This document shows positions 1 to 62,571 of a DNA stretch of 62,571 nucleotides, piece after piece. The notes beneath the pieces were generated by a model, which was not told the origin of the DNA, made no database searches, and saw nothing but the letters and a program-made list of their open reading frames with translations. The DNA is from Bacteroidales bacterium (GTDB lineage Bacteria; Bacteroidota; Bacteroidia; Bacteroidales; UBA932), in NCBI GenBank assembly GCA_017519865.1, contig JAFWRQ010000031.1, forward strand, positions 1 through 62,571, written 5' to 3'. Numbering within the stretch: position 1 is the stretch's first letter; every line of letters begins with the position of its first letter. The position numbers were made by a program, and so were the translations under genes.

Positions 1-174
1 CACTTCCTTGCGCTTGCCGTTCTTTGTCACGATTTCCTTCTTGACAGGCACCAGAACCTGATCCACAATTGCTTGCAGCTCAGCGTGTCTTTCAATTTCC
101 TTGACCAGGTATTCGGCGGCTTTCTTTTCTTTGGTTCCCGCGGTACGAAGTACGTACCATTTCTTGTCAGCCAT
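1..174 (-). CDS. nusG: Transcription termination/antitermination protein NusG (3' end cut by window edge)
   Basis: The 58 codons present read MADKKWYVLRT, the typical NusG N-terminal (NGN) opening, followed by a lysine-rich stretch and VDQVLVPVKK. NusG binds RNA polymerase, suppresses pausing and couples it to Rho or the ribosome. The ATG lies at 172-174, 16 bases after the secE stop, in the universal secE-nusG order. The C-terminal KOW domain lies outside the window. Identity is firm from the N-terminal motif and the neighbours. Confidence 0.93.
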   Translation of the reverse strand, partial: MADKKWYVLRTAGTKEKKAAEYLVKEIERHAELQAIVDQVLVPVKKEIVTKNGKRKEV

Positions 175-190
175 AAGGGTTGTTAATCAG

Positions 191-379
191 TTACAGTGCG
201 TAAATAAACTCCATCAGATGCTGGAAAGCAAAGTCGATCACCCAAATCACGGCAGCCAGGATGATGGTAGCCACCAGGACCTGCAGTGCAGAACTCTGCA
301 GCTTTTCCCAGGAGGGCCACGTCACCTTCTGCGTGAGTTCGGTGTAGGACTCCTTCAGATAGTTAATGAACTTACTCAT
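191..379 (-). CDS. secE: Preprotein translocase subunit SecE
   Basis: This 62-residue protein has the layout of the minimal single-span SecE. A short amphipathic N-terminus (MSKFINYLKESYTEL) is followed by the conserved VTWPSWEKL segment that clamps SecY, and then by one membrane helix (about residues 32-54). It stabilises the SecYEG channel in the inner membrane. It sits between tRNA-Trp and nusG, the standard arrangement, and is probably co-transcribed from the tRNA/tuf promoter upstream. Confidence 0.95.
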   Translation of the reverse strand: MSKFINYLKESYTELTQKVTWPSWEKLQSSALQVLVATIILAAVIWVIDFAFQHLMEFIYAL

Positions 380-466
380 CTTTGCTTACAATGGACGCCG
401 GAAAAATTGGAAGCGGGAATCCGGTGTCTTCGTTAAACATTTACCAAATCGTAACCTTTGATATTT

Positions 467-540
467 TGGCAGGGGAAGCAGGATTCGAACCCACATCGAC
501 GGTTTTGGAGACCGCTGAACTACCCTTGTTCTATTCCCCT
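467..540 (-). tRNA. tRNA-Trp (CCA anticodon)
   Basis: Read on the minus strand, the acceptor stem AGGGGAA pairs with TTCCCCT. The anticodon loop CTCCAAA within CGGTCTCCAAAACCG gives anticodon CCA, and the T-loop is TTCGAAT. The 3' CCA is encoded (467-469). It lies between tuf and secE, as in most Bacteroidales. Confidence 0.95.
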
Positions 541-545
541 GTGGG

Positions 546-574
546 AAGTGAGTGCCCACTTGGGACACTCACTT
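546..574 (-). other. Stem-loop between tuf and tRNA-Trp
   Basis: AAGTGAGTG (546-554) and CACTCACTT (566-574) are perfect inverted repeats. An inner CCC/GGG extends the stem around an ACTT loop. In the direction of transcription it is not followed by a U-run, so it looks like an RNA-processing or 3'-end stabilising hairpin separating the tuf mRNA from tRNA-Trp rather than a full terminator. The T-run lies on the other side, so on the plus strand it would be terminator-shaped. Confidence 0.6.
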
Positions 575-594
575 TTTAAATGGCTTCGAGAAAA

Positions 595-1779
595 TTACTC
601 GATGATGCCGATCACCTGGCCGGCGCCCACGGTACGACCGCCTTCGCGGATAGCGAACTGCAGACCGTTATTCATGGCAACGGGGGTGATGAGCTTCACA
701 GTGATTTCCACGTTATCGCCAGGCATCACCATCTCGACACCCTCCGGGAGAAGGATCTCACCGGTAACATCCAGGGTGCGGATGAAGAACTGAGGACGAT
801 AGTGATTGTGGAAAGGAGTGTGACGGCCACCTTCTTCTTTCTTCAGCACATAGATCTGAGCCTTGAACTCGGTGTGAGGAGTGATGGACTTGGGTTTGGC
901 AACAACCTCACCACGCTTCACTTCCTTCTTGTCAACACCGCGGAGGAGCAGACCTACATTGTCACCAGCCTCACCCTGAGGGAGGAGCTTGCGGAACATC
1001 TCGACACCAGTCACGACGGAGGTGCGAGGTTCGTCGCCGAAGCCAACCAGTTCCACAGGATCGTTCACGTGGATGGTACCGGACTCGATACGGCCAGTAA
1101 CCACAGTACCACGACCGGTGATGGAGAAGATGTCTTCGATAGGCATCAGGAAGTCCTTGTCAACCAGACGCTCGGGCAGCGGAATGTACTCATCCACAGC
1201 GTTCATGAGCTCCATGACCTTGTCTTCCCAAACCTTCTCACCGTTCAGAGCACCAAGTGCGGAGCCACGGATGATGGGGCAATCCTCATCGAACTTGTAG
1301 AAAGCGAGGAGGTCGCGGATTTCCATCTCTACGAGGTCCAGCATTTCTTCATCGTCCACAAGGTCTACCTTGTTCATGAAGACGAGGATCTTAGGCACGT
1401 TCACCTGACGGGCGAGCGGGATGTGCTCACGGGTCTGAGGCATAGGACCGTCGGTGGAAGCGACGACCAGGATAGCACCGTCCATCTGTGCAGCACCTGT
1501 TACCATGTTCTTCACATAGTCAGCGTGGCCAGGGCAGTCAACGTGAGCATAGTGACGATTTGCAGTCTCGTACTCAACGTGAGCGGTGTTAATGGTGATA
1601 CCACGCTCCTTCTCTTCGGGAGCGTTATCAATCTGGTCGAAGCTCTTCACCTCAGAAAGTCCCTGCTTAGCGAGGACGGTGGTGATAGCAGCGGTCAGAG
1701 TAGTCTTACCGTGGTCAACGTGGCCGATCGTGCCGATGTTGACATGCGGTTTGGTTCTCTGGAATGTTTCTTTTGCCAT
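595..1779 (-). CDS. tuf: Translation elongation factor Tu
   Basis: This 394-residue GTPase delivers aminoacyl-tRNA to the ribosome. The G1 loop GHVDHGKT is at residues 19-26, followed by the switch region RGITI, the DCPGH motif and NKVD. Domains 2 and 3 are complete, ending in [11 protein letters not shown]. Length matches the family (about 394). It lies inside a tRNA cluster (tRNA-Thr upstream, tRNA-Trp downstream) that would be co-transcribed and processed. A small hairpin (1816-1831) sits in the leader between tRNA-Thr and tuf. Confidence 0.98.
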
Positions 1780-1815
1780 AATATTATGTTTTTTAAGTGT
1801 TTACAATCACAGTAA

Positions 1816-1831
1816 AGGTCCTTTTGGACCT
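1816..1831 (-). other. Small hairpin in the tRNA-Thr/tuf spacer
   Basis: AGGTCC (1816-1821) and GGACCT (1826-1831) form a six-base-pair stem with a four-base loop between the 3' end of tRNA-Thr(GGU) and the tuf start codon. On the minus strand an A/T-rich run precedes it. It may mark the processing site that frees the tuf mRNA. Weak evidence for function. Confidence 0.4.
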
Positions 1832-1839
1832 AAAAAAAG

Positions 1840-1911
<72 letters not shown>

Positions 1912-1915
1912 TTTC

Positions 1916-1991
1916 TGGAGCGGAAAACGAGGTTCGAACTCGCGACCCTCAGCTTGGAAGGCTGATGCTCTACCAACTGAGCTACTTCCGC
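1916..1991 (-). tRNA. tRNA-Gly (UCC anticodon)
   Basis: Acceptor GCGGAAG/TTTCCGC (terminal G-U wobble), anticodon stem TCAGC/GCTGA with loop CTTCCAA (anticodon TCC), T-loop TTCGAAC. The 3' CCA is encoded at 1916-1918. Part of the four-tRNA run in front of tuf. Confidence 0.95.
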
Positions 1992-2003
1992 AGTTAATTT
2001 CCG

Positions 2004-2084
2004 TGGGAGGTGGTGGACTCGAACCACCGAACCCTGAGGGAGCGGATTTACAGTCCGCCGCAATTGCCACTATGCGAACCTCCC
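2004..2084 (-). tRNA. tRNA-Tyr (GUA anticodon)
   Basis: This is a class II tRNA of 81 bases with a long variable arm. Acceptor GGGAGGT/ACCTCCC, anticodon stem CGGA/TCCG around CTGTAAA (anticodon GTA), T-loop TTCGAGT. CCA is not encoded. Confidence 0.94.
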
Positions 2085-2103
2085 AAGTTCTTTTTTTCTT
2101 TCG

Positions 2104-2177
2104 AGCCGATAGAGGGATTCGAACCCACGACCCCGAGATTACAAATCACGTGCTCTGGCCAACTGAGCTATATCGGC
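2104..2177 (-). tRNA. tRNA-Thr (UGU anticodon)
   Basis: Acceptor GCCGATA/TATCGGC, D-stem GCTC/GAGC, anticodon loop TTTGTAA (anticodon TGT), T-loop TTCGAAT. The anticodon stem CGTGA/TCTCG has a T-T mismatch at pair 29-41, and the T-stem has a T-T at 50-64. It is the first gene of the tRNA-tuf-secE-nusG transcript. Confidence 0.92.
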
Positions 2178-2211
2178 GGGTTCAGCGTCCTTCAATCGCT
2201 GAAAGGGACTG

Positions 2212-2241
2212 CAAAGGTAGACATTATTTTGGAGAATGCAA
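2212..2241 (-). promoter_or_regulatory. Promoter of the tRNA-tuf cluster
   Basis: On the minus strand TTG (2239-2241) is separated by 19 bases from TACCTTTG (2212-2219). This is the Bacteroidota primary-sigma consensus (TTG, 19-21 bases, TAnnTTTG). The following bases GCAGTCC resemble those after the rRNA promoter at 61967-61996. The -33 element lies immediately downstream of the dxs stop codon. tRNA-Thr(UGU) begins about 35 bases downstream. Confidence 0.85.
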
Positions 2242-2248
2242 ACTTTTT

Positions 2249-4126
2249 TCAATCTTTTTCTACAAGTTCGCGCAGTATCGACAGGATGCTTCCCCGGTCG
2301 AGTCCACATTCCTTCCATTCAGCCGCCTGAGTGTCCTGGACAATGAATCTGTCGGGGATTCCGGCACCCCTGACGGTGATGCCGCAGCCTTGGGCTGACA
2401 TGTACTCCGAAACGGCGCCGAAGAGTCCTCCCATAAGCGCCCCGTCTTCCAGGGTTACCACCGCTTCGAAGCCGGCAGCGACCTCGGCCAGCATGTCGGT
2501 GTCGATGGGCTTGAGATAGCGTACGTCATAGACGGCAGGGGAGTAGCCGAACTCTTCGCGGAAATCTCCGGCGGCTTCGAGGGCGCGGTGCACGACGGGG
2601 CCGAGGGCCAGGACGGCGATGCGCTTGCCTTCGGCCAGGCGCGTCGCCCGTCCTGCGGGCAGGATGCTCCATCCGGCCCCGCGCCAGTCCGTCCCCTCGC
2701 CTTTGCCGCGGGGGTAGCGGATGATCATGGGGCTGTCCTGGTGCAGTGCGGTGTACATCAGGTTCTTGAGTTCCGTCTCGTCGGACGGCGCGGCTATGAC
2801 CAGCCCGGGTATACTGCGGTATGCCGCGAGGTCGAATGCACCGTGATGCGTGGGGCCGTCCTCGCCGACCACTCCCGCCCGGTCGAAGCACAGCGTCACC
2901 GGAAGGTGCTGGAGGGCGACGTCATGGATGATCTGGTCGTACGCGCGCTGCGCGAAAGAGGAATATATGTTGCAGAAAGGCCTGAGCCCTCCTGCCGCAA
3001 GTCCTGCGGAGAATGTGACCGCGTGCTCCTCCTCGATGCCCACGTCGAAGAAGCGCGAGGGCATCTTCTCTGCGAAGTAGTTCATGCCGCAGCCCGTGGC
3101 CATGGCCGGAGTGATGCCGACTACGCGCCAGTCTGTCTCGGCAAGTTCGAAGAGGACCTCTCCGAACACGTCCTGGTAGCGGTCCTCCCTGTAGGCAGGA
3201 CGCAGCAACTTGCCGGTGGCAGGGTCGAACCTGCCGGGGGCATGCCATACGGTGGGATCTGCTTCCGCGGGGGTATATCCCTTGCCCTTCTGAGTAATGC
3301 AGTGGAGTATGCGTGGACCGCGGAGGTCCTTGATCTTCCTGAGGGTCTCCAGGACCTGGTCGATGTCGTTGCCGTCAATGGGCCCGAAGTACCTGAATCC
3401 GAGAGCCTCGAACAGGTCGCCGCCGGTTCCCTTGACCATCCAGGATTTCAGGCTTCGCAGCCAGCGCTGGATCGCGGTACGCAGCCTCCTGTCGCCGATC
3501 CTGTTCCAGACCTTGCCCTTGAAGCGGTTGTAGGCGGGATTGGTCGTGATGCGGAGGAGATGCTCGTGCAGGGCACCGATGTTCTTGTCGATGGACTGGT
3601 TGTTGTCGTTGAGGACGATGAGCAGGTCCGCGGCACTGTCGCCGGCGTTGTTGATGCCTTCGAAGGCCAGGCCTCCGGTGAGAGCGCCGTCGCCTATGAA
3701 AGCGACGGCCTTCTCATTGCTCCCCCTGAGCTTGGCGGCCTCGGCGAGTCCCAGGGCGGCGGAAACGGAAGTCGAAGAGTGCCCGACTCCGAATGCGTCG
3801 TAGGGACTTTCGTCCATCTTGGGGAATCCGCTGATGCCTTCCCGCGTGCGGTTCAGCCTGAAGGCTTCCTTCCTGCCCGTCAGGATCTTGTGGGCATAGG
3901 CCTGATGGCCTACGTCGAAGACGATCTTGTCATCGGGAGTATTGTATACATAATGTAGTCCCACGATGAGTTCCACGGCTCCAAGGCTGGAAGCCAAGTG
4001 GCCGGGATTGACGGCGCAGCATTCGACCATGTATGAACGCACCTCGGCGCAGAGCTCCCTGAGCTCCGCCGCATCGAGCTTCCTGAGATCGGAAGGGGAT
4101 CCTATATGGTCGAGTATCTTGTACAT
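2249..4126 (-). CDS. dxs: 1-deoxy-D-xylulose-5-phosphate synthase
   Basis: This 625-residue thiamine-diphosphate enzyme condenses pyruvate and glyceraldehyde-3-phosphate, the first step of the MEP isoprenoid pathway. Seen: PGHLASSLGAVEL near the N-terminus, FDVGHQAYAHKILTGR, the ThDP/Mg motif GDGALTGG with NDNNQSI, the pyrimidine-domain segment GIEEEHAVTFSAGLA, and a C-terminal transketolase domain ending in REL. Length matches E. coli Dxs (620). The start MYKILDHIGSP at 4124-4126 is preferred over an ATG at 4222 because the upstream codons match nothing in the family, run into the divergent gene and lie upstream of the predicted promoter (4146-4153). Confidence 0.96.
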   Translation of the reverse strand: MYKILDHIGSPSDLRKLDAAELRELCAEVRSYMVECCAVNPGHLASSLGAVELIVGLHYVYNTPDDKIVFDVGHQAYAHKILTGRKEAFRLNRTREGISGFPKMDESPYDAFGVGHSSTSVSAALGLAEAAKLRGSNEKAVAFIGDGALTGGLAFEGINNAGDSAADLLIVLNDNNQSIDKNIGALHEHLLRITTNPAYNRFKGKVWNRIGDRRLRTAIQRWLRSLKSWMVKGTGGDLFEALGFRYFGPIDGNDIDQVLETLRKIKDLRGPRILHCITQKGKGYTPAEADPTVWHAPGRFDPATGKLLRPAYREDRYQDVFGEVLFELAETDWRVVGITPAMATGCGMNYFAEKMPSRFFDVGIEEEHAVTFSAGLAAGGLRPFCNIYSSFAQRAYDQIIHDVALQHLPVTLCFDRAGVVGEDGPTHHGAFDLAAYRSIPGLVIAAPSDETELKNLMYTALHQDSPMIIRYPRGKGEGTDWRGAGWSILPAGRATRLAEGKRIAVLALGPVVHRALEAAGDFREEFGYSPAVYDVRYLKPIDTDMLAEVAAGFEAVVTLEDGALMGGLFGAVSEYMSAQGCGITVRGAGIPDRFIVQDTQAAEWKECGLDRGSILSILRELVEKD

Positions 4127-4145
4127 CTTGCCACGTTTGGGAAGG

Positions 4146-4153
4146 CAAAGGTA
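4146..4153 (-). promoter_or_regulatory. Predicted -7 element for dxs
   Basis: TACCTTTG on the minus strand fits TAnnTTTG and lies 19 bases before the dxs ATG. No clear TTG sits at the right distance, so only the -7 half is supported. The divergent YfcC-like gene starts at 4208, so the whole control region is about 80 bases. A weaker TAAATTCG (4175-4182) faces that gene. Confidence 0.55.
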
Positions 4154-4207
4154 CGATTTTATTTCAATAATTGTTAAATTCGCAGGACATATACCGGAAC
4201 GGAAGCG

Positions 4208-5548
4208 ATGAGTAAAAGCCATTTCCCCAATACATACGTAATCATCTCGGCCATCATCCTGGTCTGCGCCCTGGCCACCCTCTTCGTGACCCCGGGACAG
4301 TACGTCACTGCGGCCGACGGTTCCGTCGTGTATGAAAGGGCGGAGCGTGCCCCTCAGACCTGGCAGGTCTTCTCGGCACTCTACAACGGCTTCATCAAGC
4401 AGGCCGGCATCATCGCATTCATTCTCATCGTAGGCGGCGCCTTCTGGGTGCTCAACGCCACCGGGGCCGTCTCGTACGGCATCAACCGCTTCATAGCCGG
4501 GGCGGGGAAGTACGACCGCCTGGTCCTCGCCGGCCTGGCGCTGCTCTTCTCTCTCGGCGGTGCAGTGTTCGGGATGAGCGAGGAGACGATACCCTTCGTG
4601 GGCATAGTCGTGCCTCTGATGACAGCGATGGGCTACGACGCCATTACCGGCCTTCTGGTAGTTTACGTTGCTTCCAACATTGGCTTTTCGGCTGCTTTCC
4701 TGAATCCCTTCACGGTAGGCATCGCCCAGGAGATGTCCGGACTTCCGCTGTTTTCAGGAATGGGTTACAGGCTGATCTGCTGGACAGTCCTCACGGCGGT
4801 ATTGATAGTATTCATACTCTGGTATTCGGCCAGGATACGCAAGGCCCCTTCCGCAAACCGCGTGCAGGTCGTGGACGACAGCGGGGAAGGGCGGTCTGAA
4901 AGGAAGAGGCACACCGCCATTCTCGTCGTTCTTCTCCTGACCGTCGTGATGCTCATCGTAGGAGTGACCTGCTTCAAGTGGTATATGGCCGAGATTTCGG
5001 CGCTCTTCCTCGTGATGGGCATAGTCGTCGGCATCCTTGGAGGCTTCAGCGCCAACCGCATTGCCGACGAGTTCGTGGCCGGAGCGAAGGATATCCTCTC
5101 CGCGGCCCTCGTGGTCGGCCTGGCCTCCGGCATCATCGTCATCCTCCAGGACGGACACGTAGTCGACAGCATCCTGCACGGGCTCGAGTCCGGTCTCGGC
5201 GATGCCGGCAAGACCGGCTCGCTGGCCCTGATGTACGGCACCCAGACCGTCATCAACCTCCTCATACCCAGTGCCACGGCTAAGGCCGCGGTCACCATCC
5301 CCATAATGGCCCCGTTCTGCGACCTCATCCATCTCTCCCGGCAATCCATGGTGATGGCTTTCCAGTTCGGAGACGGGTTCACAAACATGCTCACGCCCAC
5401 ATCGGGAGTGCTCATGGCGGCCCTCGCCATGGCCAGGGTACCTTATGGGAAATGGCTCAAATGGGTGTGGAAATACGTTTTGATATTGATTCTTGCGGGA
5501 TTTGTGCTACTTTTGCCTACGGTCCTGCTGCCGATTGCCGGATTCTGA
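4208..5548 (+). CDS. YfcC/DcuC-type inner-membrane carrier
   Basis: This 446-residue polytopic protein has about 11-12 hydrophobic helices. It resembles the YfcC / C4-dicarboxylate anaerobic carrier superfamily (which also includes arginine-ornithine antiporters and AbgT-like peptide carriers). The family-type segments are GAVFGMSEETIPFVGIVVPLM in the first half and the paired LIPSATAKAAVTIPIMAPFCDL and GDGFTNMLTPTSGVLMAAL segments in the second. Substrate cannot be read from sequence; amino acids, short peptides or dicarboxylates are possible. It is followed after 30 bases by two MFS transporters on the same strand, suggesting an uptake/export operon. Confidence 0.8.
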   Translation: MSKSHFPNTYVIISAIILVCALATLFVTPGQYVTAADGSVVYERAERAPQTWQVFSALYNGFIKQAGIIAFILIVGGAFWVLNATGAVSYGINRFIAGAGKYDRLVLAGLALLFSLGGAVFGMSEETIPFVGIVVPLMTAMGYDAITGLLVVYVASNIGFSAAFLNPFTVGIAQEMSGLPLFSGMGYRLICWTVLTAVLIVFILWYSARIRKAPSANRVQVVDDSGEGRSERKRHTAILVVLLLTVVMLIVGVTCFKWYMAEISALFLVMGIVVGILGGFSANRIADEFVAGAKDILSAALVVGLASGIIVILQDGHVVDSILHGLESGLGDAGKTGSLALMYGTQTVINLLIPSATAKAAVTIPIMAPFCDLIHLSRQSMVMAFQFGDGFTNMLTPTSGVLMAALAMARVPYGKWLKWVWKYVLILILAGFVLLLPTVLLPIAGF

Positions 5549-5578
5549 CGGAAATAATAGTTTAAAATAAGAACAGTC

Positions 5579-7210
5579 ATGACAGAAACCATCAAAAAAA
5601 CGACTCTGAGGGACTCTGCGGCGATGCGCTGGACAGCGCTCCTGCTGCTGGCCCTCGCGATGTTCTGCGCCTACATCTTCATGGACATCCTCTCTCCCAT
5701 CAAGGACCTGATGGAGTCCACCCGCGGCTGGGATTCCAAGGCCTTCGGTACAATGGAAGGTGCTGAGACATTCCTCAACGTTTTCGTATTCTTCCTGATC
5801 TTTGCAGGTATCATCCTGGACAAGATGGGCGTGCGCTTCACGGCGGTGCTTTCGGGCGCCGTGATGTTTGCAGGCGGTCTCATCAAGTATTTCGCCATCA
5901 GTCCTTCGTTCATCGGTTCCGGCCTCGAGGTCTGGTTCACCGAACACCTTAACTGGCACACGGGCGTCGGCTTCATCGACGACGTCCTGCCGTTCTACCA
6001 TGGGATGCCCGCCTCGGCCAAGCTTGCGGCCATCGGCTTCATGATCTTCGGTTGCGGCTGCGAGATGGCCGGCATCACTGTCAGCCGCGGTATCGTCAAG
6101 TGGTTCAAGGGGCGTGAGACCGCCCTGGCGATGGGCTCCGAGATGGCCCTGGCACGCCTTGGCGTGGCGACCTGCATGATCTTCTCGCCCTACTTCGCCA
6201 AGCTCGGAGGCAGCATCGAGGTCAGCCGTTCCGTCGCATTCGGCGTAGTGCTGCTCTGCATCGCCCTCATAATGTTCATCGTGTATTTCTTCATGGACAG
6301 GAAACTCGACGCACAGACCGGCGAGGCCGAGGAGAAGGACGATCCCTTCAAGGTCAAGGACATCGGCAAGATCCTCTCCAGCCTCGGTTTCTGGCTCGTC
6401 GCCCTGCTCTGCGTGCTGTATTACTCCGCCATCTTCCCGTTCCAGAAGTATGCGGTCAACATGCTGCAGTGTAACCTGACCCTGACCGAGCCCGCAGCCG
6501 GTTCGTTCTGGGCCGGAGACTCCATCACGATCATACAGTACATCATTATGCTCGTGGTCGCGGTCTGCTCTTTCGCCAGCAATTTCATCAAGAACAACAA
6601 GAATCTTAAGTTCGGTCTTATGGCCGTCGCCGTCATAGCCCTGGTAGTCTACTGTCTGATGGGCTTCAAGCGCGGCACCGCCGAGACCATCTTCGCCGTC
6701 TTCCCGCTTCTGGCCGTGGCCATCACGCCTATCCTCGGCAACTATGTCGACCACAAGGGAAAGGCCGCATCGATGCTTCTCATCGGATCGATACTCCTTG
6801 TGCTCTGCCATCTGACCTTCGCCTTCATCCTGCCGCTCTTCAAGGGCAGCGCCGTCGGCGGCACCGTCGTGGCGTATCTCACCATCCTCGTCCTCGGCGC
6901 CAGCTTCTCGCTCGTGCCTGCGGCCCTGTGGCCGTCGGTGCCCAAGCTGGTGGACTCCAAGGTCATCGGCTCGGCCTATGCCCTCATCTTCTGGATACAG
7001 AACATCGGCCTCTGGCTCTTCCCGATCCTGATCGGCAACGTGCTCACCAGCACCAACGCTCCCGGCACCCCTCCCGACCAGCTCAACTATACCTGGGCCC
7101 TGGTGATGCTCGCCTGCCTCGGCGTAGCGGCGATGCTTATCGGCCTTTACCTCAAGGTCGTCGACAGGAAGAAGCATCTCGGACTCGAGGAACCCAACAT
7201 CACGGAATAG
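5579..7210 (+). CDS. MFS transporter (first of a tandem pair)
   Basis: This 543-residue major facilitator has 12 predicted helices, MFS-A-like loops (LDKMGVRFT after helix 2, YVDHKGKAASM between helices 8 and 9) and an enlarged central part between the six-helix bundles (about residues 235-340). Family resemblance is to the MFSD1/oxalate-formate-type branch found in Bacteroidota. The substrate is unknown. It shares the pattern LDK-GVR, ALAMG and SLVPAALWPSVPK with the next gene, which starts one base after its stop, so the two are diverged duplicates and may work together. Confidence 0.8.
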   Translation: MTETIKKTTLRDSAAMRWTALLLLALAMFCAYIFMDILSPIKDLMESTRGWDSKAFGTMEGAETFLNVFVFFLIFAGIILDKMGVRFTAVLSGAVMFAGGLIKYFAISPSFIGSGLEVWFTEHLNWHTGVGFIDDVLPFYHGMPASAKLAAIGFMIFGCGCEMAGITVSRGIVKWFKGRETALAMGSEMALARLGVATCMIFSPYFAKLGGSIEVSRSVAFGVVLLCIALIMFIVYFFMDRKLDAQTGEAEEKDDPFKVKDIGKILSSLGFWLVALLCVLYYSAIFPFQKYAVNMLQCNLTLTEPAAGSFWAGDSITIIQYIIMLVVAVCSFASNFIKNNKNLKFGLMAVAVIALVVYCLMGFKRGTAETIFAVFPLLAVAITPILGNYVDHKGKAASMLLIGSILLVLCHLTFAFILPLFKGSAVGGTVVAYLTILVLGASFSLVPAALWPSVPKLVDSKVIGSAYALIFWIQNIGLWLFPILIGNVLTSTNAPGTPPDQLNYTWALVMLACLGVAAMLIGLYLKVVDRKKHLGLEEPNITE

Positions 7211-7211
7211 T

Positions 7212-8555
7212 ATGGCTGAGGCTGTGAAACGCCGTTATACGCGCCTGGCATGGGTGGCACTGGCTTGCCTGGTGGTACCCATGTTCGCGTCGTATTTCTT
7301 CGACGACATGTTCTCGACGATCTCGTATCTGTTCGAGGACCCGTCGATGACCGCGCTGGGCTGGGATGCGGCCGGTTACGGATTGTATACCAGCGGATAC
7401 AGCGTCCTTTGCGTGTTCGGCGGCCTGGTCGTGTGCGGCATCCTGCTGGACAAGTGGGGAGTGCGCATCACCGGCTCAATCTTCGTCGGAATGATGGCCG
7501 CAGGAGCCCTGCTGGTGCTGCACGCCATAACCGCGGGCTATGCCCCGGCCAATTCGCTGCGCCTTGCTTATGTAGGGTGCATGTTCTTCGGACTCGGAAG
7601 CGAGATAGCCGGCACTGCCGTGACCAGGTCCATAGCGAAATGGTTCAGGGAAGGCCCCATGGCGCTGGCCATGGGACTTCAGCTGGCCATCGCGCGCCTG
7701 GGAACGGCCGTGGCGCTGGTCCTGTCGCCGCGCCTTGTGGTCGAGAATGCCGGACACGTCTACAGCCTGTCCGAAACGGCGCGTCCGGCGGTGTTCGGTG
7801 TCGGACTTATGGCAGCGGGACTCATCCTGTGGGCCATCTTCGTGGCTCTGGACGCCCGTCACGACAAGGCCCACGGAGCCGTGGCCGCAGCATCCGGAGA
7901 GGATGCGTTCAGGCTTTCCGACGTGTGGAAGGTTTTGAAAAGCAGGAATTTCTGGATGCTTGGACTGCTTTGCGTCCTGTTCTACAGCAGCATTGTAGCG
8001 TTCAAGAAGTTCGCGGGCGCCATCCTGATCCCGAGATTCGGGATCCCGGCAGCCACTGCGGGCTGGATGGTTTCGATGCTTCCCTTCTCCACCGTGATAT
8101 TCGCGCCACTTTTCGGACTGCTCGTTGACAAGCGCGGCAAGGGTACCCGCTGGATGATACTTGGCTCGGTTCTGGCGCTCATCGCACACCTTCTGCTCGC
8201 CTTCGCCCCTGAAGGGGTACCGTTCTACGGCTATCTGAGTATGGTGTTCCTCGGATTCGGCTATTCGCTCGTCCCCGCGGCGCTGTGGCCTTCAGTACCG
8301 AAAATCGTCCCCGACAAGGTGTTGGGGACGACATATTCGTTGATTTACTGGGTCCAGAACCTGGGACTCCTGTCATTCAAATGGCTGGCCGGAATCATCC
8401 TCGGAGCGTCTGCCGCCGGTGCCGTCAGCGGTCCGGTACGCGTTGAACTTATGTTCGTGGGCCTCTGTATAGCGGCCGTCGTCATAGCTCTGCTTTTCTC
8501 GCGTATATCGCGCCGTAATCCCGGACTCCGCCTGGACGCCCCTGCGGGGAAATGA
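7212..8555 (+). CDS. MFS transporter (second of a tandem pair)
   Basis: This 447-residue, 12-helix MFS protein is clearly paralogous to the preceding gene. Both contain LDKWGVR/LDKMGVR, a GSEIAGTAVTRSIAKWF / GCEMAGITVSRGIVKWF segment, ALAMG, and SLVPAALWPSVPK. It lacks the long central insertion. The start follows the upstream stop by one base, so translational coupling is likely. It ends one base before the stop codon of the convergent DUF2807 gene, with no visible terminator between them. Confidence 0.82.
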   Translation: MAEAVKRRYTRLAWVALACLVVPMFASYFFDDMFSTISYLFEDPSMTALGWDAAGYGLYTSGYSVLCVFGGLVVCGILLDKWGVRITGSIFVGMMAAGALLVLHAITAGYAPANSLRLAYVGCMFFGLGSEIAGTAVTRSIAKWFREGPMALAMGLQLAIARLGTAVALVLSPRLVVENAGHVYSLSETARPAVFGVGLMAAGLILWAIFVALDARHDKAHGAVAAASGEDAFRLSDVWKVLKSRNFWMLGLLCVLFYSSIVAFKKFAGAILIPRFGIPAATAGWMVSMLPFSTVIFAPLFGLLVDKRGKGTRWMILGSVLALIAHLLLAFAPEGVPFYGYLSMVFLGFGYSLVPAALWPSVPKIVPDKVLGTTYSLIYWVQNLGLLSFKWLAGIILGASAAGAVSGPVRVELMFVGLCIAAVVIALLFSRISRRNPGLRLDAPAGK

Positions 8556-8556
8556 C

Positions 8557-9462
8557 CTAGAGCTTCCTGACCGTAGCGCCCCTGGCAACCTGGAGAACAT
8601 TGACCTTGGTGTCGGGGGCGGCTTCGTATTGGCAGGTGGATGCTCCGCTGGCCTCTATCTCGATGGCGCGCACGGCCGACACCCTGCAGTTAGAAGCACC
8701 GGACAGCCGTACCCTGACGTCCTGGGACTTTGCGCTCCTGGCGTCGATGGAGGCCGCTCCGGAGCCCTCTACATCGAGGGCCTGGAGCGCGGAGGAGGAG
8801 ACGAACTCCGCCCTGGAGGCGCCGGAAGTCTGGAGCTTGACCTGCCTCAGGGCGCCGCCTATGTTGGCGTGGGCGCTGCCCGTAAGTTCGGCTTCCAGCA
8901 ATGATGTATCGACGTCAACCTTGATCTTTGAGGCTCCTGAGGCGTCGAGGGAGACCGTGTCGAAACGGCCTTCCAGGGATGCCTGGGATGCTCCGCTGAG
9001 CCTGATGTCGGCCTTGGGTGCCGGGACGGAGAGTCCGTCGGCGTGAGTGGCTCCGCTCATGTCAAGGAGGAAAGTGCGGTCACGCAGGGCGGGGAAGGCA
9101 CCGTCGCACTTGAGCCTTGCCGCCCCGCTGAGCGAGACGCTCTCGAGGGTGGGCATGTGGACCTCGGCGCGTATCGCTCCGTCCTTGTCCGAAGAGAGTT
9201 TGCGCTGCACCGAGGCGGGGAGATTGGCCAGGCTGAGGACGAGGTTCCTGCCGCTGACTTCCACCTTGATGTAAGACTCCAGGTAGTCGGGAGCCTCGAC
9301 GTTTACCGAGTAGTCCGGGGACTGGGTGAGGTGTACTTGGAACGCGTTCGACGCGCGGATTCCTGTGAATCCCCTGAGGGAGTATGACCTGTCGATTGTT
9401 CCGGCCAGTGCCGGGACCAGGGCTGCTATTGCGGCCAGTACGGTTAAAATGGTCTTTTTCAT
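8557..9462 (-). CDS. Exported DUF2807 (GIN, head-type) beta-helix protein
   Basis: This 301-residue protein has a clear signal peptide (MKKTILTVLAAIAALVPALA). One or two GIN/DUF2807 units follow: a GFTGIRASNAFQVHLTQSP opening, then repeated GASxAxx-type strands (SLSGAARLKCDGAF, DMSGATHADGL, LSGASQASLEG, DASGASKIKVD, LSGASNCRVSA, EASGASTCQYEA). These build a right-handed beta-helix-like fold facing the periplasm or surface. Function of the family is not established; many are regulated by ECF sigma factors. It lies 18 bases after the anti-sigma gene, so it is probably part of that operon or its target. Confidence 0.82.
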   Translation of the reverse strand: MKKTILTVLAAIAALVPALAGTIDRSYSLRGFTGIRASNAFQVHLTQSPDYSVNVEAPDYLESYIKVEVSGRNLVLSLANLPASVQRKLSSDKDGAIRAEVHMPTLESVSLSGAARLKCDGAFPALRDRTFLLDMSGATHADGLSVPAPKADIRLSGASQASLEGRFDTVSLDASGASKIKVDVDTSLLEAELTGSAHANIGGALRQVKLQTSGASRAEFVSSSALQALDVEGSGAASIDARSAKSQDVRVRLSGASNCRVSAVRAIEIEASGASTCQYEAAPDTKVNVLQVARGATVRKL

Positions 9463-9480
9463 ATCTTTTGCATCTATTTG

Positions 9481-9930
9481 TCATTTCAGGAGGAGGTGGA
9501 CTCCGTCGAGCAGTGCGTTGTAATGCTCCCGGAGGATGGCGGTCTTCTCGGCTTCGCTGAGTTCGTCCGGAAGCTGGTCGGCCAGGGGGATGGCCTCGTC
9601 GGTAAGGCCGAGCAACTGCTGTGAACGGCTTTCGTCGGGACCGGCTTTCTCCCAGGCCTTCGTGACCTGGGCGATGTAACTGCGGTAGATGCCCTCGGGG
9701 GTGTTCTCCGCGCCGCGGAGCCAGTCCCTGCTGCGATCTGCCTTCGGCAGGAGCAGCAGGACGGCGAGCGCCGCGGCCGCGGCCGCAGGCAGGACGGTCC
9801 GGAAAATCCGGACCCTGCGCCTGCCGACCACCTCCCACTTCCCGAGGAAGCGGTCTTCAGCCCCTTCCGGGGGAAGCTCCGTGTCGAAGCCTGCGGCATT
9901 GTTGCGAATATATTCTTCCAAACTGTTCAT
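9481..9930 (-). CDS. Putative single-span anti-sigma factor
   Basis: This 149-residue protein has an N-terminal segment (MNSLEEYIRNNAAGFD, then ELPPEGAEDRFLGKW) of the sort that opens Bacteroidota anti-sigma factors. One membrane helix is at about residues 43-62, followed by a short polar periplasmic part. No HxxxCxxC zinc motif is present. The ATG at 9928-9930 overlaps the TGA of the sigma gene (ATGA), which is strong evidence for paired translation. An ATG further upstream was rejected because it lies inside the sigma gene. Function is inferred mainly from the context. Confidence 0.68.
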   Translation of the reverse strand: MNSLEEYIRNNAAGFDTELPPEGAEDRFLGKWEVVGRRRVRIFRTVLPAAAAAALAVLLLLPKADRSRDWLRGAENTPEGIYRSYIAQVTKAWEKAGPDESRSQQLLGLTDEAIPLADQLPDELSEAEKTAILREHYNALLDGVHLLLK

Positions 9931-10418
9931 ATCATCGATGTTTTCAGTTCCTTTGCGAGTTTTGCCCTGCCACGCGAAAACCACGAGCGGAGCGTGACTT
10001 CCTTCTGTCCGGTCAACCGGGCTATCCCGGAGTAGTCCATCCCCTCTATGAGCACCAGGTCCAGGATCAGGGCGTATGGATGCGGCAAGCGCTCCATCGC
10101 TGCACGGATGCTCATGACGTCCATCGTCACGGCTTCGGCTTCTTCCTCCTCAACTTCGTCGACCGTAAGGCCCTCCAGTGCGTCAGCGGCCCTGTTCCTG
10201 CGGCGCAGCGCGTCGATGGACATCCTGATGCAGGTGGTCCTGAGCCATGAGGCGGCCTGGGCAGGGGTCGCGCTGCGTACGCCCCTGTCGATGTAACGCA
10301 TCAGGGTATCCTGCATTATCTCCTCTGCTTCTGCGCTGTCGCGGACTATGCGCAAGGCCGTATTGTATATGGCCTTGCTGTGGGTGCGGTAGAATGCTGT
10401 GGCTTCCTGACGGGTCAT
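9927..10418 (-). CDS. ECF-family RNA polymerase sigma factor
   Basis: This 163-residue sigma-70 group IV protein has region 2 at about residues 8-75 (YRTHSKAIYNTALRIVRDSAEAEEIMQDT, then SWLRTTCIRMSIDALRRR). An acidic linker (VDEVEEEEAEA) leads to region 4 at about residues 105-160 (AAMERLPHPYALILDLVLIEGMDYSGIARLTG, then LRSWFSRGRAKLAKEL). It would direct transcription of an extracytoplasmic-stress or envelope regulon, held by the overlapping downstream anti-sigma gene. The DUF2807 gene behind them is a likely target. Confidence 0.9.
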   Translation of the reverse strand: MTRQEATAFYRTHSKAIYNTALRIVRDSAEAEEIMQDTLMRYIDRGVRSATPAQAASWLRTTCIRMSIDALRRRNRAADALEGLTVDEVEEEEAEAVTMDVMSIRAAMERLPHPYALILDLVLIEGMDYSGIARLTGQKEVTLRSWFSRGRAKLAKELKTSMI

Positions 10419-10447
10419 TTCCGGTTGTTCTCTGCCTTAATAACGCA

Positions 10448-10477
10448 GGAAAGACGGTGGCGTTGCACCGTCTTTCC
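10448..10477 (-). terminator. Perfect 12-bp hairpin between ssb and the sigma gene
   Basis: GGAAAGACGGTG (10448-10459) and CACCGTCTTTCC (10466-10477) pair perfectly around a six-base loop. It lies 19 bases after the ssb stop on the minus strand and 29 bases before the sigma ATG. In that direction the following sequence is TGCGTTATT, a weak U-tract, so it may be a leaky terminator or an attenuator in front of the sigma operon. Confidence 0.6.
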
Positions 10478-10496
10478 AACTTTTTCAAGTTTTTTC

Positions 10497-11048
10497 TCAG
10501 AACGGGAGGTCGTCGGCCCCTTCGCCCATAATGTCGATGGGTGCTGTCTGTACCGGAGCGACAGGCTGCTGCGGGGCGCCGGCCGGGCGTGGCTGGAAGC
10601 CTGCCGGCTGGTTGAAGCCCTGCGGCGCCGGCGTGGGCTGGGGATAGCCCTGGGTGCGCTGCTGCACGAAGCCGTCCTGTCCGTCGGCTGCGGGATTGTC
10701 GCTGCGTTTGCCCAGCAGCTGGATATTGTCGACTACCACTTCCGTGGTGAACTTCTTCACTCCCTGCTGGTCAGTCCACGAACGTGTCCTGAGCTTGCCT
10801 TCGATATAGACTTGCATTCCCTTGCGGATGAACTTCTCGGCAAGGTCTGCGGAATTCCTCCAGGCGACGATGTTGTGCCATTCGGTGTTCTCACGGAGCT
10901 CTCCGCTGCGGTCCCTGTACCGCTCCGTGGTGGCCAGGGTGAAAGATGCGACTTTGGTGGCGTTCTGTGCGCCGGAATTGCCTTCGAGGTAACGTACTTC
11001 GGGGTCTCTGCCAACGTTACCGATCAACATGACTTTGTTCAGTGACAT
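10497..11048 (-). CDS. ssb: Single-stranded DNA-binding protein
   Basis: This 183-residue protein has an OB fold at residues 1-115 (MSLNKVMLIGNVGRDPEVRY; TEWHNIVAWRNSADLAEKFIRKGMQVYIEGKLRTRSW). A disordered Gln/Pro/Gly-rich linker follows, then the acidic tip DDLPF that recruits replication and repair partners. Length and order of parts are standard. It is preceded by its own consensus promoter (11094-11124) and a leader stem-loop (11069-11087). Confidence 0.97.
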   Translation of the reverse strand: MSLNKVMLIGNVGRDPEVRYLEGNSGAQNATKVASFTLATTERYRDRSGELRENTEWHNIVAWRNSADLAEKFIRKGMQVYIEGKLRTRSWTDQQGVKKFTTEVVVDNIQLLGKRSDNPAADGQDGFVQQRTQGYPQPTPAPQGFNQPAGFQPRPAGAPQQPVAPVQTAPIDIMGEGADDLPF

Positions 11049-11068
11049 AATGGTTAGGTTAAAATGAT

Positions 11069-11087
11069 GGACTTCCTTCGGAAGCCC
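11069..11087 (-). other. Stem-loop in the ssb leader
   Basis: GGGCTTCC and GGAAGTCC (minus strand) form an eight-pair stem, including one G-U, around a GAA loop. It sits about 20 bases before the ssb ATG and just downstream of the predicted transcription start. It may affect mRNA stability or translation; no known riboswitch is recognised. Confidence 0.45.
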
Positions 11088-11093
11088 TTATGA

Positions 11094-11124
11094 CAAATAT
11101 AGCAAAAGAAAACGAAATAATCAA
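11094..11124 (-). promoter_or_regulatory. Promoter of ssb
   Basis: TTG (11122-11124, minus strand), a 20-base spacer, then TATATTTG (11094-11101) match the Bacteroidota housekeeping promoter. The -33 element overlaps the end of lplA, so ssb is expressed independently of it. Confidence 0.78.
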
Positions 11125-12119
11125 CCCGCAATGCCGCCGGTCGAGAAGAGATCCGCCAGCTCTTCAGCGGAGGTGCCGTCGAAGCTGCGGCCGACATCAA
11201 GGCCCCGGAGGGCCTCCAGGACGGCGGCGCGCCCGAAGCGGCATCCTTCGAGCGCCGCTGCGATCCCTTCGGCCGGCAGGCTTCCTATGAAGTCTCCGCC
11301 GAAAGACGCCTCTTTTATCCTGCCGTGAACTATGCCGCAGTTGATCTGTACGGTTCCGCAGGGCAGTCTCAGTGCCTGCGTGAACTGCGCCTTGGGAGAA
11401 TGGCCGAAATTCCATTCCCATGTGGAGAACTTGTCCCTGCAAATCCTCCGGATGTCCTCTTCCTGTCCCGGGGTGAGGAACAGTTGCAGATCGGAATAGT
11501 CCCGGGAAAGGATGCGCTCCAAGGCGTCCTTGAACTCCCCGATATCAGAGAATTGCGGGAGGTAGTCTTTCAGGTTCGCGACGCGGCTGCGGACCGATGC
11601 TATGCCCGCCGCCTCGAGTTTGCTCCCGGGAACGGCCAGGGCTGCGGTAAGCTTTTCTATATCAACGTCGAACATCAGCGTGCCATGTACCATCAGGCGG
11701 TCCTTGTAAACCCTCTTGGCATAACCTGAGACCTTGCGTCCGTACACGGTGATGTCGTTGCGCCCGTTGATCTCGGCGGGGACCCCCAGCGAGCGCAACG
11801 CCTCCAGCATCATGTGCATATAGCCCGGATAGTCCCGGTCCAGGTCATTGGAGCGTCCTACGATGGTGTAGTTGAGATTCTGCAGGTCATGATATACCGC
11901 TCCGCCTCCGGTGACCCTGCGGGCCAGTATGATGCCGTTGGCTTCGAGGTAGGGGAGATTGACTTCGGCATAGGCGTTCTGGCTCAGCCCTATGATGACG
12001 GAAGGTGCGTTGCGCCAAAGGTAGAATACCGTCTCGTCCGACGGGAACCGCTCGAGGCAGTATTCGTCGAACGACATATTGAAATGCGGGTCTGTGCTGC
12101 TGTTGCGAAGATACTTCAT
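11121..12119 (-). CDS. lplA: Lipoate-protein ligase A
   Basis: This 332-residue protein attaches free lipoate, via lipoyl-AMP, to E2 or GcvH lipoyl domains. Seen: the substrate-binding segment RRVTGGGAVYHDLQNLNYTIVG, and the adenylate-binding lysine region GRKVSGYAKRVYKDRLMVHGTLMFDVD. A C-terminal accessory domain of about 90 residues contains WEWNFGHSP. Length suits bacterial LplA (about 330). It lies 26 bases downstream of the aroE-like gene. Confidence 0.93.
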   Translation of the reverse strand: MKYLRNSSTDPHFNMSFDEYCLERFPSDETVFYLWRNAPSVIIGLSQNAYAEVNLPYLEANGIILARRVTGGGAVYHDLQNLNYTIVGRSNDLDRDYPGYMHMMLEALRSLGVPAEINGRNDITVYGRKVSGYAKRVYKDRLMVHGTLMFDVDIEKLTAALAVPGSKLEAAGIASVRSRVANLKDYLPQFSDIGEFKDALERILSRDYSDLQLFLTPGQEEDIRRICRDKFSTWEWNFGHSPKAQFTQALRLPCGTVQINCGIVHGRIKEASFGGDFIGSLPAEGIAAALEGCRFGRAAVLEALRGLDVGRSFDGTSAEELADLFSTGGIAG

Positions 12120-12145
12120 ACCCGGAGATACTCCTTGCAGACTGT

Positions 12146-13012
12146 CTAAATGAGTGCGTCGATGTCGGGAGCCTCACCCGTCATTACGGAGTAGCCGGAG
12201 ACCGCCTGGTTCACCAGCCATTCGCTCCCGGGCAGGTATCTGGCTCCGGCATCCAGCATCCTTGCCCTCAGCAGGCCAGAGAATGCCGGGTCGCGATAAT
12301 TGGCCTCCAGGATGAAAGGCTTGCTTACGGAAAAGTCCTCTCCGGTCAGTCCGGAGAAGCATTCCAGGGCTGCCGGAAGCGCATAAACAAGGAGATCGGT
12401 TCCGTGCAGTCCATCCTTGAAAGAACTGATATCCGCTACCTTGAAGCCGTACTCAGGCAGGCCCTTGACGAAGACTTCAGCCTTGGATGCGGTACGGTTC
12501 ATGACCGTCGTGGCGAATCCCATCTCGGCCGCGGCGACGGCCGCCGCCTTGCCGGCTCCGCCGAGCCCTACTATGAGCGCGGCCGGCCTCCGGCCGAAGC
12601 GCTCCGTGAGTTGCGCCCGCACGAACTGGTGGACCTTTATATGGGCGTTCGCTCCGAAAGTGGAGTAGAACTCCCTGACGATGCCCGGGAACAGCGCTTC
12701 TCCCACGGTCAGGATCACTCCCGTAAAGTCTGAATTATAGGCGCTGACCCCTTCCGGGGTCTTGACCAGTATGTTGGCAGCCCCCGTCAGGGCCACCGGC
12801 CCGGACACGATGTCGGCTTTGGCATAGGCCTTCTCCTTGAACGGGGCCGTGACATTGACGGCAATGTATCCTTTGAGGAACCTGGAATACGACTCCTCGA
12901 AATACTCACCGCGTATGAGGTCGTATGAGTATTTCCCGTGATATGCCGCATCGAAGAGCCTCGGGCTCTGCGAATGCTCGATGGGATGTCCTATGAGACC
13001 GAATTCAGGCAT
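12146..13012 (-). CDS. aroE: Shikimate dehydrogenase
   Basis: This 288-residue NADPH enzyme converts 3-dehydroshikimate to shikimate. Seen: the substrate motif GHPIEHSQSPRLFDAAY, the catalytic lysine in NVTAPFKEKAY, and the aspartate in YNSDFTG. The Rossmann segment GLGGAGKAAAVAAAEMG is followed by NRTASKAE. A stretch of about 30 residues between the two domains (FPGIVREFYSTFGANAHIKV) is longer than in E. coli AroE. The C-terminal motif is reduced to EWLVNQAVSGY. It overlaps the trmH-family gene by eight bases, so it is in an operon with it and lysS. Confidence 0.88.
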   Translation of the reverse strand: MPEFGLIGHPIEHSQSPRLFDAAYHGKYSYDLIRGEYFEESYSRFLKGYIAVNVTAPFKEKAYAKADIVSGPVALTGAANILVKTPEGVSAYNSDFTGVILTVGEALFPGIVREFYSTFGANAHIKVHQFVRAQLTERFGRRPAALIVGLGGAGKAAAVAAAEMGFATTVMNRTASKAEVFVKGLPEYGFKVADISSFKDGLHGTDLLVYALPAALECFSGLTGEDFSVSKPFILEANYRDPAFSGLLRARMLDAGARYLPGSEWLVNQAVSGYSVMTGEAPDIDALI

Positions 13013-13883
13013 TTCTCTGTCGTACGGCTTCGAAGAGCAGGATGGCCGCGGACACCGATGCGTTGAGGGAATCCAGTTCCCCGAGCATCGGTATGCGGAT
13101 GTGGGCGTCCGCCGCCTCGCGCCATGCGGCCGTGAGGCCGGTGGCCTCAGTGCCGATGACGATGGCGGTCCCGCCCCTCATGTCGGTATCGTAATACCAG
13201 GACGAATCCTGCAGTTGTGCCGTGTATATGTTTATGTTGTTGTCCTTAAGCCACTTGATGGCCTCGTCTGAGGTGCAGCAGGCGACCGGCACGGTGAAGA
13301 CGGCCCCGATGCTTGCCCTGATCAGGTTGGGGTTGTACAGGTCCGTCAGCGGATCGCAGATCAGGACGGCGTCCGCCCCGGCCGCATCCGCGCTCCGCAG
13401 CACGGCGCCCAGGTTTCCGGGCTTCTCCACGCCCTCCAGCACCACCACAAGCGGATTCTCCGGCAGCCTCAGCTCCCCGAGCGTCCTCTCCTTCACTTTC
13501 ACCTCCGCTATCATCCCTTCGGTCCCGCCCCTGTACGCAATCTTCCCGTACAGCTCCCTCGGCACCTCTACAACCTGCCTGGCGGCAGAAAGAACGTCGA
13601 GGTCTGGCAGCGGACATTCTGGAGCTTTTACCCGGGTAGGGTCCGCGTTGCGCGTCAGCGCACTGTAGCGGATAGCGGAAGAATGTCCGACTGCCAGACC
13701 GACTATTTCCGGGCAGTAAAAAAGCGTATCAATCTCGAACCCGGCGCGGACGCAATGCTCCAGCTCCCTGCGCCCTTCCACGACAAAAAGCCCCATCTCC
13801 TTGCGGAGGCGGGCTTTCTCCTGAAGGGCAAGAAGCGTCTTGACCTTGGCGTTCTGCGCCGATGTGACCGACTCGAATCTCAC
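13005..13883 (-). CDS. TrmH/SpoU-family RNA 2'-O-methyltransferase
   Basis: This 292-residue protein has an N-terminal substrate-binding region ([28 protein letters not shown]) and a C-terminal SPOUT knot. The knot shows the family motifs [27 protein letters not shown] (motif 1), VIGTEATGL (motif 2) and [26 protein letters not shown] (motif 3), with the catalytic Arg and the SAM-binding knot. The target is probably rRNA or tRNA, but the exact nucleotide cannot be told. It overlaps lysS by four bases and aroE by eight. Confidence 0.92.
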
Positions 13884-15424
13884 TGCTCCTTCTCCTCCTC
13901 CTTCTTCACGGTCTTCTCCGGCTTCATCTGCGGGAAGAACAGGACATCCTGTATGGTGGTCTGTCCTGTCATGAACATCGTCAGACGGTCGATTCCCATA
14001 CCTAGACCTGAGGTCGGCGGCATACCGTACTCGAGCGCGCGCACGAAATCATAGTCGATGAACATCGCCTCGTCGTCGCCCTTGCTCTTGAGCCGGGCCT
14101 GCTCCTCGAAACGCTCCAGCTGGTCGATCGGGTCGTTCAGCTCGGAATACGCATTTGCCAGTTCCTTGCCGCACACGAAAAGCTCGAAACGTTCCGTGAG
14201 CGAAGGATTGCTGCGATGGCGCTTGGTAAGAGGGGACATCTCGACGGGATAATCGATGATATAGGTCGGGTCGATGAGATTCTTCTCGGCATATTCGCCG
14301 AAGATCGCATCGATGAGCTTGCCCTTGCCCATGGAAGGCTCCACCTCCACGTTCAACTTCTTGCAGGTGGCGCGGAGTTCGTCCTCGTCCATACCGGACA
14401 CGTCGACTCCAGCGTACTCCTTGATCGCATCGAGGATCGGAAGCCTGCGGTAAGGGGGCTTGAAATCCACCTCGTGCCCGCCGATCTGCACCTTGGTCGA
14501 ACCGTTGACCTTCATCGAAATCTTCTCCAGCATCTTCTCCACGAACTCCATCATCCAGATGTAGTCCTTGTACGCCACGTAGATCTCCATGCAGGTGAAC
14601 TCGGGATTGTGGGTCTTGTCCATACCCTCGTTGCGGAAATCCTTAGCGAACTCGTAGACACCGTTGTAGCCGCCCACGATCAGGCGCTTGAGATAAAGCT
14701 CGTTCGCGATGCGCAGGTAAAGCGGGATGTCCAGTGCGTTATGATGGGTGATGAAAGGACGTGCGGTAGCGCCTCCCGGGATGCTCTGGAGGATAGGGGT
14801 CTCCACCTCGAGGCAACCTGCTTCGTTGAAGTACTCGCGCATCGTAGCCACTATCTGGGCGCGCTTGATGAAGGTTTCCTTGACCTGGGGATTGACGATC
14901 AGGTCCACGTAGCGCTGGCGGTAGCGCAGTTCCGGATCCGAGAAACCGTCGTGGACGGTTCCGTCGGCATCGGTCTTGACTATCGGGAGCACTTTGAGCG
15001 ACTTGCTGAGCAGGGTGAGTTCCTTGGCGTGGACGGAAAGCTGACCGGTCTGCGTGATGAAGGCGAAACCCTTGATGCCCACGATGTCGCCGATGTCGAG
15101 CAATTTCTTGAACACGGTGTTGTACATGGTCTTGTCCTCTCCCGGGCAGATCTCGTCGCGCTTGACATAGACCTGCATGCGGCCGGTCTCATCCTGCAGC
15201 TCCATGAATGAAGCGGCGCCCATGATGCGGCGGGACATTATGCGTCCTGCAATGCAGACGTCGGTGAGATTGCCCGCCTCGGGGTCATACTTGTCCTTGA
15301 TGCCCTGGGCGCTTTCGTTGACCGGATAGAGGGCGGCCGGATAAGGCTCGATGCCCAGTTCCCTGAGCTTGGCGAGCGATTCCCTCCTCAGTACTTCCTG
15401 TTCACTATATTCAATATTGCTCAT
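13880..15424 (-). CDS. lysS: Lysyl-tRNA synthetase, class II
   Basis: This 514-residue enzyme has an N-terminal OB domain ([32 protein letters not shown]) and the class II catalytic core. Motif 2 [20 protein letters not shown] and motif 3 [11 protein letters not shown] are present. The start MSNIEYSEQ at 15422-15424 is preferred because the upstream codons are not conserved and lie in front of a predicted -7 element (15446-15453). First gene of the lysS-trmH-aroE operon, divergent from recJ. Confidence 0.96.
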
Positions 15425-15445
15425 ACTTTTTTGTTTTAAAGTCCA

Positions 15446-15453
15446 CAAAAATA
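15446..15453 (-). promoter_or_regulatory. Predicted -7 element for lysS operon
   Basis: TATTTTTG on the minus strand matches TAnnTTTG, 21 bases before the lysS ATG. No TTG is found at the expected spacing. Confidence 0.5.
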
Positions 15454-15527
15454 GCACAATTAATCCGTATTTGCCCCATGGCAGGCATTTTTATTGAATA
15501 AAAATTCGGTTCTTGAAGAAAAAAACG

Positions 15528-15535
15528 TAACTTTG
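15528..15535 (+). promoter_or_regulatory. Predicted -7 element for recJ, seven bases before its ATG
   Basis: TAACTTTG matches TAnnTTTG. Only seven bases (AACGAAT) separate it from the recJ ATG at 15543, so a start 4-7 bases downstream would give a leaderless or nearly leaderless mRNA. No clear TTG lies 19-21 bases upstream. Confidence 0.55.
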
Positions 15536-15542
15536 AACGAAT

Positions 15543-17276
15543 ATGGCAAAGGAGTGCAAATGGGTTGTCAAGGAGCCGGCCGATCCCGCCAAGGTGTCGA
15601 GGCTGGCTACTGAAGTCGGCATCGACAAGGTGCTGGCCGAACTTCTGGTGAAGCGCGGCGTCGAGACTTTCGAGCAGACCCGCTCCTTCTTCCGTCCGCA
15701 GCTTTCCGACCTGCACGACCCTTTCCTCATGAAGGATATGGACGAGGCCGTCGAGCGTCTCCGCAAAGCCATCGTCACACACGAGAAGATCCTCGTGTAC
15801 GGCGACTACGACGTCGACGGCACGACCGCCGTATCGCTTGTCTATTCTTTCATCAAGCGTTTCACCGACCAGGTCGACTTCTATATCCCCGACCGCAACG
15901 ACGAGGGCTACGGGGTGTCCATCAAAGGCCTGGATTGGGCCGCTGACAACGGCTTCTCCCTTGTCATCACCCTCGACTGCGGCATCAAGGCCATCGAAAA
16001 GACACGCTATGCCGCCAAACGCGGCATAGACTTCATCATCTGCGACCATCACCTTCCCGACACGGAGCTACCTCCTGCCGTGGCCGTCCTAGACCCCAAG
16101 CGCGAGGACTGCCACTATCCTTTCGACGACCTGTCGGGCTGCGGTGTAGGCTTCAAGCTCGTCCAGGCTTATTCCCAGCGTTACGGAGTGCCGTTCGAAA
16201 GCCTCGTACCACTGCTGGACTACCTTGTCGTCAGCATCGCCTCCGACCTCGTTTCCGTGGTGGGCGAGAACCGCGTGCTGGCGCACTACGGCCTCCGGCA
16301 GCTCAATGAAGCGCCCAGGGCAGGACTGCTGGCCATGATCACGCTTTCCAAGCTTGAACTCGGTCACATCACCATCGACGACATCGTCTTCAAGATCGGT
16401 CCGAGGATCAATGCCGCAGGACGTATGGAGACCGGCCGTCTCGCAGTCGAACTCCTTACCGCCTCAGACCTTGACGAGGCGATGACCATCGGCGAGAAGA
16501 TAAACGAAAACAACAACGACCGCAAGAGCATCGACCGCGAGATCACCCAGGAGGCCCTGGAGATGGTCCAGAGAGGGGAGAGCCTCGCGTGGAAGAATGC
16601 CACCGTCGTTTATAATCCCAGTTGGAACAAGGGCGTGGTCGGCATCGTCGCCTCGCGCCTCGTCGAAGCGTTCTACAAGCCTACGATCGTTCTTACCAGC
16701 TCCAACGGTTTCGTCACCGGATCGGCCCGGAGCATCCAGGGCTTCGACCTCTATGAGGCCATCGAAAGCTGTGCCGACCTCCTCGAAAATTTCGGAGGCC
16801 ACGTCTATGCCGCCGGACTTACCCTCAAGGAGGAGAATCTGGAGGAGTTCAGCGCCCGGATCGACAAGTTTGTCGGAGAGAAGATCACGGAGGAGATGCT
16901 TACTCCCGTGGTAGTCATCGACGCAAAACTCGACTTTGCCCGCATCACCCCTAAGTTCTTCCGCATACTCAAGCAGTTCCAGCCCTTCGGCCCGGGCAAC
17001 AACAATCCCCTGTTCATCACGGAGAACGTCTACGACGACGGCAATGCACGCAAGGTCGGAGCCGGAGGCGTACACGTCAAACTCGAGCTGCTCCAGGAGT
17101 CACAGCCCTATCACCAGATTCCGGCGATAGCCTTCAATATGTCGGATTTCTATGATTACATCAAGGCCGGCAATCCTTTCGATGTCTGCTACGCCATAGT
17201 CGAGAACTACTACCGGGGCAGTTCCAACATCCAGCTGCGCATCAAGGACATGCACGAGCGCGAGGACATTATCTGA
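15543..17276 (+). CDS. recJ: Single-stranded-DNA-specific exonuclease RecJ
   Basis: This 577-residue DHH-family 5'-3' exonuclease acts in recombination and mismatch repair. Motif I VYGDYDVDGTTA (about residues 81-92), ITLDCG, and the DHH motif ICDHHLPD hold the metal-binding residues. The DHHA1 domain includes RINAAGRM and the segment GSARSIQGFDLYEAI with GGHVYAAGLTL, followed by an OB-type C-terminal part (FQPFGPGNNNPLF). Length is family-typical. It is divergent from lysS and convergent with the receptor gene, whose stop lies 26 bases away. Confidence 0.96.
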   Translation: MAKECKWVVKEPADPAKVSRLATEVGIDKVLAELLVKRGVETFEQTRSFFRPQLSDLHDPFLMKDMDEAVERLRKAIVTHEKILVYGDYDVDGTTAVSLVYSFIKRFTDQVDFYIPDRNDEGYGVSIKGLDWAADNGFSLVITLDCGIKAIEKTRYAAKRGIDFIICDHHLPDTELPPAVAVLDPKREDCHYPFDDLSGCGVGFKLVQAYSQRYGVPFESLVPLLDYLVVSIASDLVSVVGENRVLAHYGLRQLNEAPRAGLLAMITLSKLELGHITIDDIVFKIGPRINAAGRMETGRLAVELLTASDLDEAMTIGEKINENNNDRKSIDREITQEALEMVQRGESLAWKNATVVYNPSWNKGVVGIVASRLVEAFYKPTIVLTSSNGFVTGSARSIQGFDLYEAIESCADLLENFGGHVYAAGLTLKEENLEEFSARIDKFVGEKITEEMLTPVVVIDAKLDFARITPKFFRILKQFQPFGPGNNNPLFITENVYDDGNARKVGAGGVHVKLELLQESQPYHQIPAIAFNMSDFYDYIKAGNPFDVCYAIVENYYRGSSNIQLRIKDMHEREDII

Positions 17277-17301
17277 CCGTCCTCGCAGGCGCTTAGCCTT
17301 C

Positions 17302-20300
17302 CTAGAATCTACCGGGACCTCCGAATCCACCGGGTCCTCCGGGACCTCCGAAGCCGCCTGGCCTGCCTCCGGGACCGCCGCCGCTACCTCCTCTCATCGA
17401 GTTGAACCTGTAGGCCAGCGTTACCAATACGTAGCGGCCGAAGTTGTGCGTCCACCTGTTGGTGACGAAGTCGTTGCTCATGGAGGTGCTGAAGCCCCTG
17501 GTCTTGTTGAAGAGGTCGTGGACCGTGACGGAGAGGTCGACGTTGTTCCTGGGGCCGAAGCGGAAGCCTCCGTTCAGGTCGAGGATGTTGTCGTTGATGG
17601 CGTTGTACTCCACTCCCTGCATGAAGGTCTTGGTGTAGTTGCCTCCGAGGTACATTACCTTGAAGATATTGTTCAGTTCGAATCCCGCCCTGAGCGACTC
17701 TGTGAAGTATTCCGTGCTTGAGCCGGTGCTGTTCCACGAATCGACATAGGAAGCGTTGCCGTTGAGGTTGAAGCGGATGTCGCGCGAGAAATTGCTGCGG
17801 ATGCCGAGATTGACGCTCGGGCGCAGGTTCTGCGTGGAGATGAGTTCGTCGTTGACATAGGACGGGCTCATGTCCCAGCTTCCGGAAACGCCGGTGGAAA
17901 TGATGCTTCCAATGGCAAGGATGGGGAATCCGAACGATACGGAGAGGTTGGCGTTGTAATTGCCGGAGGCATTCTCGTAGCTCGTGAAGGAGGACTGCGC
18001 CGGCATCGTGTAGTTATACTTAGGGAGATAGGTTTCCTTGGTAAAGTACGTACGTCGGCTGACGATGGCGTCCCTTCCGGCCGTGAACGAACCGCTGATG
18101 CTGAAGGTTGTGAGGTTGGAATTGATAGTGCGGGGTATTCCGCTGTCGTCACCAAGGGCTGTCCCGAGCAGGGCGTTCCTGGCTTCCTTGCCCAGGACGG
18201 TGCTGTAGGAGAGCCTGAACGAGTTGGAGGAACTCTGCTTGAGGTCGGGATTACCGGAAGAAACGGAATAGAGGTTGGTATTGTTGATCCTCGGCCTCAA
18301 CTGCTCGATGGAAGGGGTGCTGTTGGACACGGACCAGCTGAACTGCCAGTGGTTCATCTGGGAATTGTTTCCTATGGTGAGCGAGGGGACCACGGACTGG
18401 AACTTCCTGGAGTAGATGGGCTCCTCCTCCGGGAAAGCGTCGCCGCGGTTCAGTCCGGTCATCCTGTATCCGAGGTCGGCCGAGAGGATGACATCCTTGC
18501 CGAAAGCCGTCCTGAAACTCAGGGAAACGGTGTTGTTGTAGTTGTCGTTGGTCCTGCTGTAGGTGTTGACGGTGTCGATCACGCTCTTGGCATCGGTGAT
18601 GTCATAAGCCCACTGGATGGTACTGGACTTGGAGTTGGAATAGTTGTAGGCTATGCCTATGGTGCTGCGTTCGCTCAGTTCATACGCTGCGGAGGTCTGC
18701 GCGGTGAAACTCCTAGAGTCAGAACCGGTGTCGATGTCGAGGACAGTGCGGGTGATGGTCGAGGTGGTCGTGTCAATCTTTGCACTGACTCCGTCATTCT
18801 TAGAGTTGTTGATGTTCACGGACCCGGCCAGCCTCAGCTTGTTGTTGAAACCTTTATTTACATTGGCTCCGATGCTGTATGACAGGCCGGTGGTGGAACG
18901 GTCGGTCGACGAGGAGGTTCCCTGGCGGGGAAGGTCGTCCTGGTAGTTGTAGTCGCTGCTGTGCGAGAATGACCTGTTGTCCGTAAGTGACAGGGATGCG
19001 TTGAGGCCGACGTTGCCGTCGGGAAGTGACTTCCTGCCGTTCACCGAGAAGCGGTGCGAGCCGTTGTCGGTCGTCGATGTGGACGAGGAGATGTTCCTGC
19101 GGGAGTAGTACTGGGCGTTGGGGAAGTAGATCCTCTCGCTCTTGGACTCGGACACGTTGTACGACGTGGAATAGTCGTAAGATGCTCCGATGCTGCCCAG
19201 CACGAAATTCCTGGTGGTGGGGCTCATCCACTGGCGCCTGACGCTGACCGATGCGGACTTGGCCTTGAGGTCGGCGGCACCGCCGCCGCCTGCGGCGCGG
19301 AAAGTGTTGCCGCGCTGGCGGTTGCCGCTGTTGTTGATGTTGTTCATGTTGAACGAGCCTTCCACCTGCAGGGTCTCCGAAGACAACGTGACGTCGCCTC
19401 CGACGGTGTAGCGGAATTTATGGAAGGTAGTGTCGGTGTCGTAACCGCCTCCGACGAGGAAGTTGCCGTTGGTGACCATTTTCGGCTTGGTCCTGGTCTC
19501 GATGTCAAGGACCCTGCGCTTGGTCTCATTCATGCTGATCTGGTGCCTCGGGTCTTTGTTGGCGTATTCCTGGAAGGACTTGATGGTGACTACCTCCTCT
19601 GCCGGGAGGTTGTTGAGTGCAGTCATGGGAGCGTCGCCGAAGAGCAGGGCTCCGTCGATGTATACCGTGCTGATGTTTTCGTTGAGGACGGTGACGCCGC
19701 CGTTCGTAACCTCCACGCCGGGCATCTGCTCGAGGACGTCGATGGCCATCTCGCCCTTGTTGAGTTTGACGGCGGAAGCGTGGAATGCTATGGTGTCCTC
19801 CTTGATGGACACGGGATTGGCCGCTTCCCTGATGACCGCGCCTTCAAGGGCGATGTTCTCGGTCTTGAGGCTGGCTATGACCCTGTTCTGTCCGGGGACT
19901 AGGGTTATGGGGTTGGACTGCTCCTGGAAACCGAGCATGCTGAACGTGACGATGGCGTTGCCTGCGGTGAGGTTCCTTATGGTGAAGGTTCCGTTCTGGC
20001 CGGTAACCGCATACGTGGTGTCGGCTTTCTCTCCTTCTCCCTTAGGCGATACTACGATGACGGTGACGCCGACTCCCGGCGCCTGCTCGGCGTCGTCCTC
20101 GATGAGGTAGACATTGCCTGTGAGGGATGCCTGGGCTGCCCTGGCGCGCTGCTGCAGGGCGGTCATCGCCTGGTTGCCGCCGCCGGGCCTGCCGCCGCCC
20201 CTGAACCCTCCGGGAGGGCCGCCTCCGCCGCGGTTCTGCGCGTTGGAGAGAATGGGGAATGACATAAGCAATACAAGGGTAAGAAGCCAGAATCTCGGTT

Positions 20301-20304
20301 TCAT
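17302..20304 (-). CDS. Outer-membrane beta-barrel receptor (TonB-dependent-receptor-like) with Gly-rich termini
   Basis: This 1000-residue protein begins with a signal peptide MKPRFWLLTLVLLMSFPILSNAQ. A Gly/Pro/Arg-rich stretch (about residues 24-45) follows, then a carboxypeptidase-regulatory-like beta-sandwich (GNVYLIEDDAEQAPGVGVTVIVVSP, about 60-135). Next are a plug-like segment (DVLEQMPGVEVTNGGVTVLNENISTVYIDGALLFG) and a long barrel of about 700 residues rich in alternating strands. It ends in VLVTLAYRFN plus a Gly/Pro/Phe-rich tail. It belongs to the outer-membrane beta-barrel (OMP_b-brl_3-like) family. No SusD partner lies beside it, so the ligand is unknown. The start at 20302-20304 gives the signal peptide directly. 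Confidence 0.83.
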   Translation of the reverse strand: MKPRFWLLTLVLLMSFPILSNAQNRGGGGPPGGFRGGGRPGGGNQAMTALQQRARAAQASLTGNVYLIEDDAEQAPGVGVTVIVVSPKGEGEKADTTYAVTGQNGTFTIRNLTAGNAIVTFSMLGFQEQSNPITLVPGQNRVIASLKTENIALEGAVIREAANPVSIKEDTIAFHASAVKLNKGEMAIDVLEQMPGVEVTNGGVTVLNENISTVYIDGALLFGDAPMTALNNLPAEEVVTIKSFQEYANKDPRHQISMNETKRRVLDIETRTKPKMVTNGNFLVGGGYDTDTTFHKFRYTVGGDVTLSSETLQVEGSFNMNNINNSGNRQRGNTFRAAGGGGAADLKAKSASVSVRRQWMSPTTRNFVLGSIGASYDYSTSYNVSESKSERIYFPNAQYYSRRNISSSTSTTDNGSHRFSVNGRKSLPDGNVGLNASLSLTDNRSFSHSSDYNYQDDLPRQGTSSSTDRSTTGLSYSIGANVNKGFNNKLRLAGSVNINNSKNDGVSAKIDTTTSTITRTVLDIDTGSDSRSFTAQTSAAYELSERSTIGIAYNYSNSKSSTIQWAYDITDAKSVIDTVNTYSRTNDNYNNTVSLSFRTAFGKDVILSADLGYRMTGLNRGDAFPEEEPIYSRKFQSVVPSLTIGNNSQMNHWQFSWSVSNSTPSIEQLRPRINNTNLYSVSSGNPDLKQSSSNSFRLSYSTVLGKEARNALLGTALGDDSGIPRTINSNLTTFSISGSFTAGRDAIVSRRTYFTKETYLPKYNYTMPAQSSFTSYENASGNYNANLSVSFGFPILAIGSIISTGVSGSWDMSPSYVNDELISTQNLRPSVNLGIRSNFSRDIRFNLNGNASYVDSWNSTGSSTEYFTESLRAGFELNNIFKVMYLGGNYTKTFMQGVEYNAINDNILDLNGGFRFGPRNNVDLSVTVHDLFNKTRGFSTSMSNDFVTNRWTHNFGRYVLVTLAYRFNSMRGGSGGGPGGRPGGFGGPGGPGGFGGPGRF

Positions 20305-20331
20305 GTGCAGGTCTGTGTTAAGTTCAACTTT

Positions 20332-20339
20332 CAAAGATA
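20332..20339 (-). promoter_or_regulatory. Predicted -7 element for the outer-membrane receptor gene
   Basis: TATCTTTG on the minus strand matches TAnnTTTG, 27 bases before the receptor ATG and after the shikimate kinase stop (20365). No good TTG at the expected spacing. Confidence 0.5.
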
Positions 20340-20364
20340 ATAAAAATTGCGGAATTTAAGCGCT

Positions 20365-20961
20365 TTATGATATGAGATTCGCTATAATTCCGGCAATTTG
20401 CATAGGGGAGAGGGTGTCTGTGTCGATGATGAAATCGGCCGCGGCGGAGTAGACCGGTGTCCGCTCCTGCAGGAGCGCCTCGAAGCCGCCGCCCTTCAGC
20501 AGCGGCCGCTGGCTCTGCTCCCCTCCGAGGCGGAGCCGCAGCGTCTCCGGGGTGGCCCTCAGGAATATGCACGTGCAATGCTCCCGGATCAAGGCGGCGT
20601 TCTCCGGCCTCAGTATCGCCCCGCCCCCCAGTGACAAAATGAAACTCAATTCGGGGGAAGTGTCCTCGGAAACTGTGCCACCCTCGGCAACATAAGAGGG
20701 GGGGACCCAAGCGCGCTTGGGGGGGGTCCGAAGGACGTTTCGGAGGGCACTTCCCCCGAATAGCAATTCCTTCAGGGCTGTTGTCTCGAGGTCGCGGAAG
20801 GCCTTTTCGCCCGACTGGGCGAAGATGTCGGGGATGGACATTCCGGCTCTCTCCTCTATATACCGGTCCAGGTCGACGACGGGTATGCCGAGCAGCGTCG
20901 AGAGTTCCCTCCCGACGCTGCTCTTGCCGCATCCCATGAAACCGGTCAGTGCGACTATCAT
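20365..20961 (-). CDS. aroK: Shikimate kinase with an in-frame inserted segment
   Basis: This 198-residue enzyme phosphorylates shikimate with ATP; the family is usually about 170-180 residues. Seen: Walker A GFMGCGKSSVG (about residues 8-18), the shikimate-binding aspartate in PVVDLDRYIEE, FRDLE, SLGGGAI, and the lid region SQRPLL. Residues 67-104 are extra, lying between the helix ending KELL and the strand before SLGGG. They are encoded by a 113-base palindromic element (20649-20761). All catalytic motifs survive, so the enzyme is probably active. The ATG at 20959-20961 follows the parC stop by one base, better than an upstream ATG inside parC. Confidence 0.9.
   Translation of the reverse strand: MIVALTGFMGCGKSSVGRELSTLLGIPVVDLDRYIEERAGMSIPDIFAQSGEKAFRDLETTALKELLFGGSALRNVLRTPPKRAWVPPSYVAEGGTVSEDTSPELSFILSLGGGAILRPENAALIREHCTCIFLRATPETLRLRLGGEQSQRPLLKGGGFEALLQERTPVYSAAADFIIDTDTLSPMQIAGIIANLIS
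20649..20761. repeat. Palindromic element inserted in frame in shikimate kinase
   Basis: The ends ATTCGGGGGAAGTG (20649-20662) and CACTTCCCCCGAAT (20748-20761) are perfect 14-base inverted repeats. With two mismatches they continue to about 25 bases (to about 20673 and from about 20737). The centre holds a perfect 16-base palindrome CCCAAGCGCGCTTGGG (20706-20721). The whole unit could fold into a cruciform or RNA hairpin. It is G/C-run-rich, unlike the surrounding coding sequence, and contains no stop codon in the host frame. No second copy was seen in this window. Confidence 0.8.
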
Positions 20962-20962
20962 C

Positions 20963-23713
20963 CTAGAAAAGGGTAAGGTCCTCTCCGTCATCGACTTCGG
21001 GGACGTTAATCTGGCTCATGTCGATGTCCGGGATGACGATCTCGTCCGGAGCGTCGATGATGTCGGACATGTCGATCTCGCCTGCAAGGTTCTCCGGCTC
21101 GGCCTCGGGCTTCTCTTCCTCGAAGTCCTCGGGCTTCACCAGAGGCTCGATGAACTCCACTTTCTTCAGGTCCCAGGAATGGCATTTCTTGCCCTTGGCG
21201 GCGATGCCCTTCTTGGCGATGTACTCCTCGGCGTCGATTTTCTCGGGCTCGCGGTGGGCATATTTGCCGGCGAATGTGACCTGCACCTGGGGATGCCTGT
21301 CGTCGCTGAGCGCCACCAGGTAAGAACTCCTGCCCTCGGCTATGAACGAAACCGGGGTATTGTCACTGAGGACGAATGAGAAACGCTTGATATAGAATGC
21401 CTTGACTGAAGCGTCCCAGTACAGGGCGGTGTAGGTCTTGTTCGGGTCGAACTTCTCGATTTTGAGAACGTCGCCCTGATATTTGTTCACCAGGTCGAAG
21501 GACGTGGTGTAGAAAGTGCCGTTCTTGAAAATGGCCAGGACCTTGTCGTCGGTCTCGAACTGTCCGAGGTACAGGCCCCTGCCGTCCTCGTTCAACTTCT
21601 GGATATCGGCGTCGTACCAGATGTCCTTGCCGGAAATCGTCGACACGCCCTTGCTCTTGAGCTGGATGCGCTGTATGGGGAACTTCGACACGAGGTTGCC
21701 GCGCGAAGTCTTGCCCTTGATGGCTAGGGTCGAGAAATCGTATTCCATCGACGATTTCTTCAGTTTGGCGCGCGGCCGCAGGTAGATGCGCACCGACTCC
21801 GCCTCACCGTTGTGGTTGGCCGTGAACCAGAGTATGGTCGACCCCGGGGCCCCGGTGGTAATGTCGTACTCCTTGTCGCGCGTTACGGATGTGATGGCGA
21901 AGCGCTTGGCATACGATACCGAACTCTTGCCCTCGCGGTATATCACGTTGTAGATCGTGCGGGTGTCTCCACGGTGGAAAACGCCCACGTACAGCAGATT
22001 CTTTCCGAAGAACGCCTTGTCCGTGACCTTGGTGATGATGTACTTGCCGTCCTTGCCTATGACGATGATCTCCGACAGGTCGGAGCAATCGCAGATATAT
22101 TCTCCGTTGTCGTCGCGCTTTAGGCCGATGCCAACGAAGCCTTCGGCCATGTTGGCGTAGAGTTTGGCGTTGTTGTTCACTACCTTGGTGGCGGCGATGG
22201 TCTCGAAGTTGGTGATCTCTGTCTGGCGCGGGAAGGCCTTGCCATATTTCTTCTTGAGACCCTTGAACCAGTCGATGGTGTACCGGGTGATATGGGCTAT
22301 CTTGTCCTTGACGTCGTTTATCTCCTGCTCGATGCCGCGGATCTTCTCGTCTATGGCCTTGGTATCGAACTTGGAGATCTTGCGCACCGGCTTCTCCACG
22401 AGTTTCAGGATGTCGTCCATCACGATCTCGCGTGTGAGAAGGTCCTGGTATTCCTTCATCCGCTCGAACACGTCGCCGATCTGCTCTTCCCAGCTCTTCT
22501 GGTCCTGTTCCAGGACCTTGTAGATGCGGTTTTCAAAGAAAATGCGCTCCAGCGAACTGTAATGCCATTCGTTCTCCAGTTCATCGAGCCTGATGCGCAA
22601 CTGGCGTTCGAGTATGTCGCGGGTATGGTAGGTGTCATATTCGAGGATCTCGTCAACGTCCATGAACTGGGGCTTGTTGTCCTTGATCACGCAGGCGTTG
22701 GGAGAGATGTTGATCTCGCAGTCGGTGAATGCGTAGAGGGCGTCGATGGTCTTGTCGGGGGACACGTCGTTCGGGAGGTGGATGATGATCTCCACGTGGT
22801 CCGTGGTCATGTCGTCGATCTTCTTGATCTTGATCTTGCCCTTGTCCTTGGCCTTGAGTATGGAGTCTATGACGATGCCAGAGGTCTTGCTGTACGGGAT
22901 CTCGGTGATGGCGATGGTGTTCTTGTCGATCTTGTCGATCTTGGCGCGCACCTTCACCACGCCGCCGCGGCGGCCCTTGAGGTATTTGGAGCAGTCGGCG
23001 GAGCCTCCGGTGGGGAAATCGGGGTAGAGTTCGTAAGGTTTCCCTTCGAGTATGGCCACCGAAGCGTCAAGAAGTTCGTTGAAATTGTGGGGCAGGATCT
23101 TGGAGGCCATACCGACGGCGATGCCTTCGGTGCCCTGCGCAAGCAGGAGGGGGAAACGGACCGGGAGTTCCGTAGGCTCCTGGTTGCGGCCGTCGTAGGA
23201 GGTCATCCAGTTCGTGACCTTCGGGTCGAAGATCACCTCCTTGGCGAATTTGCTAAGGCGAGCTTCAATGTATCGGGGGGCGGCGTTTGAGTCGCCCGTA
23301 AGGATGTTTCCCCAGTTTCCCTGGCAGTCCACGGCATAGCCTTTCTGACCCAGCTGCACGAGGGCGCCCAGTATCGAGGCGTCACCGTGAGGGTGATACT
23401 GCATGGCCTGTCCCACGATGTTGGCGACCTTGGTGTAGGCCCCGTCGTCCATCCTGTACATGGCGTGTAGGACCCTGCGCTGGACCGGCTTCAGGCCATC
23501 CACGATGTGCGGGACGGCGCGCTGAAGGATCACGTATGAAGAATAGTCCAGGAACCAGTCCTTGAACATTCCCGAAAGCTTGAACTTGCGGCTGTCATCG
23601 CCGAGAAGCTTGTCATATTTCCCCGATGGGACGGCGGATTCGTCCACCATCTCCTCTCCTTCTCCGATGGGCTCCTGGGAGTCCATGATCTCGTCGTTGT
23701 ACTCTTCGTCCAT
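20963..23713 (-). CDS. parC: Topoisomerase IV / gyrase-type subunit A
   Basis: This 916-residue type IIA topoisomerase A subunit has an acidic N-terminal tail (about residues 1-45). The breakage-reunion domain contains SSYVILQRAVPHIVDGLKPVQRRVLHAMY and YHPHGDASI, and the catalytic tyrosine is in NAAPRYIEARL. A coiled-coil tower follows, then a C-terminal beta-pinwheel-like region and a strongly acidic tail ending in VDDGEDLTLF. The C-terminal half looks like the Bacteroidota ParC-type protein rather than GyrA, but parE is not nearby, so the symbol is tentative. An intercistronic hairpin separates it from era. Confidence 0.88.
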   Translation of the reverse strand: MDEEYNDEIMDSQEPIGEGEEMVDESAVPSGKYDKLLGDDSRKFKLSGMFKDWFLDYSSYVILQRAVPHIVDGLKPVQRRVLHAMYRMDDGAYTKVANIVGQAMQYHPHGDASILGALVQLGQKGYAVDCQGNWGNILTGDSNAAPRYIEARLSKFAKEVIFDPKVTNWMTSYDGRNQEPTELPVRFPLLLAQGTEGIAVGMASKILPHNFNELLDASVAILEGKPYELYPDFPTGGSADCSKYLKGRRGGVVKVRAKIDKIDKNTIAITEIPYSKTSGIVIDSILKAKDKGKIKIKKIDDMTTDHVEIIIHLPNDVSPDKTIDALYAFTDCEINISPNACVIKDNKPQFMDVDEILEYDTYHTRDILERQLRIRLDELENEWHYSSLERIFFENRIYKVLEQDQKSWEEQIGDVFERMKEYQDLLTREIVMDDILKLVEKPVRKISKFDTKAIDEKIRGIEQEINDVKDKIAHITRYTIDWFKGLKKKYGKAFPRQTEITNFETIAATKVVNNNAKLYANMAEGFVGIGLKRDDNGEYICDCSDLSEIIVIGKDGKYIITKVTDKAFFGKNLLYVGVFHRGDTRTIYNVIYREGKSSVSYAKRFAITSVTRDKEYDITTGAPGSTILWFTANHNGEAESVRIYLRPRAKLKKSSMEYDFSTLAIKGKTSRGNLVSKFPIQRIQLKSKGVSTISGKDIWYDADIQKLNEDGRGLYLGQFETDDKVLAIFKNGTFYTTSFDLVNKYQGDVLKIEKFDPNKTYTALYWDASVKAFYIKRFSFVLSDNTPVSFIAEGRSSYLVALSDDRHPQVQVTFAGKYAHREPEKIDAEEYIAKKGIAAKGKKCHSWDLKKVEFIEPLVKPEDFEEEKPEAEPENLAGEIDMSDIIDAPDEIVIPDIDMSQINVPEVDDGEDLTLF

Positions 23714-23723
23714 AAAAACCTCC

Positions 23724-23742
23724 GGGCGCGCCTGGTGCGCCC
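23724..23742 (-). other. Intercistronic hairpin between era and parC
   Basis: GGGCGC (23724-23729) and GCGCCC (23737-23742) form a six-pair GC stem with a seven-base loop in the 33-base gap between the era stop and the parC ATG. No U-run follows, so it is more likely an mRNA processing or stability element than a terminator. Confidence 0.45.
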
Positions 23743-23746
23743 ACTG

Positions 23747-24631
23747 TCATTCTTCGTATCCGAACCTGCGGAGTTCCCTGCGGCTCTCGCGCCAGTCCGG
23801 ATCCACTTTTACGTATAGTGAAAGGAAGACTTTCTTCTGGAAGAAATCCTCCATGTCTATGCGGGCTTCTGTCCCGACCTTCTTCAGCGCTGCACCCTTC
23901 TTGCCGATGATGATGCCCTTCTGCGAGTCGCGCATCACGTAGATGACCGCGCTTATCTCGTAACGCTCGGAACCTTCCTTGAATGATTCGACGTTGACCT
24001 CGCAGCAGTAAGGGATCTCCTGGCTGTAGTTGAGCAGGATCTTCTCGCGGATGATCTCCTGCGCGAAGAAGCGGAGGTTGCGGTCGGTAAAGGTGTCCTT
24101 GTCGTACCAGGGCGGGCTCACCGGGAGTTTCTCGACGATCTTGTCGAAGATGCTCTCCAGGTTGAAGCGCTCCCTGGCGGAAGCGGGGATGATGTCGGCT
24201 TTGGGGAGCTGGCCGTGCCAGTAATCCATGAGCTCCACGACCTTTGGCTGGTCGCTGAGGTCGATCTTGTTGATGACCACTATGACGGGACAGTCGAGAC
24301 GCTGGAGCTTGGCGACGTAGTCGGCGTTCTTGTCAGCTGTCTCGACGGTATCCGTTACATAAAGGATGATGTCCGCGTCGCCGATGGCGGCGTCCACGAA
24401 GCTCATCATGTTCTGCTGGAGCCGGTAGTTGGGCTTCAGGATGCCGGGCGTGTCGGAATAGACGATCTGGTAGTCCTCACCGTTCACGATGCCCATGATG
24501 CGGTGGCGGGTGGTCTGCGCCTTGGCGGTGACGATGGAGAGTTTCTCTCCGACCATCGCGTTCATCAGCGTGGACTTGCCGACGTTAGGATTGCCTATTA
24601 TGTTGACGAAACCCGACTTGTGACTAGACAT
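23747..24631 (-). CDS. era: Ribosome-assembly GTPase Era
   Basis: This 294-residue protein has the GTPase motifs GNPNVGKST (G1), the QTTRHRIMGI switch (G2), DTPGI (G3) and NKID (G4). A KH domain at the C-terminus (VIYVMRDSQKGIIIGKKGAALKKVG) binds the 3' end of 16S rRNA. Length is standard. It starts eight bases before the end of the rluB-type gene, so the two are translationally coupled, with parC downstream. Confidence 0.96.
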   Translation of the reverse strand: MSSHKSGFVNIIGNPNVGKSTLMNAMVGEKLSIVTAKAQTTRHRIMGIVNGEDYQIVYSDTPGILKPNYRLQQNMMSFVDAAIGDADIILYVTDTVETADKNADYVAKLQRLDCPVIVVINKIDLSDQPKVVELMDYWHGQLPKADIIPASARERFNLESIFDKIVEKLPVSPPWYDKDTFTDRNLRFFAQEIIREKILLNYSQEIPYCCEVNVESFKEGSERYEISAVIYVMRDSQKGIIIGKKGAALKKVGTEARIDMEDFFQKKVFLSLYVKVDPDWRESRRELRRFGYEE

Positions 24632-26054
24632 AGGCGCCCATCTTCAGAACGTTCACCTCGCCCTCGGTGAGGTATCTCCACTCTCCCTTGGTGAGGCCTT
24701 TCTTCGTGAGACCGGCGAAATATACGCGGTCAAGGGCCTTGACGCTGTAGCCGAGGGATTCGAAGATCCTGCGGACGATGCGGTTCTTGCCGGAGTGGAT
24801 CTCGATGCCCAGCCTGCGGTGGTCGGTGGCGTCGATGTATTCCAGTTCGTCAGCGGAAACCTCGCCGTCGCTGAGTTCGACGCCGGCGAGGACCTTGTCA
24901 TAGTCCTCCTGCGAGAGTTCGCGGTCGAGTATCACCTGATAGATCTTTTTCTTGTCGTATGAAGGGTGGGTGAGGCGTTCGGCTATTTCGCCGTCGTTGG
25001 TGAACATGAGCACTCCGGTGGTGGCCTTGTCGAGGCGTCCGACCGGGAATACGCGGGTCTCGCAGTTCTTCAGCAGGTCCATGACGGTCTTGCCGGCATG
25101 GGGGTCGCTGGAGGTGGTGACATAGCCCTTGGGCTTGTTCATGACGATATAGACCTTTTCTTCTCCCTTGAGGCGTTCGCCGTTGAAGCGGACGTCGTCC
25201 GTGAGGACGTTGACCTTGGTTCCGAGTTCGGTCACGACCTCGCCGTTGACGGTGACGACGCCGGCCTGGATGAAGGTGTCGGCCTCGCGCCTGGAGCAGA
25301 CGCCGGAGTTGGCGATGAATTTGTTAAGGCGGATCTCGTTCTGGATGGGCGTAGGTACGTAGTCGTTGTCAGAGAACCTGGCATTGTCGATATTGGGCCT
25401 GCGCTCGATCATGCGGTTGATGCCGGAATCGGCACTCTCGTCGAACTGGGCGTCGAATTTCTTGCGGCCCTTGCCGCGTACAGCGGGCTTGGGCCCTTCG
25501 GGACGCTGGCCTGCGTACGGCTTGCGGCCTCCGCCGCCGTAGGGACGCTTACCACCTTCGCCGTAGCTCCTGCCTTCGCCGTAGGGCTTGTTGTATGCCC
25601 TGTGCTCGCCGTCACCGTAGCTCCTGCGCTCGCCAAAGGGCTTGTTGTAAGGCCTCTGCTCGCCGTCGCCGTAACTCCTGCGCTCGCCGTAGGGTTTGTT
25701 GTAAGGCCTGTGCTCACCCTCGCCGTAGCTCCTGCGCTCGCCGTAAGGCTTGTTGTAGGGCCTGTGCTCGCCCTCGCCATAGCTCCTGCGCTCGCCGTAG
25801 GGTTTGTTGTATGCCCTGTGCTCGCCGTCGCCGTAGCTCCTGCGCTCACCGTAGGGCCTGTTCTCTCTGTTGTAAGGATTTCTGTCGGACGGGCCGTAAG
25901 ACCTGCGCTCGCCCCTGTCTTGACTCCTGTTTTCGTCGTTACCGGTCCTGTGACCGTAATCATTCCTTCTTTCGCTTCCCGCGAAAGAGACTTTCTTTCT
26001 CGGCCTGAGCTTCCTGCCTTCTGCAGAATAGCCGCCATTCTTGTTGTCTTCCAT
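24624..26054 (-). CDS. RluB/RsuA-family pseudouridine synthase with a repetitive N-terminal extension
   Basis: This is a 476-residue protein. Residues 1-235 are a basic, Tyr/Gly/Arg-rich disordered region with five near-identical 18-residue repeats (YGERRSYGDGEHRAYNKP type, residues 68-157). An S4 RNA-binding domain follows (IRLNKFIANSGVCSRREAD, about 241-300). The RsuA/RluB catalytic domain (about 305-470) has the catalytic aspartate in GRLDKATTGVLMFTND. It should modify 23S or 16S rRNA. The repeats resemble RGG-like RNA-binding tails, which are common on this enzyme in Bacteroidota, although the regular 54-base units here are striking. Confidence 0.92.
   Translation of the reverse strand: MEDNKNGGYSAEGRKLRPRKKVSFAGSERRNDYGHRTGNDENRSQDRGERRSYGPSDRNPYNRENRPYGERRSYGDGEHRAYNKPYGERRSYGEGEHRPYNKPYGERRSYGEGEHRPYNKPYGERRSYGDGEQRPYNKPFGERRSYGDGEHRAYNKPYGEGRSYGEGGKRPYGGGGRKPYAGQRPEGPKPAVRGKGRKKFDAQFDESADSGINRMIERRPNIDNARFSDNDYVPTPIQNEIRLNKFIANSGVCSRREADTFIQAGVVTVNGEVVTELGTKVNVLTDDVRFNGERLKGEEKVYIVMNKPKGYVTTSSDPHAGKTVMDLLKNCETRVFPVGRLDKATTGVLMFTNDGEIAERLTHPSYDKKKIYQVILDRELSQEDYDKVLAGVELSDGEVSADELEYIDATDHRRLGIEIHSGKNRIVRRIFESLGYSVKALDRVYFAGLTKKGLTKGEWRYLTEGEVNVLKMGAYV
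25584..25853. repeat. Five tandem 54-base coding repeats
   Basis: Five consecutive 54-base units (plus a partial sixth) encode the YGERRSYG(D/E)GE(H/Q)R(A/P)YNKP repeats of the pseudouridine synthase. Units differ mainly at D/E, H/Q and A/P codons and at wobble positions, consistent with recent duplication by slippage or unequal crossover. Copy number is likely to vary among strains. Confidence 0.85.
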
Positions 26055-26107
26055 TTTTCTGCGCCTTTCGGCAATTTTAATAAGATGATCCTTCGTGGTT
26101 CACACCA

Positions 26108-26887
26108 CTACTTCAATGTAAATATGTAGGTTATAGTACCTTGCTGCAGTGCAGGAGCGTCCGCCTTCTGGTTGAAGTGGGCTTTCATGGCCGCATTCCT
26201 TGCGGCGGTCCAAAGCTCCTTGCTGGTAACGGTCGTGCCCTCGGCACCTGCCTGGGCCTTGGTGACGTTGCCGTAATTGTCCACCCAGATAGTCACCACG
26301 ACTGTGCCGCTCTCCTGGACTCCGTAAGCGGGCCTGGGCAGTGTCCCCACGACATTGCGGCCCTTGAGGTGGGCGTTGGGAGCGCCCGTTGTCTGGCCCC
26401 TGTCGGTGTTGCCGTCAGGCTGACCGGCCTTGAACGTGGCCGAGGCCTCGGATGCCGAATGGGGGGCGGTGAGGGAAGTGTCCTTCCTGGCCATTCCGGG
26501 GAAAGCCGCCCTGGGGTCGAGCTTTGGCTCCTCAGGAGGGACGGGAACGTCCACGTCACCGTGGGTGTCCGGTGCCGTGGCAGGGGTGAGGTTGCGGGAA
26601 ACGTTCGCCTCGTAGGGCGAATCGCTCCTCTGCACCAGTTCGACTGGCCTGGACAGGTCGATCTCCTCGGCCTGGGGCTGCCTGCCGTCACGGTGCTGCA
26701 CCACCGTTTCGATCTCCTCCGTGAAGTCGATCACGAAGGTGTTCTCCTGCGGCGGCGGGTATATGTACTTGAATCCCGTAAAGGAGCAGAACAGGACGGC
26801 ACAGACCGAGATGCCGAGGGCCAATGCGCCCCCGACCATCCTGGAAGTCTTCTCCTGTCTTTCCCTTTCGCGGATGTACTCTTTCAT
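26108..26887 (-). CDS. tonB: TonB-family energy transducer
   Basis: This 259-residue protein has a short cytoplasmic N-terminus, one membrane anchor (about residues 18-40) and a proline-containing periplasmic linker (VDVPVPPEEPKLDPRAAF). The C-terminal domain has the TonB-like segment GTVVVTIWVDNYGNVTKAQAGAEGTT and ends AALQQGTITYIFTLK-like. It couples the proton-motive force from ExbBD to outer-membrane receptors such as the barrel at 17302-20304. The C-terminal domain is somewhat divergent. It lies four bases after the exbD gene. Confidence 0.85.
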   Translation of the reverse strand: MKEYIRERERQEKTSRMVGGALALGISVCAVLFCSFTGFKYIYPPPQENTFVIDFTEEIETVVQHRDGRQPQAEEIDLSRPVELVQRSDSPYEANVSRNLTPATAPDTHGDVDVPVPPEEPKLDPRAAFPGMARKDTSLTAPHSASEASATFKAGQPDGNTDRGQTTGAPNAHLKGRNVVGTLPRPAYGVQESGTVVVTIWVDNYGNVTKAQAGAEGTTVTSKELWTAARNAAMKAHFNQKADAPALQQGTITYIFTLK

Positions 26888-26891
26888 AATG

Positions 26892-27302
26892 CTATTCCGG
26901 CTGCGTGGCCAGTATGACCTTGTAATGGTTGCGTTTGGCGATGTTCATCATGGCGACGATCTCCTTGACCGGGACGGTCTCGTCGGAATAGATCGAGAAG
27001 GTCGGGTCTTCCTCGCTCTGGAGAAGCTCCACGATCTCGTCCTCGGCCTGCTCGTAACTGACGGGCCGCTCGTTGCCGTTGATGTGGTAGGTGTACGTGT
27101 CGTCCCCCCAGTCCTTGATGGAGACGCTGACCGTGGCCTTGGCCGACACCTGGCCCGTGCTCTTCGGGAGGAGGAGCTTGAGGGCGTTGGGGTTGACTAG
27201 CGTCGAGGTCACGAGGAAGAAGATGAGCAGCAGGAACACGATGTCGGTCATTGACGACATCGAGAGTTCCGACAGCACCTTCGTGGTTCTTTTGATAGCC
27301 AT
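26892..27302 (-). CDS. exbD: ExbD/TolR-type biopolymer transport protein
   Basis: This 136-residue protein has a cytoplasmic start (MAIKRTTKVLSELSMSSMTDIVFLLLIFFLVTSTL) containing the single transmembrane helix. The family aspartate (MTDIVFLLL) carries the proton path. A periplasmic domain with VPVKEIVAMMNIAKRNHYKVILAT follows. It assembles with ExbB in the inner membrane. It sits 12 bases after exbB and four bases before tonB. Confidence 0.94.
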   Translation of the reverse strand: MAIKRTTKVLSELSMSSMTDIVFLLLIFFLVTSTLVNPNALKLLLPKSTGQVSAKATVSVSIKDWGDDTYTYHINGNERPVSYEQAEDEIVELLQSEEDPTFSIYSDETVPVKEIVAMMNIAKRNHYKVILATQPE

Positions 27303-27314
27303 AAGCGTCCCGGG

Positions 27315-28067
27315 TTATTCGTCTTCGCCTGCAGGCTCGTGAAGGAGGTCCATGAACTCGATCGTGGCGCTCTCCATCTTGAAGACGAGGCTGTTGATCC
27401 TGGAAGAGAGGTAGTTGTATCCGAAGTATGCGAGGATACCCACGATGAGACCGCCGACGGTGGTGACCATGGCGGTGTAGATGCCGCTTGAGAGCAGAGT
27501 GATGTCGATGTTGTTGCCAGCCTGGGACATGTTGAAGAAGGCCTGGATCATACCGATGACGGTGCCGAGGAATCCGATCATAGGGGCACCTCCGGAAGTG
27601 GTGGCGAGGAAGGAAAGACCCTTCTCGAGGCGTGCCACTTCGACGTTGGCGGTGTTCTCGACGGCAGTCTGGATGTCGGCGAGGGGACGGCCGATGCGGC
27701 TGATGCCCTTCTCGACGAGGCGGGCGATAGGCGAGTCATACTTCTCGCACAGGGTGATGGCGGACTTGATCTTGCCTTCGTGGATATAGTCGCGGATGTC
27801 CTCCATGAAATTCTTTCCGAGTTTGTTGGCCTGGCGGATCATCCACCATTTCTTGCCGAAGATGTACAGTGCGACAATCGACAGGGCAAGGAGGACGAGC
27901 ATGAGCCAGCCGCCCTTGGAGGCCATTTCGATGAGCGAATAGGACATGGTCTGCTGCTGGGGGAGCGCCTGGGCCGCAGCCATCACGTCTCCGGCCTCAG
28001 CCGCTACGTTTTCCATCGCCGCAGCGGCCATGGAATCGATTTCGGTTTGAAGGATGTTGAAAAGCAT
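27315..28067 (-). CDS. exbB: ExbB/TolQ/MotA-type proton channel subunit
   Basis: This 250-residue protein has three membrane helices: about residues 53-72 (GGWLMLVLLALSIVALYIFG), and two C-terminal helices in the MotA_ExbB domain (APMIGFLGTVIGMIQAFFNMS and GIYTAMVTTVGGLIVGILAYFGYNYL). An N-terminal extension of about 50 residues, alanine- and methionine-rich (MAAAAMENVAAEAGDVMAAAQ), precedes helix 1. It drives TonB. First gene of the exbB-exbD-tonB operon, with a long leader. Confidence 0.94.
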   Translation of the reverse strand: MLFNILQTEIDSMAAAAMENVAAEAGDVMAAAQALPQQQTMSYSLIEMASKGGWLMLVLLALSIVALYIFGKKWWMIRQANKLGKNFMEDIRDYIHEGKIKSAITLCEKYDSPIARLVEKGISRIGRPLADIQTAVENTANVEVARLEKGLSFLATTSGGAPMIGFLGTVIGMIQAFFNMSQAGNNIDITLLSSGIYTAMVTTVGGLIVGILAYFGYNYLSSRINSLVFKMESATIEFMDLLHEPAGEDE

Positions 28068-28148
28068 ATCTGGTAATTTTGATTTCCGTTTATTCCCTGC
28101 GTCTTCACTGCAACAATTGCGCCTGAAGACCCATTTTAATTCAATTTA

Positions 28149-28156
28149 CAAAATTA
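28149..28156 (-). promoter_or_regulatory. Predicted -7 element for exbB operon
   Basis: TAATTTTG on the minus strand matches TAnnTTTG, about 80 bases before the exbB ATG. This implies a leader of about 75 bases. No TTG lies at the expected distance. Confidence 0.45.
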
Positions 28157-28352
28157 GCCAAAAAAACGGAATAACCCCCACGCTCCGGCTTTTTTCTTAT
28201 AGAAAAAACGTTTCTATACCCTTTTCACTCCTCTTCCGGCTCCACTCCTCTTCCACCTCCACTCCCGTCACCGCTTCCACCCCTGCTTCCATTCCACCTT
28301 CATTCCTGCCTCTCCTCTCGGCCTCCCTCTCCCGCTGAATAAAATCAAGAGT

Positions 28353-28363
28353 GCAGCACTTAA
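28353..28363. repeat. Left inverted repeat flanking the RAYT gene
   Basis: GCAGCACTTAA here is the reverse complement of TTAAGTGCTGC at 29665-29675, so the pair bracket the RAYT-like gene. A related palindromic version, GCAGCATTCAATGTGCTG, lies at 29570-29587. Confidence 0.55.
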
Positions 28364-28443
28364 TCTTTTGATTATCAATGAGATGAACTCTTGGATGCGG
28401 ACTGTTTTGCCTATGTCAAGAGTTATATCTAGCTGATAGCCAG

Positions 28444-29373
28444 TTATTTGTCTGCTGCAGGCTTTTTTAACTTCATGTGGAGGAACTTGTCCAGCTGCCT
28501 GTCCGACGCTCCTGTCGCCTTTTTCAGTCGCTTCCTCAATTCTATCAAACCCTTCTTATCCATTCGCTCGAAATCTACGGTCCTCATGTCCACGCCTTCC
28601 CTCCTGATGTATTGGATCATAAGCCTGTACACTGAATAGTCGTCCCAGTCCTCCTTGATGTCGTGCTCCGATCCGCAGTTCGTCTCCATGGCCGTCAGAG
28701 CATTGTCAAGACTTCCGAAATAAACAACCATCCCCTCCTTATCCACGACATTGTATTCGGACAGTATAAGGTCGATGATCCGTTTCTTCTCGCTTTTGTT
28801 CAACCCCTTGTAGACGGTTTCCTGGAGTTTGTAGTCCAATGGAACAAGAGTGCTCCTGCAATACTTGACCATTTTCACTGCTCTTTGGAACCGGCGTGGC
28901 GACAAGCGTGTCGATCGCTGTTCGGAAAAAGGATTACTGTCCTTGCAGTAAGCGATCAGGTTCCATCTGTAGTCGAGGATCCCCTTGGACAGTTTTCCCT
29001 CGGCAGCGTTATTGCAGATGTATGATATGTTGCTCTTTATCAACTTCCCCGTTGGCTTCGACGCGCTGCCGAAAGGCTTGTCAAACAACGGACCGTGCCT
29101 GCCGTGCTGGCGGTTGTAAGTTTGTACGAATCTGCTTAGGAGTTCCCTGTTGAATGCTGCGAAAGACTTCGGGCTCCTGGCTTTCTGCTGGGAGTGGGCG
29201 TGGTTTGGCATCAGGCTGAAAGCGTATGTGACTATCTCGTGTTTCTTGGAAAGGCAGAAATACAGGGTGACATAGAAGATGCTGTCTTCCAGGGAATAGA
29301 AGATGATAACACCTTCTGCCCCTCTGACGTAGACGTGTTGCGGGACGCCTTCCTTGAAATTTCTATTTTTCAT
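28444..29373 (-). CDS. Y1-type (IS200/REP-associated, RAYT-like) transposase
   Basis: This 309-residue protein has a Y1 HUH nuclease domain: HVYVRG strand (about residues 13-18), the metal-binding HAH motif in SLMPNHAH (58-60), and a candidate nucleophile Tyr86 in FVQTYNRQHGRHGPLFDKPF. About 180 further residues end in a DnaA/HTH-like segment KATGASDRQLDKFLHMKL. This layout matches RAYT proteins that process REP hairpins, and not compact IS200 TnpA of about 150 residues. It stands alone between exbB and truA, with inverted repeats on both sides. Codons are less GC-biased than those of its neighbours, suggesting a foreign origin. Confidence 0.82.
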   Translation of the reverse strand: MKNRNFKEGVPQHVYVRGAEGVIIFYSLEDSIFYVTLYFCLSKKHEIVTYAFSLMPNHAHSQQKARSPKSFAAFNRELLSRFVQTYNRQHGRHGPLFDKPFGSASKPTGKLIKSNISYICNNAAEGKLSKGILDYRWNLIAYCKDSNPFSEQRSTRLSPRRFQRAVKMVKYCRSTLVPLDYKLQETVYKGLNKSEKKRIIDLILSEYNVVDKEGMVVYFGSLDNALTAMETNCGSEHDIKEDWDDYSVYRLMIQYIRREGVDMRTVDFERMDKKGLIELRKRLKKATGASDRQLDKFLHMKLKKPAADK

Positions 29374-29378
29374 AGCTC

Positions 29379-29415
29379 ATCCGTTCAAATGGTCAGGCAA
29401 ATGTAATGAACGGAT
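29379..29415 (-). promoter_or_regulatory. RAYT promoter enclosed by a 9-bp inverted repeat
   Basis: ATCCGTTCA (29379-29387) and TGAACGGAT (29407-29415) are perfect inverted repeats. TACATTTG (29398-29405, minus strand, matching TAnnTTTG) lies between them. The transcript would begin inside the repeat, six bases or more before the RAYT ATG. The repeat could be an operator or a target of the encoded protein. Confidence 0.5.
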
Positions 29416-29618
29416 CCGGAACGTCGGCTTACTATTTGCCGCCATTCGTCACAAATACAAGTTTTTATACGAAATATCTCTTTTTATAGAACCGCAGGCC
29501 GTTTATAACAACCGGGAGGCAGTAGTCGGGTGATGTGAAGACCTGGGATTATTTGGCTGTAAAAAAGGCGCAGCATTCAATGTGCTGTCCTTCAGTGAGT
29601 TGATAGGTGGGATGTAGT

Positions 29619-29649
29619 CAAAAAAGGCGGTATCCCCCTGGCTTTTTTG
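29619..29649 (-). terminator. Probable truA terminator
   Basis: CAAAAAAG (29619-29626) and CTTTTTTG (29642-29649) pair around a GC-containing centre. In the direction of truA transcription the 3' arm is a T6 run. The hairpin lies 44 bases after the truA stop. The GC centre pairs imperfectly, so strength is uncertain. Confidence 0.5.
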
Positions 29650-29664
29650 CTGAAGGTCAGGCTC

Positions 29665-29675
29665 TTAAGTGCTGC
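29665..29675. repeat. Right inverted repeat flanking the RAYT gene
   Basis: TTAAGTGCTGC is the exact reverse complement of 28353-28363, placing the RAYT gene and 1.3 kb between inverted 11-base copies. It lies 18 bases downstream of the truA stop. Confidence 0.55.
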
Positions 29676-29692
29676 GGGTGAAATGCGGGGAA

Positions 29693-30688
29693 TCAGTAGT
29701 CGATGCGGGAGAGGAAGAGGGCGTGGCCGGGGACGGACTCGCCGGCCAGGGAGCGGAACGGCGTACCGTCCGCTGCCGTCCTCCGGCGGTCCCGGGCCTG
29801 CCCGACGGGAGCACAAGGAGCCCCTGAGGCGGGGGTGTTAGCCGGGGCGTTGGAGGAGGTGTCGGCGAGGACGTCAGCGGGGGGAGGGGGGAGGATGAGC
29901 GCGGCGAAGTCGTCGACGGTGCGGCGGCCGCGGCCGACCTCGAGGAGGGAACCGACGACTGCCCGGACCATGTTCCTCAGGAACCGGTCGGCCGCAATTC
30001 TGAAGTACAGGTAATGCGGTACGGCAGGAGCGAGGCCGGAGGTTTGTTCGATGGGTGAAGTACCGGTAGGTGCAGCTTCATGCTCTGCAGCGGGGGCTGC
30101 CGCCTGGTCACCGGGGTGGGTTGCCGCAGGGACGAAGCCCATCAGGGCCACGTGATCAGGCGTATAGGGTGCCCAGAACGCTTCCGTGACGGTACAGATG
30201 GACGTGCGGTTGTCGCTTCCGACCTTCTCGAAGCAGCGGAAATCGTGGGTGCCCTTGAGAAGGGCTGCTGCCCTGTTCATGGCGTCGATGTCAAGGTCCC
30301 AGAGGCAGAAATACGACCTCTTTTCGATGAACGGGTCTTTTGTCCTGTGCAGAAAATACGTATATTCGCGGTTCGTTGCGCTGAATCTCGCGTGGAGGTC
30401 TCCGTCCACCGGCATGACGGAATGGACGACGATTCCCGGAGGTAAAATGGCATTTAATTTGTAGCCGAGTGCGGACGTGTCTATGACTCTGTCATAGTCA
30501 AAATGCGCCACATAGCCTATCGCATTGACTTTCGAGTCGGTACGCCCGGCTCCCACGACCTGCACAGGCTCCTTCAGGAGTGTCGAAAGCGTCCGCTCGA
30601 GACATTCCTGGACCGTGACGGCATTAGGCTGGAACTGCCATCCGCAGAAATCCGACCCGTCATACGACAGTTTGATGAAGTAGCGCAT
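29693..30688 (-). CDS. truA: tRNA pseudouridine(38-40) synthase TruA with two low-complexity inserts
   Basis: This is a 331-residue protein; the family is usually about 250-270. Core motifs are present: FIKLSYDGSDFCGWQFQPN, the catalytic aspartate in GAGRTDSKVNA, HARFSATNREYTYFL, DFRCFEK, and FLRNMVRAVVGSLLEVGRG. Two extra Ala/Pro-rich segments are inserted: residues about 185-225, before the strand HYLYFRIAADRF, and about 267-318, before the final GHALFLSRIDY. The start MRYFIKLSYDG at 30686-30688 is preferred. The upstream codons overlap the divergent moxR gene, and a -7 element lies six bases before this ATG. Confidence 0.92.
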   Translation of the reverse strand: MRYFIKLSYDGSDFCGWQFQPNAVTVQECLERTLSTLLKEPVQVVGAGRTDSKVNAIGYVAHFDYDRVIDTSALGYKLNAILPPGIVVHSVMPVDGDLHARFSATNREYTYFLHRTKDPFIEKRSYFCLWDLDIDAMNRAAALLKGTHDFRCFEKVGSDNRTSICTVTEAFWAPYTPDHVALMGFVPAATHPGDQAAAPAAEHEAAPTGTSPIEQTSGLAPAVPHYLYFRIAADRFLRNMVRAVVGSLLEVGRGRRTVDDFAALILPPPPADVLADTSSNAPANTPASGAPCAPVGQARDRRRTAADGTPFRSLAGESVPGHALFLSRIDY

Positions 30689-30694
30689 ATGATG

Positions 30695-30702
30695 CAAAAG
30701 TA
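30695..30702 (-). promoter_or_regulatory. Predicted -7 element for truA, six bases before its ATG
   Basis: TACTTTTG on the minus strand matches TAnnTTTG. It is followed by CATCAT and then the truA ATG, so initiation would give a leaderless or nearly leaderless mRNA. Confidence 0.5.
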
Positions 30703-30718
30703 TTAAAAAAAAGATAGA

Positions 30719-31711
30719 ATGGAAAGTGTAAACATCAAAGAGCTCAATGACCGCATCCAGAAAGAGAGCGCGTTCGTAGACATCCTCTCCCTGGAGATGG
30801 GCAAGGTCATCGTAGGACAGAAACATCTCGTAGAGAATCTGTTCATCGGCCTCCTGGCCGGCGGACATATCCTTCTCGAAGGCGTCCCCGGTCTTGCCAA
30901 AACATTGGCTATCAACACTTTGGCACAGGCTGTCAACGCAAAGTTCAGCCGCATCCAGTTCACTCCGGACCTCCTTCCTGCCGACGTCACCGGTACGCTC
31001 ATCTATTCACAGAAGAACGAGCGCTTCGAGGTCCGCAAGGGCCCCGTCTTCGCCAATTTCGTACTGGCCGACGAGATCAACCGTTCCCCGGCGAAGGTCC
31101 AGTCCGCCCTCCTCGAGGCCATGCAGGAGAAGCAGGTCACCCTGGGTGACGAGACCTTCAAGCTCCCCGAGCCTTTCCTGGTGATGGCCACGCAGAACCC
31201 CATCGAGCAGGAAGGTACCTACCCTCTCCCCGAGGCCCAGGTCGACCGTTTCATGCTCAAGGTCGTCGTGGACTATCCCAAGAAGGATGAGGAGCGCCTG
31301 ATCGTCAGGATGAACAATTCCGGCGAGTTCCCGAAGGCCAGCCCGGTCGTGAGTCCGGAGGACATAATGCGCGCCCGCCAGGTCGTCCGCGACGTCTACA
31401 TGGACGAAAAGATCGAGCGCTACATCGTGGACATCGTCTATGCCACCCGCACCCCCGGCGAATACAATCTCTCCAACCTCAAGGACCTCATCTCCTACGG
31501 AGCTTCGCCGCGCGCCAGCATCTCCCTGTCGCTGGCCGCCAAGGCCTACGCCTTCATCAAGCGCCGCGGCTACGTCATCCCCGAGGATGTCCGCGCCGTC
31601 TGCCCCGAGGTGCTACGTCACCGCATCGGCCTGACATACGAGGCTGAGGCCGAGAATGTTACGACCGAGGAGATCATCTCCCAAGTCATCAATGCCGTGA
31701 TAGTCCCGTAA
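30719..31711 (+). CDS. MoxR-family AAA+ ATPase
   Basis: This 330-residue AAA_3 ATPase has Walker A GVPGLAKT (about residues 46-53), Walker B VLADEINRSPAKVQSALLEAMQE, sensor 1 ATQNPIEQEGTYPLPEAQ(V)DRF, and a C-terminal lid domain. MoxR ATPases work with von Willebrand A partners to mature or remodel protein complexes in the envelope. Its stop shares bases with the next start (TAATG), beginning the seven-gene Bat operon. Confidence 0.95.
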   Translation: MESVNIKELNDRIQKESAFVDILSLEMGKVIVGQKHLVENLFIGLLAGGHILLEGVPGLAKTLAINTLAQAVNAKFSRIQFTPDLLPADVTGTLIYSQKNERFEVRKGPVFANFVLADEINRSPAKVQSALLEAMQEKQVTLGDETFKLPEPFLVMATQNPIEQEGTYPLPEAQVDRFMLKVVVDYPKKDEERLIVRMNNSGEFPKASPVVSPEDIMRARQVVRDVYMDEKIERYIVDIVYATRTPGEYNLSNLKDLISYGASPRASISLSLAAKAYAFIKRRGYVIPEDVRAVCPEVLRHRIGLTYEAEAENVTTEEIISQVINAVIVP

Positions 31712-32601
31712 TGGAGAACCCCCAGGCGACAGACCTTCTCAAGAAGGTCAGGAAGATCGAGATCCGGACCCGGGCGCTGAGCCATCAGGTCTTTGCGGGC
31801 GAATACCATTCCGCCTACAAGGGCCGGGGCATGGCTTTCAGCGAGGTGCGCGAGTACCAGTACGGCGACGATGTCCGCAACATGGACTGGAACGTCACCG
31901 CGCGCCTGCGCACGCCTTATGTCAAGGTCTTCGAGGAGGAACGCGAACTTACCGTCATGCTGCTCGTCGACGTCAGCCGTTCCGGCCTTTTCGGTACGGA
32001 CACGATGACCAAGCGCGAACTCGTCGCTGAAGTAGCGGCGGTGCTGGCCTTCTCCGCCATACTCAACAACGACAAGGTCGGAGCTCTCTTCTTCAGCGAC
32101 CGCATCGAGGAGTTCATCCCTCCGAAGAAGGGCCGCAGCCACCTCCTGCACATCATCCGCGAGATCATAGGCCTGAAACCTTCGTCCAACGGCACCGACA
32201 TCTCCGGGGCCCTGCGCTTCCTCACCAATGCGATGAAGAAGAAATGCACGGCCTTCCTGCTCAGCGACATGCTGGACGTGGATGCCGAAGGCCGCCCGCG
32301 CTACGAGGACGCGCTCAAGGTGGCGGTGAACCGCCACGACCTCTCGGTCCTCAAGGTCTACGACCCGCGCGAGCGTGCCATCCCCGACGTCGGTCTCGTC
32401 CATGTCAAGGACTCTGAGACGGGCGAAGCCGCGTGGATAGACACCGGCAGCCGCAAGGTGCGCGACGCCTACGCCGAATGGTTCCGTACGGTGGGTGAGA
32501 ATGAAGACCGGCTTTTCAAGAAATACAGGACTGACAGCATCGACATCGCCACCGCCGATGACTATGTCAGCCGCCTGATGTTATTCTTCAACAGGAAATG
32601 A
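31711..32601 (+). CDS. DUF58 protein of the Bat operon
   Basis: This 296-residue soluble protein has the DUF58 signature GRGMAFSEVREYQYGDDVRNMDWNVTARLRTPYVKVFEEERELTVMLLVD and a degenerate VWA fold (DVSRSGLFGT, then SDMLDV). DUF58 proteins always accompany MoxR ATPases and probably act as adaptors. It overlaps the next gene by four bases. Confidence 0.93.
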   Translation: MENPQATDLLKKVRKIEIRTRALSHQVFAGEYHSAYKGRGMAFSEVREYQYGDDVRNMDWNVTARLRTPYVKVFEEERELTVMLLVDVSRSGLFGTDTMTKRELVAEVAAVLAFSAILNNDKVGALFFSDRIEEFIPPKKGRSHLLHIIREIIGLKPSSNGTDISGALRFLTNAMKKKCTAFLLSDMLDVDAEGRPRYEDALKVAVNRHDLSVLKVYDPRERAIPDVGLVHVKDSETGEAAWIDTGSRKVRDAYAEWFRTVGENEDRLFKKYRTDSIDIATADDYVSRLMLFFNRK

Positions 32602-33608
32602 GAAAATTGTCCATAGCTGCAGCCGTAGCGGCGATATTGATGCCGTTCTCCTCCAGGGCCCAGGGCCTGAAGGAGGTCGAAGGCTCGTTCCTCGAGCCGC
32701 TGCAGCAGAGGGATTCCATACTTGTAGCGGACCAGTTGCGCTATGGCTTCACCATAAACGATGTGGCAGAAGGCACCGAACTGCGCCTGCAGGACTATTC
32801 CAAGGCCTTCGGGGACACGCTCATAGTAGTGAGGAACTGGAAGCTCGATACCCTGAAGACGCTCCGCAGCGGCCGAAAGGGACCCGCCAGGTACAACCTG
32901 CGCGGCGACGTCGTGATCTCGCCCTTCGAGGCCGGAACGTATCAGTTGCCGCGCATTGCCGTGCAGCGTATTTCTCCCGGCGGAGCCGTGGATACCCTGC
33001 TGTTCGACCTCCAGGAGATGGAAGTCACTACCATCCAGGTGGATACTACCACCTATGTCCCTCACGACATCAAGGGCCAGATGCGCTATCCTCTGACATT
33101 CAGGGAGATACTCCCTTATCTCCTGGGCCTGCTGCTCCTAGCTGCGCTCGTCGCGCTGGCCTTCTGGCTGGTTTCGCGCCACAGGAGACTGCACGGGGAG
33201 GAGGCTCAGAAGGATCCCGCCTATATCGTAGCGCTCAGGAAGCTTGAAGGCTACCGCAGCGACAAATACTGGGCTCCCGACAAGCAGAAAGCGTTCTATT
33301 CCGGCATTACTGACACGCTGCGCGAGTATATCGCCGGGACTTTCGGCATAGATGCACGGGAGATGACCACGGCCGAGATTTTTGATGCGCTCAAGGACGA
33401 CAAACGCCTTACGGCGGAGTTGTACGGCAGCACCAAGGACCTCTTCGAACTGGCGGATTTCGTTAAGTTTGCAAAACATGTGGCGGATGACACGGAGAAC
33501 GCCGCGGCCCTGCCGCTGTCGGTCCGGTTCGTGACATCCACATACCAGTCCACCCTCGAGGAGGAAACCCCTCAGGGACAGGAGGATAAAGAAAAGGAGG
33601 CCGAGTGA
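32598..33608 (+). CDS. Membrane-anchored Bat-operon protein (DUF4381-like)
   Basis: This 336-residue protein has a signal peptide (MRKLSIAAAVAAILMPFSSRAQ) and a periplasmic beta-domain (about residues 25-150). One central membrane helix (about 175-195, ILPYLLGLLLLAALVALAFWLV) leads to a cytoplasmic helical domain with WAPDKQKAFYSGITDTLREYIAGTFGIDAREMTTAEI, which resembles DUF4381. Its position between the DUF58 gene and batA is conserved in Bacteroidota. Biochemical role unknown. It overlaps its neighbours on both sides by four bases. Confidence 0.8.
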   Translation: MRKLSIAAAVAAILMPFSSRAQGLKEVEGSFLEPLQQRDSILVADQLRYGFTINDVAEGTELRLQDYSKAFGDTLIVVRNWKLDTLKTLRSGRKGPARYNLRGDVVISPFEAGTYQLPRIAVQRISPGGAVDTLLFDLQEMEVTTIQVDTTTYVPHDIKGQMRYPLTFREILPYLLGLLLLAALVALAFWLVSRHRRLHGEEAQKDPAYIVALRKLEGYRSDKYWAPDKQKAFYSGITDTLREYIAGTFGIDAREMTTAEIFDALKDDKRLTAELYGSTKDLFELADFVKFAKHVADDTENAAALPLSVRFVTSTYQSTLEEETPQGQEDKEKEAE

Positions 33609-34591
33609 TGTTCTTCGAGTATCCAAAACTTCTCTGGCTCCTGGCCATTCCGGTCCTCCTGGTAGTGCATTATCTCTACCGGGAGCTGACGGGGCGCAAG
33701 CCCCATCTCCGCGTGTCCACGGCCGTGCCGTGGAAGCGGATGGGCCAGGGCGCCCCTGCCGTCCTCCGGCACCTTCCCTTCGTGCTCCGCATAGCCGCCC
33801 TTTCCCTTATAATCGTGGCCATCGCCCGTCCGCGCTCCTCGTCCCAGATGGAGAAGATCGACACCGAGGGTATCGACATCGTCCTGACGATGGACGTCTC
33901 GACCAGTATGCTTGCAAGGGATTTCAACCCCGACCGCATCAGCGCCGCCAAGGACATAGCCATCGAGTTCATCGCCCAGAGACCCACCGACCGCATCGGT
34001 ATCGTGGTCTTCGCAGGCGAGAGTTACACTCAGTGTCCCCTCACGACCGACCGTGCCACGCTCATCAACCTGATGAAGGAGGTGCAGACCGACCTGATCG
34101 AGGACGGTACCGCCATCGGCAACGGCCTTGCGACGGCCGTGGCCCGTATGGCCGACTCCGACGCCAAGAGCCGCGTGGTCATCCTCCTGACCGACGGCGT
34201 CAACAACAGCGGCGAAATTGCTCCTCTGACGGCGGCCGAGATAGCCAACACCTATGGCGTCAGGGTGTATACCATCGGCGTAGGTGCCAATGGGACAGCA
34301 CCTTATCCTGTCATGACGCCCTGGGGCGTGGATGTGCAGAGGGTAGAGGTGGAGATTGATGAAGACCTGCTTAAAAGCATAGCCGAAACCACCGGCGGCC
34401 GGTATTTCCGTGCCACGGACAACACCAAGCTCGCCGAGATTTATTCCGAGATCAACCGTATGGAGAAGGCCCGGACCACCATCGACAGTTTCCCTGTCTA
34501 CAAGGAACTGTTCACGCGTTACGCCCTGCTGGCGCTCGCGTGCCTGCTGCTCGAGTTGCTCCTCCGACTTTTCTTCAGACGCCTGCCATGA
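33605..34591 (+). CDS. batA: BatA: VWA-domain aerotolerance protein
   Basis: This 328-residue protein has two N-terminal membrane helices (about residues 7-25 and 55-75), a VWA domain with an intact MIDAS motif (DVSTSML, then TDR and LTDGVN), and a C-terminal membrane helix (LFTRYALLALACLLLELLLRLFF). It belongs to the Bacteroides aerotolerance operon family, which helps withstand oxygen exposure or envelope stress. Its TGA overlaps the batB ATG. Confidence 0.93.
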   Translation: MMFFEYPKLLWLLAIPVLLVVHYLYRELTGRKPHLRVSTAVPWKRMGQGAPAVLRHLPFVLRIAALSLIIVAIARPRSSSQMEKIDTEGIDIVLTMDVSTSMLARDFNPDRISAAKDIAIEFIAQRPTDRIGIVVFAGESYTQCPLTTDRATLINLMKEVQTDLIEDGTAIGNGLATAVARMADSDAKSRVVILLTDGVNNSGEIAPLTAAEIANTYGVRVYTIGVGANGTAPYPVMTPWGVDVQRVEVEIDEDLLKSIAETTGGRYFRATDNTKLAEIYSEINRMEKARTTIDSFPVYKELFTRYALLALACLLLELLLRLFFRRLP

Positions 34592-35589
34592 TCTATTTCG
34601 CACAATACAAGTATCTTCTGCTCCTCCTTCTGGTGCCGGTGATCCTCATCGCGCACGCCGTGAAGCTGAGGCTCCGCCGCAGGCGGGTCGAGCGCTTCGG
34701 CGACGCGGCGCTCGTAGAGGAGCTGATGCCGTCCTATTCCCGCGCAAAGGGATGGCTGGGTACAGTGCTCTTCGCACTCGGATTCTTCTTTTTCGTCATA
34801 GGCCTTGCACGTCCCCAGATAGGCGCGAAACTGAGTGAGCACGAGACCAAGGGGGCCGAGATCATGATCTGCCTCGACGTCTCCAACTCCATGCTTGCAG
34901 AGGATTATTCCCCTAACAGGCTTGAGCGCGCCAAACTCGCCATATCCCGCATCGTGGACCGCCTGCAGGACGACCGTATAGGACTGATAGTCTTCGCAGG
35001 ATCGTCTTTCGTGCAGTTGCCCATCACCACCGACTACGTGTCGGCAAAGATGTTCCTGAACTCCATCGACACCGGTTCGGTCCCCGTACAGGGTACGGCC
35101 ATAGGCGATGCGGTGCTGACGGCTGCGCGAAGTTTCAGCGCGCAGAGCGAGAAGAGCCGTGCCATCATCGTCATAACTGACGGAGAGAACCATGAGGACG
35201 ATCCCGTCGACGCCTGCCGCCAGGTAGCGGAGATGGGCATCAAGGTCTATACTATCGGGGTGGGGTCCCTGCGCGGGCAGCCAATTCCCAAGGACGGGGA
35301 GCTGATGAAGGACCGCGAGGGCAATATCGTTGTGTCCAGGCTGGATGAAGGTACCCTGCAGCAGATGGCAGAAGCCGGAGGCGGGGCTTATGTCCACGCC
35401 GGCAATGAGGAGTTCGGCCTCAATCCCATCGTCGATGACATACGCAAGATGGAGGCGGAACGCTTCAATTCCGTTGTCTTCGAAGAGTATGATGAACAAT
35501 ATATGTATTTCTTCGCCGCTGCGCTGGCGCTGTTCGTGATCGAGATGCTCGTGGGCGACAGGCGCTCGCGGAGAAGGCTGTTCCAGTAA
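34588..35589 (+). CDS. batB: BatB: VWA-domain aerotolerance protein
   Basis: This 333-residue paralogue of BatA has N-terminal helices (YKYLLLLLLVPVILIAHAVKL and TVLFALGFFFFVIGLA), a VWA domain with MIDAS DVSNSML and ITDGENHEDD, and a C-terminal membrane helix (MYFFAAALALFVIEMLV). The start at 34588 (ATGATC, overlapping the batA stop) gives the usual MIYFAQYKYL opening; an ATG at 34540 lies inside batA. Confidence 0.93.
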   Translation: MIYFAQYKYLLLLLLVPVILIAHAVKLRLRRRRVERFGDAALVEELMPSYSRAKGWLGTVLFALGFFFFVIGLARPQIGAKLSEHETKGAEIMICLDVSNSMLAEDYSPNRLERAKLAISRIVDRLQDDRIGLIVFAGSSFVQLPITTDYVSAKMFLNSIDTGSVPVQGTAIGDAVLTAARSFSAQSEKSRAIIVITDGENHEDDPVDACRQVAEMGIKVYTIGVGSLRGQPIPKDGELMKDREGNIVVSRLDEGTLQQMAEAGGGAYVHAGNEEFGLNPIVDDIRKMEAERFNSVVFEEYDEQYMYFFAAALALFVIEMLVGDRRSRRRLFQ

Positions 35590-35593
35590 GGAT

Positions 35594-36364
35594 ATGAGAA
35601 ACTTTATGATATGCTCCGTAGCGCTTCTGCTGCTGTCCGTCGCCGCCTCCGGCCAGACGGACCGCCGCGAGGTGCGTGCCGGAAACCGCAAGTTCAGCAA
35701 GGGCGCGTTCCAGGCCTCGGAGATAGACTACCGCAAGGCAGTACTTAAGGATTCGACCTCTATGGCCGGGTCGTACAACCTCTCCAACGCCCTGTACAGG
35801 CAGGAGTCGTTCGAGGAGGCCGCCAAGGCGATGGAGCCTGCGGCTCGGGCCGCGGCTGATGTCCAGGCCGTTCCGGACGAGGCTGCGAAGCCTGTCCGGA
35901 AGGCGGTGGACGCCGCGGCCGACGTTTTCTACAACGCCGGAGACATCGCCCTTCAGCAGAAGGATTACGCCGCGGCGGTCGAGGCTTTCAAGCAGTCGCT
36001 CCTCAGGCGCCCGGGTGATATCGATGCCAAGGAGAATTACATCTATGCCAAGTTGATGCTGCAGAACCAGCAGAACGGCGGAGGTGGCGGCGGCCAGAAC
36101 GACCAGAACCAGGACCAGAATAATCAGGACCAGAACCAGGATCAGAACCAGGACCAGGACCAGGACCAGAATAATCAGGATCAGAAGCAGGACCAGGGCG
36201 ACCAGGGACAGTCCCAGGAGCAGCCCCGGGAGATGAAGATATCCCCCCAGCAGGCCCAGCAGATGCTCCAGGCCATCCAGGCGAAGGAAAAGGAGACCCA
36301 GGACAAGGTCAACAAGGAAAAGGCGGCGGAACTGAAATCCCGCCAGAAAGAGAAGAATTGGTAG
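35594..36364 (+). CDS. batC: BatC: TPR lipoprotein/periplasmic protein with Gln/Asn/Asp-rich tail
   Basis: This 256-residue exported protein has a signal peptide (MRNFMICSVALLLLSVAASG) and two to three TPR units (GAFQASEIDYRKAVLKDSTSMAGSYNLSNALYRQESFEEAAKAM; FYNAGDIALQQKDYAAAVEAFKQSLLRRPGD). A low-complexity DQNQ repeat tract (about residues 160-205) and a charged helical tail follow. TPRs suggest a scaffold for the other Bat proteins. The DQNQ repeats are encoded by imperfect 6-12-base tandem repeats (GACCAGAACCAG type). Confidence 0.87.
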   Translation: MRNFMICSVALLLLSVAASGQTDRREVRAGNRKFSKGAFQASEIDYRKAVLKDSTSMAGSYNLSNALYRQESFEEAAKAMEPAARAAADVQAVPDEAAKPVRKAVDAAADVFYNAGDIALQQKDYAAAVEAFKQSLLRRPGDIDAKENYIYAKLMLQNQQNGGGGGGQNDQNQDQNNQDQNQDQNQDQDQDQNNQDQKQDQGDQGQSQEQPREMKISPQQAQQMLQAIQAKEKETQDKVNKEKAAELKSRQKEKNW

Positions 36365-36365
36365 C

Positions 36366-39011
36366 ATGAAGAGACTCTCAACCATACTGGCGCTGCTGGC
36401 GGTCGCAACGGCCGTCTCGGCGCAAACTTCGATCAAGGTGCAGGTACCTAATGTGGTGGCCGTGGACGAGCAGTTCAACATCTCCTTCGTCATCGAGGGA
36501 GAGAATGCTCCGTCGGACTTCAGCTGGTCGCAGGGCGACGATTTCCAACTGGTCTGGGGGCCCCAGAAGGGCACTTCCACCAGCATCACCATCGTAAACG
36601 GCAAGCGTACTCGTTCCAGCCAGCACACTTATACATATATATTGATCCCGCTCAAGGCTGGAACATTTACGCTCCCTACCGCCGTCGCGACGGTTAAGGG
36701 TGAGAAGATAGAATCAGTACGGACCACGGTGGAGGTCGTTTCCGGAGGAGTTTCGTCCGGAGGTAATGCCCAGTCGGGATCTTCTTCATCCGGGAGCACC
36801 TCCCAGGGCGGAAGCCAGTCCAGGTCTTCCTCGACGGGCGAAATCCCGCGCGAGGACCTCTTCCTGCGCCTGTCGCTCAGCCGCACCAATGTCGTGGTCG
36901 GCGAGCCTGTCACCGCCACCCTCAAACTATACCAGCGCGTTAACATAGCCGGTTTCGAAGATGCCAAGTTCCCGACTTTCAACGGCTTCTGGAGCCAGGA
37001 AGTGCAGGCCCCTACCACCATCGACTTCAAGCGCGAGAGCTACAACAACATGATCTACAATACCGCTATCCTGCGCAGTTACGTGCTCATCCCGCAGCAG
37101 GCCGGCGATATCACCATAGACCCTGCTGAACTGGTCTGCCTCGTCAATGTCCGGGCCCCGTCCAGCAGTTCCAACAGCATCTTCGACAGTTTCTTCCAGG
37201 AGGACTACCGCACCATTCGCAAGCGCGTGGTGTCCGAGTCTCCGAAGGTGCACGTCTCGCGCCTGCCTGCCGGTGCCCCGGCATCCTTCGGCGGCGGTGT
37301 CGGAAGTTTCAGCATAAAGACTTCGCTCAGCAAGGACTCCCTGCGCACCCACGACGCGGGATCTCTACTCGTGACGATAAGCGGCAACGGCAACGTCTCC
37401 CTGTTGGAGGCTCCGAAGATCAGCTTCCCTCCCGATTTCGAGGTGTATGACGTCAAGGTGACGGACAATACCGACAAGTCCAGCGGCCGCACGACCGGCT
37501 CCAAGACTTTCGAATATCCTTTCATCCCGCGCAGCCACGGCTCCTTCAAGTTGGATCCGGTCGAATACAGTTACTACGACATAGACGCCGGACGTTACGT
37601 TACCCTGCACGGCGATCCCATAACCTTGAATGTGGCCCGCGGCAACGATTCCGATGCCCCGCAGGGCGGCCAGATGGTCCAGGGAACCGTCCGCAGGGAC
37701 GTGAAGAGTCTCGGCTCCGACATACGTTTCATCGCGACCAAGAAGCCTTCGCTGTCAAGGCAGGGGAGTTTCTTCGTGTTCTCGGGCCTGTTCTGGTGCC
37801 TGTTGGCGCTGCTGCTGGCCGCAGCCGTGGCAGCATACCTGCTGCTCAGGCGGCGGGCCGCACGCCGGGCCGACGTCGTCGGCACCCGCGGCCGCGCAGC
37901 CACCAAGATGGCGCAGAAGCGCCTCGCGGTGGCCCAGGGCTACCTCAAGAACAACCTCTATACCGCCTTCTATGAAGAGTTACACCGCGCATTGCTGGGA
38001 TTCATCTCCGACAAACTGAACATCGATTCCGCCGATATGACCAAGGAGAATATCGCCGCGTCACTTGCTGCCGGAGGTGTCCCCGAGGCTCTCGTCTCGG
38101 AGTTCACCGGCCTGCTGGATGCCTGCGAGTTCGCCAGGTATGCCCCCGATGCCGGGCATGATGCGATGAACGCGCATTATGAGACTGCGGTCAACGTCAT
38201 ATCCATGATAGATTCGAGCATGAAGAAAAAGAATGCTTCGGCCGCGCGGACTACGGCCGTCACGGCCCTGCTGTTGCTGGCCGTGCCGTTCTGGGCCTTC
38301 GGCGCGCAGGCTCCTGCCGACTCCCTCTGGGAGGCTGGAGCTGCAGCCTATTCCGAAGGCAACTGGGAGGGAGCCGCCTCCGCGTGGGGAGCCATCGAGG
38401 CGGAGGGCCTGGAGTCCCCTGAGCTGTATTACAATATAGGCAACGCCTATTTCAAGTCGTCGGATTATGCCCACGCCATCCTCTATTACGAGCGTGCCCT
38501 TAAGTTGGACCCTTCCTACTCCGACGCCAGGTTCAACCTCGAATTCGCGAAGGAGTCCGTCCAGGACAGGATCGAGAGTGTACCTGAGTTCTTCCTCAAG
38601 ACTTGGACCCGCAAACTCGGATACCTTTTCTCATCCGATGTCTGGGCTGTTTTGTTCTTCCTCTTCCTTGCCCTGGCACTCGCCGGCGGGCTGCTGTTCC
38701 TGCTCGGATCCGGCGGCGCGATGCGCCGGACCGGATTCTTCGCAGGCCTCGCCGCCCTCCTGCTGGCTCTCTGCTGCCTCGGATTCTCCGTCTCGCAGAA
38801 AACCGCATACAATCGTGCCGACAGCGCTGTAGTAATCGTTCCGGTGTCATCTGTCAAGAGTACTCCGGGAGCGGAGTCGGCAAAGGATCTGTTCGTGCTG
38901 CACGAGGGGACCAAGGTCCGTATCCTTGATGAAGTCGGAGGCTGGTGGAACATCGAGCTCTCTGACGGCCGTCAGGGCTGGATCCCTGCCTCGGACCTCG
39001 AGCTGATATAA
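36366..39011 (+). CDS. BatD-BatE fusion protein
   Basis: This 881-residue protein combines two usually separate Bat proteins. Residues 1-618 are BatD: signal peptide MKRLSTILALLAVATAVSAQ, several beta-sandwich modules (SFVIEGENAPSDFSW; SLSRTNVVVGEPVTATLKLYQRVN), a membrane helix near residue 470-490 and a cytoplasmic helical domain. At residue 619 (ATG at 38220) a second signal-like segment begins (MKKKNASAARTTAVTALLLL), followed by TPRs (ELYYNIGNAYFKSSDYAHAILYYERALKLDP), two membrane helices and a C-terminal SH3-like domain (GTKVRILDEVGGWWNIELSDGRQGWIPASDLELI), which is BatE. No stop separates them. Last gene before the terminator at 39016. Confidence 0.87.
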   Translation: MKRLSTILALLAVATAVSAQTSIKVQVPNVVAVDEQFNISFVIEGENAPSDFSWSQGDDFQLVWGPQKGTSTSITIVNGKRTRSSQHTYTYILIPLKAGTFTLPTAVATVKGEKIESVRTTVEVVSGGVSSGGNAQSGSSSSGSTSQGGSQSRSSSTGEIPREDLFLRLSLSRTNVVVGEPVTATLKLYQRVNIAGFEDAKFPTFNGFWSQEVQAPTTIDFKRESYNNMIYNTAILRSYVLIPQQAGDITIDPAELVCLVNVRAPSSSSNSIFDSFFQEDYRTIRKRVVSESPKVHVSRLPAGAPASFGGGVGSFSIKTSLSKDSLRTHDAGSLLVTISGNGNVSLLEAPKISFPPDFEVYDVKVTDNTDKSSGRTTGSKTFEYPFIPRSHGSFKLDPVEYSYYDIDAGRYVTLHGDPITLNVARGNDSDAPQGGQMVQGTVRRDVKSLGSDIRFIATKKPSLSRQGSFFVFSGLFWCLLALLLAAAVAAYLLLRRRAARRADVVGTRGRAATKMAQKRLAVAQGYLKNNLYTAFYEELHRALLGFISDKLNIDSADMTKENIAASLAAGGVPEALVSEFTGLLDACEFARYAPDAGHDAMNAHYETAVNVISMIDSSMKKKNASAARTTAVTALLLLAVPFWAFGAQAPADSLWEAGAAAYSEGNWEGAASAWGAIEAEGLESPELYYNIGNAYFKSSDYAHAILYYERALKLDPSYSDARFNLEFAKESVQDRIESVPEFFLKTWTRKLGYLFSSDVWAVLFFLFLALALAGGLLFLLGSGGAMRRTGFFAGLAALLLALCCLGFSVSQKTAYNRADSAVVIVPVSSVKSTPGAESAKDLFVLHEGTKVRILDEVGGWWNIELSDGRQGWIPASDLELI

Positions 39012-39015
39012 AGGA

Positions 39016-39044
39016 AAGTGCCCCGGACAATCTCCGGGGCACTT
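39016..39044 (+). terminator. Strong terminator of the Bat operon
   Basis: AAGTGCCCCGG (39016-39026) and CCGGGGCACTT (39034-39044) form a perfect 11-bp stem followed by CTTTTA. It lies five bases after the batDE stop and may serve in both directions, because the tRNA-Val gene ends 9 bases further. Confidence 0.88.
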
Positions 39045-39052
39045 CTTTTATG

Positions 39053-39127
39053 TGGGAGATAGCGGATTCGAACCGTTGACCCCCTGCTTGTAAGGCAGGT
39101 GCTCTAAACCAACTGAGCTAATCTCCC
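39053..39127 (-). tRNA. tRNA-Val (UAC anticodon)
   Basis: Acceptor GGGAGAT/ATCTCCC, D-stem GCTC/GAGC, anticodon stem CCTGC/GCAGG around CTTACAA (anticodon TAC), T-loop TTCGAAT. CCA is not encoded. It has its own consensus promoter at 39143-39172. Confidence 0.93.
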
Positions 39128-39142
39128 GTTCATTGAGGACTG

Positions 39143-39172
39143 CAAAGATACGCCAATTTTTGTATCTTCCAA
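39143..39172 (-). promoter_or_regulatory. Promoter of tRNA-Val
   Basis: On the minus strand TTG (39170-39172), a 19-base spacer, then TATCTTTG (39143-39150), followed by GCAGTCC, as in the tRNA-tuf promoter. Same spacing and downstream bases as the other stable-RNA promoters in the window. Confidence 0.82.
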
Positions 39173-39218
39173 AATTTCTCCCGGTCAAGCGGTATAAATG
39201 TATATATAATAAGGTAAT

Positions 39219-39281
39219 GACGCAGGACCTGTGGCTTTATTTAAATAAAAAATGAAAAAAGTTGAAAAAAAGTCCTGCGTC
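39219..39281. repeat. 10-bp inverted repeat around an AT-rich loop upstream of the major lipoprotein gene
   Basis: GACGCAGGAC (39219-39228) and GTCCTGCGTC (39272-39281) are perfect inverted repeats 43 bases apart. The AT-rich interior contains the 14-base palindrome TTTATTTAAATAAA. It lies about 90 bases upstream of the -33 element of the 39529 gene. The rest of the 401-base gap (39128-39528) holds the tRNA-Val promoter, this element, the lipoprotein promoter and its leader. No gene is visible. Confidence 0.6.
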
Positions 39282-39370
39282 CGTGCAACGAAAGGTCCAA
39301 AATACGCATCTTAATGCCGTAGAGCCCTTATTGGAAGTGCTCGCCTATGAGAAAAAAAAGCTGTATTTTA

Positions 39371-39401
39371 TTGCATAAGAGAAAAAAACTCCATAACTTT
39401 G
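39371..39401 (+). promoter_or_regulatory. Strong promoter of the envelope lipoprotein cluster
   Basis: TTG (39371-39373), a 20-base spacer, then TAACTTTG (39394-39401) match the housekeeping consensus fully. This gives a leader of about 120 bases before the ATG at 39529. Together with the codon bias of the gene, this suggests very high expression. Confidence 0.82.
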
Positions 39402-39528
39402 TGCGTTGAGTATAGTACCCCCATTGTGCGGTATTGTGCCCTGACGAACACAAAATGTGTGTTTTTGATTGAAAAACAAAGTGAAAGAATACTATTATAG
39501 TTTAACTTTTTAATTTATCTATTCGTTT

Positions 39529-42500
39529 ATGAAAAAAATCTTTAGAATGGCTTTGGTGTTCGCCCTCGCTGGCGCGACACTGATGTACACGGGCTGTACC
39601 AAAGATTACACGGAGGATATCAATGGCCTTGAAAAGAAGGTTAATGACCTCTCCGCCGATCTTTCAGCCAAGGTTGCAGACCTGGCCGGTCAGGTGTCTA
39701 CTCTCAAGTCGAGTGTAGCTACCCTCGAGTCCACGCTCTCCACTCTCAACGGAGATGTCAGTACCCTTAAGACCAAGGTTGCTGCTCTTGAGACTGCTGT
39801 AGCAAATGCCGCCACCAAGGATGATGTTGCAGCACTTGAGACCAAGATCGCTAATCTTAAGACCGAGATCCTCGCAGTCACCGATGGCCTCCAGGCTCAG
39901 CTCAACGAACTCAAGGGCTACACCGAGGAGCAGATCGCTGCCCTTCAGGCCGCTCTTGATGAGGTTTACGCTGCCCTCGGTGACGGTCTGACCTCCATCG
40001 TTTTCATCCCTGACTTCTACTATGGCGGTATCGAGGCTACTTCCTACGATTTCGCTGACCTCACTGTCTATGACAGAGTTAAGGAGGCCGTTGAGACCAC
40101 TGACCACCAGCAGGCTGAGGTCAAGTTCCCTAAGGAGGCTACCACTTCCTTCAAGGAGAACGCCAAGGCCGCTTATTCCCTCGGTCAGGTCGGCATCGCC
40201 AACTATGACATCAATCCTTCCACCTTCCCGCTTGATTCCGCTACCTGGGCTCTCCACGGAATGGATCAGAGGTATGTCCCCGTCGTGATCGAGGAAGAGG
40301 CTGAGGCCGATCCTACCACCACCAAGGCTGAGAAGAAGACCTGGAAGCCTGTCTTCAAGGGCATCGAGTACAAGGTCGCCAAGAATGGTATCCCTTACGC
40401 TGCCGTCAACTATTCCATCGAGAATCCTGAGCTTCTTGCTTATGGCGAGAACGTTCCTGTCATGCATCTCGAGGCTACCCTCGCTGATGGCAAGTATGTC
40501 TCTTCCGACTGGGAGGCTGTTGTCTCCGGTACCGAGACCGTCGCTCACCTTGCATTTGACAAGGCCAACAAGTATACCACCGCTGCTGAGGAGCAGTGCG
40601 AACTCACTGAGGACAAAGACCTCTATCTGACTGCCAAGGAGACCGCTGAGAATGTTCCCAGCATCGACGTTAAGTGGAATGGTGGCGGCCTCGACCTCGC
40701 TAAGGAAATCGCTATCCACGTTGACAACGAGACCACCGGTCTCTCCGAGTATACTCTTGCTGATTTCCAGGCCAAGTATCCTGGTTTCGACTACGTATTC
40801 GAGCTCGTTCCTTTCACCAGTGGTAAGAATATTACCGGTGAGGATTATTATGGCAATATCGAGGGCTCTTGGTTCACTCCTTGCTGGGTTTCCAGCGTTG
40901 ATGGCAAGCCCGTCAGCAACAAGATCCCTGCTGGCTCTGAGGATGGTATTTCCGCCGTTGGCCGTACTCCTATCGTTCTCGTAACTCTCGTTAGGGATGG
41001 TAAGGTTTCCGCCTATGGTTACTTCAAGCTTGAGATTGTCAACAAGGATTCCTCCACCACCGTTCTTGGTCCTATCGACCTCGGTAAGGTTCCGTTCGTC
41101 TGCGATCCTCAGAAGCTCGGTATCACCTGGTATGACTTCTCGCACTTCGTGCTCGAGAACCTCAAGATGGAGTACAACCAGTTCTCCGCTACTTACGAGT
41201 ATGATGACAAGAGCGCTTACGAGCTTGACAAGGATGGCAAGTATGTCGCTGTCGGTAACAAGTATGGTGAGATCATCTACACCAAGGACGATGTAGAGGG
41301 TACCATCAACGATATCTTCGAGTGGACCATCGATCCTCAGAAGATCGGTGCTGGAAAGAGCCAGACCATCTTCGTAAGGTTCAAGAACAAGACCAACGAG
41401 AGGGATGAGGTCTTCTTCGAACTCACCGCTTCCGTTGCTGCTCCTGCAAGCTTCGACTTCGGCGCCAACAAGATCGCCAACGAGTGGTTCGACGACATCG
41501 ACGGTGAGGTCAAGAATACTGCCCGCGTCAACGTCCCTGTTCCTACCGCTGACCAGACCGATCCTGTCAAGGGTGGTGATGTTACCAAGTTCCAGCGTGA
41601 CCTTAACCACTACTTCATCGGCTATGTCCCTGCAGTTACCCTCTCCTCCGACTCTGATGAGATCTACAAGCCTTACTTTGACGGCAAGGATGAGCCTGTT
41701 GAGGACATCGAGACCGAGTCCATCTACTACTTCGCTGCTAACCAGCCGGTTATCAACGGACAGCAGTTCTTCACCAACTACTGGGAGGACAGCGATACCC
41801 TCTTCGTCGCTTCTTACAATGATAAGGGTGAGATGGTGACCGAGGAGATCGAGATCGAAGGCAAGAAGGTCAAGGTTCCCAAGGCTGAGCACGCCAATGT
41901 CATCGCTTACCTCGCTCCTCAGGAGGATGGCGCTACCAATATCGTCTACATCTGGGAAGAGGGTGACACCGTTGCTAAGGAGTTCCTGAACCTCTGGAGC
42001 TACAAGGAGACCGACCAGGCCAAGATGCTCTATGGCAATATCCTTGTCAAGACCACCTATGGTGAGTGCGAGATCCCTGCTGGTGACGAGAACTTCCACG
42101 TACGCTTCATCCGTCCTCTTGACATTAACCTCAATGCTCAGGATATCGCTGAAGAGTCCGCTGTTGACGGTGCCAATGTTGAGATCGCCAAGTTCATCAA
42201 CGGCATCACCGACTGGAACAACCAGAGAGTTATCGTTCCTGAGAAGGATGCTCAGGGTAAGGAGACTGGCTACTATGTCGCCAATGTCATCAAGACCGTT
42301 GATATGTACGCCTACTATCAGTTCAAGACCCTCAAGGTCGAACTTGGTAAGGCTCTCCGTAACAACTGGAATGCTTCTGACATGAGCGAGTGGGGTGTCA
42401 TCACCGATGTTACTCCTGCTGTCAAGCTTGCTCTCGGTACTGTTGACGAGGACGGTGTCTTCACCGCCAGTGAGTCCAAGACCGATGAGGATGGCAACAT

Positions 42501-42687
42501 CTACTACGAGATTGATATCGAAGACTTTAACAACATTAAGGGCGCCGTTATCAACTACAGGAATGATGAGGCCTATGTAGCTACCTTCTCCATCAGGATC
42601 CCTGTTGAGATCGAGTATGCTTGGGGTACCTATATCGCTGAGTTCGAGATCAACATCAAGGAGACCGGTGAGACTCAGGAGCAATAG
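39529..42687 (+). CDS. Large acidic coiled-coil surface lipoprotein (DUF4988-like N-terminus)
   Basis: This 1052-residue protein opens with a lipoprotein signal (MKKIFRMALVFALAGATLMYTGC; lipidated Cys23). It continues with a heptad-rich coiled coil (about residues 33-150; LEKKVNDLSADLSAKVADL, repeated STLKSSVATLESTLSTL-type heptads), as in DUF4988 proteins. The remaining 900 residues are acidic beta-rich modules, probably Ig-like, with no enzyme motif recognised. Codons are strongly biased to GCT, GGT, GTT and CTC, unlike neighbouring genes, as in highly expressed genes. It has its own consensus promoter and long leader. It could be a major surface-layer or spacer lipoprotein; the exact function is unknown. 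Confidence 0.72.
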   Translation: MKKIFRMALVFALAGATLMYTGCTKDYTEDINGLEKKVNDLSADLSAKVADLAGQVSTLKSSVATLESTLSTLNGDVSTLKTKVAALETAVANAATKDDVAALETKIANLKTEILAVTDGLQAQLNELKGYTEEQIAALQAALDEVYAALGDGLTSIVFIPDFYYGGIEATSYDFADLTVYDRVKEAVETTDHQQAEVKFPKEATTSFKENAKAAYSLGQVGIANYDINPSTFPLDSATWALHGMDQRYVPVVIEEEAEADPTTTKAEKKTWKPVFKGIEYKVAKNGIPYAAVNYSIENPELLAYGENVPVMHLEATLADGKYVSSDWEAVVSGTETVAHLAFDKANKYTTAAEEQCELTEDKDLYLTAKETAENVPSIDVKWNGGGLDLAKEIAIHVDNETTGLSEYTLADFQAKYPGFDYVFELVPFTSGKNITGEDYYGNIEGSWFTPCWVSSVDGKPVSNKIPAGSEDGISAVGRTPIVLVTLVRDGKVSAYGYFKLEIVNKDSSTTVLGPIDLGKVPFVCDPQKLGITWYDFSHFVLENLKMEYNQFSATYEYDDKSAYELDKDGKYVAVGNKYGEIIYTKDDVEGTINDIFEWTIDPQKIGAGKSQTIFVRFKNKTNERDEVFFELTASVAAPASFDFGANKIANEWFDDIDGEVKNTARVNVPVPTADQTDPVKGGDVTKFQRDLNHYFIGYVPAVTLSSDSDEIYKPYFDGKDEPVEDIETESIYYFAANQPVINGQQFFTNYWEDSDTLFVASYNDKGEMVTEEIEIEGKKVKVPKAEHANVIAYLAPQEDGATNIVYIWEEGDTVAKEFLNLWSYKETDQAKMLYGNILVKTTYGECEIPAGDENFHVRFIRPLDINLNAQDIAEESAVDGANVEIAKFINGITDWNNQRVIVPEKDAQGKETGYYVANVIKTVDMYAYYQFKTLKVELGKALRNNWNASDMSEWGVITDVTPAVKLALGTVDEDGVFTASESKTDEDGNIYYEIDIEDFNNIKGAVINYRNDEAYVATFSIRIPVEIEYAWGTYIAEFEINIKETGETQEQ

Positions 42688-42711
42688 TTGAACTCTATAC
42701 TAAGATTTGAG

Positions 42712-42740
42712 AAAGGGCGCGTCCAGAAGGCGCGCCTTTT
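42712..42740 (+). terminator. Hairpin with T4 run after the large lipoprotein gene
   Basis: AAAGGGCGCG (42712-42721) and CGCGCCTTTT (42731-42740) form a 10-bp stem with one G-T wobble and a nine-base loop. It lies between two same-strand genes, 22 bases before the next ATG, so it could partly terminate and set a lower level for the downstream genes. Confidence 0.65.
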
Positions 42741-42761
42741 CCAAATCAAAAATCAATATCA

Positions 42762-43328
42762 ATGAAAAAGATCGTTTTCATACTTTCCATCCTTGTCCTT
42801 GTTGCTTCCTGCAAGAGTGGTGTACGTTACTCCGGTTCACACGGAGAGAAGACCCAGAAGGATGCCGAGGCCGAGTTCCTTTCATCGCTCACCGAGTCAG
42901 ACCAGGACGCTGTCCTCAATCTGGCCGAGGATTTCATGAAAAAACTCAAGGATGGTCAGGTGGAAGAGGCCGTTGATATGATTTACGTCTTGCACAACGA
43001 CGTAGTCTATAAAAAGTCTGCGGAGTATACGGAACAACTTGTAAGCAGGTTCAAGTATATGTTCCCTGTCCTGTCCTACGAGAGACGCTATTACAGTTTC
43101 TCTACCGAGGGCAACAATGACATATCATATTCCTACACCTTCGGTCCTGAGCGCAACGGTCAGGCTCCTTCCATGAAGCTTATGTTCAACCCTGTCTATG
43201 TGGATGGCCAGTGGTACTTGACTTTCAAGGACGGCTCGCAGTCCAGCAAGGACCTTCCGGTTGAAAAGCAGATCAATGAGATGGCACCTGCACCGAAAAA
43301 CATCAGGCTGAACAAGAAACCGGAATAA
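42762..43328 (+). CDS. Small lipoprotein of unknown function
   Basis: This 188-residue lipoprotein has a signal ending in LVASC (lipidated Cys17). The mature part has a helical stretch (SLTESDQDAVLNLAEDFMKKLKDGQVEEAVDMIY) and a beta-rich DUF4878/NTF2-like second half (YSFSTEGNNDISYSYTFG, YVDGQWYLTFKDG). That type of fold is typical of small periplasmic lipoproteins, but I do not recognise a named family. It lies between the large lipoprotein and the OmpA-type gene and uses the same codon style. Confidence 0.7.
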   Translation: MKKIVFILSILVLVASCKSGVRYSGSHGEKTQKDAEAEFLSSLTESDQDAVLNLAEDFMKKLKDGQVEEAVDMIYVLHNDVVYKKSAEYTEQLVSRFKYMFPVLSYERRYYSFSTEGNNDISYSYTFGPERNGQAPSMKLMFNPVYVDGQWYLTFKDGSQSSKDLPVEKQINEMAPAPKNIRLNKKPE

Positions 43329-43370
43329 CGTGCAATTGACATCATTATTTAACAATCAATCAAGACGTAT

Positions 43371-44480
43371 ATGAAAAAAGCTATACTTATTCTTGCTTCC
43401 GCAGTGATGTGTATCAGCGTTTCCGCTCAGGAGTTCAACCCGCACTGGTATCTCCAGCTGCGCGGTGGTGCCGCCGAGACCATTGGCGAGACCAACTTCA
43501 AGGACCTCCTCTCCCCGGCCGCTGATCTCTCTCTCGGCTATCAGTTCACCCCGACGTTCGGCCTCCGTGGCAACGTCCTGGGATGGCAGGCCAAGGGTGC
43601 TATGAGTGGTATCAACGGTGGTACTGAGGTTTACAAGTTCAACTTCGCCCAGGCTGCTCTCGATGCTACTTTCGACATCTGCAATATTTTTGACACCAAT
43701 CTCGACCGCCTCCTCAGCCCGTATGCCTACCTCGGTATCGGTGCCAACGCCCGTTTCAAAAACGATGAGGCCCAGGCTCTTGCTCCTAAGACCAACGGTG
43801 GTTTCGAGTATCTGTGGGACGGTACCAAGTTCGCTCCCTCCGGTCGTGCCGGTCTCGGTTTCGACATCCGTCTCTCCGACGCCATCAAGCTCAACCTTGA
43901 GGCTGGTGTGAATGCTCTTACCGATCACTTCAACTCCAAGAGGAATGAGCGTGCTGGCAAACTTCCTGACATGGACTACCAGTACACCGGTCTCGTAGGT
44001 CTCAAGATCGCTCTTGGACCCACCAAGAAGGCCGCTCCCGCTCCTGTGGTCGTACCTCCGGCACCGGCTCCCGCCCCTGCCCCTGCCCCGAGGCCCGCAC
44101 CTCAGCCTGCACCTCAGCCCGCACCTCAGCCCGTCGTAGTCGAGCAGCCTGCTCCGGCTCCCGAGCTCCAGGAGAATATCTACTTCATCATCAACAAGTG
44201 GGATATCCAGGCTTCCGAGGTTGCCAAGCTTGACGAGATCGCTGCTTTCATGGCTCAGAACCCTGGCACCAAGGTTCAGCTCACCGGCCACGCCGACAAG
44301 GCCACCGGTACCGCTCAGAGGAACCTCTTCCTCTCCGAGAAGCGTGCTGAGGTTGTCACCAACGAGCTTGTAAAGCGTGGTGTTGACAAGTCCCGCATCT
44401 CCTCCACCTTCAAGGGTGACACCGCGAACCCGTTCGCTACCCCTGAGGAGAACCGTGTTACTGTTTGCTTCGTGAAATAG
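43371..44480 (+). CDS. OmpA-family outer-membrane protein
   Basis: This 369-residue protein has a signal peptide (MKKAILILASAVMCISVSAQ) and an eight-strand-type barrel (about residues 21-225, with PHWYLQLRGGAAETIGETNF and LGIGANARF). A Pro-Ala-rich linker (repeated PAPAPAP / PQPAPQP) leads to an OmpA C-terminal peptidoglycan-binding domain (about 265-369; VQLTGHADKATGTAQRNLFLSEKRAEVV). It anchors the outer membrane to peptidoglycan. Codon bias again indicates high expression. It is followed by a bidirectional-looking terminator. Confidence 0.93.
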   Translation: MKKAILILASAVMCISVSAQEFNPHWYLQLRGGAAETIGETNFKDLLSPAADLSLGYQFTPTFGLRGNVLGWQAKGAMSGINGGTEVYKFNFAQAALDATFDICNIFDTNLDRLLSPYAYLGIGANARFKNDEAQALAPKTNGGFEYLWDGTKFAPSGRAGLGFDIRLSDAIKLNLEAGVNALTDHFNSKRNERAGKLPDMDYQYTGLVGLKIALGPTKKAAPAPVVVPPAPAPAPAPAPRPAPQPAPQPAPQPVVVEQPAPAPELQENIYFIINKWDIQASEVAKLDEIAAFMAQNPGTKVQLTGHADKATGTAQRNLFLSEKRAEVVTNELVKRGVDKSRISSTFKGDTANPFATPEENRVTVCFVK

Positions 44481-44513
44481 ACTTTCATTAAACAATAGAG
44501 CATATAATAGAAG

Positions 44514-44550
44514 AGAGCCGGAGTGGATTTCGATCCACCCCGGCTCTTTT
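44514..44550 (+). terminator. Terminator with TTCG tetraloop after the OmpA gene
   Basis: A 15-pair stem with one A-C mismatch (AGAGCCGG at 44514-44521 pairing with CCGGCTCT at 44540-44547, continued by TGGAT/ATCCA) closes on the stable loop TTCG (44529-44532) and is followed by T4. The convergent macroglobulin gene ends at 44554, so it may stop transcription from both sides. Confidence 0.88.
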
Positions 44551-44553
44551 CAT

Positions 44554-47500
44554 CTATTTGGAGAGTAGGGGACCGCGGCCGCGGTCGGCGGCGCGGTAGT
44601 GCGGCGCGTAGAGCGACTCGATGCTGACCGCAGGGGTCTGGAAGGAGCCGGCCTGGGTGACCAGGAACTCTTCCGTGACTGTGGTATTCTCTTCAGGATA
44701 GGCATCGAACCAGTATTCGGTGCGATCGGTCAGGACGCTGCGGTAGCCGTGAGGGCTGAATGTGTGCCAGCCGGCCACGGACAGCGGCCGTAGCCACCAG
44801 CCATACTGGCCGGAGAGCTGGTTGGCGGGCCGCAGGTTGGCCGGTCTGGGGGCCGTCAACTTGACGAAACTGCGATTCTCTTCGTTCCAGATGCGGTATT
44901 CGGCGAATACCTTGTCACCGATTGCGAGAGTTTCGCCATCAGTCAAACTGGTACGTGAGACCTTGCCGTCCACGGTACGCTCTACGAAGAAGCGGCGCTC
45001 GACCGTGAAGCCATTGCCAAATGCCTCCACTTCAATGAAAGGTTTGGTGAATGTTTTCGTCAGAGTGACGACTCGGGTATTGAGTATTTCCTGCGGAGCA
45101 TCCAGCACGCTGGAAATGGCATCGACGAAGGCTGCATCTTCGTCCCATTTCTGGGTTTCCTTTTGTACCATCAGCCACAGGCTGATGCCGTTGGCGATGG
45201 ATGTCGCATCGGAGGTGTCGATGTTCCCATCGAAGATTGCGGCGCAGTCGCGAAGCAGGTCGGCGATGAATGCGTGTGCATACGCTTCACTCTCCATAAG
45301 GCCGCGGAACGGCATCACGGCATTGGGGTAGTACCAGCCGCCGGATTTGTGTCCTATGGCATATTCCTGCAGGGATATGAGATCTTTCTTAAGGGAATTG
45401 CGCAGTTTTGCTGTCGTTCCGAGGCGGATGCCCCAGGCGGCGGCGAGCCGGCGGCCCCCGTCGGAGCCTGCAAGGCTCATCAGGGCGCGCATGCGCCGCG
45501 CCTTACCCAATATATATCCGTTCAGGCCGCGCTCCTTGCGCGGAGTCAAGTATTCCTTCATCCGTTTGCGGAAATCACGCAACTGCTTGCTGTCAATGCC
45601 CTTGGTGGAGAATTCCACCTCAGGATACAGTACCCTGACGGATATATATTGCTCCTCGGACAGTCCTCCGCACCAGATCGGGCGTTTGTTGTCTCCGAAG
45701 AATACCTTGTCAAGATACTTGACAGCGGATTCGACAACTTCGGCGGAGACGGCACTGACGTCGATCCCGCGCCGGCGAAGGCCGGCGTAGCGGTCGAGCA
45801 GCACGGCCGTAATGACCGGCGAACTGTCCATATCCTTGAACCAGGCGAATCCGCCGTCGTCGTTACGGCAGGCTAGGAGTGCGGACAGGATCTCTGAATC
45901 GGATTTCTTAGTGTCCTGCCGGACACCGAGCTTTGCAGCAAGCAAACGCACGTACAGTGCCTCGGAGAGGTCCAAAACGTTCTCCGAAGCCGGCTCGACC
46001 TTGGAAGGAATGGCTTCCTTGACCATATCGAGCATCGAGATGACCTTCATCCCGGCATCTTCTCCGGACACATTGACGAATTCTCCCTTCAACTGCGCCA
46101 GCAGCGATTCCATCGATTCGCCGCTGTGCAGGATGGATGAATGAGCCTCCGTGAGGGTCTGTACGGCTTTGTAGACCGGCACGCTCACGAATACGGCGTC
46201 GGAGCCGTAGTCACCGTCTGCGATGAAGGTGAGTTTGATGCCGAGTTCACTGACGCCTTCCGGGACCTCGATTTCGAGGTCTTCCGACAGCGCGCCCACA
46301 GGCTCGAGCGTCACCTGCTTGACGGTACTGCGTATCGGCGCAGTGTTCTTATAGTCCTTGCCGTCGTACAGGTCTATGCGGAGCCGTCCGGCAAGTGTTT
46401 CGTCCACGCTGCTGGACAGCGACGCCTTCACGAAGTAGCGGTCGCCCTCATAGAGGTACAGCGGCTCGACGAGCGAAACCTTGGCCGGGACTGTCACGAC
46501 CATCTCCTGCCTCAGTACGGCGTTGTCCATCTCTTTGTCGTGCGCGAACAACTGCACGACGAAGGTCGAGAGTTTGTCAGCCGTAGTGAAATCGAGGCTG
46601 ACCTTTCCTTCGGAGTCGGAGCGCAGGAACGGCTCGAAAGCCACGGTCTTTGCGAAATCCTCGCGCACGGAGATGTCCGCGCCCATATCTTCGTCCATTG
46701 CAATGGCGTCTTTCATACTGGCGCCATATCCCACGACCGCTGTCTCGTTAAGCGCAAAAGCCTCTTCTTCCATGGCCATCTCTGGCATCGGAGCCGGCGC
46801 GGCTGCCATTTCGACCATGTCTGCGGCAGAGTTGCTGGCAGTCTTGTACAGCATGCCTCCGGCACGTGCTCCCCGCATCATTACGCGATAGTCCGTCCTG
46901 TCCGTACCGACGACGGTCTGGAAATGGATGGTGGGCCCTTCGGGGCCGCTCATATAGATGCGGCTCCAGCGGTTGGCCTGTATGCGTTCGCTGGATTTGT
47001 CGAATATCGTGGCGACACATTCGACTCCGGGCTTTGTGGCGATCTCGAAGCTGTATGCAGTGCCCGGAGCGGTCTTGTCCAGGAAGCGCGTGAAGGCGAG
47101 CGGAAGCTCGAGCCTCTTGGCGCTGCGGTCGAACTGGCGCGAGAATGAGAACTGCGAATAGTCCTTGAAATACAGTACATTGACCCTGACCACGTCGGGG
47201 GCGCCGGACGGCCAGTCGAAGTGTACGCTTTCCAGCGATCCCTTGCGTCCTTTTGTGCCCTCCAGATGTACTGTCTTGGAGCCAAGTACGACATTGCCGG
47301 AGCCGAAGAGTTCCACCACGGCCCAGACAGGGCCTGCCGTGGAACCGATCAGTACGCTGATGCCGCCGTCCTTCTCTGACGCCATGAACAGGTTCCTGAC
47401 ATCGGCATCCAAAGCGGTATCTCCTTCCTTGACCTTCAGGATGTCGAATACGACCGTAGACTTGACGTCGTTGCCGTACACGTCCTTGTCAGTCGCCACG

Positions 47501-49890
47501 GCTTCGAAAACATAGAGGCCGGAAGGGGAGCCTGCGGTATTGAGCTCCAATACATCTCCGGGAACGGCGTTTCCTTCAGCGACAGTTTTGCCTCCCGATT
47601 TCAGAGTATAATTTATCCTCAGTGATTTACGGTTCTGGTTGACGCCTTGGCGATACATCTCCGTATGGAGGCTCAGGCGGATTTTGTCGTCGGATACGAC
47701 GCCGTAACTGTAACTTTCGTTCTCGCGCCAGACGTGGTTCTCCTGCATCGAGACCTCGGCGTCGGCGCGGTTCTCGAGCGTTGCGGAGAAGGGGATGGAA
47801 AGCTGTACCTGGCGTCCGGTATTCCACTCCAGCGTCTCGCCGGTGGCGTCGGACACACCCACGTGCACGTTATAATAGAGGTACTGACCCTGTCCGGACT
47901 TGAAGTCGATCGTGAAGCGTCCGTTGCGGTCCGGGCGCAGCACGCCTTCGCTGACGACCCTGCCGCTCTCCGTCACGGAGTAGCGGATGTCGGCGGCGGC
48001 GAGCGAGTGCCCGGAGTAGCTCTTGAGCGTGCCGCTGACCTTTATGCTGTCCCCGGGGAAATACAGGTTCGGATCGGGATCGAAACTGAGGTCGAAGGTC
48101 GGAAGGACGACGTCGTCGACACGGATACTCGCGTTTGCGAGGTTCCGCCCGCCGTCCCTGACGGAGATGCGGAACATCCCGCCGCGCTCCCGCCGCTCCA
48201 GGAAGAATTCCCCGGCGGCGGAGCCGAATTCATTGGTCCTGAGTTCCTTGGAGGATACTTCCTTGCCTTGTGCGTCGAACAGGATGGCAGTGAGAGCCTT
48301 GCCCTCCAGGGTGTTGAATCTTTCGCTGCGGTCGCCGTGATACGCGACTACTTTGAAACGGACTGTCTCGCCTGGATTGAAGACACTGCGGTCGACGAAT
48401 ACTGAGGCGAATGTCTCGTCGTCACGGGTCCTTCGGATATTGTCCGTACTTGCAGGGCTGGACTCCTGGGTCTTGCGGAGAGTCCCGTCCGAGTCCCGCA
48501 TCGAGAACTCCAGGCGGTTGTTGTAGCGTCTTTCCAGGAACTTGTCCGTGAAGTCTTTCGGCAGGTAGGTGAATCCTTCGCCGAGGGCGAAATCCTTAAG
48601 TTCTGCCAGGACCTTGTCCTTGTTGTCTTTCAGAGTGATGTCGACCTTGCGGACAGGCTCGCCGCTCTTCGCGCGGGCGACGTAGACGGCATAGCCCCGA
48701 GCGTCCTCCTTCTGGGCCGCCGAGAGGCCGAAGCGCCTGTACTGCAGTTCGGAAGAGACCTTCCCTTCGCTGCATTCCACGTTGTAAATACCGTCATCGA
48801 AAGCCGGGAACTGCACCTTGACGGTGTCAAGGGCATAAAAACTCCTGGCAGGGTTTTCGAGCCTGGTGGACCATACCTTGTCCTTGCCGTCCGAATCCTT
48901 CACCGTCACGGTTATTCCGCCGAGATTCCTCAGCGAAGCCGTGAGCAGCCCGTCTTCGATGGAGAAGCTGACGAACTGGTCATCCAACTGCCCGATCATA
49001 TTCCTGACGGCTTCGCAGCAGTCCGCGATTCTCTTCTCCGAGCCGGAGAATGCCTTGCGGGCTTTCTCGAAAGCATCGCATTTCTCGCGGAGGGCGCGGT
49101 ACTGCCCGGAGGTGCCCTTTCCGTCGCGTTCCAGCTCTTCGAATTCCATGGACAGCAGGGTCTGTCGCGCCATCAGTGCGACGGCCTTGCCATCGTACTT
49201 GCGGGCGTACTCCTCCATATACTCTTTCGTGCGGAAGTCGTCGCCCGGCTTGCGGGCGCGGGTGAATTCGAGGAGAGCGGCATCGGGATACTTTCCGCCC
49301 AGGGTTTCCTTCAGCAGGTCGGCGAATTCTTCGACGGAACCTGCACTCCAGCGATTGCCGAGGACGAGCGACCAGAGAGCGTACTCCCAGTCGTTGGCTA
49401 TCAGGCCTTTGAGGACGGGAGAGTAAATCTCGTTATTAAGGTAGTGATCCGCCTCGTAGAAGCCGGTATTGTGACCTTTCTCCAGCCTGCTGCGGTTCTT
49501 TTTCAGGAACTCCGCCTTGCCGTTCAGATCGTGCCTGGTGTTATAGAAGGTCAGGACAGGCTCGTCGAAGGCTTCGATGTCCTTCTGGAACTGCCTGTAA
49601 AGACTGTCCCTGAGTTTCCAGTTGCGGGAGGAGGAGACATCGACGAACTCCTCGCCGGCGCGGTAGAAATCCCATGGTAGCCGCTCTTTCAGGGCGGCGC
49701 TCTGGATATCCTTCAGGATGTCCAGTTGTTTCTGGGGCCTGTCGGCCCTGCGTGCGGCCTCGTAGTCCTTCCACAGCCTCTCGACGGGGGTGTCCGGCGC
49801 GAGGGAGTCGTTCGCGGTATTGTTTCCCATTGTGATGAATCCGGTTAGTGTGATGACCGCCAGCGACAGCAGTCCTATTATCCTTTTCAT
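44554..49890 (-). CDS. Alpha-2-macroglobulin-family exported protein without thioester
   Basis: This is a 1778-residue protein. It has an N-terminal export signal or membrane anchor (MKRIIGLLSLAVITLTGFITM) and a helical domain (about residues 30-300). An MG2-type module follows (about 495-590, FVDRSVFNPGETVRFKVVAY), then further macroglobulin modules (VVLPTFDLSFDPDPNLYFPGDSIKVSGTLKSYSG). The A2M core is near 1080-1200 (VAFEPFLRSDSEGKVSLDFTTADKLSTFVVQLFAHDKEM), with a toroid-like helical region near 1330-1640. No CGEQ thioester is visible, so it is not a covalent protease trap. Near residue 1055 it carries AVVGYGASMKDAI, like the VVVGYG motif of SusC-type receptors. It starts 12 bases after the folC stop. 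Confidence 0.85.
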   Translation of the reverse strand: MKRIIGLLSLAVITLTGFITMGNNTANDSLAPDTPVERLWKDYEAARRADRPQKQLDILKDIQSAALKERLPWDFYRAGEEFVDVSSSRNWKLRDSLYRQFQKDIEAFDEPVLTFYNTRHDLNGKAEFLKKNRSRLEKGHNTGFYEADHYLNNEIYSPVLKGLIANDWEYALWSLVLGNRWSAGSVEEFADLLKETLGGKYPDAALLEFTRARKPGDDFRTKEYMEEYARKYDGKAVALMARQTLLSMEFEELERDGKGTSGQYRALREKCDAFEKARKAFSGSEKRIADCCEAVRNMIGQLDDQFVSFSIEDGLLTASLRNLGGITVTVKDSDGKDKVWSTRLENPARSFYALDTVKVQFPAFDDGIYNVECSEGKVSSELQYRRFGLSAAQKEDARGYAVYVARAKSGEPVRKVDITLKDNKDKVLAELKDFALGEGFTYLPKDFTDKFLERRYNNRLEFSMRDSDGTLRKTQESSPASTDNIRRTRDDETFASVFVDRSVFNPGETVRFKVVAYHGDRSERFNTLEGKALTAILFDAQGKEVSSKELRTNEFGSAAGEFFLERRERGGMFRISVRDGGRNLANASIRVDDVVLPTFDLSFDPDPNLYFPGDSIKVSGTLKSYSGHSLAAADIRYSVTESGRVVSEGVLRPDRNGRFTIDFKSGQGQYLYYNVHVGVSDATGETLEWNTGRQVQLSIPFSATLENRADAEVSMQENHVWRENESYSYGVVSDDKIRLSLHTEMYRQGVNQNRKSLRINYTLKSGGKTVAEGNAVPGDVLELNTAGSPSGLYVFEAVATDKDVYGNDVKSTVVFDILKVKEGDTALDADVRNLFMASEKDGGISVLIGSTAGPVWAVVELFGSGNVVLGSKTVHLEGTKGRKGSLESVHFDWPSGAPDVVRVNVLYFKDYSQFSFSRQFDRSAKRLELPLAFTRFLDKTAPGTAYSFEIATKPGVECVATIFDKSSERIQANRWSRIYMSGPEGPTIHFQTVVGTDRTDYRVMMRGARAGGMLYKTASNSAADMVEMAAAPAPMPEMAMEEEAFALNETAVVGYGASMKDAIAMDEDMGADISVREDFAKTVAFEPFLRSDSEGKVSLDFTTADKLSTFVVQLFAHDKEMDNAVLRQEMVVTVPAKVSLVEPLYLYEGDRYFVKASLSSSVDETLAGRLRIDLYDGKDYKNTAPIRSTVKQVTLEPVGALSEDLEIEVPEGVSELGIKLTFIADGDYGSDAVFVSVPVYKAVQTLTEAHSSILHSGESMESLLAQLKGEFVNVSGEDAGMKVISMLDMVKEAIPSKVEPASENVLDLSEALYVRLLAAKLGVRQDTKKSDSEILSALLACRNDDGGFAWFKDMDSSPVITAVLLDRYAGLRRRGIDVSAVSAEVVESAVKYLDKVFFGDNKRPIWCGGLSEEQYISVRVLYPEVEFSTKGIDSKQLRDFRKRMKEYLTPRKERGLNGYILGKARRMRALMSLAGSDGGRRLAAAWGIRLGTTAKLRNSLKKDLISLQEYAIGHKSGGWYYPNAVMPFRGLMESEAYAHAFIADLLRDCAAIFDGNIDTSDATSIANGISLWLMVQKETQKWDEDAAFVDAISSVLDAPQEILNTRVVTLTKTFTKPFIEVEAFGNGFTVERRFFVERTVDGKVSRTSLTDGETLAIGDKVFAEYRIWNEENRSFVKLTAPRPANLRPANQLSGQYGWWLRPLSVAGWHTFSPHGYRSVLTDRTEYWFDAYPEENTTVTEEFLVTQAGSFQTPAVSIESLYAPHYRAADRGRGPLLSK

Positions 49891-49902
49891 TGTGTGTCGG
49901 TT

Positions 49903-51303
49903 TTATTCGGCGCTGCCGTCCTGAAGGGCGGCAACAGCTTCCGATACTACAAAAGTGCTGCCACCGATATAAATCAAGGTATTATCCGCCGATCCACTGC
50001 GGGCGAGATCGAGTGCGAGGGCAAGGCCGTCGGCGACGGAGCCGCCGAAAAGGACTTCGCCGGGAAGGTTCGCGCGTAACCGCTCAAAGAGGATTTCAGC
50101 CTTCATCGAACGCGGAGTGTCCGGGGCGACGGCGATCCAGACTGCCTTGCGCGGCATCAACGGAATGATGCCGTCCAGGTCCTTGTCGGCCATTACGCCG
50201 TAAACCACGACCAGGCGGTCGTAGCGGCCCTGTGCGAGATATTCCTCCAACTGAGCGAAGTTGCGTGCAAGGGCAGGGGGGTTGTGCCCGATGTCGCATA
50301 GCATATCCGGCTTGCGCCGGAGCATCTCCCAACGACCGTGGAAATCCATCCGGCGCGCCGTGTGCGCGATGGCCTGCATGACCTCCTCGTCCGGATCGAC
50401 TCCCATTACCCCCAGCACCGTCAGCACCGTCCTCAGATTCTCCGCCTGCCATTCTCCCTGCAGATCCATCTCGGAGATGAAGGATGCGGGCAGGGATGCT
50501 GCGGAGCATTTGGTTTGTGAAGAAGATGAGGATGCAGGCAGGGATGCTGCGGAGCTTTTAGCGGACGCTGAAGAATCAGCGGAGCAGCAGCCCTGCCCTG
50601 CGTCCGCAAAATACAACGGACATTCGACCGCTTCGGCGCGCGCCTCAAAGACCGGTGCAGTTTCGTCGTCGCGCGTGCCGACGACGGCCGGCACCCCGGA
50701 CTTGAAGATCCCGGCCTTCTCGCCGGCGATCGCCGCCCGTGTATCGCCCAGCATCGCACAATGGTCCAGACCGATGCTGGTGATGACACAAACCTCGGGG
50801 ACGATTATGTTGGTGCTGTCCAGACGGCCTCCCAGACCGACTTCGATCACGGCAAGGTCGACTTTCTCGTCGGCGAACCAGCGGAATGCCATCCCTGTCG
50901 TAATCTCGAAGAACGACAGGTCAAGCCTGTCGAAAGTATCCTCCCAGCGGCAAATGAAGTCCCATACCTCTTCCCGGCCTATCATCCTTGCAGGTCCGTC
51001 CGAGCCAGTGTCGATGATGCGCATCCTCTCCCGGAAATCCAGGATGTGGGGCGAAGTATACAGACCTACTTTCAAACCTGTCGCAGCCAGGGCAGAAGCC
51101 AGCATGTTGGCTACCGACCCCTTGCCGTTGGTCCCCGCCACGTGGACGGTCCTGAACTCCCTGTTTGGATGCCCGAGCAGGGCCCCGAAGGCTTCCATGT
51201 GCTCCAGTCCTGGCTTGTAGGCATCTCCGAATCCGGTCTTCTGCACGGATGGGAAACGCACGAACAATTCTTCGAGTTTGTGCTGATATTGTGCTTCGTT
51301 CAT
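49903..51303 (-). CDS. folC: Bifunctional folylpolyglutamate/dihydrofolate synthase with a Ser/Ala insert
   Basis: This is a 466-residue protein; the family is usually about 420-430. It adds glutamate to folates with ATP. Seen: the P-loop VAGTNGKGSVANMLASALAATG, TSPHILDFRERM, the ligase core VGLGGRLDSTN, ITSIGLDH, and the second-domain segment LCDIGHNPPAL. Residues about 233-275 (between ECPLYF and MDLQGEWQAEN) are an extra Ser/Ala/Gln-rich segment containing two near-identical 16-residue repeats (SAASLPAS type). They are encoded by a direct repeat at 50482-50555 and a hairpin just upstream. Core motifs are intact. Confidence 0.93.
   Translation of the reverse strand: MNEAQYQHKLEELFVRFPSVQKTGFGDAYKPGLEHMEAFGALLGHPNREFRTVHVAGTNGKGSVANMLASALAATGLKVGLYTSPHILDFRERMRIIDTGSDGPARMIGREEVWDFICRWEDTFDRLDLSFFEITTGMAFRWFADEKVDLAVIEVGLGGRLDSTNIIVPEVCVITSIGLDHCAMLGDTRAAIAGEKAGIFKSGVPAVVGTRDDETAPVFEARAEAVECPLYFADAGQGCCSADSSASAKSSAASLPASSSSSQTKCSAASLPASFISEMDLQGEWQAENLRTVLTVLGVMGVDPDEEVMQAIAHTARRMDFHGRWEMLRRKPDMLCDIGHNPPALARNFAQLEEYLAQGRYDRLVVVYGVMADKDLDGIIPLMPRKAVWIAVAPDTPRSMKAEILFERLRANLPGEVLFGGSVADGLALALDLARSGSADNTLIYIGGSTFVVSEAVAALQDGSAE
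50482..50555. repeat. Direct 26-base repeat, period 48, inside folC
   Basis: Copies at 50482-50507 and 50530-50555 differ at one base and are 48 bases (16 codons) apart. They are followed by a perfect hairpin CGCTGA/TCAGCG (50566-50581) and inverted 8-base ends GCGGACGC / GCGTCCGC (50561-50568, 50600-50607). The block encodes the family-atypical Ser/Ala-rich insert in FolC. Confidence 0.75.
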
Positions 51304-51325
51304 GTCGATTTCTTGGAACTGAATT

Positions 51326-51333
51326 CAAATTTA
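51326..51333 (-). promoter_or_regulatory. Predicted -7 element for folC
   Basis: TAAATTTG on the minus strand matches TAnnTTTG, 22 bases before the folC ATG. No TTG is present at the expected spacing. The control region is shared with the divergent gene at 51348. Confidence 0.45.
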
Positions 51334-51347
51334 GCTATTTTTACAAC

Positions 51348-52523
51348 ATGATTGCGCATCCCATGAACGAAAAGACGTCAGCGCTTTATTCCGAATACGT
51401 CATAGACGGCGTCCCGCAGGAGCTAACGCCCGCGCAGATCCTCGACGCCTGTCTGGCGGAGGGTTCGGTGCGTACCGGTGTGGCGGACAGCTTCGAGCCC
51501 GTGGTCGACGAGACCGTCGACCCTGCCCCGAAGCCGTGCGCCACGGACCCTTCCAGGATAGGGGAGTACATCAAGCTCGTCAGGGGCATCCGTACATGGG
51601 CTTTCCCGTTTGCTTTTCCTGAGACATACACCAAGTGCCGCATAGCCTGTGCGCTGATCGATGCGATCTGGCGTCGCGGGCATTTCCGCCTTGGCGACCT
51701 GGCTCTGCGTCTCGACTGGACCTGGTCCCCGCAGCGCATCGGAGACATGTCGGCGTTCTACGCCTCGGTCTCCTCAGCGGCGGACTATATCGATTCTCTG
51801 GGTCTCAAGATTTCAGGCTATTCCTATACGGAAGTCGAATCCGGCTGCGACATTTCGGCAGTGCCGTCACTCGCGTCCATCCGTCCGGAGGACGGCGAAA
51901 CGCTCGCCGGAGAGCCCGAGTTCTTCGCCGAACTGCCTTTCCGCACCGGCCATCCCCAGCTCAAGGCCCAGAATTTCCACCCCTCGAAGTTCCTCCCGGA
52001 CCCGACCAGCTGGCTGATCTACGTCCCTTTCGAGGACTGCGAGTACCGCCTCGGGGCGTCCCTGCTGGCGCAGGCGCTCGGCTCTTCGGGGGCGATGGCC
52101 CCCCAGATCGTCGACCCCGACTATTTCATTGATTGCTACGAGGTCGTTCGCGAACTCGTTGAGGACGGAGTGGTCCTTTCGGGCGTCACTGTGGGCCGGG
52201 GAGGCCTCATCAGTGCATTGAAACGCATGACCGGGCCCAAGATCGGTGCCAGCGTCGAACTTGCCGACCTTGTACGTGCCACGGGAGAGAAGGACATCGT
52301 ACGCCTGCTGTTCGCAGAGGTCCCGGGCGTGCTGTTCCAGATTGCCGACATAGACTACGACTATGTCGATGCCGAACTACTGCTCCAGGACATCGCATTC
52401 TATCCCATGGGGCATCCCGTCCCGGGAAAACCGGGCGTGGATATCATATCCTCCGACAAACCCGGCATCCAGACCATCCTCGAGTCGCTCATCCGCAGCC
52501 AGAGCTCAGAGGGAGAAGACTGA
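51348..52523 (+). CDS. AIR-synthase-like protein of unknown function
   Basis: This 391-residue soluble protein has two halves that resemble the PurM/PurL (AIR synthase) fold. About residues 90-140 (GHFRLGDLALRLDWTWSPQRIGDMSAFYASVSSAADYIDSLGL) correspond to the ATP-binding N-terminal half. About 250-370 (ELVEDGVVLSGVTVGRGGLISALKRMTG, LLFAEVPGVLFQI, IAFYPMGHPV) correspond to the C-terminal half, but without the canonical acidic metal ligands or glycine loops. It may be a degenerate paralogue with a regulatory or unknown role. Start at 51348 or 51363 is not decided. It is divergent from folC and 16 bases before the PIN-PhoH gene. Confidence 0.55.
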   Translation: MIAHPMNEKTSALYSEYVIDGVPQELTPAQILDACLAEGSVRTGVADSFEPVVDETVDPAPKPCATDPSRIGEYIKLVRGIRTWAFPFAFPETYTKCRIACALIDAIWRRGHFRLGDLALRLDWTWSPQRIGDMSAFYASVSSAADYIDSLGLKISGYSYTEVESGCDISAVPSLASIRPEDGETLAGEPEFFAELPFRTGHPQLKAQNFHPSKFLPDPTSWLIYVPFEDCEYRLGASLLAQALGSSGAMAPQIVDPDYFIDCYEVVRELVEDGVVLSGVTVGRGGLISALKRMTGPKIGASVELADLVRATGEKDIVRLLFAEVPGVLFQIADIDYDYVDAELLLQDIAFYPMGHPVPGKPGVDIISSDKPGIQTILESLIRSQSSEGED

Positions 52524-52539
52524 CCACATACTAGATACT

Positions 52540-53919
52540 ATGCCAAGATATGCCAATGTCCCTACGGGGAAAAAGACGCACGGAAAGCCGAAGATCTTCG
52601 TGCTGGACACCAATATCATCCTGCACGACTACAAGGCCGTCCGCAAGTTCCAGGACAACAACATCGTCATTCCCATCGCCGTAATCGAGGAGCTCGACAA
52701 GTTCAAGAAAGGCAGCGACGCCCTCTCTTTCAACGCGCGCGGCTTCGTCCGCGACATCGACCGACTCACCGAGGGCAAGATGTTCGGAAAGGACGGTGTC
52801 CCTCTCGGGAAAGGACTGGGAAAGATCAAGATAGAGCCCAACCATCCTTTCTCGGATGAGTTCAAGGATTTCTTCAGCGACGACATCCCTGACCATCGCA
52901 TCCTTGCCACCGCCATGTGGGTGCGCGACAACAATCCTGACACTTTCGTCGCCCTCGTCACCAAGGATATCAACCTCCGCATGAAGGCCAAGGCCGCCGG
53001 AATGGAGGTTCAGGACTACCTTACAGACAAGGTCGAGGAGGCCAAGGTGGAAGGCGCCACAAAGGAAGTCCAGTCGATGGAACTCGATCCCTCCGTCCTT
53101 CAGGCGATCGCATACGGGAACGAGAATTCCGTCCCCTGGGAGGCGGTTACGGACACTGAACCCAGGGCGAACCAGCTTTTCAAGTTTACCTGGAAGGGCT
53201 CCGACAAGGACGTGGTTTGCGCCCGCTATGACGTGACGCGCGAACGCATCGTCCTGGTCAAGACCAGGGAAGCCTACGGCATACGTCCGCGCAACGACGA
53301 GCAGAAATTCGCGCTCGACGCTTGCCTCAATCCCAAGATCCAGCTGGTCTCGCTGACAGGCGGAGCCGGCACAGGCAAGACCTTGCTTGCCCTTGCTTCC
53401 GCCCTTGAACTGGAACGCGATTACGACCAGATCATCCTCTCCCGCCCTACCGTGATCCTAGGCAACCAGGACATCGGCTATCTCCCCGGCGACCAGAAGA
53501 TGAAGATGAGCCCGTACCTCCAGCCGCTGATGGACAACCTCAACGTCATCAAGGCCCAGTTCCGCGCTTCTTCCAAGGAAGCCCTGAAGATAGAGGGGCT
53601 TTTGAAGGATGAGAAGCTCGTCATCTCGCCGCTGGCATACATCAGGGGCCGCAGCCTCGGAAAGGCCTTCTTCATTATCGACGAGGCCCAGAACCTGACT
53701 CCCCACGAGATCAAGACCATCATCACCCGTGCGGGCGAGGGGACCAAGATGGTTTTCACCGGTGACATATTCCAGATCGACCAGCCTTACCTCGACCAGT
53801 GGTCCAACGGTTTGACACACCTTGGCGAGAAGATGATGGGGCAGAGACTTTTCGAGCACGTGTTCCTGCGCAAGGGCGAGCGCAGCGAACTTTCGGAGAT
53901 AGCAGCCAAGCTGTTATAA
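52540..53919 (+). CDS. PIN-domain / PhoH-family ATPase
   Basis: This 459-residue protein has an N-terminal PIN nuclease domain (about residues 18-160; FVLDTNIILHDYKAV, IAVIEELDKFK, with acidic residues DTN, EELD and DHRILATA). A C-terminal PhoH ATPase domain has Walker A GGAGTGKTLLALA and Walker B FFIIDEAQNLTPHE. It resembles the YlaK/PhoH2 group, which couples RNA cleavage with ATP-driven unwinding. The start MPRYANVPTGKK at 52540 is chosen because upstream codons lie inside the preceding gene and are not conserved. Confidence 0.92.
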   Translation: MPRYANVPTGKKTHGKPKIFVLDTNIILHDYKAVRKFQDNNIVIPIAVIEELDKFKKGSDALSFNARGFVRDIDRLTEGKMFGKDGVPLGKGLGKIKIEPNHPFSDEFKDFFSDDIPDHRILATAMWVRDNNPDTFVALVTKDINLRMKAKAAGMEVQDYLTDKVEEAKVEGATKEVQSMELDPSVLQAIAYGNENSVPWEAVTDTEPRANQLFKFTWKGSDKDVVCARYDVTRERIVLVKTREAYGIRPRNDEQKFALDACLNPKIQLVSLTGGAGTGKTLLALASALELERDYDQIILSRPTVILGNQDIGYLPGDQKMKMSPYLQPLMDNLNVIKAQFRASSKEALKIEGLLKDEKLVISPLAYIRGRSLGKAFFIIDEAQNLTPHEIKTIITRAGEGTKMVFTGDIFQIDQPYLDQWSNGLTHLGEKMMGQRLFEHVFLRKGERSELSEIAAKLL

Positions 53920-53954
53920 TCGACGATTTATTTTTAATTTAGGCCGGAAAGTTG

Positions 53955-53962
53955 TAAATTCG
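53955..53962 (+). promoter_or_regulatory. Possible -7 element for ppdK
   Basis: TAAATTCG differs from TAnnTTTG by one base and lies 46 bases before the ppdK ATG, in the 89-base gap after the PhoH gene. It resembles TAAATTCG at 4175-4182. Weak evidence. Confidence 0.35.
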
Positions 53963-54008
53963 CGGTCTGACAATAAGATAAATACTAATTATTAATAAAG
54001 ACGACGTT

Positions 54009-56735
54009 ATGTTTGAAAGCAAGAAAAGAGTCTATCGCTTCGGCGGCAAGCAGGCCGAGGGCGATGGTACCATGCGCGAGCTCCTTGGTGGAAAGGGAGC
54101 CAACCTGGCCGAGATGAGCAGGCTCGGAATGCCTGTTCCCGCCGGATTCACTATCACGACCGAATGCTGCGCCGAGTATTATGCCCTCGGCGGAGGATAT
54201 ACTGAAGAACTCAAGATGGATGTGGGCGCAGCCCTTATCGCCACGGAGAAGATCATGGGCAAGAAATTCGGCGACCCCGAGAATCCTCTTCTCGTCAGCT
54301 GCCGTTCCGGAGCCCGCAGCTCCATGCCCGGTATGATGGACACCATCCTCAACATCGGCCTGTGCTCCGTCACCATCCCCGGCATGATCAAGAAGACCGG
54401 CAACCCGCGCTTCGTATATGACTCTTACCGTCGTCTCATCATGATGTACTCCGACGTCGTCATGGAGAAGGCTGAGGGCATCGAGCCCGAGGACGGCCAG
54501 AGCATCCGCCAGCAGCTCGACCGCATGATGGCCGACCTGAAGGAAGCGAAGGGCTACAAGTCCGACACCGAGATCACTGCCGATGAGCTCAAGGAGCTCT
54601 GCGAGCAGTTCAAGCTCAAGGTCAAGGAAGTCCTCGGAGTCGAGTTCCCCGACACCGCCAAGGACCAGCTCTGGGGTTCCATCGGTGGAGTGTTCAAATC
54701 CTGGAACGGCAAGCGCGCCATCGCCTATAGGCGTATCGAGCGCATTCCGGACGACTGGGGCACCACCGTCAACGTCCAGTCCATGGTGTTCGGCAACATG
54801 GGTGACAACTCCGCCACCGGCGTCGCTTTCTCCCGCAATCCCGCCACCGGTGACAACAAGTTCTATGGCGAGTGGCTCATCAACGCCCAGGGCGAGGACG
54901 TCGTCGCCGGCATCCGCACCCCCAACCCTCTGAACGAGGCCACCAAGAACGACCACAACCGCAACCTCAAGTCTCTCGAGACCGCAATGCCCGAGGTCTA
55001 CAAGGAGCTCGACGAGATCCGTCTCAAGCTCGAGAACCACTTCCACGACATGCAGGACATCGAGTTCACCATCCAGGAAGGCAAGCTCTGGATGCTGCAG
55101 TGCCGTATCGGCAAGCGCACCGGCCTTGCTGCCCTGCAGATGGCCATGGATATGCTCGGCGAGGGTATGATTGACGAGAAGACCGCCATCATGCGCGTCG
55201 CTCCAGCCCAGCTCGACGAGATCCTTCACCCCATCCTTAACCCCGCTTCCGAGAAGATTGCGAGCAAGCTCGCACAGGGCCTTCCCGCTTCTCCGGGCGG
55301 AGCGGTCGGCACCATCGTCTTCACCTCCGAGGCTGCGATGGCAGTCGCCAAGAATGGCGGCAAGTGCATCCTCATCCGTGAGGAGACCTCTCCCGAGGAC
55401 ATCGAGGGTATGCGCGCTGCGGCCGGCATCCTCACCACACGCGGCGGCATGACTTCCCACGCGGCCCTCGTCGCCCGCGGCTGGGGCAAGTGCTGCATCG
55501 TCGGATGCGAGGCTATGAAGATCAATCTCGACAAGAAGACCGTCACCTTCGGCGAAGGCGGCAAGACCTTCAAGGAGGGCGAGTGGATCTCGCTCAACGG
55601 CACCAAGGGCCTCGTCTACGGTGAGAAGATCGAAACCATGGACGCTTCCGAGAACCCTCTGTTCATCAACTTCATGGCCATCGTCGACAAGTACCGCAAA
55701 CTCGGTATCCGCACCAACGCCGATACTCCCGAGGACGCCGCAAAGGCCCTCTCGTTCGGCGCCGAGGGCATCGGCCTCTTCCGTATCGAGCATATGTTCT
55801 ACGGCAAGAATTCCGAGACCCCGCTTGCCAAGCTTCGCAAGATGATCATGTGCGACACCGACAAGGAACGCAAGGCTGCCCTCTCCGAGCTCGAGCCTTT
55901 CATCAAGGCCGCAGTCAAGAGCACCATGCGCATCATGGACGGCAAGCCCGTCGTCTTCCGTCTGCTTGACCCGCCTCTCCACGAGTTCGTCCCCAAGTCT
56001 GACGACAAGAAGGCCGAACTGGCCGCCGAACTCGGCGTTTCCGTACAGGAGATCGAGAAGCGCGGCGAGAGCCTGCACGAGATCAACCCGATGATGGGTC
56101 TGCGCGGCGTACGTCTGCACGTCACCTATCCTTTCATCGCCGAGACCCAGTACAGGGCCATCTTCACCGCCACTGCCGAACTCATCAAGGAAGGCCTCAA
56201 CCCTATGCCGGAGATCATGATTCCCGTCACCGTTTCCGCCCGCGAGCTGAGTTTCCAGAAAGCCATCTGCGACCGTGTCAAGGCCGAGGTCGAGGGCCAG
56301 TGCATGGTGGCCATCTACTACAAGTTCGGTACTATGATCGAGATTCCCCGCGCTGCCCTTACCGCAGACAGGATGGCACGTGCCGCCGAATTCTTCTCAT
56401 TCGGTACCAACGACCTAACCCAGATGACCTTCGGCTTCTCGCGTGACGACGTCGGCACCTTCATGGGCGACTACCTCGGCAACAAGATCATCGACGACGA
56501 TCCGTTCCAGACCATCGACACCAAGGCCGTCGGCCGTCTTGTCGAGTTCGGTATCCAGGGCGGACGTTCCCGCAGGCCCGACCTCAAGTGCGGCATCTGC
56601 GGCGAGCACGGTGGAGACCCCGCTTCGATCGAGTTCTTCAACAAGATCGGTGTCGACTACGTCAGCTGTTCTCCTTTCCGCGTGCCCATCGCCCGCCTCG
56701 CTGCGGCCCAGGCAGTGATCAAGCAGAACGCATAA
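54009..56735 (+). CDS. ppdK: Pyruvate, phosphate dikinase
   Basis: This 908-residue enzyme interconverts pyruvate + ATP + Pi and PEP + AMP + PPi. It has an N-terminal nucleotide-binding domain (MRELLGGKGANLAEMSRLGMPVPAGFTI; SGARSSMPGMMDTILNIG), a central phosphohistidine domain (LTTRGGMTSHAALVARGWGKCCIVG), and a C-terminal TIM barrel with the catalytic cysteine in KCGICGEHGGDP. It is central to glycolysis and gluconeogenesis in anaerobes. Length fits the family (about 880-910). Preference for CTC, ATC, AAG and GAG codons suggests high expression. It ends at a clear terminator. Confidence 0.96.
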   Translation: MFESKKRVYRFGGKQAEGDGTMRELLGGKGANLAEMSRLGMPVPAGFTITTECCAEYYALGGGYTEELKMDVGAALIATEKIMGKKFGDPENPLLVSCRSGARSSMPGMMDTILNIGLCSVTIPGMIKKTGNPRFVYDSYRRLIMMYSDVVMEKAEGIEPEDGQSIRQQLDRMMADLKEAKGYKSDTEITADELKELCEQFKLKVKEVLGVEFPDTAKDQLWGSIGGVFKSWNGKRAIAYRRIERIPDDWGTTVNVQSMVFGNMGDNSATGVAFSRNPATGDNKFYGEWLINAQGEDVVAGIRTPNPLNEATKNDHNRNLKSLETAMPEVYKELDEIRLKLENHFHDMQDIEFTIQEGKLWMLQCRIGKRTGLAALQMAMDMLGEGMIDEKTAIMRVAPAQLDEILHPILNPASEKIASKLAQGLPASPGGAVGTIVFTSEAAMAVAKNGGKCILIREETSPEDIEGMRAAAGILTTRGGMTSHAALVARGWGKCCIVGCEAMKINLDKKTVTFGEGGKTFKEGEWISLNGTKGLVYGEKIETMDASENPLFINFMAIVDKYRKLGIRTNADTPEDAAKALSFGAEGIGLFRIEHMFYGKNSETPLAKLRKMIMCDTDKERKAALSELEPFIKAAVKSTMRIMDGKPVVFRLLDPPLHEFVPKSDDKKAELAAELGVSVQEIEKRGESLHEINPMMGLRGVRLHVTYPFIAETQYRAIFTATAELIKEGLNPMPEIMIPVTVSARELSFQKAICDRVKAEVEGQCMVAIYYKFGTMIEIPRAALTADRMARAAEFFSFGTNDLTQMTFGFSRDDVGTFMGDYLGNKIIDDDPFQTIDTKAVGRLVEFGIQGGRSRRPDLKCGICGEHGGDPASIEFFNKIGVDYVSCSPFRVPIARLAAAQAVIKQNA

Positions 56736-56762
56736 CATAGACTTAATCTTAATTGATTGTAG

Positions 56763-56794
56763 GAAAGGGGCTTGTCGATTGGCAAGCCCCTTTC
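56763..56794 (+). terminator. ppdK terminator
   Basis: GAAAGGGGCTTG (56763-56774) and CAAGCCCCTTTC (56783-56794) form a perfect 12-bp stem with an eight-base loop, followed by TTAC. It lies 28 bases after the ppdK stop. Confidence 0.83.
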
Positions 56795-56813
56795 TTACAA
56801 TAATGGTCCGAGA

Positions 56814-56856
56814 TTGCAAAATGCAACTGGGTTGCATAAAAGATGTCGTATCTTTG
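56814..56856 (+). promoter_or_regulatory. Promoter and palindromic operator of the DUF6512 gene
   Basis: ATGCAAC-TGG-GTTGCAT (56821-56837) is a perfect 7-3-7 palindrome. It overlaps a second one, TTGCA-AAA-TGCAA (56814-56826). TATCTTTG (56849-56856, TAnnTTTG) lies 11 bases downstream, so the palindrome covers about -42 to -26, a good place for a repressor. ATGCA-type palindromes are typical of Rrf2-like regulators, but the protein that binds here is not in the window. Confidence 0.65.
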
Positions 56857-56876
56857 GCGATGTTAGGGAAAGACTT

Positions 56877-57368
56877 ATGACTCGCAAGGAAACCACCGTC
56901 GCAATCATCGTGCTGATCATCATCGGCACCAGCATGCATTTCGTGCATCACGTGCCGTTCTTCAACCATTTCCTGGGATATGTTTTCCCGGTGATCGAAA
57001 GCGTGATGGCCCACATGAAAATGATATTCTACCCGATGCTGCTGCTCAGCCTCTACCTGGTGATAAGCCGGCGGGACATCCGAGAGGTTGGCGCCCCCAT
57101 TCTGGGCAGCCTTGCGGTAATGCCCCTGGTCATCATAGCGTTCTTCGCATATTGGATCTTTGTACGCCACGAACTGATGGCCGTCGATATGGTAATCTAC
57201 ATCTCGGCGGTAACGGGTGCCATACACCTGGCAAAGCGGTGGGAGAATACCCGCTTCGTCAGAGACCGGTGGCCGCTATGGATAATCGTTGCGGTCATGG
57301 TCATAGTGATCACCGGCTATCTGACTTACAATCCGCCGGACTGGATCATTTTCGCCGATCTGGGATAG
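56877..57368 (+). CDS. DUF6512-type inner-membrane protein
   Basis: This 163-residue membrane protein has five predicted helices. The segment FNHFLGYVFPVIESVMAHMKMIFYPML (about residues 28-55) matches the conserved FPV-ES-H-K signature of the DUF6512 family. Function unknown. The start at 56877 follows the predicted promoter by about 20 bases; an earlier ATG would sit inside the operator and the ppdK terminator. The gene is preceded by a palindromic operator, so it is regulated, possibly by a redox- or metal-sensing Rrf2 protein. It is convergent with the DUF4251 gene. Confidence 0.75.
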   Translation: MTRKETTVAIIVLIIIGTSMHFVHHVPFFNHFLGYVFPVIESVMAHMKMIFYPMLLLSLYLVISRRDIREVGAPILGSLAVMPLVIIAFFAYWIFVRHELMAVDMVIYISAVTGAIHLAKRWENTRFVRDRWPLWIIVAVMVIVITGYLTYNPPDWIIFADLG

Positions 57369-57378
57369 GTTATGTGGA

Positions 57379-57873
57379 CTATCTGAAGGAGAAGCTTCCG
57401 ACGTAGTTGATCGGCTCGCGGTTCTTGGACTGGACGAGCAGATAGGAGTTGCCGTCCACGTAGATCTGTAAGGTGTAGACGTGCGTGTCCTCGTCGGTCT
57501 TGATCAGCATCCGTACGGTATATGAACCGTCATCTCCTGTGAAGACTGCCGTGTCCTCGATGTCTGCCTCGAAGGTGAGGCCGTGGCCTCCTCCGTACGG
57601 GAGGTCCCAGGCACGCCCGAAGTAAGGCAGGTTCGACACTATATGCCCGTCTTTGACCTTGATGGAAAAACCGTTCACGTGTCTGCTGGAGCCCCTCAGG
57701 GGCATCATCCTTTCTATGTCTATCTTGAAGTCCCCGGAATTGATGCCGTCGAGTACCATCTGGGTTTCGCGCTCGATGCGCGCCTCGCGCTCGGCGCGGC
57801 TTTCCGTCAAGATGCTGCAGCCCTGGAGGAGCAGTAAGCCGATTATGAGTGATATGAATGTGGCTCTTTTCAT
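57379..57873 (-). CDS. DUF4251 lipoprotein
   Basis: This 164-residue lipoprotein has a signal ending LLLQGC (lipidated Cys19), a charged helix (RAEREARIERETQMVLDGINSGDFKIDI) and the DUF4251 core (GHIVSNLPYFGRAWDLPYGGGHGLTFEA, then DTHVYTLQIYVDGNSYLLVQSKNREPINYVG). Members are common small periplasmic proteins in Bacteroidales with no assigned activity. The ATG is 30 bases downstream of the SpoU gene on the same strand, so the two may be co-transcribed. Confidence 0.85.
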   Translation of the reverse strand: MKRATFISLIIGLLLLQGCSILTESRAEREARIERETQMVLDGINSGDFKIDIERMMPLRGSSRHVNGFSIKVKDGHIVSNLPYFGRAWDLPYGGGHGLTFEADIEDTAVFTGDDGSYTVRMLIKTDEDTHVYTLQIYVDGNSYLLVQSKNREPINYVGSFSFR

Positions 57874-57903
57874 AGCGATGGGTTTTTAATTCTTTGCAAA
57901 TAT

Positions 57904-58443
57904 TTACCGTCTGCCGGAATGGCAAAAGAAGTGCCAGAGTACGACGCCGACTGCCACGCTGACATTGAGGGAGTGTTTGGTGCCCAACTGCGGAATCTCC
58001 AGGGTGATGTCGGAGGCGTCGACAACGTCCTGGCGGACGCCCTCCACTTCGTTGCCGAAGACGAGGGCGTAGCGGCCGCCGGGCTCCGGCCGGAAGCTGT
58101 CGAGCATGACCGAGTGGACGGTCTGCTCGACTGCGACGACGGTATAGCCTGCGGCCTTGAGGGCCGCCACTGCTTCCAGCGTGTCGCCGGCGTGCTCCCA
58201 GGGGACGCTGTCCTCGGCGCCGAGGGCGGACTTGTGAATCTCGGCGGACGGGGGCACGGCGCAGATGCCGCAGAGCCAGACCTTGTCGGCCTTGAAGGCG
58301 TCAGCCGTGCGGAAGGCGGAGCCGACGTTGTGCGCACTCCGTATGTTGTCCAGCACGACCACCAGCCCGGACTCGGGGAGCGAACGGTACTCCTCAGCGC
58401 TGATGCGGCCGAGTTCTATGTTCAATAATTTTCTGTCCTTCAT
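57904..58443 (-). CDS. SpoU-family (TrmL/TrmH-like) RNA methyltransferase
   Basis: This 179-residue minimal SPOUT methyltransferase shows motif 1 LVVVLDNIRSAHNVGSAFRTADAFKADKVWLCG (catalytic Arg), motif 2 ALVFGNEVEGVRQDVVD and motif 3 LEIPQLGTKHSLNVSVAVGVVLWH. It lacks an N-terminal substrate domain, like TrmL (tRNA wobble) or short TrmH proteins. The target nucleotide is not certain. A -7 element (58449-58456) lies five bases before its ATG, so the mRNA is probably leaderless. Confidence 0.92.
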   Translation of the reverse strand: MKDRKLLNIELGRISAEEYRSLPESGLVVVLDNIRSAHNVGSAFRTADAFKADKVWLCGICAVPPSAEIHKSALGAEDSVPWEHAGDTLEAVAALKAAGYTVVAVEQTVHSVMLDSFRPEPGGRYALVFGNEVEGVRQDVVDASDITLEIPQLGTKHSLNVSVAVGVVLWHFFCHSGRR

Positions 58444-58448
58444 GTATA

Positions 58449-58456
58449 CAAAGGTA
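58449..58456 (-). promoter_or_regulatory. Predicted -7 element five bases before the SpoU ATG
   Basis: TACCTTTG on the minus strand (TAnnTTTG) is followed by TATAC and then the ATG. As in recJ and truA, this leaves no room for a leader. Confidence 0.55.
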
Positions 58457-58477
58457 GTAAAAAAGGATATTTATCAT

Positions 58478-58485
58478 TATCTTTG
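58478..58485 (+). promoter_or_regulatory. Predicted -7 element for glyA
   Basis: TATCTTTG matches TAnnTTTG, 25 bases before the glyA ATG. No TTG at the expected spacing. The region is shared with the divergent SpoU gene. Confidence 0.5.
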
Positions 58486-58510
58486 ATGCCCGAAACATGT
58501 ATTGGTTTAT

Positions 58511-59863
58511 ATGAAACAGGATCTTCAAGTTTTCGACCTGATCCGCAAGGAAAGGGACAGACAGGCCTCGGGACTCGAGCTCATCGCTTCCGAGAATTAT
58601 GTGAGCAATTATGTGATGGAAGCCATGGGTTCCATCTGCACAAATAAATACGCTGAAGGATACCCCGGCAAGCGTTATTACGGCGGCTGCCAGGTCGTCG
58701 ACCAGATCGAGCAACTCGCCATCGACAGGATCTGCAAGATCTACGACGCCGAGTATGCCAACGTCCAGCCGCATTCCGGCGCCCAGGCAAACATGGCCGT
58801 CATCATGGCCTGCCTCAAGCCCGGCGATACCTTCATGGGCCTCGACCTGTCCCAGGGAGGACACCTCACCCACGGTTCCCCTGTCAATGCTTCCGGCATC
58901 CTCTACAATGCCGTTGCATACGGCCTTAATCCCGATACCGGCAGGATCGACTACGACGCCATGGAAGCCCTCGCGCTCGAGCACAAGCCCAAGCTCATCA
59001 TCGGCGGCGCCTCCGCCTACTCCCGCGAGTGGGACTACGAGCGCATGCGCGCCATCGCCGACAAGGTCGGCGCCCTCCTCTGGATCGACATGGCCCATAC
59101 CGCCGGCCTCATCGCCGCCGGTCTGCTGAAGAATCCCGTCAAGTACGCCCATATCGTCACGTCCACCACGCATAAGACCCTCCGCGGTCCCCGTGGTGGC
59201 ATCATCCTCATCGGCAAGGACTTCGACAATCCCTGGGGCCTCACTACCCCTAAGGGCGTGGTCAAGAAGATGAGCCAGATCATCGACTCCAGCGTATTCC
59301 CCGGCATCCAGGGCGGTCCGCTTGAGCACGTCATCGCCGCCAAGGCAGTCGCTTTCTACGAGGCCATGCAGCCTGAGTACGTGACCTACCAGAAGCAGGT
59401 GATCGCCAATGCCCAGGCCATGTGCAAGGCTTTCCTCGACAGGGGATACCACGTAGTTTCCGACGGCACGGACAATCACCTGATGCTCATCGACCTCCGA
59501 ACCAAGTTCCCCGAGGTGTCAGGCCGCGTTGCCGAGAAGGAGCTCGAGAAGGCTGACATCACCCTCAATAAGAACATGGTCCCTTATGACACGCGCAACG
59601 CCTTCCAGACCTCGGGATTCCGCATCGGTACCCCTGCCGTCACTTCCCGCGGTTTCGTCGAGAAGGACATGGAAGACATCGTCGAACTGATCGACATGGT
59701 CCTGTCATCCTGTGCGGCTCACATCGACGCCATTACCCTCAAGAAGGGCGACGTGCCCACCGAGGAGCAGAACGCCTCGCTCTACGAGCACAGGGCGCTC
59801 ATCGAGAAGGTCGCTTCCAAGGTCCACCAGATGACTGCCGGCTATCCTTTGAACAAGTATTAG
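58511..59863 (+). CDS. glyA: Serine hydroxymethyltransferase
   Basis: This 450-residue PLP enzyme interconverts serine and glycine with tetrahydrofolate. Seen: [13 protein letters not shown] near the N-terminus, [26 protein letters not shown], and the PLP lysine in [15 protein letters not shown]. The C-terminal part contains [16 protein letters not shown]. The ATG at 58511 gives the normal [14 protein letters not shown] opening; a TTG nine bases earlier is less likely. It ends one base before the palindrome of the groESL promoter. Confidence 0.96.
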
Positions 59864-59904
59864 TGACATTTTGTCAGTCCAGGTCGGCTGGCACATCCTT
59901 TGAT
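59864..59904 (+). promoter_or_regulatory. Sigma-54-like promoter with upstream palindrome, groESL
   Basis: CTGGCACATCCTTTGAT (59888-59904) keeps the GG of the -24 box and the TTG of the -12 box of the sigma-54 consensus (YTGGCACG, four bases, TTGCW) at the right spacing. The -12 C is replaced by A. Twelve bases upstream, TGACA-TTT-TGTCA (59864-59876) is a perfect palindrome starting right after the glyA stop. The predicted start is near 59915. No CIRCE element is present. Confidence 0.5.
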
Positions 59905-59914
59905 TTTATTATAG

Positions 59915-59944
59915 GCGTCCCCGGTTTTCCGGGGGCGCTTTTTT
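59915..59944 (+). terminator. glyA terminator / groESL leader hairpin
   Basis: GCGTCCCCGG (59915-59924) and CCGGGGGCGC (59929-59938) form a 10-bp stem with one G-T, TTTT loop and a following T6 run. It is a textbook terminator for glyA, but it lies downstream of the predicted sigma-54 start and only 28 bases before the groES ATG. It could also act as an attenuator or 5' stabilising hairpin of the groESL mRNA. Confidence 0.82.
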
Positions 59945-59971
59945 GCAATATCGACTAAAAAAACAAATATC

Positions 59972-60238
59972 ATGATCAAACCATTGGCAGACAGAGTGGT
60001 CATAGAGCCTCAGGAGGCCCAGACCAAGACTGCGTCGGGACTTTTCATTCCCGACACGGCGAAAGAGAAACCCCAGCAGGGAACCATCGTGGCAGCAGGC
60101 CCCGGAAAGAAGGATGAACCCATGGAAGTGAAAGTGGGCGACGTCGTCCTTTACGGCAAGTATGCGGGCACCGAGGTGACCGTAGACGACAAGAAGTATC
60201 TCATCGTCAAACAGTCAGACATTCTGGCAATCATCTAA
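59972..60238 (+). CDS. groES: Co-chaperonin GroES
   Basis: This 88-residue beta-barrel protein forms the heptameric lid of the GroEL chamber. Seen: [46 protein letters not shown], with the mobile loop (about residues 17-32) and the roof region. The length is slightly short of E. coli GroES (97) and normal for Bacteroidota. groEL follows after 18 bases. Confidence 0.97.
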
Positions 60239-61879
<1,641 letters not shown>

Positions 61880-61901
61880 TCAAGTCCCTTAATCGTTACA
61901 G

Positions 61902-61936
61902 AATCCCGCTCGAGTACTCTCAAGCGGGATTTTTTC
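61902..61936 (+). terminator. groESL terminator
   Basis: AATCCCGCT (61902-61910) and AGCGGGATT (61923-61931) form a nine-bp stem, with an inner GAG/CTC, followed by a T-run to 61936. It lies 22 bases after the groEL stop. Confidence 0.88.
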
Positions 61937-61966
61937 AACATTTTTAAAATTTTTTATAAAAATAAT

Positions 61967-61996
61967 TTGCAAGTTAGATTTTAATTCCTACCTTTG
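61967..61996 (+). promoter_or_regulatory. rRNA operon promoter
   Basis: TTG (61967-61969), a 19-base spacer, then TACCTTTG (61989-61996), followed by GCAG, the same layout as the tRNA-tuf and tRNA-Val promoters. An AT-rich tract (about 61938-61966) lies upstream, as expected of an UP-like element. A leader of about 140 bases precedes the 16S gene; it has no gene. Confidence 0.85.
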
Positions 61997-62140
61997 CAGC
62001 CGCTTTTACGGAAGCGACATGAAAAGTTCATTGAAAAGACTGAAGGAAGTACAAGCAAGTACCGAGAAAAATTAGAGAATCGAGAGCGTTGATTTCTTTG
62101 AATTAAGCGTCAGGACAGACTAGAGTTATAAATATTTTAT

Positions 62141-62461
<321 letters not shown>

Positions 62462-62571
62462 TGTCTTTCCGTCCTTTCATTTTGTGCCCAAGGCCAAAAT
62501 GAAAGTAACAGAAGCGCGTGAAAAGGGAAAGAAACGAGGCGTCACAAGCGTGATACGAATCGTGTCATCCA
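62462..62571. other. Unexplained sequence after the 16S break
   Basis: These 110 bases are not 16S rRNA. They contain a perfect 10-bp inverted repeat TTTCATTTTG (62475-62484) / CAAAATGAAA (62495-62504). From an ATG at 62499 they hold an open frame reading MKVTEAREKGKKRGV that is still open at the window edge. I do not recognise the sequence. It may be the other side of an assembly misjoin or the start of an inserted element. Confidence 0.5.

What the first reader, a model, noticed from the sequence alone, without database searches (positions are those of the whole stretch)
20649..20761. Palindromic element inserted in frame inside shikimate kinase
A 113-base block with perfect 14-base ends (extending to about 25 bases with two mismatches) and a central 16-base palindrome sits inside aroK. 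It adds about 38 residues between two conserved motifs without a stop or frame loss. Its G-runs differ from the host gene. This is the pattern of coding palindromic mobile elements such as the Rickettsia RPEs, which I know as an established class but not from this lineage. If multi-copy, it would be a new protein-invading repeat family in Bacteroidales.
Basis: partly seen in the sequence, partly recalled or inferred. Interest (0 to 1): 0.78.

Follow-up and report, generated by a model that had tools for sequence, protein, structure and literature searches.

The report
Flipping palindrome inserted in bacterial proteins
A 113-base hairpin-forming repeat sits in frame inside a bacterial enzyme gene and is one copy of a DNA family, found across a group of gut Bacteroidales, that makes housekeeping proteins carry an extra peptide and whose middle part can lie either way round.

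Summary
The block at 20649-20761 adds about 36-38 residues to shikimate kinase. It belongs to a dispersed family: 9 model matches in this genome and matches in 84 of 101 genomes of the genus (up to 43 each, lower bounds), but only 3 of 294 other genomes sampled from the order. Many copies lie in frame in genes such as uvrA, pcrA, recR, dnaX, truB, rsmF and fmt. A conserved ~60-75-nt core with small hairpins is closed by an outer stem, usually 15-31 bp, that differs in sequence between most copies yet stays self-complementary. Orthologous copies show double compensatory arm changes. At 17 orthologous sites compared, 9 differ in core orientation between species; in 5 of them (uvrA, pcrA, mtaB, M16, fmt) the turned cores are 86-94% identical. 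Best reading: a non-autonomous palindromic mobile element of the REP/RPE kind, whose arms are homogenised and whose core is inverted by template switching during replication. A HUH (Y1) transposase may mobilise it; that rests on co-occurrence only. Intragenic REPs and RPEs are known; this family, its copy-specific arms and in-place coding inversion appear new.

The parts
20649..20761 (+). whole palindromic element, 113 nt
   Evidence: one of 9 covariance-model matches in this genome
20649..20673 (+). left outer arm (copy-specific sequence)
   Evidence: pairs with 20737-20761 with two mismatches; differs from the arms of the other copies in this genome
20674..20736 (+). conserved core
   Evidence: core alignment A2; model match 20674-20739
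20676..20689 (+). core hairpin P2, T-GCC / GGC-A around loop ACCCTC
   Evidence: 100% of cells paired and U-A to G-C covariation at one pair in 27 distinct sequences; the minimum-energy fold of this copy shows the competing CCCTC-GAGGG stem instead
20681..20700 (+). CCCTC (20681-20685) with GAGGG (20696-20700): pseudoknot with P2 or an alternative stem
   Evidence: 99.3% of cells paired but nearly invariant, so no covariation support; formed in the fold
20706..20721 (+). core hairpin P3, perfect 16-base palindrome
   Evidence: 4 of 5 pairs show a change on both sides across the family, 83% of cells paired
20726..20736 (+). core hairpin P4, GTCC-GAA-GGAC
   Evidence: fold; sequence
20737..20761 (+). 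right outer arm, complement of the left arm
20365..20991 (-). host gene, shikimate kinase (aroK), open through the element
   Evidence: ORF; Pfam SKI; insert lies between residues 77 and 114 of the query

Best explanation
It is one copy of a family of short, non-autonomous palindromic mobile elements of ruminant-gut Bacteroidales. Shown by sequence: many copies at unrelated sites; in-frame tolerance inside protein linkers; arms that are copy-specific but complementary and change in compensating pairs; cores that lie inverted at orthologous sites. Shown at one site only: arms and core absent together in the relatives, as if the whole hairpin came in as a unit. Inferred: polymerase template switching between the two arms during replication copies one arm onto the other, keeping the palindrome while its sequence drifts, and sometimes inverts the core. 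Five of six frames of this copy are open, so either orientation can be translated. Inferred and weak: mobility of single-stranded hairpins by a HUH Y1 transposase acting in trans.
For: Copies: 84 of 101 genus genomes. Arms: in 106 unique copies the own arms pair 13.6 of 16 positions on average (86 of 106 with 13 or more), swapped arms 9.2 (17 of 1049 with 13 or more), both under the same best-fit search; mean pairwise identity is 0.90 for 24 core bases and 0.32 for the outer 8 arm bases. Within one genome, core against arm identity: G014 0.97/0.49, G016 0.97/0.37, G082 0.97/0.62, G089 0.90/0.65, G105 0.80/0.48, G000 0.80/0.66. Compensation: L029/L102 has 3 double and 1 single change, pairing kept at all 24 arm pairs; aroK of G000/G105 has 7 double changes with pairing kept and 1 with pairing lost in 22 arm pairs; aroK of L044/L045 has one double change; fmt of G066/G114 has one in 17. 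Inversion: opposite core orientation with turned cores 67-73 of 78 identical in uvrA, mtaB and pcrA (G000/G105), the M16 gene (G000/G072) and fmt (G066/G017); in fmt the asymmetric inner arms turned with the core, and G066, G114, G033, G017 and the empty G096 are all in frame. Whole-unit insertion: G066 site 3 carries arms and core, G017 and G114 neither. Arm homogenisation and spacer inversion by template switching are described in PMC8604942 (passages read), compensatory stem changes in PMC8794818 (abstract and opening read).
Against: Template switching is inferred from its products; the published spacer inversions in coding DNA were 2-5 bp, here the core is 60-75 nt. In 8 of 17 sites orientation is the same, and in 4 of the 9 opposite ones the cores are poorly alike, so replacement or a new insertion is as likely there. 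Pairing is not always kept: L104/L140 has one double change but four gains or losses of pairing, and 20 of 106 copies pair at fewer than 13 of 16 positions. No autonomous partner was found: 0 of 20 RAYT loci read carry the core. High core uniformity with very different arms within a genome is not fully explained by template switching. The genomes are consensus assemblies, mostly incomplete.
Confidence: 0.72

Rival explanations
1. The palindrome is kept by natural selection because it works as a structured RNA or DNA (regulator, protein-binding site, processing signal); compensatory arm changes reflect purifying selection, not a mutational mechanism.
For: Core conserved across the genus and into other families; P2 and P3 covary; in G308 and G226 a copy lies between the ends of convergent ORFs.
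Against: Relative to the longest ORF across it the core lies in either direction (23 same, 19 opposite) and it is turned at orthologous sites; 17 of 101 genus genomes have no detected copy.
Confidence: 0.15
2. The different orientations and arms at the same gene are independent insertions or replacements in a few tolerant linkers, not in-place inversion.
For: The aroK linker has taken up several different inserts in the genus; PF02390 (trmB-type) and RsmF-type genes are hit in both G066 and G082; four of nine opposite-orientation sites have poorly alike cores; aroK cores of G000 and G105 differ in their loops.
Against: At least five of the eight G000 sites read are shared with G105 (aroK and uvrA by ortholog search; recR, mtaB and pcrA because G105 loci with the element turned out to be these genes), and the inverted pairs in uvrA, mtaB, pcrA, M16 and fmt keep 67-73 of 78 core letters.
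Confidence: 0.15
3. A site-specific recombinase inverts the core, as in Bacteroidales phase variation (recalled).
For: Inner arms share a loose motif, C-rich followed by GAAAAC.
Against: No fixed recombination site is seen, since outer arms differ between copies. A dedicated recombinase was not looked for.
Confidence: 0.08
4. The core inserts into the loop of hairpins that already exist, so the arms are host DNA.
For: Some sites look by eye like short native palindromes split by the insert (sequences).
Against: In 647,041 bases of fetched loci (mostly chosen for the element or its host genes) 61 of 76 strong inverted repeats contain the core, 7 more are core variants by eye, and only 8 are other hairpins; at G066 site 3 the relatives lack both arms.
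Confidence: 0.05

Closest known systems
Rickettsia palindromic elements (RPE) in open reading frames
   Same: palindromes inserted in frame in genes likely to encode functional proteins, as cited in PMC3733652 (passages and section 15 read)
   Different: other phylum; no sequence comparison made; copy-specific arms and in-place inversion are not mentioned in what I read
Intragenic GTAG/CGTC REPs (PMC3733652)
   Same: short palindromic repeats inside genes, with many hosts in DNA synthesis and repair and RNA modification, including uvrA, UvrD/REP helicase and the tRNA pseudouridine synthase B gene (section 15 read); here uvrA, UvrD-type helicase, recR, dnaX and TruB are among the hosts
   Different: those REPs are 20-40 bp with 8-9 bp stems (CGTC families) and an unpaired tag; here about 110-150 nt with a long variable outer stem and no unpaired tag
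REPINs with RAYT transposases (PMC3116915, listing seen only)
   Same: hairpin-forming mobile repeats, possible HUH transposase in trans
   Different: as recalled, REPINs have conserved ends and a variable middle; here the middle is conserved and the ends vary; no copy beside the 20 RAYT-like genes read
Template-switch evolution of inverted repeats (PMC8604942, PMC8794818)
   Same: arm homogenisation, spacer inversion, compensatory stem changes
   Different: described for yeast coding inverted repeats with small spacers and for RNA genes, not for a dispersed mobile coding element
Coding palindromes of Nematomorpha mitochondria (PMC6649704, abstract read)
   Same: long inverted repeats kept within translated genes
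   Different: there both arms encode conserved host protein; here the insert is foreign to the protein

Membership tests
RPE-like protein-invading palindromic element | multi-copy palindrome dispersed at unrelated loci | tested here: met
RPE-like protein-invading palindromic element | in-frame insertion in protein genes, with orthologs that lack it | tested here: met
   aroK, uvrA, fmt
RPE-like protein-invading palindromic element | sequence homology to a Rickettsia or Wolbachia RPE family | not tested
   no RPE sequence was fetched
RPE-like protein-invading palindromic element | insert present in the mature protein | not testable with these tools
   no transcript or proteome data
GTAG or CGTC REP | 20-40 bp unit with short stem and an unpaired GTAG or CGTC tag at one end | tested here: not met
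   element 113 nt; a CGTC string occurs beside P4 on the minus strand but its GTC is paired (definition)
REP/REPIN of a RAYT (REPtron) | copies flank the RAYT gene | tested here: not met
   core absent from 20 of 20 RAYT-like loci read, up to about 1.5 kb each side; these are the best loci, not all matches
REP/REPIN of a RAYT (REPtron) | a RAYT in the genome | tested here: inconclusive
   Y1_Tnp at E <= 0.001 in 75 of 84 element-bearing and 3 of 17 element-free genomes, three absences inferred by elimination from a cut list; independent pairs on a UvrA tree of 97 genomes 4.8 same way, 0.0 opposite, median p 0.0625; controls PF01609 p 0.41 and PF00078 p 0.78
MITE | terminal inverted repeats of constant sequence | tested here: not met
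   arms differ between most copies; a subset of six G016 copies does share arms
MITE | target-site duplication | tested here: inconclusive
   no empty site close enough at nucleotide level
Rfam RNA family | match to a covariance model | tested here: not met
   18 loci searched at E up to 1: mir-214 (E 0.026, 27.1 bits against a gathering score of 66.7, lying over the element in L019) and flavi_FSE (E 0.34, beside it in L017), both read as chance

The most novel reading that the evidence does not exclude
The family is a recombinase-free flip cassette of proteins: template switching between the arms inverts the core often enough that UvrA, PcrA, MtaB, Fmt and other housekeeping proteins exist with two alternative inserted peptides within a species or even a strain, and a HUH transposase spreads the cassette.
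Probability: 0.2. Interest if true: 0.9.

Novelty: new variant of a known kind. Interest (0 to 1): 0.74.

Why it matters
It suggests that REP/RPE-like elements have invaded coding sequence widely in a large uncultured Bacteroidales group, with hosts in the same functional classes reported for unrelated REPs. It offers many natural replicates in which arm homogenisation and core inversion can be followed in a mobile element. It also warns annotators that such linkers are foreign and can be reversed between related species, and that covariation in a stem need not mean a selected RNA.

Tried and rejected
Rfam search of 18 loci gave no meaningful family. Arms as host-derived or as earlier hairpins were not supported. 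The empty fmt site of G096 looked at first like a pre-insertion site with one arm, but similar arms in G066, G114 and G033 make a secondary deletion likelier. RAYT flanks as donor ends: no core found there; flanks of part of these loci were read by eye. A possible autonomous version between two inverted G016 copies (L155): no transposase seen among the ORFs, only a larger intergenic repeat. An alignment with the outer arms failed to line up the stem, so arms were analysed by script. From I do not use L106/L141 (out of register by one base), L017/L133 (the wrong one of two copies was paired), L008/L147 (truncated copy) or L036/L131 and L033/L136 (diverged cores); L029/L102 failed there and was recounted. 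In one search the loose pattern also gave spurious hits (a second hit in M16, L106, L104, L033, and single hits without a partner in mtaB, L119, L036, L106, L104 and L026) that I dropped; L104/L140 and L104/L135 count as one site. L020/L111, L040/L137, L014/L128 and L027/L129 were looked at and left out, as the elements do not lie at the same place or only one genome has one there. Paper searches for a description in Bacteroidales: all 6 terms, 0 papers; 2 of 5 terms, 6,984 papers, 10 listed; 4 of 5 terms, 9 papers, among them an unread paper on Porphyromonas gingivalis repeats, PMC5771137; 4 of 5 terms, 1 paper; no listed title or abstract start describes this element. Only open-licence papers are held. 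IMG/VR had no exact match to the core pattern.

Full report
Check of the observation. The block 20649-20761 is as described: perfect 14-base ends, 25-base arms with two mismatches, a 16-base central palindrome, and an open frame through a 208-aa shikimate kinase ORF on the minus strand. Pfam SKI matches in two stretches. Folding of either strand is far more stable than shuffles. In 101 genus genomes 89 had an AroK match; most matched the parts before about residue 77 and after about residue 114 as separate pieces or only one of them, so the segment is an insert.

The family. A search of the own genome found 7 further clear matches, one shortened, and chance-level fragments. A covariance model of the core, built from 28 copies, matched in 84 of 101 genus genomes, with 9 matches in the own genome and 19 in the related G105; counts are lower bounds because at most 48 candidates per genome were scored with strict filters. 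In 295 genomes drawn from the order 4 had a match: the own genome, one of another genus of the family (G226) and two of other families (G278, G308). No exact match exists in the viral contigs.

Anatomy. The core reads GTGCCACCCTCGGC-N4-TAAGAGGG in its commonest form, then a hairpin flanked by G runs, then a second hairpin. Hairpins P2 and P3 pair in 100% and 83% of cells, with changes on both sides in one and four pairs; the CCCTC-GAGGG pairing is nearly invariant, so covariation says nothing about it, and it competes with P2 unless the two form a pseudoknot. Around the core lies an outer stem, usually 15-31 bp, shorter in some copies. In 106 unique copies the stem is specific to the copy: own arms pair 13.6 of 16 bases, swapped arms 9.2, while 20 of 106 own pairs fall below 13. 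Core bases are 90% alike between copies, the outer arm bases 32%. Inside one genome cores are 80-97% alike and arms 37-66% (six genomes, 3 to 7 copies each).

Where copies lie. By the longest ORF across each copy, a mechanical measure, 42 of 74 copies in eight genomes lie in ORFs of 220 aa or more, and two more in the aroK genes of G000 and G105 just below that length. Random positions in the same loci lie in such ORFs more often, 971 of 1232, so genes are not preferred; they are tolerated, to a degree that differs by lineage: 7 of 8 in G000 and 12 of 14 in G105 with aroK counted, 7 of 9 in G082, 5 of 7 in G089, 6 of 6 in G121, 6 of 13 in G066, 1 of 13 in G016, 0 of 4 in G014. Orientation relative to that ORF is balanced, 23 same and 19 opposite. 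The seven G000 host ORFs all match Pfam families: shikimate kinase, UvrD-type helicase (here called pcrA), UvrA, M16 peptidase, DnaX, a UPF0004/radical-SAM protein (here called mtaB, by recall) and RecR. Of 28 further spanning ORFs scanned (one of 29 listed was left out), 22 matched a family, among them TruB, ATP synthase gamma, a PP-loop protein (TilS by recall), a UvrD-type helicase, RNA methyltransferases (PF04452, RsmB/F type twice, PF02390 twice, PF10672), formyltransferase, an RNB nuclease and FtsK. Hosts in DNA repair and RNA modification are also what Di Nocera and colleagues report for intragenic REPs (section 15 of PMC3733652). I made no genome-wide statistic of this.

Age and mobility. 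G000 and G105 share the insert in aroK and uvrA, found by ortholog search, and in recR, mtaB and pcrA, found because G105 loci with the element proved to be these genes. Of 97 UvrA proteins read 77 linkers were printed; outside G000 and G105 only G027 shows an element there, with a recognisable core. So the uvrA insertions are confined to few lineages. At G066 site 3, between genes, arms and core are present while G017 and G114 show a continuous flank with neither, which suggests that the hairpin came in as a unit; a lineage-specific earlier sequence cannot be excluded. Its outer arms were not seen in the other G066 copies printed.

How the copies change. Orthologous arms change in pairs. In the intergenic pair L029/L102, 3 pairs changed on both sides and 1 on one side, with pairing kept at all 24; the 78 core-region letters are 76 identical. 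In aroK of G000 and G105 7 of 22 arm pairs changed on both sides with pairing kept and 1 with pairing lost. One double change separates the aroK inserts of L044 and L045 and one the fmt arms of G066 and G114. L104/L140 shows one double change and four gains or losses of pairing. Cores also lie turned round. Of 17 orthologous sites checked by script, 8 have one orientation and 9 differ between genomes. In five of the nine the turned cores are closely alike: uvrA 71, mtaB 67, pcrA 73, M16 72 and fmt 68 of 78 letters. In the other four (second copy of L106/L141, L104/L135, L033/L136, and L026/L114 with only one flank) they are poorly alike, 38 of 78 to 57 of 84, and replacement is as likely. In fmt the asymmetric inner arms turned with the core, and all versions, the empty G096 included, stay in frame. 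Template switching between inverted-repeat arms is known to homogenise arms and invert spacers (PMC8604942, passages) and to make compensatory stem changes (PMC8794818, abstract and opening). I take it as the most likely cause; it was not observed directly.

What moves it. Among three families tested over the same 101 genomes only Y1_Tnp (PF01797) follows the element: absent in 14 of 17 element-free and 9 of 84 element-bearing genomes (Fisher p 8e-9 on my tally, with three absences inferred from a cut list). DDE_Tnp_1 and RVT_1 show no link (p 0.41 and 0.78). On a UvrA tree of 97 genomes the independent pairs agree in direction (4.8 same, 0.0 opposite on average) but the median p is 0.0625. 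The 20 RAYT-like loci read do not carry this element, and several have other repeats beside them (by eye). The mobiliser is thus a guess.

Against the reading. Genomes are metagenome-assembled and many incomplete. Core uniformity within a genome combined with strong arm divergence is not fully explained. Some sites may be re-used by independent insertions, as the aroK linker with its many different inserts suggests. No translation evidence exists.

Verdict. A real, multi-copy, protein-invading palindromic element family, close in kind to RPEs and intragenic REPs, but with an inverted plan (conserved middle, variable self-matching ends) and a core that turns round in coding sequence.

Noticed in passing
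L061 (G124 aroK) and L236 (G027 uvrA): In-frame segments encoding CHSERSEES, which I take by recall for the translation of another palindromic repeat, occur in the same two genes.
   Followed up: no
L052, L064 (aroK of G115 and G098): The same AroK linker carries tandem peptide repeats (GGGLVADGSSAS; HTPSSLTPGNEGICRSTAG), so this loop is a general hot spot for inserts.
   Followed up: no
L079 (G000 C9:36808-40023): The RAYT-like gene of the window's genome is followed by its own palindromic repeat (CATCCTTCGGG..CCCGAAGGATG), and a similar sequence lies inside the upstream ORF, which stays open.
   Followed up: partly
L008 about 1440-1560 (recR of G000): A truncated copy: the right half is lost and part of the left side now matches the native right flank as an inverted copy, as a template switch might leave it.
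   Followed up: partly
L154, L155, L224, L310, L311 (G016): Six copies share the same arms and lie in longer intergenic repeats of about 170 nt and more, without a visible transposase.
   Followed up: partly
L337 about 2556-2797 (G114): At the place where G066 and G017 carry the element in a gene with 4Fe-4S domains, G114 shows a core-less inverted duplication instead.
   Followed up: no
L056 (G109 aroK): Two inverted element-like pieces lie within the gene, far apart, and can pair with each other in the fold.
   Followed up: no
L194, L198, L201 (G278): In another family of the order several copies lie near contig ends or each other, and two copies share the same arms.
   Followed up: no
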